From NCBI GenBank assembly GCA_017396055.1, contig JAFQND010000239.1:1-14530 (forward strand): a DNA stretch of 14,530 nucleotides. The letters run 5' to 3'. This document shows, piece by piece, positions 1-14,530 of this stretch. How positions within the stretch are numbered: position 1 is the first letter of the stretch; every line of letters starts with the position of its first letter. Both the position numbers and the translations under genes were made by a program. Below the pieces are notes generated by a model that was given only the letters and a program-made list of their open reading frames with translations, did not search any database and was not told the origin of the DNA. This DNA comes from Oscillospiraceae bacterium (GTDB lineage Bacteria; Bacillota; Clostridia; Oscillospirales; Ruminococcaceae).

Positions 1-466
1 CCCGCAGCTGATAGTCTCCGCTTTCCAGTCTGCCGCAGACCGTTACGGAGTTTTTGTCTTTCTGAAAGAGAAAGCCCTTTTCGCGGCAGAGCTCCTCATA
101 GAGGTCCAGCGGTCTTTCCAGAAGCCTTTCACTGCCGCGCAAAGTAATAGGTTTGCCCAGACAGAGCGCCAGCGGAATGAAAAACCGCAGGGTGCTGCCG
201 CTTTCACGGCACTCCAGAACGGGGGATTCTGTCTGCATAAAGCCGCTTGGGTCAATGGTCACGATGTCTTTGTCGATGGTGATTTCTGCGCCGAGGGCTT
301 TGAGACAGTCGATACTCGCCAGAATGTCCTCACTTCGGTCCACACCGGACAGAACACAGACTTGTCCGGACAGAGCCGCCCCGATCAGATATCTGTGCGC
401 CATGCTTTTTGACGCGGGTGCATCTATTTTTCCTGTAAGGGTACAGGGTTTGAATGTCGCGGTCAT
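1..466 (-). CDS. aroA: 3-phosphoshikimate 1-carboxyvinyltransferase (EPSP synthase), 3' end outside window
   Basis: This enzyme joins phosphoenolpyruvate to shikimate-3-phosphate in the cytoplasm, the sixth step of the shikimate pathway. The first 155 codons are present; the rest runs off the window start. The N-terminus has the family's substrate-binding segment PASKSMAHRYLIGAAL near residues 18-33. Further on, ESGSTLRFFIPLAL near residues 89-102 is the clostridial form of the NAGTA/ESGST-type loop. The ATG at 466-464 was chosen because GGAGAG lies 8 nt upstream (475-480). It starts 59 nt after the pheA stop with no terminator between, so it is the third gene of the aroF-pheA-aroA transcript and should share the leader attenuator. 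Family assignment is secure; completeness of the C-terminal half cannot be judged here. Confidence 0.93.
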   Translation of the reverse strand, partial: MTATFKPCTLTGKIDAPASKSMAHRYLIGAALSGQVCVLSGVDRSEDILASIDCLKALGAEITIDKDIVTIDPSGFMQTESPVLECRESGSTLRFFIPLALCLGKPITLRGSERLLERPLDLYEELCREKGFLFQKDKNSVTVCGRLESGDYQLR

Positions 467-525
467 CTCTGAATCTCTCCGATCGGATAATCTATGGCTT
501 TTTTTGCCTGTACAGTTCTATTGTA

Positions 526-1614
526 TCATATCTCGGCGTGCGGTGCAAAAGTTCCGCACACTTTCAGCTTGTCACAGACCCTGCTCAGTTCCTCCAGCAT
601 CTTCTGACCGTCTTCGGTGTCGAGGGTGCTGTCGATCTCGATATAGAAATAATACTGCCAGGAGTGTTTCTTCAGCGGCCGGCTGCGAAGGGCCGTCATA
701 TTATAGCCGTATTTGCCGATAATGCTGATGGCGTTTGCGAGAGAACCGGCTTCATGCTTTACTGTGAACATCAGGATCGAACTGGACAATGCGGGCGAAT
801 TGGCCTTCACCTTGGAAAGCACCGCAAAGCGGGTGGTGTTCTCGCCGCTTGTGTTGATGTTGGCTTCCAGAATGCTGAGACCGTAGAGTTCGGCGGTTTC
901 GGCGCTGGCGATGGCTCCCAGCGATTTGTCGTTGGCATCTGCCACCATTTTTGCCGCCACGGCGGTATTGGTCGCCTGTTCTGCGTCAAGACCGCGCATT
1001 TCGATATAGTCATGACATTGGGCAAGAGCCTGGGGATGACTGATCACTTTTTTTATATCCGAGACAGATGCGCCGGGAATACCGAGAAGATTCTGGTGGA
1101 TCTCGAGCTCATAGATTCCGTTGATGAAAAGCCCGCCCGAAAAGATCAGGTCGATGGTCTGTCCCACTTCGCCGGCATAGCTGTTTTCGATGGGCAGGAC
1201 CGCTGCGTCGCTTTCCCCGTTCACAACGGAATCGTAAGCCGCCTTGAAGTCCCTACAGGGGATCATAGTACTTTCGGGGAAGATCCTGCCCGCGGCAATG
1301 TGGGCAAAGGCACCTTCCACGCCGCTGTATGCCACCTTCAGACCGCTCTGCATCCGGTACTGATAGGTTCTGGATATGGTCATCATCTGCTTGAGAAAGT
1401 CGATATAATAGCTTTTCAGCACCTGGTCTTCAACGAGCGCGGCATTTTTTTCGATGACCGCGTCTTCTCTCTTCTGATCGAGGACGGGCAGACCGAACTC
1501 TTTTTTATGCTCATAGACCATCTCGACAGCTTTCATCCGTCTGATGAACAGTTCTGCCATCTGTGCATCTGCTTCGTTTATGATTTTTCTTGCTTCCTCC
1601 AGCTTGCTTGCCAT
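526..1614 (-). CDS. pheA: bifunctional chorismate mutase / prephenate dehydratase (P-protein)
   Basis: The protein (362 aa) converts chorismate to prephenate and then to phenylpyruvate, the committed branch to phenylalanine. Residues 1-85 are an AroQ-type chorismate mutase domain (helical, with IRRMKAVEMVYEHK and KREDAVIEKN). Residues 92-268 are the prephenate dehydratase domain, with PIENSYAGEVGQTIDL and the catalytic TRF at 261-263. Residues 280-355 are an ACT domain, with AGSLANA and RSRPLK matching the GALV and ESRP phenylalanine-binding motifs, so feedback inhibition by Phe is expected. An ATG six codons further upstream (1632) is open, but it overlaps the ribosome site AAAGGA; the ATG at 1614 sits 9 nt after that site and gives the usual family N-terminus. 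It lies between aroF and aroA in one operon. Confidence 0.95.
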   Translation of the reverse strand: MASKLEEARKIINEADAQMAELFIRRMKAVEMVYEHKKEFGLPVLDQKREDAVIEKNAALVEDQVLKSYYIDFLKQMMTISRTYQYRMQSGLKVAYSGVEGAFAHIAAGRIFPESTMIPCRDFKAAYDSVVNGESDAAVLPIENSYAGEVGQTIDLIFSGGLFINGIYELEIHQNLLGIPGASVSDIKKVISHPQALAQCHDYIEMRGLDAEQATNTAVAAKMVADANDKSLGAIASAETAELYGLSILEANINTSGENTTRFAVLSKVKANSPALSSSILMFTVKHEAGSLANAISIIGKYGYNMTALRSRPLKKHSWQYYFYIEIDSTLDTEDGQKMLEELSRVCDKLKVCGTFAPHAEI

Positions 1615-1637
1615 ATCACTGCGTCCTTTCAAAGAGA

Positions 1638-1666
1638 GGCCTCACCTGTGCGGAACAAGTGAGGCC
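1638..1666 (-). other. intercistronic hairpin between aroF and pheA
   Basis: GGCCTCAC and GTGAGGCC form a perfect 8-bp stem around a 13-nt loop, with one more G-U pair possible, about 24 nt upstream of the pheA start. The bases after it on the minus strand (TCTCTTTG) are only weakly T-rich, so it looks more like an mRNA-processing or stabilising hairpin, or a leaky terminator, than a strong stop. It sits inside the 115-nt gap between aroF and pheA, which has no start codon with a ribosome site other than that of pheA. Confidence 0.5.
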
Positions 1667-1729
1667 CTGATAACACAAAACGGGTAAAATTGTATCCGTA
1701 CCGCCCTGATCCACTCGCCTGTTAATTTA

Positions 1730-2758
1730 TCAAAGTTTGTCTGCCAGATCCAGAATCAGCTGTTCTGTCTTTTCCCAGCCAAGGCAGGGGTCGGTGATCG
1801 ACTTGCCGAAGACGTGTTCTCCGATACCCTGTGCGCCGTCTTCCAGATAGCTTTCGATCATCAGACCTTTTACAAGGCGCTTGATGTCGGGATTCTGTCT
1901 GCGGCTGTGTACGATATCTTTCGCAATGCGGATCTGTTCCAGATACTTTTTGCCGGAGTTGTTGTGGTTGGTATCGACAATGATAGAAGGATTAACAAGA
2001 TTGGATTTCTCGTACAGCTCTTCGACCCGCAGCAGATCCTCGTAATGATAGTTGGAAGTGCTTCTTCCGGTGAAATCAATATAACCGCGGAGAATGGCGT
2101 GGGCGTAAGAATTGCCTGCGCTGGTTACTTCCCAGCCGCGGTAGAGGAAGGTGTGGCTGGCCTGTGCGGCGACGATGGAGTTCATCATGACGCTGAGGTC
2201 GCCGCCGGTGGGGTTTTTCATGCCGACGGGCACCTCAATACCGCTTGCGGTCAGTCTATGCTGCTGGTTTTCGACAGAGCGGGCGCCGACTGCAACATAG
2301 GACAGCAGGTCGGAGAGGTAGCGGTAGTTTTCGGGATAGAGCATTTCATCTGCGCAGGAGAAGTCATAATCGCGCAGGGCAGCGAGGTGCAGCTCACGGA
2401 TGGCAACGATGCCCTTGTACATGTCGGGCTTTGCCTCGGGGTCGGGCTGATGGAGCATGCCTTTATAGCCCTGACCGGTGGTTCTGGGTTTGTTGGTGTA
2501 AATTCTCGGGATGATGATGATCTTGTCGGATACCTGTTCCTGGATCCGGCGGAGTCTGGAGATATATTCAAGAACGGGTTCGCTGTGGTCAGCGGAGCAG
2601 GGACCGATGATCAGAAGGAATTTATCCAGGTGGCCGTCAAAAACAGCCTTGATACTTTCGTCGCGCTGGGCTTTGATCATTTCCATTCGTTCGGTCAGCG
2701 GAAATTCTGCTTTGACTTCCTGGGGGATCGGGAGCTTTCTGTGGAATGTCATCTGCAT
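1730..2758 (-). CDS. aroF: 3-deoxy-7-phosphoheptulonate (DAHP) synthase, class I
   Basis: It condenses phosphoenolpyruvate with erythrose-4-phosphate, the entry step of aromatic amino acid synthesis. The 342-aa protein has the class I (AroFGH) motifs in order: GPCSADH at 52-58 with the metal-ligand Cys54, KPRTTGQGYKG at 90-100, GARSVENQQHR at 158-168, PVGMKNPTGG at 177-186, and VDTNHNNSGK carrying the metal-binding His. Length matches the family (about 340-350 aa). The first ATG is used, with GAGG 9 nt upstream. It is the first structural gene after the leader peptide and attenuator, so transcription into it should depend on Phe/Tyr-tRNA charging. Which amino acid inhibits the enzyme allosterically cannot be told from the motifs, so the symbol is the generic one for the class. 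Confidence 0.94.
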   Translation of the reverse strand: MQMTFHRKLPIPQEVKAEFPLTERMEMIKAQRDESIKAVFDGHLDKFLLIIGPCSADHSEPVLEYISRLRRIQEQVSDKIIIIPRIYTNKPRTTGQGYKGMLHQPDPEAKPDMYKGIVAIRELHLAALRDYDFSCADEMLYPENYRYLSDLLSYVAVGARSVENQQHRLTASGIEVPVGMKNPTGGDLSVMMNSIVAAQASHTFLYRGWEVTSAGNSYAHAILRGYIDFTGRSTSNYHYEDLLRVEELYEKSNLVNPSIIVDTNHNNSGKKYLEQIRIAKDIVHSRRQNPDIKRLVKGLMIESYLEDGAQGIGEHVFGKSITDPCLGWEKTEQLILDLADKL

Positions 2759-2794
2759 GGTGGATTACCTCGGTTCTTAAAAATAGATTTGGGC

Positions 2795-2845
2795 AAATAA
2801 AAAATCCACTTTCATAAGCGCCTTAAAATGCGCAGCGAAAGCGGA
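2795..2845 (-). terminator. attenuator terminator of the aroF-pheA-aroA operon
   Basis: On the minus strand TCCGCTTTC (2845-2837) pairs with GAAAGTGGA (2813-2805) over nine positions including one G-U. An inner GCGC/GCGC helix follows beyond a small internal loop. The stem runs directly into TTTTTTATTT (2804-2795). It lies between the leader peptide stop and the aroF start, so it would cut the operon short before any structural gene. Two further pairs (G-U, A-U) can extend the base of the stem. Confidence 0.85.
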
Positions 2846-2962
2846 CTGTCCGTTGTTGTTTACTCCAATGGCACTTAGACCTTGGATGTCACAGGAAGCG
2901 GGCAGCCCTTTTTAAAGTAATAAAAGTAAAAGTAAAACTTACCGTTCAACATTCTGGCTGCC
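2843..2962 (-). promoter_or_regulatory. leader RNA with alternative pairings (attenuator segments 1, 2, 3)
   Basis: Segment 1 GGCAGCC (2962-2956, touching the ribosome site) is perfectly complementary to GGCTGCC (2907-2901) within segment 2, which lies just after the aromatic codons. Segment 2 GGGCTGCCCG (2908-2899) can instead pair with segment 3 CGGACAGTCC (2852-2843) at nine of ten positions, one of them a G-U. Segment 3 includes the outer 3-5 nt of the terminator's 5' arm. The 1:2, 2:3 and 3:4 layout is that of trp/phe-type attenuation. The overlap of segment 3 with the terminator stem is short, so mutual exclusion rests on opening the base of that stem. A separate small hairpin, CCAAGG with CC(A)TTGG, spans the peptide stop codon. 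Confidence 0.65.
2875..2952 (-). CDS. Phe/Tyr-rich leader peptide (attenuation peptide), 25 aa
   Basis: A short reading frame starts at ATG 2952-2950 after a strong ribosome site AAGGAGG (2967-2961, 8 nt spacing) and ends at TAA 2877-2875. Residues 6-13 are FYFYFYYF, eight aromatic codons in a row (four TTT for Phe; three TAC and one TAT for Tyr), then KKGCPLP. The frame follows a near-consensus promoter by about 30 nt and precedes an intrinsic terminator and aroF. This is the architecture of a ribosome-mediated attenuator: scarce Phe-tRNA or Tyr-tRNA would stall the ribosome on these codons, just before RNA segment 2. The peptide probably has no function of its own. The assignment is inferred from sequence but is hard to explain otherwise. 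Confidence 0.88.
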   Translation of the reverse strand: MLNGKFYFYFYYFKKGCPLPVTSKV

Positions 2963-2985
2963 TCCTTCTTGATTGATTATTACGA

Positions 2986-3014
2986 ATTATAGCACACTAA
3001 ATCGATAAAGTCAA
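2986..3014 (-). promoter_or_regulatory. promoter of the aroF leader and operon
   Basis: TTGACT (3014-3009) is separated by 17 nt from TATAAT (2991-2986), which is preceded by TGC to give an extended -10. Transcription would start near 2979, placing the leader-peptide ATG about 27 nt downstream. Confidence 0.85.
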
Positions 3015-3060
3015 ATGTTTTTTTCAATATTTCTGAAATTTTTTTTGCGAAAAATCTGTT

Positions 3061-3105
3061 TTGTAAAGCAAAGCCGCCGAAATCCCGATGTGAAATTTCG
3101 GCGGC
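3061..3105 (-). terminator. intrinsic terminator after the GH43-like gene
   Basis: GCCGCCGAAAT (3073-3083) and ATTTCGGCGGC (3095-3105) form an 11-bp perfect stem with an 11-nt loop. On the minus strand it is followed by TTTGCTTTAC. It lies 43 nt past the stop of the gene ending at 3149 and just upstream of the aroF promoter, so it separates the two operons. Confidence 0.8.
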
Positions 3106-3148
3106 CCGGAACAGGGAATATTTTATTTTCGGCTGCTTACAGATTTTT

Positions 3149-4048
3149 TCAGAAACGCCAGTCGCAGTCGATCTCTGCATTTCTGTCACAGGTGAGAATG
3201 CCGTCTATGACCTTGAGCTCTGCCATCTGAACGGCACTGCGGGGATGATAATCCGGGTCCGGATGGGTGAAGTAGACGATGAAGGCACGATCGCCCGCGA
3301 CGAATACATCGGCATGGGCACCTCGGTAATTGTCATTTCTGCGCAGACCGTCTTCCACGAGGATATCCGTCTTCTGGCGGACAAAATGCTCACAGTCATC
3401 AGAGGAATAAACGGCCTGGCCTTTCCAGATATCGGCGATCAGCCAGTATTTTCCGGCAAACTCAAAGACATTGGGGCCTTCCTGGGGCTGATCACCCGCC
3501 GCAATGCCCCTGTATTCCCAGGTATAAAGATCGTCGCTGTCGGCATAACAGGTGGCCGAGTTCTGGTATTCGTCTTTGTACCACATGCGCCATTTTCCGT
3601 TCGGAAGTCTGAAGCAGCAGGGATCAATGATCCGCGCAGAACCGAAGCTGAGGCTTCCCACATGGTCCCAGTAAAACAGATTTGCCGAGGTATAATGCTC
3701 GATGGAGGCATTGCCTTCCCAATCGGCATAGACACCGACGATATAAGAGACATACATATGGTACAGTCCGTCATCGGGAGAATAGACGATCTCAGGCGCC
3801 CAATAGGTGTTGTGTCCGAACTCAAAGCCCAGATCGAGCGCACCGCGGTAATGCCAGCGGGCACCGTCGGACGATTCTGCGACGCCGATCGCCGTGCCGT
3901 AACAGTAGGATACATTTTCGACCTGCTGATTTGCGCGACGCTGGGTATAGAACATATAGAATTTTCCGTCCGATTCTTTGCGGATCACCATGGGATCCGC
4001 AGCGCCGTCATAGATCGGATCTTTGTAAAGGGGAGCGGGAACTTTCAT
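3149..4048 (-). CDS. GH43-like glycoside hydrolase (five-bladed beta-propeller)
   Basis: The 299-aa protein has the repeated Asp-Pro and aromatic motifs of GH43-type propellers. The three expected acidic residues are all visible: Asp18 in GAADPM (base), Asp142 in RIIDPC (pKa modulator) and Glu190 in QEGPNV (acid). WAPEIVYSPDDGLYHMYVSY at 83-102 is a typical blade strand. There is no signal peptide, so it would act inside the cell on short imported oligosaccharides, such as arabinosides or xylosides; the substrate cannot be read from the sequence. The ATG has GAGG about 6 nt upstream. It follows the ABC lipoprotein gene by 71 nt, has no strong promoter of its own and is closed by a terminator, so it is probably the last gene of that operon, an odd partner for molybdenum genes. 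Conserved active-site residues argue that it is functional. Confidence 0.82.
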   Translation of the reverse strand: MKVPAPLYKDPIYDGAADPMVIRKESDGKFYMFYTQRRANQQVENVSYCYGTAIGVAESSDGARWHYRGALDLGFEFGHNTYWAPEIVYSPDDGLYHMYVSYIVGVYADWEGNASIEHYTSANLFYWDHVGSLSFGSARIIDPCCFRLPNGKWRMWYKDEYQNSATCYADSDDLYTWEYRGIAAGDQPQEGPNVFEFAGKYWLIADIWKGQAVYSSDDCEHFVRQKTDILVEDGLRRNDNYRGAHADVFVAGDRAFIVYFTHPDPDYHPRSAVQMAELKVIDGILTCDRNAEIDCDWRF

Positions 4049-4119
4049 ATAAACCTCTGTTGATGTTGCATTTACAGCGATATGTTCAGAAGGATCAATC
4101 GTATGACCGGGATACAGCG

Positions 4120-5199
4120 TCAGCTGCCGGTGTTTTCCGAAAGTGAATTTTCCACAAGAGCGGCATACATTTCGTCGGTCAGGTCACACCCGTAAAACAG
4201 CTCATAATATGCGGTCACTTCTTCCTGAAGGTCATAGGAGATATATTCGGGGTACAAAACTGCGCCCAGCCAAAGCATACCGAGATAACTCTGGACAGCC
4301 GGCGGGGAGGAGAGCCATCCGTAAGGGCCATAGGGGGCTTCATAATAAGAGCCCTGCATCACTGCCCTGCTGTTCTGCCATTGGGCGGATCCCTCCACGG
4401 TATCATAACAGCTGTCATAGGCAAACACGATCACATCCGGGTCCCAGAGCAGGATCTGTTCCAGGTCCACCTGATTGCCGTCGCCGCTGGAGACAACATC
4501 TTCGATGACAGCGATATTTTCGCTCATCAGGTTGACGATCTGTGCGTGGAAAGACCCTTCTGCGATCACATTGGTTCCCTTTTCGCCCAGACAGTACAAA
4601 AGTGTCTTTCTGGCGTTGTTCCCGTCGACTTTTTCCATCAGCTCCAGCGTATTCTGATAGGTAGTCTCACACCAGAGAGCAAGTTCTTCGGCTTTTTCTT
4701 CTCTGTTGAGCAGTTTTCCCAGCGTGCGGTATGCGTCTGCAGCGGTGGAAACATCCGCGTCGATATGGATAAAGGGAATACCCGTCTGGTCTGTCAGAGC
4801 ATCAAAATCTTCCGCCATGGCTCCCTTTGCCTGACCGATATCGATCACCACATCCGGATCAGCCGCTAAAAGTGCCTCCAGATCCATCTCTCTCTTGCCG
4901 CCGTAAAGCTGACCGATCTCCGTTTTATCCAGGATCTCCTCCGGAAGATAGCTACGGGCGTCTTCTGCAAAGGCATTGCTCACGCCCACCAGAAGATCAC
5001 CCGCCAGAGGCAGGATATAGACCTGAGACAGCGGGCCGCTGATGGCGATCTCTGTGATCTGTTCCGGTACAGTCACCGTTCTGCCGAGGGAGTCGGTAAA
5101 CTCTGTCATCTGTCCGGAAGCTGTATCGCTCCGGCTCAGGCCGCAGCCTGCCAGAAACAGAAGGGGGATTATAACAGATGCCAGTATTTTCTTTTTCAT
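4120..5199 (-). CDS. ABC transporter substrate-binding lipoprotein, FecB/BtuF/MolA type
   Basis: This 359-aa protein would capture the ligand outside the membrane for the importer encoded just upstream. The N-terminus is a lipoprotein signal: MKKK, a hydrophobic run, then FLAGC with Cys19 as the lipidated residue. The mature part follows the two-lobe TroA/BtuF fold, with TDSLGRTVTVPEQITEI, DPDVVIDIG near 114-122, DPDVIVFAY in the second lobe and SSPPAVQSYLGMLWLG near the C-terminus. Its start overlaps the ATPase stop by 4 nt. FecB-like proteins bind ferric siderophores, haem, cobalamin or, in the Haemophilus MolBCA system, molybdate/tungstate. Because it sits in an operon with a MocA-ModE fusion next to a molybdoenzyme, molybdate or tungstate is the preferred inference. 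The sequence alone does not prove it. Confidence 0.88.
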   Translation of the reverse strand: MKKKILASVIIPLLFLAGCGLSRSDTASGQMTEFTDSLGRTVTVPEQITEIAISGPLSQVYILPLAGDLLVGVSNAFAEDARSYLPEEILDKTEIGQLYGGKREMDLEALLAADPDVVIDIGQAKGAMAEDFDALTDQTGIPFIHIDADVSTAADAYRTLGKLLNREEKAEELALWCETTYQNTLELMEKVDGNNARKTLLYCLGEKGTNVIAEGSFHAQIVNLMSENIAVIEDVVSSGDGNQVDLEQILLWDPDVIVFAYDSCYDTVEGSAQWQNSRAVMQGSYYEAPYGPYGWLSSPPAVQSYLGMLWLGAVLYPEYISYDLQEEVTAYYELFYGCDLTDEMYAALVENSLSENTGS

Positions 5200-5993
5200 T
5201 GTCTGTTTCCTTTCTGATCGATAAATTCCGCCGGGATACAGACCCGGGCAGCATCGTCAAATAGACTGACCACGCCGACCTGCGCATGATAGAGCTCTTT
5301 CATCAGCTCTGTGGTCAATACTTCACAGGGCTTTCCGTCGGCTATAATCCTTCCGTTTTGCAGTGCAAGGATGCGGTCTGAATACAGATAGCTCTGTTCG
5401 GGATGATGGGTGGTCTGAATGACGGTATAACCTTCGGCCGAAAGCTTTTTTGCCTGTTCCAGAACCAGAATCTGATTGCCGTAATCGAGACTCGCCGTGG
5501 GTTCATCCAGAAGCAGTACCGGCGCATCCTGCGCCAGTGCCCGGGCGATCAGCACCAGCTGCTGTTCTCCTCCCGAGAGCTTATGAAAAGAACGGTTTTT
5601 CAAAGCGCCGATCCCGATCTTTTCCAGTGCCGCCAGGCTCGCCTGTTCGTCTTCCTTTCCGGGATTTCCAAAAGTACCGGCGCGGTTGGTACGCCCCATC
5701 AGTACGATATCCAGTACGCTGTAGTGAAATGTCGGGGTGCTGTTCTGGGGGATATAGGCGATCTGACGGGAAGCCTCTCTGGCAGAAAAGTTTTTGATAT
5801 CATGCCCATTTATCAGTACCTCACCGGAATAGTCGGGCAGCAGTCCCAGAATGCAGCGAAACAACGTGCTTTTTCCCGCACCGTTCGGCCCCAGAACAGA
5901 AAGGAATTCTCCTTTTTCTGCCCGGAAGCTGATATCGTGAAGAATCTGTTTTTTACCATAAGAAAAGCTTAAGTTCTTGACCTCAATGCTCAT
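5196..5993 (-). CDS. ABC transporter ATP-binding protein, FecE/BtuD type
   Basis: The 265-aa cytoplasmic ATPase powers the importer. All nucleotide-binding motifs are present: Walker A GPNGAGKST at 35-43, Q-loop Gln83 in YIPQNS, signature LSGGEQQ at 139-145, Walker B VLLLDEP at 159-165 with catalytic Glu164, the D-loop SLD, and the switch His196 in TTHHPEQ. The segment LDIVLMGRTNR is typical of the FecE/BtuD branch rather than of ModC, whose C-terminal molybdate-binding TOBE domain is absent. The start overlaps the permease gene by 11 nt and the stop overlaps the lipoprotein gene by 4 nt, so translation is probably coupled. A half-transporter of this kind works as a dimer with a permease dimer. 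Confidence 0.95.
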   Translation of the reverse strand: MSIEVKNLSFSYGKKQILHDISFRAEKGEFLSVLGPNGAGKSTLFRCILGLLPDYSGEVLINGHDIKNFSAREASRQIAYIPQNSTPTFHYSVLDIVLMGRTNRAGTFGNPGKEDEQASLAALEKIGIGALKNRSFHKLSGGEQQLVLIARALAQDAPVLLLDEPTASLDYGNQILVLEQAKKLSAEGYTVIQTTHHPEQSYLYSDRILALQNGRIIADGKPCEVLTTELMKELYHAQVGVVSLFDDAARVCIPAEFIDQKGNRQ

Positions 5994-6999
5994 CGCGCGC
6001 TCCCTTTCCGGTGATCATCCATAAAAAGAATGGCGCACCTATAAATGCGGTCAGAATTCCGATCGGAATACCGGAGGCGGTCAAGCTTCGCGAGAGATTG
6101 TCCACCAGCAAAAGGAAGATCCCGCCGCCCATCATGGAAGCCGGCATGAGATAACGGTAATCATTTCCCACCAGCCGGCGGGTGATATGGGGGATCACCA
6201 GACCCACCCAGCCGATGATACCGCTGACCGCAACGGCAGATGCCGTGATCAGGGTGGAAAAGACAACGATCAGCAGCCGGAGCCTCTGAGGATGGATACC
6301 CAGTGTCTTTGCCTCGTCATCTCCCACGGTGATCACATTCAGCTGCCACCGCAGCAGCAGCAAAGGGATCCATCCCAATATCATCGGAACGACGGCAAAG
6401 CCGACATCCGCCCATCTGGCGCCGCTCAGGCTGCCCATCAGCCAGTAGGTGATCTGCGGCAGCTGATTGCCGGGGTCTGCGACAAGCTTCAGAAACGATG
6501 TTCCGGACTGAAAGAGAGTGGAGATCATGATGCCGGACAGTACGAGTCCCAGTATCCGGTCGCCCTTTGCCCGATGGCTTACCAGAAAAACCAGCCCCAC
6601 CGTGACCATACCGAAGCCGAATGCACCCGTCATGATGCCTGCTGAAGAAGCGCCCAGCAGAATCGCCAGTGCGGCGCCGAATCCGGCTCCCGCCGACGCG
6701 CCAAGAATATCCGGCGATGCCATCGGATTCTGAAAGACGCCCTGATAGGCGCCTCCGGCAGCTGCGAGAGACATACCGACCATGATGCTGAGAATCACTC
6801 TCGGAAGACGGATGTTCCATACAGCCGTCTCCATGGCTCCTGTCCAGAAGCTTTCGATGGGCAGACCTGCTTTTTTGGCCAGAATTCCTACCACCGCGTC
6901 CGGGGGCACGGGATATTGTCCCACGGAAAATGAAACCAGAATACCGATCATCAGGACCGCCAGCATGATCTGTAAGATGAGGCGTTGTTTTTTCTTCAT
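5983..6999 (-). CDS. ABC transporter permease, FecCD/BtuC type
   Basis: This 338-aa integral membrane protein has about ten hydrophobic segments and the hallmarks of the FecCD family. These are RLPRVILSIMVGMSLAAAGG near 64-83, QNPMASPDILGASAGAGFG near 89-107, and the C-terminal GWVGLVIPHITRRLVGNDYR segment with its ATPase-coupling loop. The end (IPIGILTAFIGAPFFLWMI) is also typical. One permease gene implies a homodimeric channel. Its ATG shares one base with the stop of the upstream MocA-ModE gene (TGATG), a sign of tight co-translation. The substrate follows from the partner lipoprotein and is not fixed; Fe-siderophore or cobalamin remain possible alternatives to molybdate/tungstate. Confidence 0.94.
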   Translation of the reverse strand: MKKKQRLILQIMLAVLMIGILVSFSVGQYPVPPDAVVGILAKKAGLPIESFWTGAMETAVWNIRLPRVILSIMVGMSLAAAGGAYQGVFQNPMASPDILGASAGAGFGAALAILLGASSAGIMTGAFGFGMVTVGLVFLVSHRAKGDRILGLVLSGIMISTLFQSGTSFLKLVADPGNQLPQITYWLMGSLSGARWADVGFAVVPMILGWIPLLLLRWQLNVITVGDDEAKTLGIHPQRLRLLIVVFSTLITASAVAVSGIIGWVGLVIPHITRRLVGNDYRYLMPASMMGGGIFLLLVDNLSRSLTASGIPIGILTAFIGAPFFLWMITGKGARDEH

Positions 7000-7922
7000 C
7001 AGAACATTCCTCCGAAATAAACATCAAACAGATCTTCTGCCGCGTCTCTGACCTTTTTCTCATACTCCATGTATTTTTCCAGAAGAGTCCTGCCCCGGTC
7101 GGTCAGAACACTGGTGCCGCCGTCCGCACCGCCTTGGGTGCGTTCAATCAGCGGATAGCTCAGCTGCTCCTCCAACCGGCGGATCATGTTCCAGCAGCTG
7201 GAATAACTCAGCTGCATCCGTTTGCCTGCTGCCCGTACAGATTTTGTTTCATCCACGAGATGCAGCAGCATGGCCGTCTTTCGGTCGAAAAAGACTTTTT
7301 CTTTTACAAGGGATACTTCCACCGAGGCACGCGCCAGCTGGCGGTTGTGGTAGTCGACCAGTGCGGCAAAATCCTCCGGTGTATCCGCGTCGCAAAGAGT
7401 GCCGTAATCTTCTACCGGTATGAGCCGGACCGGCGCGCTGCACCGTGATGTCGCACCCCGAAGCCCCTGTTCGCCGCTGTCCGCAAGGATCTCGCGGATC
7501 AGGGTATTGCCAATCATCAGCGGGTGTCCTTTTTCTCCCCGGCAGACCGGACATGCCAGTTGTGCGTCCGATTCCAGGATCGTTTTGACGGTATGGGCGG
7601 TAAAAAGCGGAACATCCACCGGTGTGAAAAGCACTTTATCGCATTTATCTTCCAGATAGCGCAGCCCGATCTTCACCGAGTCGAACATCTGGGTCGTTTC
7701 ATAATCTTCATTTCTCAGAAAAATGATTCCTCTTCCGGCCAGGTGGCGCTCCAGCGCAGCAGCGTTATAACCGGTGACCATTACGATCTTACTGACGCCT
7801 GCGCGGCTGAAGGTCGCGATAATTCTCTCCGCGACCGAGATCGTACCGATATGCAGCATGGGCTTGAACTCTCCCATACGGCTGGACATGCCAGCTGCAA
7901 CGATCAATGCTCCGACTTCCAT
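6999..7922 (-). CDS. MocA/MobA-like molybdopterin nucleotidyltransferase fused to ModE-like HTH
   Basis: Two domains are visible in 307 aa. Residues 1-195 are a MobA/MocA-type nucleotidyltransferase: IVAAGMSSRMGEFKPM at 7-22 is the nucleotide-binding loop, TPVDVPLF at 100-107 carries the metal-binding Asp103, GHPLMIG is at 132-138 and DADTPEDF at 178-185. Such enzymes add CMP or GMP to Mo-molybdopterin; the MocA (CTP) form serves xanthine dehydrogenase-type enzymes. Residues 205-307 match the winged-helix N-terminal domain of ModE (SVRAAGKRMQLSYSSCWNMI, then ERTQGGADGGTSVLTDRG). The molybdate-binding C-terminal part of ModE is missing. A strong ribosome site, GGAGGAG, precedes the ATG. It is the first gene of the importer operon and may both make the cofactor and regulate transcription; the regulatory role is inferred. 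Confidence 0.9.
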   Translation of the reverse strand: MEVGALIVAAGMSSRMGEFKPMLHIGTISVAERIIATFSRAGVSKIVMVTGYNAAALERHLAGRGIIFLRNEDYETTQMFDSVKIGLRYLEDKCDKVLFTPVDVPLFTAHTVKTILESDAQLACPVCRGEKGHPLMIGNTLIREILADSGEQGLRGATSRCSAPVRLIPVEDYGTLCDADTPEDFAALVDYHNRQLARASVEVSLVKEKVFFDRKTAMLLHLVDETKSVRAAGKRMQLSYSSCWNMIRRLEEQLSYPLIERTQGGADGGTSVLTDRGRTLLEKYMEYEKKVRDAAEDLFDVYFGGMF

Positions 7923-7974
7923 AGGGCTCCTCCGTTAAGCAAAAGGTATTTTGCCGACCATTTCTTTTATCTAC

Positions 7975-8003
7975 AGTGTACTATCTTTTAAGCGAATTGT
8001 AAA
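7975..8003 (-). promoter_or_regulatory. probable promoter of the MocA-ModE / ABC importer operon
   Basis: TTTACA (8003-7998), a 17-nt spacer and TACACT (7980-7975) lie about 55 nt upstream of the first start codon. The -35 differs from consensus at one base and the -10 at two. The -35 is embedded in GCG-AATTGTAAAT (plus strand 7992-8004), which resembles the operator region of the xdh promoter. Confidence 0.5.
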
Positions 8004-8023
8004 TAGAAACAAGTCGCTATGCG

Positions 8024-8059
8024 TAAAAAAAGCACCTCCCGTCGGGGGAGGTGCTTTTT
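8024..8059 (-). terminator. intrinsic terminator after the purine permease
   Basis: AGCACCTCCC (8031-8040) pairs perfectly with GGGAGGTGCT (8046-8055) around a 5-nt loop. On the minus strand the stem is followed by a run of T (opposite 8030-8024). It begins about 35 nt after the permease stop at 8093. The opposite strand also has a T-run, so it could work in both directions, but only minus-strand genes flank it. Confidence 0.92.
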
Positions 8060-8092
8060 GTGATCTTCAGAGATGACCTTTTCAGGCGATCA

Positions 8093-9475
8093 TCAGATGA
8101 GGAAGTACTTGGCTACAAAGAGAACTGCCAGGACGTACATCAGGATGGTAACCTTGCTTCTCTTTTCCTTGCCGCCGAAAGCGTTGATAACAACGTAGGA
8201 GATGATACCAAGAGAGATACCCTCAGAGATGCAGTACAGGAAGGGCATAGCGATGATAGCGATGAAAGCAGGAATTGCTTCGGAGTAATCGCTGAAATCG
8301 ATCTTGGTGATGGAGGTGATCATCAGGAAGCCTACGATGATCAGAGCGGGAGCGGTTGCGAAGGAGGGGATAGCCAGGAACAGGGGAGACAGGAACAGGG
8401 AGATAGCGAACAGGACAGAAGTGGTGATAGCAGTCAGACCGGTACGGCCGCCTTCTGCAACACCGGAAGCGCTTTCTACGTAAGTAGTAACGGTGGAAGT
8501 ACCGCACATTGCGCCGAAGGTGGTGCCGATTGCGTCAGCCATCAGAGCGCCCTTGATCTTGGGCAGCTTGCCGTCCTTGTCCAGCAGGTTAGCCTTGGAA
8601 GCAACACCGACCAGAGTACCCAGGGTATCAAATACGTCTACAAACAGGAATGCGAACATGATGACCAGGAAGTCCAGAGTCTTCATGATAGAGAAGTCCA
8701 TCTTGCAGAAGGTGGAAGCCATGCTGGGGATGGAGATGCCGTTGGAGAAATCGGGGAAGAGGCTGTAGAAGCCGGCTGCGGGATCAGGTACGTAAATACC
8801 GACCAGCTGGCAGACCATGCCCAGTACCCAGGTGATCAGAATGCCCCAGAGGATGCCGCCCTTGATGTTCTTGACAAGAAGGATTGCGGTGATCAGGGTG
8901 CCGACCAGAGCCAGAACAACGCTGATGCCGACAGAGGAGAAGGTGCCTTCCTGAGCGCAGGAAACGAAGGAGAACATATCGATCAGGGTAGAATCGTTGT
9001 TGACAACGATCTTTGCGTTCTGCAGACCGATAAAGGTAATGAACATACCGATACCAACAGAAACGCCGTGCTTGAGGTTGGTGGGGATGGCGTTGAAGAT
9101 CGCTTCGCGGACGTTGGTAACGGACAGCAGAATGAAGATGATACCTTCAACAAAGATGGCTGCCAGTGCCTGCTGCCAGCTGTAGCCCATGCCGAGAACG
9201 ACAGTGTAAGCAAAGTAGGCGTTCAGACCCATAGCGGGAGCCAGTGCCAGAGGCTGGTTTGCAAAGATAGCCATCAGAAGGGTAGCAACGCAGGAAGCAA
9301 CTGCGGTTGCGGTGAAGATTGCGCCGCTGTCCATGCCGGAAGCGGAAAGGATGCTGGGGTTAACTGCCAAGATATAAGCCATGGTCATAAATGTGGTGAT
9401 ACCGGCTACGATCTCGGTCTTTACAGTGGTGTTGCGTTCTTTCAGATGAAAGATCTTGTCGAGATTCACGTACAA
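8093..9475 (-). CDS. NCS2-family purine permease (AzgA/PbuG type)
   Basis: This membrane protein of about 460 aa imports purine bases (guanine, hypoxanthine, adenine or xanthine) by proton symport. Typical AzgA-branch motifs are TEIVAGITTFMTMAYILAVNP at 20-40, ALAPAMGLNAYFAY at 77-90, FLFVDVFDTLGTLVGVA, and GTSTVTTYVESASGVAEGGRTG. The frame can begin at TTG (9475) or, two codons later, at GTG (9469-9467). AGGGA lies 6 nt before the GTG and homologues usually start there, so GTG is a fair alternative. It follows xdhC by about 100 nt with its own consensus promoter and is closed by a strong terminator. The link to XdhABC suggests that it feeds purines to that enzyme. The exact base transported is not determined. 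Confidence 0.93.
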   Translation of the reverse strand: MYVNLDKIFHLKERNTTVKTEIVAGITTFMTMAYILAVNPSILSASGMDSGAIFTATAVASCVATLLMAIFANQPLALAPAMGLNAYFAYTVVLGMGYSWQQALAAIFVEGIIFILLSVTNVREAIFNAIPTNLKHGVSVGIGMFITFIGLQNAKIVVNNDSTLIDMFSFVSCAQEGTFSSVGISVVLALVGTLITAILLVKNIKGGILWGILITWVLGMVCQLVGIYVPDPAAGFYSLFPDFSNGISIPSMASTFCKMDFSIMKTLDFLVIMFAFLFVDVFDTLGTLVGVASKANLLDKDGKLPKIKGALMADAIGTTFGAMCGTSTVTTYVESASGVAEGGRTGLTAITTSVLFAISLFLSPLFLAIPSFATAPALIIVGFLMITSITKIDFSDYSEAIPAFIAIIAMPFLYCISEGISLGIISYVVINAFGGKEKRSKVTILMYVLAVLFVAKYFLI

Positions 9476-9523
9476 TCCCTGCCTTTTCTTTTATTTTGGT
9501 GGAACTTTCTTCCCCATTTTAAT

Positions 9524-9552
9524 ATTATAAAATGTCTGTCAGATTCTGTCAA
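9524..9552 (-). promoter_or_regulatory. consensus promoter of the purine permease, with direct repeats
   Basis: A perfect TTGACA (9552-9547), exactly 17 nt, then a perfect TATAAT (9529-9524). Transcription would start near 9517 and leave a short leader of about 40 nt. TGACAGA occurs twice (9551-9545 and 9541-9535), 10 bp apart on one face of the helix and overlapping the -35, so a bound regulator is plausible. The leader is too short for a purine riboswitch. Confidence 0.85.
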
Positions 9553-9575
9553 TAAGTATTTAACAAATTATGAAT

Positions 9576-10028
9576 TCAAATCAGAGATTTTACTGCGTCG
9601 ACCATGGCCTGATAGCCGGTGCATCTGCAGAGATTACCGGAAAGGCCCCGGCGGATCTCTTCGTCGGTGGGGGTGGGATTTTCATCCAGAAGTGCACAGG
9701 TCGCCATGATCATGCCGGGAGAACAGAAGCCGCACTGAACGGCGCCGTGATCTACAAATGCCTGCTGGATCCGTGCCAGTTTCGGGTTTTTCTCCACGCC
9801 TTCCACAGTCAGGATCTCACATCCGTCTGCCTGAATGGCAGGATAGATACAGGAGTTCACGCTCTTGCCGTTTACGAGGATCGTACATGCGCCGCAGTCG
9901 CCTTCGCCGCAGCCTTCCTTTGTGCCGGTGAGGCCCAGCTTTTCTCTCAGTACATGAAGCAGGGTTTCTGCCGGATCGATCAGGATCGTATGTAATTCAC
10001 CGTTTACGGTTAATTGAATGTTCAGCAT
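9576..10028 (-). CDS. xdhC: xanthine dehydrogenase-family 2Fe-2S subunit
   Basis: This 150-aa subunit passes electrons from the molybdenum site to FAD. Eight cysteines for two clusters are in place: Cys40, 45, 48 and 60 (plant ferredoxin type, CGEGDCGAC) and Cys99, 102, 134 and 136 (CGFC and CRCTGY, the helical domain near the cofactor). An ATG six codons upstream exists but overlaps the ribosome site. The ATG at 10028 has AGGAGG 7 nt before it and gives the standard MLNIQLTVNGE start. It overlaps the stop of the FAD-subunit gene by 7 nt. The gene order Mo, FAD, FeS is the same as E. coli xdhABC. Confidence 0.95.
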   Translation of the reverse strand: MLNIQLTVNGELHTILIDPAETLLHVLREKLGLTGTKEGCGEGDCGACTILVNGKSVNSCIYPAIQADGCEILTVEGVEKNPKLARIQQAFVDHGAVQCGFCSPGMIMATCALLDENPTPTDEEIRRGLSGNLCRCTGYQAMVDAVKSLI

Positions 10029-10876
10029 ACGGTCTCCTCCTTCCACAATACGCTCAGATTATGCATCAGCATACGGAATGCCACGGTCTGGCGGTATTCT
10101 TTGGTCGCGCGGACATCATCGATGGGAGAGATGTCTTCCAGCAGTGCAGCTTTCAGTGCCGCTTTGAATTCGGCACAGGTCAGAGCTTTTTCTTCTGTGC
10201 CTTTCAGCAGTGCTTCTGCGCGGTATGCGCGTACTGCAGTGGGGGCTACAGAGCCCAGTGCCACACGGATTTCAGTGATCTTTCCGTTTTCGGTCTCCAG
10301 ATAGACCGCCTGGCTGCAGACGGCAATGGCGAGGGCGTTTCGCTTGCCCGCCTTGCTGAAGACAGAGCTTCCTTTTCCTTCGGGGACGATGATCTCAGTC
10401 ATCAGTTCGCCCGGTTTCAGATCTGTTTTGCCCGGACCTTTCATAAAATCGGTAAGGGGGACGACTCTTTCGCCGCTGACCGATCTCAGCATCACTTTTG
10501 CGTCCAGTGCCATCAGTGCCGGTACAGAATCTGCTGCCGGAGAGGCGGAAACGATATTGCCGCCCACGGTGCCTCTGTTGCGGATCTGGGGTGCGCCCAC
10601 TTCCGCTGCTGCCATGGCAAGGCATGCTGCTCCGGGGATCTCTAACTTTTCCGCACAGGCAAAATTCACCATGCTTCCCACATGCCAGCCGTCCGCCTTT
10701 TTGGTTACCTGCTTCAATTCCTGCAGCTTATCCAGACTGACGTAATCTTTATCCAGAAACTTACCGTGTTTTCTGTTCACATAGAGGTCCGTTCCGCCTG
10801 CACAGGCCATGGTGTTTTCTCTGGCCAGATATGCGATCGCCTCTTCTGCCGTCAGCGGCTGATAAAACATCGACAT
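10022..10876 (-). CDS. xdhB: xanthine dehydrogenase-family FAD-binding subunit
   Basis: The 284-aa flavoprotein (CoxM/XdhB type) takes electrons from the 2Fe-2S subunit to its acceptor. FAD-binding motifs are AGGTDLYV at 26-33 and QIRNRGTVGGNIVSASPAAD at 97-116; the C-terminal CO-dehydrogenase-flavoprotein domain follows (IRVALGSVAPTAVRA). The ATG at 10876 has AGGAGG 8 nt upstream; an internal ATG two codons later is less well placed. It sits 17 nt after xdhA and overlaps xdhC by 7 nt. Whether NAD or another carrier is the electron acceptor cannot be read from the sequence. Confidence 0.95.
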   Translation of the reverse strand: MSMFYQPLTAEEAIAYLARENTMACAGGTDLYVNRKHGKFLDKDYVSLDKLQELKQVTKKADGWHVGSMVNFACAEKLEIPGAACLAMAAAEVGAPQIRNRGTVGGNIVSASPAADSVPALMALDAKVMLRSVSGERVVPLTDFMKGPGKTDLKPGELMTEIIVPEGKGSSVFSKAGKRNALAIAVCSQAVYLETENGKITEIRVALGSVAPTAVRAYRAEALLKGTEEKALTCAEFKAALKAALLEDISPIDDVRATKEYRQTVAFRMLMHNLSVLWKEETVC

Positions 10877-10893
10877 ATACTCATCCTCCTGTG

Positions 10894-13008
10894 TTATTCT
10901 TCGCGAGATTCCAGAGCCTTCAGAATTTCTTCCGGGCTCAGCGGCAGTTTGTTGAGTTCTGCACCCGATGCCTGACGGACCGCTTCATTGATCGCGGCGG
11001 CAATAGAGACCGTGGAGACTTCCGCGGCGCCTTTTACGCCCATAGGACCGGAGACTTCATAAGCGTCCACATGATAGCTTGCGATATTGGGTACATCCAT
11101 TGCGGTCGGCATCAGATAGGTGGAGAAGTCCTTGTGGACCAGTACGCCGTCTTTGAACGAGCAGTCCTCACCGAGGCAGAAGCCGATGGACATGCCGATA
11201 CCGCCCTGGATCTGACCGGAAAGGCCCAGAGGATTGATCACCTTGCCGCATTCGGTAGCTGCTGCAATATCCAGAAGCGAAACGCTGCCCGTGACCGGGT
11301 CGACGCGCAGTTTTACTGCCTGTGCCACAAAGGTATACATCGCATGGGGGAAGCCGATACGGCCCATATCCATGGTGGATTCGGGGAAAGCAGCCTCGCC
11401 CTTTGCCGGAACGATGCCGCACTCTGCTGCTTCTTTTGCTTTTTTATACTGCTTCACCGCAGCCATCAGAGCGTTGCCGGCGATAAATACCGAGCGGGAT
11501 GCGGCGGTGGGACCGCAGTCTTCGGTCTTGTCGGTATCTGCCATGACCATATGGATGTTTTCGATATCTGTTTCCAGCAGATCCGCCGCCATGGCAGCCA
11601 GAGCGGTGCCGCTGCCCTGACCGATGTCTACAAGGCCGACGCCGATATCAAAGCCGCCGTCTTCACGTTCCTGCACAGAGACTTTTGCATTGTCGGTGAT
11701 CTTCTGGCCGAGTCCGCAGCTCAAAAAGCCGCCTGCTACACCGTATCCCACATAAGGATCGGTATTGGCCGCACGCTCTTTCCACAGATCAGATTCCTGT
11801 ACCAGCTTCAGCGCATCTTTCAGACCGACACAGTGATCCATCGGCTGACCGAGGGAACCGGTGGAACCTTTTTCCAGAGCGTTGTCGAGACGCATCTGAA
11901 TGGGGTCGAGTCCCAGTCTGGCAATGGCGCGGCTGATGATGGACTCTGTCGCAAAAGCTCCCTGAGGGGCGCCGAAACCGCGCATTGCATGGGCGGTAGC
12001 CTTGTTGGTATAGTAAGTTTCAGTTTTCAGGCGCACATTGGGAATATCGTAAGGACCGGTGAAATGCTCGGTAAACAGACCATGGACAGATGCGCCATAG
12101 CCCGCGTATGCGCCGGTATCCAGAACTGCGCTGCCGTCAAAGGCCAGCATTTTGCCTTCCTTCGAGAAGCCCATCTTTACATGCATCTTGATGCCGTGAC
12201 GCTTATAGGTGCAGGCCAGAACTTCCCGTCTGTCCAGAACGATTTTTGCCGGACGCTTGGTCAGCCAGGAAACCAGACAGGGATAGATCTGACAGGTATG
12301 TCCGTCTTTGCCGCCGAAGCCGCCGCCGACAAAAGCTGCGCGCACGCGTACCTGCTCGGGCGTAAGACCCAGAGCGCGGCAGATCATGACTCTGTCAGCA
12401 AAAACATTCTGAGAGGAAGTATATGCCATCAGCCGGTCATCTTCCACATAAGCAAAACAGGCATCAGGCTCCATATAGCCGTGATCCTGCGGGGGAGTTT
12501 CAAAATCATCCTCCACGATCAGATAGCTTTCCGCAAAGCCTTTTTCCACATTGCCTTTTTCATTGAAGAAATCGGTCAGAAGGTTCGATTCACCGTGCAG
12601 CACGGGCATCGCAGGATTTTTTGCATCCTCGACATCACGGACGACCGGAAGCAGGTCATATTCGACCTTTACCAGCTTTGCTGCTGCCTCTGCTTTTTCT
12701 CTGGTATCTGCTGCGACGACGGCAATGGGTTCACCCAGATAGAGGATCCGTTCACCGGCGAAGACCGGGGTATCACAAAAAATGTCTGCAACAATATTTT
12801 CGGCGCAGTCTTTTCCGGTAAAGACCATTACATCTTCGGGAAGCGCAGAAACGTCAATGCTGCGGACCGAGCCGTGGCTGATTGTCGAACGGACAAGGAC
12901 CAGCTCGAGCATATTCTCCATACGGTAGTCGCCTGCATACAGCGCACGGCCGGTGGCTTTGTCCAGACCTTCCAGCCGCCCGCGTTTTTCTCCAACGTAT
13001 TGTTTCAT
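10894..13008 (-). CDS. xdhA: xanthine dehydrogenase-family molybdopterin-binding subunit
   Basis: The catalytic subunit (704 aa, somewhat shorter than the usual 740-780) binds Mo-molybdopterin cytosine dinucleotide and hydroxylates a purine or related heterocycle. The family motifs are present: DHGYMEPDACFAY at 175-187, FVGGGFGGKDG at 226-236, AMRGFGAPQGAFATE at 341-355 and GVKGAAEVSTVSIAAAI at 657-673. By alignment to bovine xanthine oxidase, Glu663 is the catalytic base (Glu1261), Phe345 matches Phe914, Arg270 probably Arg880, and Asp235 sits where purine enzymes have Glu802. AAAGGA precedes the ATG by about 10 nt. With the FAD and FeS genes and a purine permease downstream, purine oxidation is the likely role; other molybdenum hydroxylase substrates (for example nicotinate-like) are not excluded. 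Confidence 0.93.
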   Translation of the reverse strand: MKQYVGEKRGRLEGLDKATGRALYAGDYRMENMLELVLVRSTISHGSVRSIDVSALPEDVMVFTGKDCAENIVADIFCDTPVFAGERILYLGEPIAVVAADTREKAEAAAKLVKVEYDLLPVVRDVEDAKNPAMPVLHGESNLLTDFFNEKGNVEKGFAESYLIVEDDFETPPQDHGYMEPDACFAYVEDDRLMAYTSSQNVFADRVMICRALGLTPEQVRVRAAFVGGGFGGKDGHTCQIYPCLVSWLTKRPAKIVLDRREVLACTYKRHGIKMHVKMGFSKEGKMLAFDGSAVLDTGAYAGYGASVHGLFTEHFTGPYDIPNVRLKTETYYTNKATAHAMRGFGAPQGAFATESIISRAIARLGLDPIQMRLDNALEKGSTGSLGQPMDHCVGLKDALKLVQESDLWKERAANTDPYVGYGVAGGFLSCGLGQKITDNAKVSVQEREDGGFDIGVGLVDIGQGSGTALAAMAADLLETDIENIHMVMADTDKTEDCGPTAASRSVFIAGNALMAAVKQYKKAKEAAECGIVPAKGEAAFPESTMDMGRIGFPHAMYTFVAQAVKLRVDPVTGSVSLLDIAAATECGKVINPLGLSGQIQGGIGMSIGFCLGEDCSFKDGVLVHKDFSTYLMPTAMDVPNIASYHVDAYEVSGPMGVKGAAEVSTVSIAAAINEAVRQASGAELNKLPLSPEEILKALESREE

Positions 13009-13058
13009 TCCTGATTCATCCTTTCTGCAAATAAACAGATGATTTGAATACCATGCTC

Positions 13059-13087
13059 ATTATACCATTTATTTCCCATGGGCGCAA
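13059..13087 (-). promoter_or_regulatory. promoter of the xdhABC operon
   Basis: TATAAT (13064-13059) is preceded by TGG, an extended -10, about 50 nt upstream of xdhA. The -35 at 17 nt spacing is weak (TTGCGC, 13087-13082), as is common for regulated promoters. It overlaps an inverted repeat listed separately. Confidence 0.7.
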
Positions 13088-13107
13088 TTATAAATTGCCC
13101 GGCAATT
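13084..13107. promoter_or_regulatory. palindromic operator candidate at the xdh promoter
   Basis: Three hexamers alternate in orientation: GCAATT (13084-13089), AATTGC (13093-13098) and GCAATT (13102-13107), each 3 nt apart. The last two extend to AATTGCC-C-GGCAATT, a 7-bp perfect inverted repeat. The array overlaps and lies upstream of the -35. It looks like a binding site for a dimeric regulator; which one is unknown. Confidence 0.55.
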
Positions 13108-13140
13108 TCTTTTTATATTGTCTTAGCTGTACGACGGATA

Positions 13141-13169
13141 CTTATCAAAATCTTATCAGCGATGATAAG
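13141..13169. promoter_or_regulatory. CTTATCA / TGATAAG repeat cluster upstream of xdhA
   Basis: CTTATCA occurs at 13141-13147 and 13152-13158 (11 bp apart), followed by its inverse TGATAAG at 13163-13169. The second and third form a 7-bp inverted repeat with a GCGA loop. It is about 90-115 nt upstream of the inferred xdh start, a usual place for an activator or distal operator. There is no T-run after it, so it is not a terminator. Confidence 0.45.
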
Positions 13170-13183
13170 AATAATATATGTCA

Positions 13184-13226
13184 AAATAAATAAGAGGTCT
13201 GAAATCGAACGATTTCAGACCTCTTA
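13184..13226 (-). terminator. strong hairpin terminator, 16-bp perfect stem
   Basis: TAAGAGGTCTGAAATC (13191-13206) and GATTTCAGACCTCTTA (13211-13226) pair perfectly around a 4-nt loop. On the minus strand it is followed by TTTATTTT. It would end a transcript coming from about 13531, not from the AraC gene, which has its own terminator at 13661-13689. Confidence 0.75.
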
Positions 13227-13531
13227 GGATCAATATGCGAAATTATTCCCACTCGCTTACGAGTTCCTTCCCACAGTTACTTTTCGCCTTATTTTGGGCT
13301 GATTCCCGTGAGATTTCTCTCAAAATTTCTCGTTTTTCTCTGTATTCTCTGTGCTCTCAGCACGTTTTGTACTGTTTTGGTATCAAAGTCTGGTATCAAT
13401 TCTCCGAAAAATTGGCGAAGAAAAATTCGTTATTCTTTTCCGGTAAGTGATACTTAGCTCTGCACAACAGTTCAACTGGCTTCTATGTTTGGATACAAAG
13501 GGGTATGTAAAGGTCGTGTTTCTTTTAGAGT
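13191..13531 (-). other. unexplained transcription unit, possible decayed gene or ncRNA
   Basis: A promoter-like site (13566-13538) and a strong terminator (13226-13184) bracket about 340 nt with no intact gene. One minus-strand frame reads as fairly protein-like pieces between stops. KPVELLCRAKYHLPEK begins at 13482, the frame meets TGA at 13398-13396 and 13359-13357, and it ends at KELVSEWE with TAA at 13245-13243. The first of these stops could be a mutated Trp codon. TGGTATCAA is repeated twice on the plus strand (13378-13386 and 13391-13399). I do not recognise a family. Options are the tail of a decayed gene, perhaps from a mobile element, or a structured RNA. No tmRNA, RNase P or 6S signature is visible. 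Confidence 0.4.
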
Positions 13532-13537
13532 AGCTAT

Positions 13538-13566
13538 ATTATAGCAGAAAAATGTGAACGATTCAA
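13538..13566 (-). promoter_or_regulatory. probable promoter of the unexplained unit
   Basis: TTGAAT (13566-13561), 17 nt, then TATAAT (13543-13538) preceded by TGC (extended -10). Transcription would start near 13531. No start codon with a good ribosome site follows. Confidence 0.55.
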
Positions 13567-13660
13567 CTATAGCGATCAATTCATGCAATGCTCCAATTAT
13601 TTTGTGCGGTTGTTTTAACCTGACCAAATCAAACACTCGACTGAGTGTACAACCATAAAA
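13567..13660. other. rest of the 13009-13693 gene-free stretch
   Basis: AT-rich DNA between the AraC terminator and the orphan promoter. The only structure seen is the inverted repeat ACACTC-GACT-GAGTGT (13633-13648), with no T-run. No ribosome site, RNA gene or coding frame is visible here. Confidence 0.5.
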
Positions 13661-13689
13661 TATGCCGCCCGCAAAACACGGGCGGCATA
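13657..13689 (-). terminator. intrinsic terminator of the AraC-family gene
   Basis: TATGCCGCCCG (13661-13671) and CGGGCGGCATA (13679-13689) form an 11-bp perfect, GC-rich stem with a 7-nt loop, followed on the minus strand by TTTTATGG. It begins 5 nt after the gene's stop codon. Confidence 0.88.
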
Positions 13690-13693
13690 AGGG

Positions 13694-14530
13694 TTATTCG
13701 CACTTAATAATAGGTATCCACAACTCACGGTACCGTTCACCACTTTTGTCTCGTCTGTACCAATGAGATACCACAATTTCCGGAGAATCTGCTAATTGAT
13801 ATCCCGATGTAGGAAGCCATTCACTTGCAATCTTTCGCCTAAGTTCAAGAAAAACAAGTGTTGGATATGAGCATCTCTCTGTTTCAAATATTGCATAAGT
13901 GCATTTAGGTATGGTGATGTTCTCATAATGACTCGCAAATTCTTCACCGAGGATACATTCCTTATTAAGGTTATTTCTGTAATATTCGGTCAATTGATTT
14001 GCTATATAAAAGTCGTATCCGGTATCGTCAATGTTTGCAATGACATTATACTCCGTTTCAATATCACCAGCCAAGGCACCCAAAATGTATTGCCACGGTC
14101 TTGTTGTAACGTACATGTCTTTTTCTTGTTCTTCTCGTTCTCCGGGCACACCTTCAAAACGACGTTTATATCCCGTCAAAATGATTTCGCCTTTTTCTTC
14201 AATCCTGTAATTCATAGTACAACCGCCTTCCAAAGAAAATTTAAGTACAAGACGGGAATAGGATTTCAGCATACTACCGTTATTTCGAGCCTGCGATGGC
14301 AATATACCGTGGAACTTCTGGAATGCTTTTGCAAAGCTGTCCGGACTTTCATAGCCGTACTTCAGCGCAACGTCAATAACCTTTGCTTTCCCCGTGGCAA
14401 GCTCTGTACCGGCAAGCGAAAGCCTGCGATTCCGGATATACTCGCCGATGGTGAAACCGCAAAGAATACTAAACACACGTTGGAAGTGATAGCTTGATGA
14501 AAAGCTCTGCGCTGCGACCATCTCATAATC
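13694..14530 (-). CDS. AraC-family transcriptional regulator with GyrI-like effector domain, 5' end outside window
   Basis: The open frame reaches the window edge (Asp-Tyr-Glu encoded by the last nine bases), so the true start and the first helices are outside; the ATG at 14521 is internal. The visible 278 residues begin inside the first helix-turn-helix (SSSYHFQRVFSILCGFTIGEY), followed by the second (VIDVALKYGYESPDSFAKAFQKFHGILPSQAR). From about residue 105 a GyrI/AraC_E_bind domain runs to the end (MNYRIEEKGEIILTGYKRRFEG to YRELWIPIIK). This layout is that of Rob/SoxS-like or BmrR-like regulators, which sense small, often cationic or drug-like ligands. It is more AT-rich than the core genes and has no target operon in view, so its targets are unknown. 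A terminator closes it. Confidence 0.9.
   Translation of the reverse strand, partial: DYEMVAAQSFSSSYHFQRVFSILCGFTIGEYIRNRRLSLAGTELATGKAKVIDVALKYGYESPDSFAKAFQKFHGILPSQARNNGSMLKSYSRLVLKFSLEGGCTMNYRIEEKGEIILTGYKRRFEGVPGEREEQEKDMYVTTRPWQYILGALAGDIETEYNVIANIDDTGYDFYIANQLTEYYRNNLNKECILGEEFASHYENITIPKCTYAIFETERCSYPTLVFLELRRKIASEWLPTSGYQLADSPEIVVSHWYRRDKSGERYRELWIPIIKCE

Follow-up and report, generated by a model that had tools for sequence, protein, structure and literature searches.

The window analysed here, that is, the whole stretch of 14,530 nucleotides of contig JAFQND010000239.1 from an Oscillospiraceae bacterium, carries the aromatic-pathway genes aroF, pheA and aroA on its minus strand, and ahead of them a promoter, a short open reading frame (ORF) rich in Phe and Tyr codons and a series of RNA segments with alternative pairing partners. 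In the order of transcription, these features are as follows:

3014-2986, minus strand: sigma-70-type promoter TTGACT-17-TATAAT, with TTGACT at 3014-3009, a 17-nt spacer and TATAAT at 2991-2986
2965-2961, minus strand: Shine-Dalgarno sequence of the leader, GGAGG, 8 nt ahead of the ATG at 2952
2962-2956, minus strand: segment 1, GGCAGCC, which overlaps and follows the Shine-Dalgarno sequence; the least secure part
2952-2875 including TAA, minus strand: leader ORF MLNGKFYFYFYYFKKGCPLPVTSKV, 25 codons plus TAA
2914-2937, minus strand: eight aromatic control codons, TTT TAC TTT TAC TTT TAT TAC TTT (FYFYFYYF)
2908-2898, minus strand: segment 2, GGGCTGCCCGC, partner of segment 1 or segment 3
2864-2886, minus strand: stop-codon hairpin of the leader, lying within the antiterminator
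2853-2843, minus strand: segment 3, ACGGACAGTCC, antiterminator partner of segment 2
2847-2799, minus strand: intrinsic terminator (3:4), predicted stem 2847-2803 and U-run 2804-2799
1730..2758, minus strand: aroF, DAHP synthase class I (Pfam PF00793)
526..1614, minus strand: pheA, chorismate mutase-prephenate dehydratase (Pfam PF01817, PF00800); the ATG at 1614 is our choice of start, the ORF list giving TTG at 1632
2..466, minus strand: aroA, EPSP synthase, cut by the window end (Pfam PF00275)

In a promoter scan, the leader promoter has 11 of 12 consensus bases with a TG ahead of its -10 element, and ranks first among the three promoter-like sites of the interval 1600-3200 (1.8 expected by chance). 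On neither strand does the window hold a second ORF of 10-60 codons that combines a Shine-Dalgarno match of at least 5/6 with at least five Phe or Tyr codons in nine, and among 2000 dinucleotide shuffles of the 390-nt intergenic region, judged by a good Shine-Dalgarno sequence and the Phe/Tyr count in nine codons, none reached eight or more, one reached at least six and three at least five. The end of the terminator U-run (2799) lies 40 nt from aroF. The gap between aroF and pheA (1612-1732, minus strand) measures 115 nt in the window, compared with about 16-29 nt in the six leader-bearing relatives examined, and contains a 13-bp hairpin with a weak T-rich stretch behind it; this is possibly a partial terminator or an RNA processing site, and with a z of -1.43 its fold is an ordinary one.

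The GGCAGCC of segment 1 is complementary over 7 bp to GGCTGCC at 2907-2901 (1:2), and the core of segment 2, GGGCTGCCCG at 2908-2899, pairs at 9 of 10 positions with 2852-2843 (2:3). The terminator folds with -21.5 kcal/mol (z -4.05) and the antiterminator with -24.8 kcal/mol (z -2.79), while the 1:2 region alone gives -18.4 kcal/mol (z -1.48), a value that 16 of 200 shuffles match or better. Folded as a whole and without a ribosome, the leader adopts 1:2, the stop-codon hairpin and the terminator together (-55.2 kcal/mol, z -3.25). Segment 3 shares 5 nt (2847-2843) with the terminator, at the base of its stem. The near-consensus promoter, the 25-codon frame with its ribosome-binding site and eight consecutive aromatic codons, the two complementarities and the intrinsic terminator ahead of aroF had all been named in the initial annotation, and each is borne out by these readings, the terminator also by its conservation in relatives (below). 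The terminator does not appear in the output of a simple terminator scan because that scan admits loops of 3-8 nt only; it returned four plus-strand stems against 1.7 expected, one of which (2840-2854) is the segment-3 palindrome.

Given that T-boxes hold the same place in 8 of the best 80 relatives described below, a T-box or metabolite riboswitch within the window leader had to be considered. A search of the window with the 4227 families of Rfam 15, known amino-acid leader families included, returned no match at gathering score, and the T-box family RF00230 matched neither the window nor 2760-3060 at E up to 5, a search in which that interval gave four unrelated sub-threshold matches only. 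The T-box core motif was likewise not found at the window's locus (L001), and we put the probability of such an element at close to nil.

Conservation of the module and its pairings

Relatives were collected by an AroF scan of named genomes, which gave 356 relatives, the best 80 of which were taken as loci; their titles denote assembled or uncultured genomes. The initial annotation had staked its reading on conservation of the aromatic run and the terminator in close relatives, and the reading survived this comparison, as the module stands directly ahead of aroF in 53 of these best 80 (with a broken run in L073). At two further loci of the 80 (L103 and L106), the module heads an operon that contains aroF; L106 is taken to be the same contig as L171, with which its upstream sequence agrees.

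For the analysis of pairing we aligned 59 modules from 55 loci, comprising the window, 53 aroF loci and L103, together with the second copies found at L034, L042, L052 and L076. Of these modules, 47 were picked by an aromatic ORF and a segment-3 motif, the latter defined after the sequences had been viewed, and segment 2 was no criterion; L017 was removed from the 48 rule-found rows as a chance match. The remaining 12 (10 loci and the second copies of L042 and L052) were anchored by hand. Owing to the way in which the modules were chosen, the aromatic run is necessarily in an ATG frame in all 59.

Across the 59 modules, 2:3 is paired in 86.4% of 647 cells, as against 20-43% when the arms are slid, with double changes in 8 of 11 pairs; on four of five measures none of 500 shuffles matched it, and on the fifth, the number of pair types, 13 of 500 did. 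The corresponding values for 3:4 are 85.9% of 531 cells (28-57% slid) and 8 of 9 pairs, with 0/500 shuffles on four of five measures and 147/500 on the number of pair types. When the 12 hand-anchored rows are left out, pairing stays the same (87.4% for 2:3 and 86.1% for 3:4), and double changes drop to 2 cells in one pair for 2:3 and 16 cells in three pairs for 3:4. In this core of 47 modules, 2:3 thus rests on conserved complementarity and not on covariation.

The alignment was extended to 70 rows by 11 modules (L148-L158) found with a covariance model that contains 3:4 but not 2:3, added to the 56 rows of that model (R1, whose alignment omits L101, L104 and the second copy of L042) and the three rows outside it. 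In this set 2:3 is paired in 86.3% of cells, with 22 double-change cells and 8 of 11 pairs doubly changed, most of these changes coming from hand-anchored or model-found rows; 3:4 has 42 double-change cells, a count that leans towards the model since the model includes this pairing. A C.A mismatch in the middle of 2:3 is itself conserved, the position being unpaired in 57 of 70 rows. By eye, the diverged modules L104 and L101 retain both 2:3 and 3:4 with bases changed on both arms, and in L104 segment 2, segment 3 and the terminator base have all been replaced together with pairing kept.

Partners were also swapped between the 59 modules. For 2:3, a module's own partner beats the mean of the others in 45 of 59 (p 9e-5; -13.8 vs -12.8 kcal/mol), although on average 56% of the others are at least as good, and for 3:4 the own partner is better in 52 of 59 (p 1e-9). 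For 1:2 it is better in 47 of 59 (p 2e-6; -10.9 vs -10.2 kcal/mol swapped), with 60% of the others as good. The 1:2 duplex is stronger than a control made with the Shine-Dalgarno sequence of aroF in 51 of 59 modules (-11.0 vs -6.0 kcal/mol, p 9e-9) and is paired in 74.2% of 399 cells (23-51% slid), with little covariation; its number of double-change pairs is reached by 74 of 500 shuffles. As such, 1:2 is the least secure part of the module, being complementary beyond the control but hardly covarying, and folding unremarkably in the window. Of the covarying pairs that the initial annotation had proposed to look for in relatives, 3:4 is both conserved and covarying, 2:3 is conserved in its complementarity but covaries thinly in the core, and 1:2 shows complementarity beyond the control with weak covariation. 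The short overlap between segment 3 and the terminator stem, which had been named as the weak point, is no weakness, because it has a length of 5 nt in 37 modules, and of 1-9 nt across all 59, and strips the stem of the base that adjoins the U-run; losing 2847-2843 from the stem base should suffice to abolish termination.

Leader peptide, control codons and proposed mechanism

Between segments 2 and 3 lies a further element that the earlier description lacked, namely a hairpin within which the leader stop codon falls in 58 of 59 modules. Its mean z is -2.45, with z below -1 in 55 of 59, and the two halves from one module pair better than halves exchanged between modules in 55 of 59 (p 1.3e-10). 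Given this position and the specificity of its arms for each other, the antiterminator is best viewed as a single long hairpin with interruptions, whose loop holds the stop codon. Upstream, the last aromatic codon ends exactly 5 nt ahead of segment 2 in 53 of 59 modules, a fixed spacing that is expected if the position of the ribosome matters.

Most leaders read KGCP or a near form after the aromatic run, which raised the question of whether this sequence is kept for the sake of the peptide. We rejected this explanation, because three leaders reach segment 2 in another frame (L069 with KRAARLM, L078 with SRAARIL and L094 with NKAARLL) and keep the RNA GGCTGCCCG; the first two are counted as out of frame, whereas L094 was judged by eye, its shift falling within the segment. 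These leaders bear on two further readings. The first, that the short ORF encodes a functional small protein and the terminator is an ordinary one, could appeal to the conservation among relatives of an ORF with a good Shine-Dalgarno sequence, but is barely conceivable in view of the retention of segment 2 out of frame, the variable C-terminus and length, the exact 5-nt spacing to an RNA segment and the conserved, mutually exclusive pairs. The second is arrest by the nascent peptide, in which the leader peptide would sense free aromatic amino acids, as TnaC does Trp, rather than empty A sites. It would be in keeping with the shortness of the leader and with the GCP, mostly conserved, that follows the run; to our knowledge, however, arrest peptides require fixed residues, and here Phe and Tyr are each found at every one of positions -1 to -7 of the run, while GCP is lost in L069, L078 and L094 with the RNA persisting, so that we regard arrest as very improbable.

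With the promoter, the leader ORF and the alternative pairs 2:3 and 3:4 present and conserved, and 1:2 less securely so, we infer the following mode of action. With charged tRNA-Phe and tRNA-Tyr in good supply, the ribosome would pass the aromatic codons and reach the stop codon, where it would presumably occupy the loop of the would-be antiterminator and open the stop-codon hairpin; behind it, segment 2 would return to segment 1, leaving segment 3 free, and the 3:4 terminator would halt transcription ahead of aroF. If either of the two charged tRNAs runs short, the ribosome would stall on the aromatic codons, which lie between segments 1 and 2, and in place of 1:2, segment 2 would pair with segment 3, aided by the stop-codon hairpin. 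Formation of 2:3 would remove the base of the terminator stem and let RNA polymerase enter aroF-pheA-aroA. If no ribosome is present, 1:2 would form and transcription would end. Judged from sequence, the window leader is very probably a ribosome-mediated transcription attenuator that senses charged tRNA-Phe and tRNA-Tyr; the initial annotation had read it in the same way, and the conserved module with its 2:3 and 3:4 pairs supports that reading of its predicted response.

Sensing of both amino acids, also suggested at the outset, fits the composition of the run, as both residues occur in 58 of 59 leaders (on average 3.8 Phe and 3.4 Tyr) and positions -2, -3 and -5 are mostly Tyr (41, 49 and 45 of 59). 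It would also fit the target genes, since the module heads operons with pheA and tyrA as well. That the leader senses Phe alone (or Tyr alone), with the other aromatic codons as tolerated filler in a U-rich unstructured stretch, is unlikely on these grounds, although several observations point that way: position -1 is Phe in 54 of 59, the broken run of L073 contains Phe without Tyr, and the T-boxes that replace the leader in relatives read UUC (Phe) in 14 of 14 cases. In addition, the Phe codons of the run are biased to TTT (188 TTT and 37 TTC, that is 188/225) relative to the aroF genes (181 and 222, that is 181/403; Fisher p 2e-22), a bias that could be explained either by slow decoding or by the need for an unstructured U-rich stretch.

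The enterobacterial trp and pheA attenuators consist of a leader peptide with control codons for the product, competing 1:2, 2:3 and 3:4 pairs and an intrinsic terminator before the operon. The module shares with them the leader peptide with control codons, the competing pairs 2:3 and 3:4 (1:2 less securely) and the terminator before a biosynthetic operon, and by analogy its mechanism is that of the same principle. Its own are the occurrence in Clostridia, the mixed Phe and Tyr codons, a segment 1 that overlaps the Shine-Dalgarno sequence, control codons between segments 1 and 2, the stop codon in a hairpin between segments 2 and 3 and the absence of any Rfam match; it thus differs from the enterobacterial case in the site of segment 1, the placement of the stop codon, the two amino acids and the group of organisms. 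Among other systems, the Phe leader family of Rfam is a leader-type cis-regulatory RNA. Of the same type is the Leu/phe leader RF01743 of Lactococcus lactis (PMC2864571, 2010), as far as its description was available, and the window leader gives no match to RF01743.

The closest published case that we found is the uORFC-13-1 motif (PMC8632094, 2021). According to the accessible part of that report, it has an upstream ORF, a possible promoter, a ribosome-binding site and an intrinsic terminator, lies exclusively upstream of aroF, contains a U run encoding at least one Phe, with mention of a further base-paired substructure, and has 24 representatives from Acholeplasma and unassigned environmental sequences. 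The same portion of text mentions neither Tyr codons nor tandem copies, nor any target besides aroF, unlike the module, so that the two are set apart by description only and may overlap as families. Ribosome-type his leader-peptide attenuators of Firmicutes have also been reported (PMC2965389, 2010; PMC9413887, 2022), which the available passages describe as taking the place of T-boxes on genes of the same kind and, in the case of PMC9413887, as including Eubacteriales; they have His codons and his or hisS genes, and are likened to the module by description. In the open-access literature, outside which most subscription papers lie, and as far as the sources could be viewed, we found neither a Phe/Tyr leader nor the attenuation of aromatic genes described for Clostridia.

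Target genes, distribution and exchange with T-boxes

The model R1 matched all 30 leader genomes searched, 28 of them with a single match or a tandem pair at the known locus only. A third match in G090, on another contig, is L093 of the same assembly, and a weak second match in G107 (E 0.002) was rejected, there being no such leader and unrelated neighbours. Among 30 further genomes, two of them shared with the earlier 30, 23 match at E up to 0.01; the seven without a match are those of L074, L104, L081, L090, L098, L036 and L088. In the window's own genome the sole convincing match is the window, as a second candidate (G000:C267, E 0.013) has a similar terminator with no aromatic ORF seen, and was discarded. 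Samples drawn from the order, class and phylum gave matches in 18 of 394 genomes (in seven families), 6 of 391 and 1 of 398, respectively, the last being the window's genome; searches of more than 40 genomes use stricter filters, by which weak members may be lost, and several order matches are the same contigs as loci among the best 80. The first gene in the 18 order matches is aroF in 7, pheA in 6, an aminotransferase in 3 and unread in 2, as read from the N-terminus by eye and for the window by Pfam. Four of the class matches are new relative to the order sample, two before aroF (one on the contig of L062) and two before pheA.

The larger targets are found at L171, where the module precedes pheA-aroB-aroC-aroE/aroK fusion-aroQ-aroA-tyrA-aroF, and at L172, where it precedes an aminotransferase gene and pheA, followed by what by eye are aroB-, aroC- and aroE-like genes. 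Of these assignments, the curated NCBIfam cut-offs are passed by aroB, aroC, aroQ, aroF, the aminotransferase and, in the PheA of L171, the chorismate mutase domain; aroE/aroK, aroA, tyrA, the PheA of L172 and the dehydratase parts are named from their best matches, which stay below the cut-offs. At L170, a tyrA-like gene was recognized by eye between pheA and aroF. After the convincing modules, every gene read belongs to or heads an aromatic-pathway operon (the genes downstream of L152 and L153, cut by contig ends, are uncounted), and a leader that mixes Phe and Tyr codons suits operons supplying both branches. The compact signature of the module (aromatic run, 5 nt, segment 2, stop-codon hairpin, segment 3) could serve to locate aromatic-pathway operons in those gut bacteria that are represented mostly by assembled genomes.

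In textbook accounts, attenuation by a leader peptide belongs mainly to enterobacteria and the Firmicutes depend largely on T-boxes, which bind tRNA directly and have no leader peptide. T-boxes, which the initial annotation named along with TRAP as the more frequent control of Firmicute aromatic genes, are indeed present at the aroF gene of some close relatives. Among the best 80, a T-box (RF00230) stands directly before aroF in L036, L054, L066, L071, L075, L088, L095 and L099, ending 43-150 nt from the ATG, and in six more (L030, L038, L047, L082, L089 and L097) it lies 1.8-2.0 kb upstream, with a short gene adjoining aroF that by eye was taken for an ACT-domain protein. The triplet after GAA in the specifier loop is UUC in each of these T-boxes (with one extra base ahead in L099), by our own reading of alignments that show four of the 14, and by this sequence the tRNA-charging sensors that replace the leader are of the Phe type. 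At L033, L062, L086 and L102, a T-box core motif 1.2-2.2 kb upstream, recognized by motif and eye and not by Rfam, accompanies a module before aroF. In the sequence available, neither module nor T-box at Rfam gathering score was detected in L080, L081, L090, L098, L105, L107, L108 and L109 (8 of the best 80), of which L081 retains, by eye, just a terminator-like hairpin of the module kind; L079 and L085 start too near a contig end to judge.

In the AroF tree, which was built from the window plus 79 loci (80 rows, with L085 labelled 'other' and L079 absent), 46 of 77 inner branches are open, their bootstrap not settled. The leader label requires 18 changes, at least three of them forced by well-supported branches, and is weakly clustered, since 14 of 500 shuffles are as low; the label for a T-box directly before aroF requires 7 changes and is unclustered (131 of 500 as low). 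L071 and L075, with a T-box directly before aroF, form a supported group with their sister L062, which has the module there. Gains, losses or swaps of attenuator and T-box must have occurred. The AroF proteins of relatives that bear leader or T-box at this same gene are 75-90% identical to that of the window, which opens the replacement of one tRNA-charging sensor by another to direct study, and the genome of L071 uses both for the same pathway, with a Phe T-box before aroF and the module before pheA and an aroC-like gene.

L034, L042, L052 and L076 each have two consecutive attenuators before aroF, and the second copy of L034 resembles that of L076 (MILN...KGCPQ). For mgtCBR of Salmonella, attenuators in tandem have been published, where a single leader contains two short ORFs (PMC3641672). 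Here we speculate, with somewhat better than even confidence, that the modules form an undescribed family of two-input (Phe, Tyr) ribosome-mediated attenuators that governs the aromatic pathway as its master switch in several clostridial families, before aroF, pheA and whole operons, and is exchanged with Phe T-boxes between close relatives, and that its serial doubling in some species constitutes an AND gate, in which both of two independent ribosome decisions must permit read-through, giving a sharper response. Single, doubled and lost attenuators provide a natural set for probing the role of the second copy.

The home of the window contig deserves a remark. The window AroF has its best match (90%) in another genome, as against 58-65% in its own genus, and PheA shows the same (79% vs 35-40%); the NCS2-type permease of the window is 62-68% identical to family f13 and 66% to one f16 genome, compared with 44-56% in its own family. 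The genes of the contig that were compared are closer to other families of the order than to the genus of the assembly that contains it. No module was found in other genomes of the window's family among those drawn from the order, class and phylum. The contig may therefore sit in the wrong bin, and transfer and mis-binning both fit; the reading of the element is unaffected. GC content drops to 0.40 at 13001-14500 of the window, from 0.50-0.57 over most of the remainder. At L101, in a record titled Treponema bryantii, a module with re-paired segments stands before aroF on a contig labelled as spirochaete, by either transfer or mis-binning.

Two more of the best 80 loci are worth recording. In L074, which has neither the module nor a T-box, a short ORF of another kind, with much Phe and Asn (NFNNNFAFSFSFFGF), lies 193 nt before aroF; it has a strong terminator-like hairpin of its own and is perhaps an independent Phe attenuator. 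L098 has, by eye, a promoter-like stretch and a Shine-Dalgarno sequence directly before aroF with no attenuator, and is perhaps a natural case of attenuator loss.
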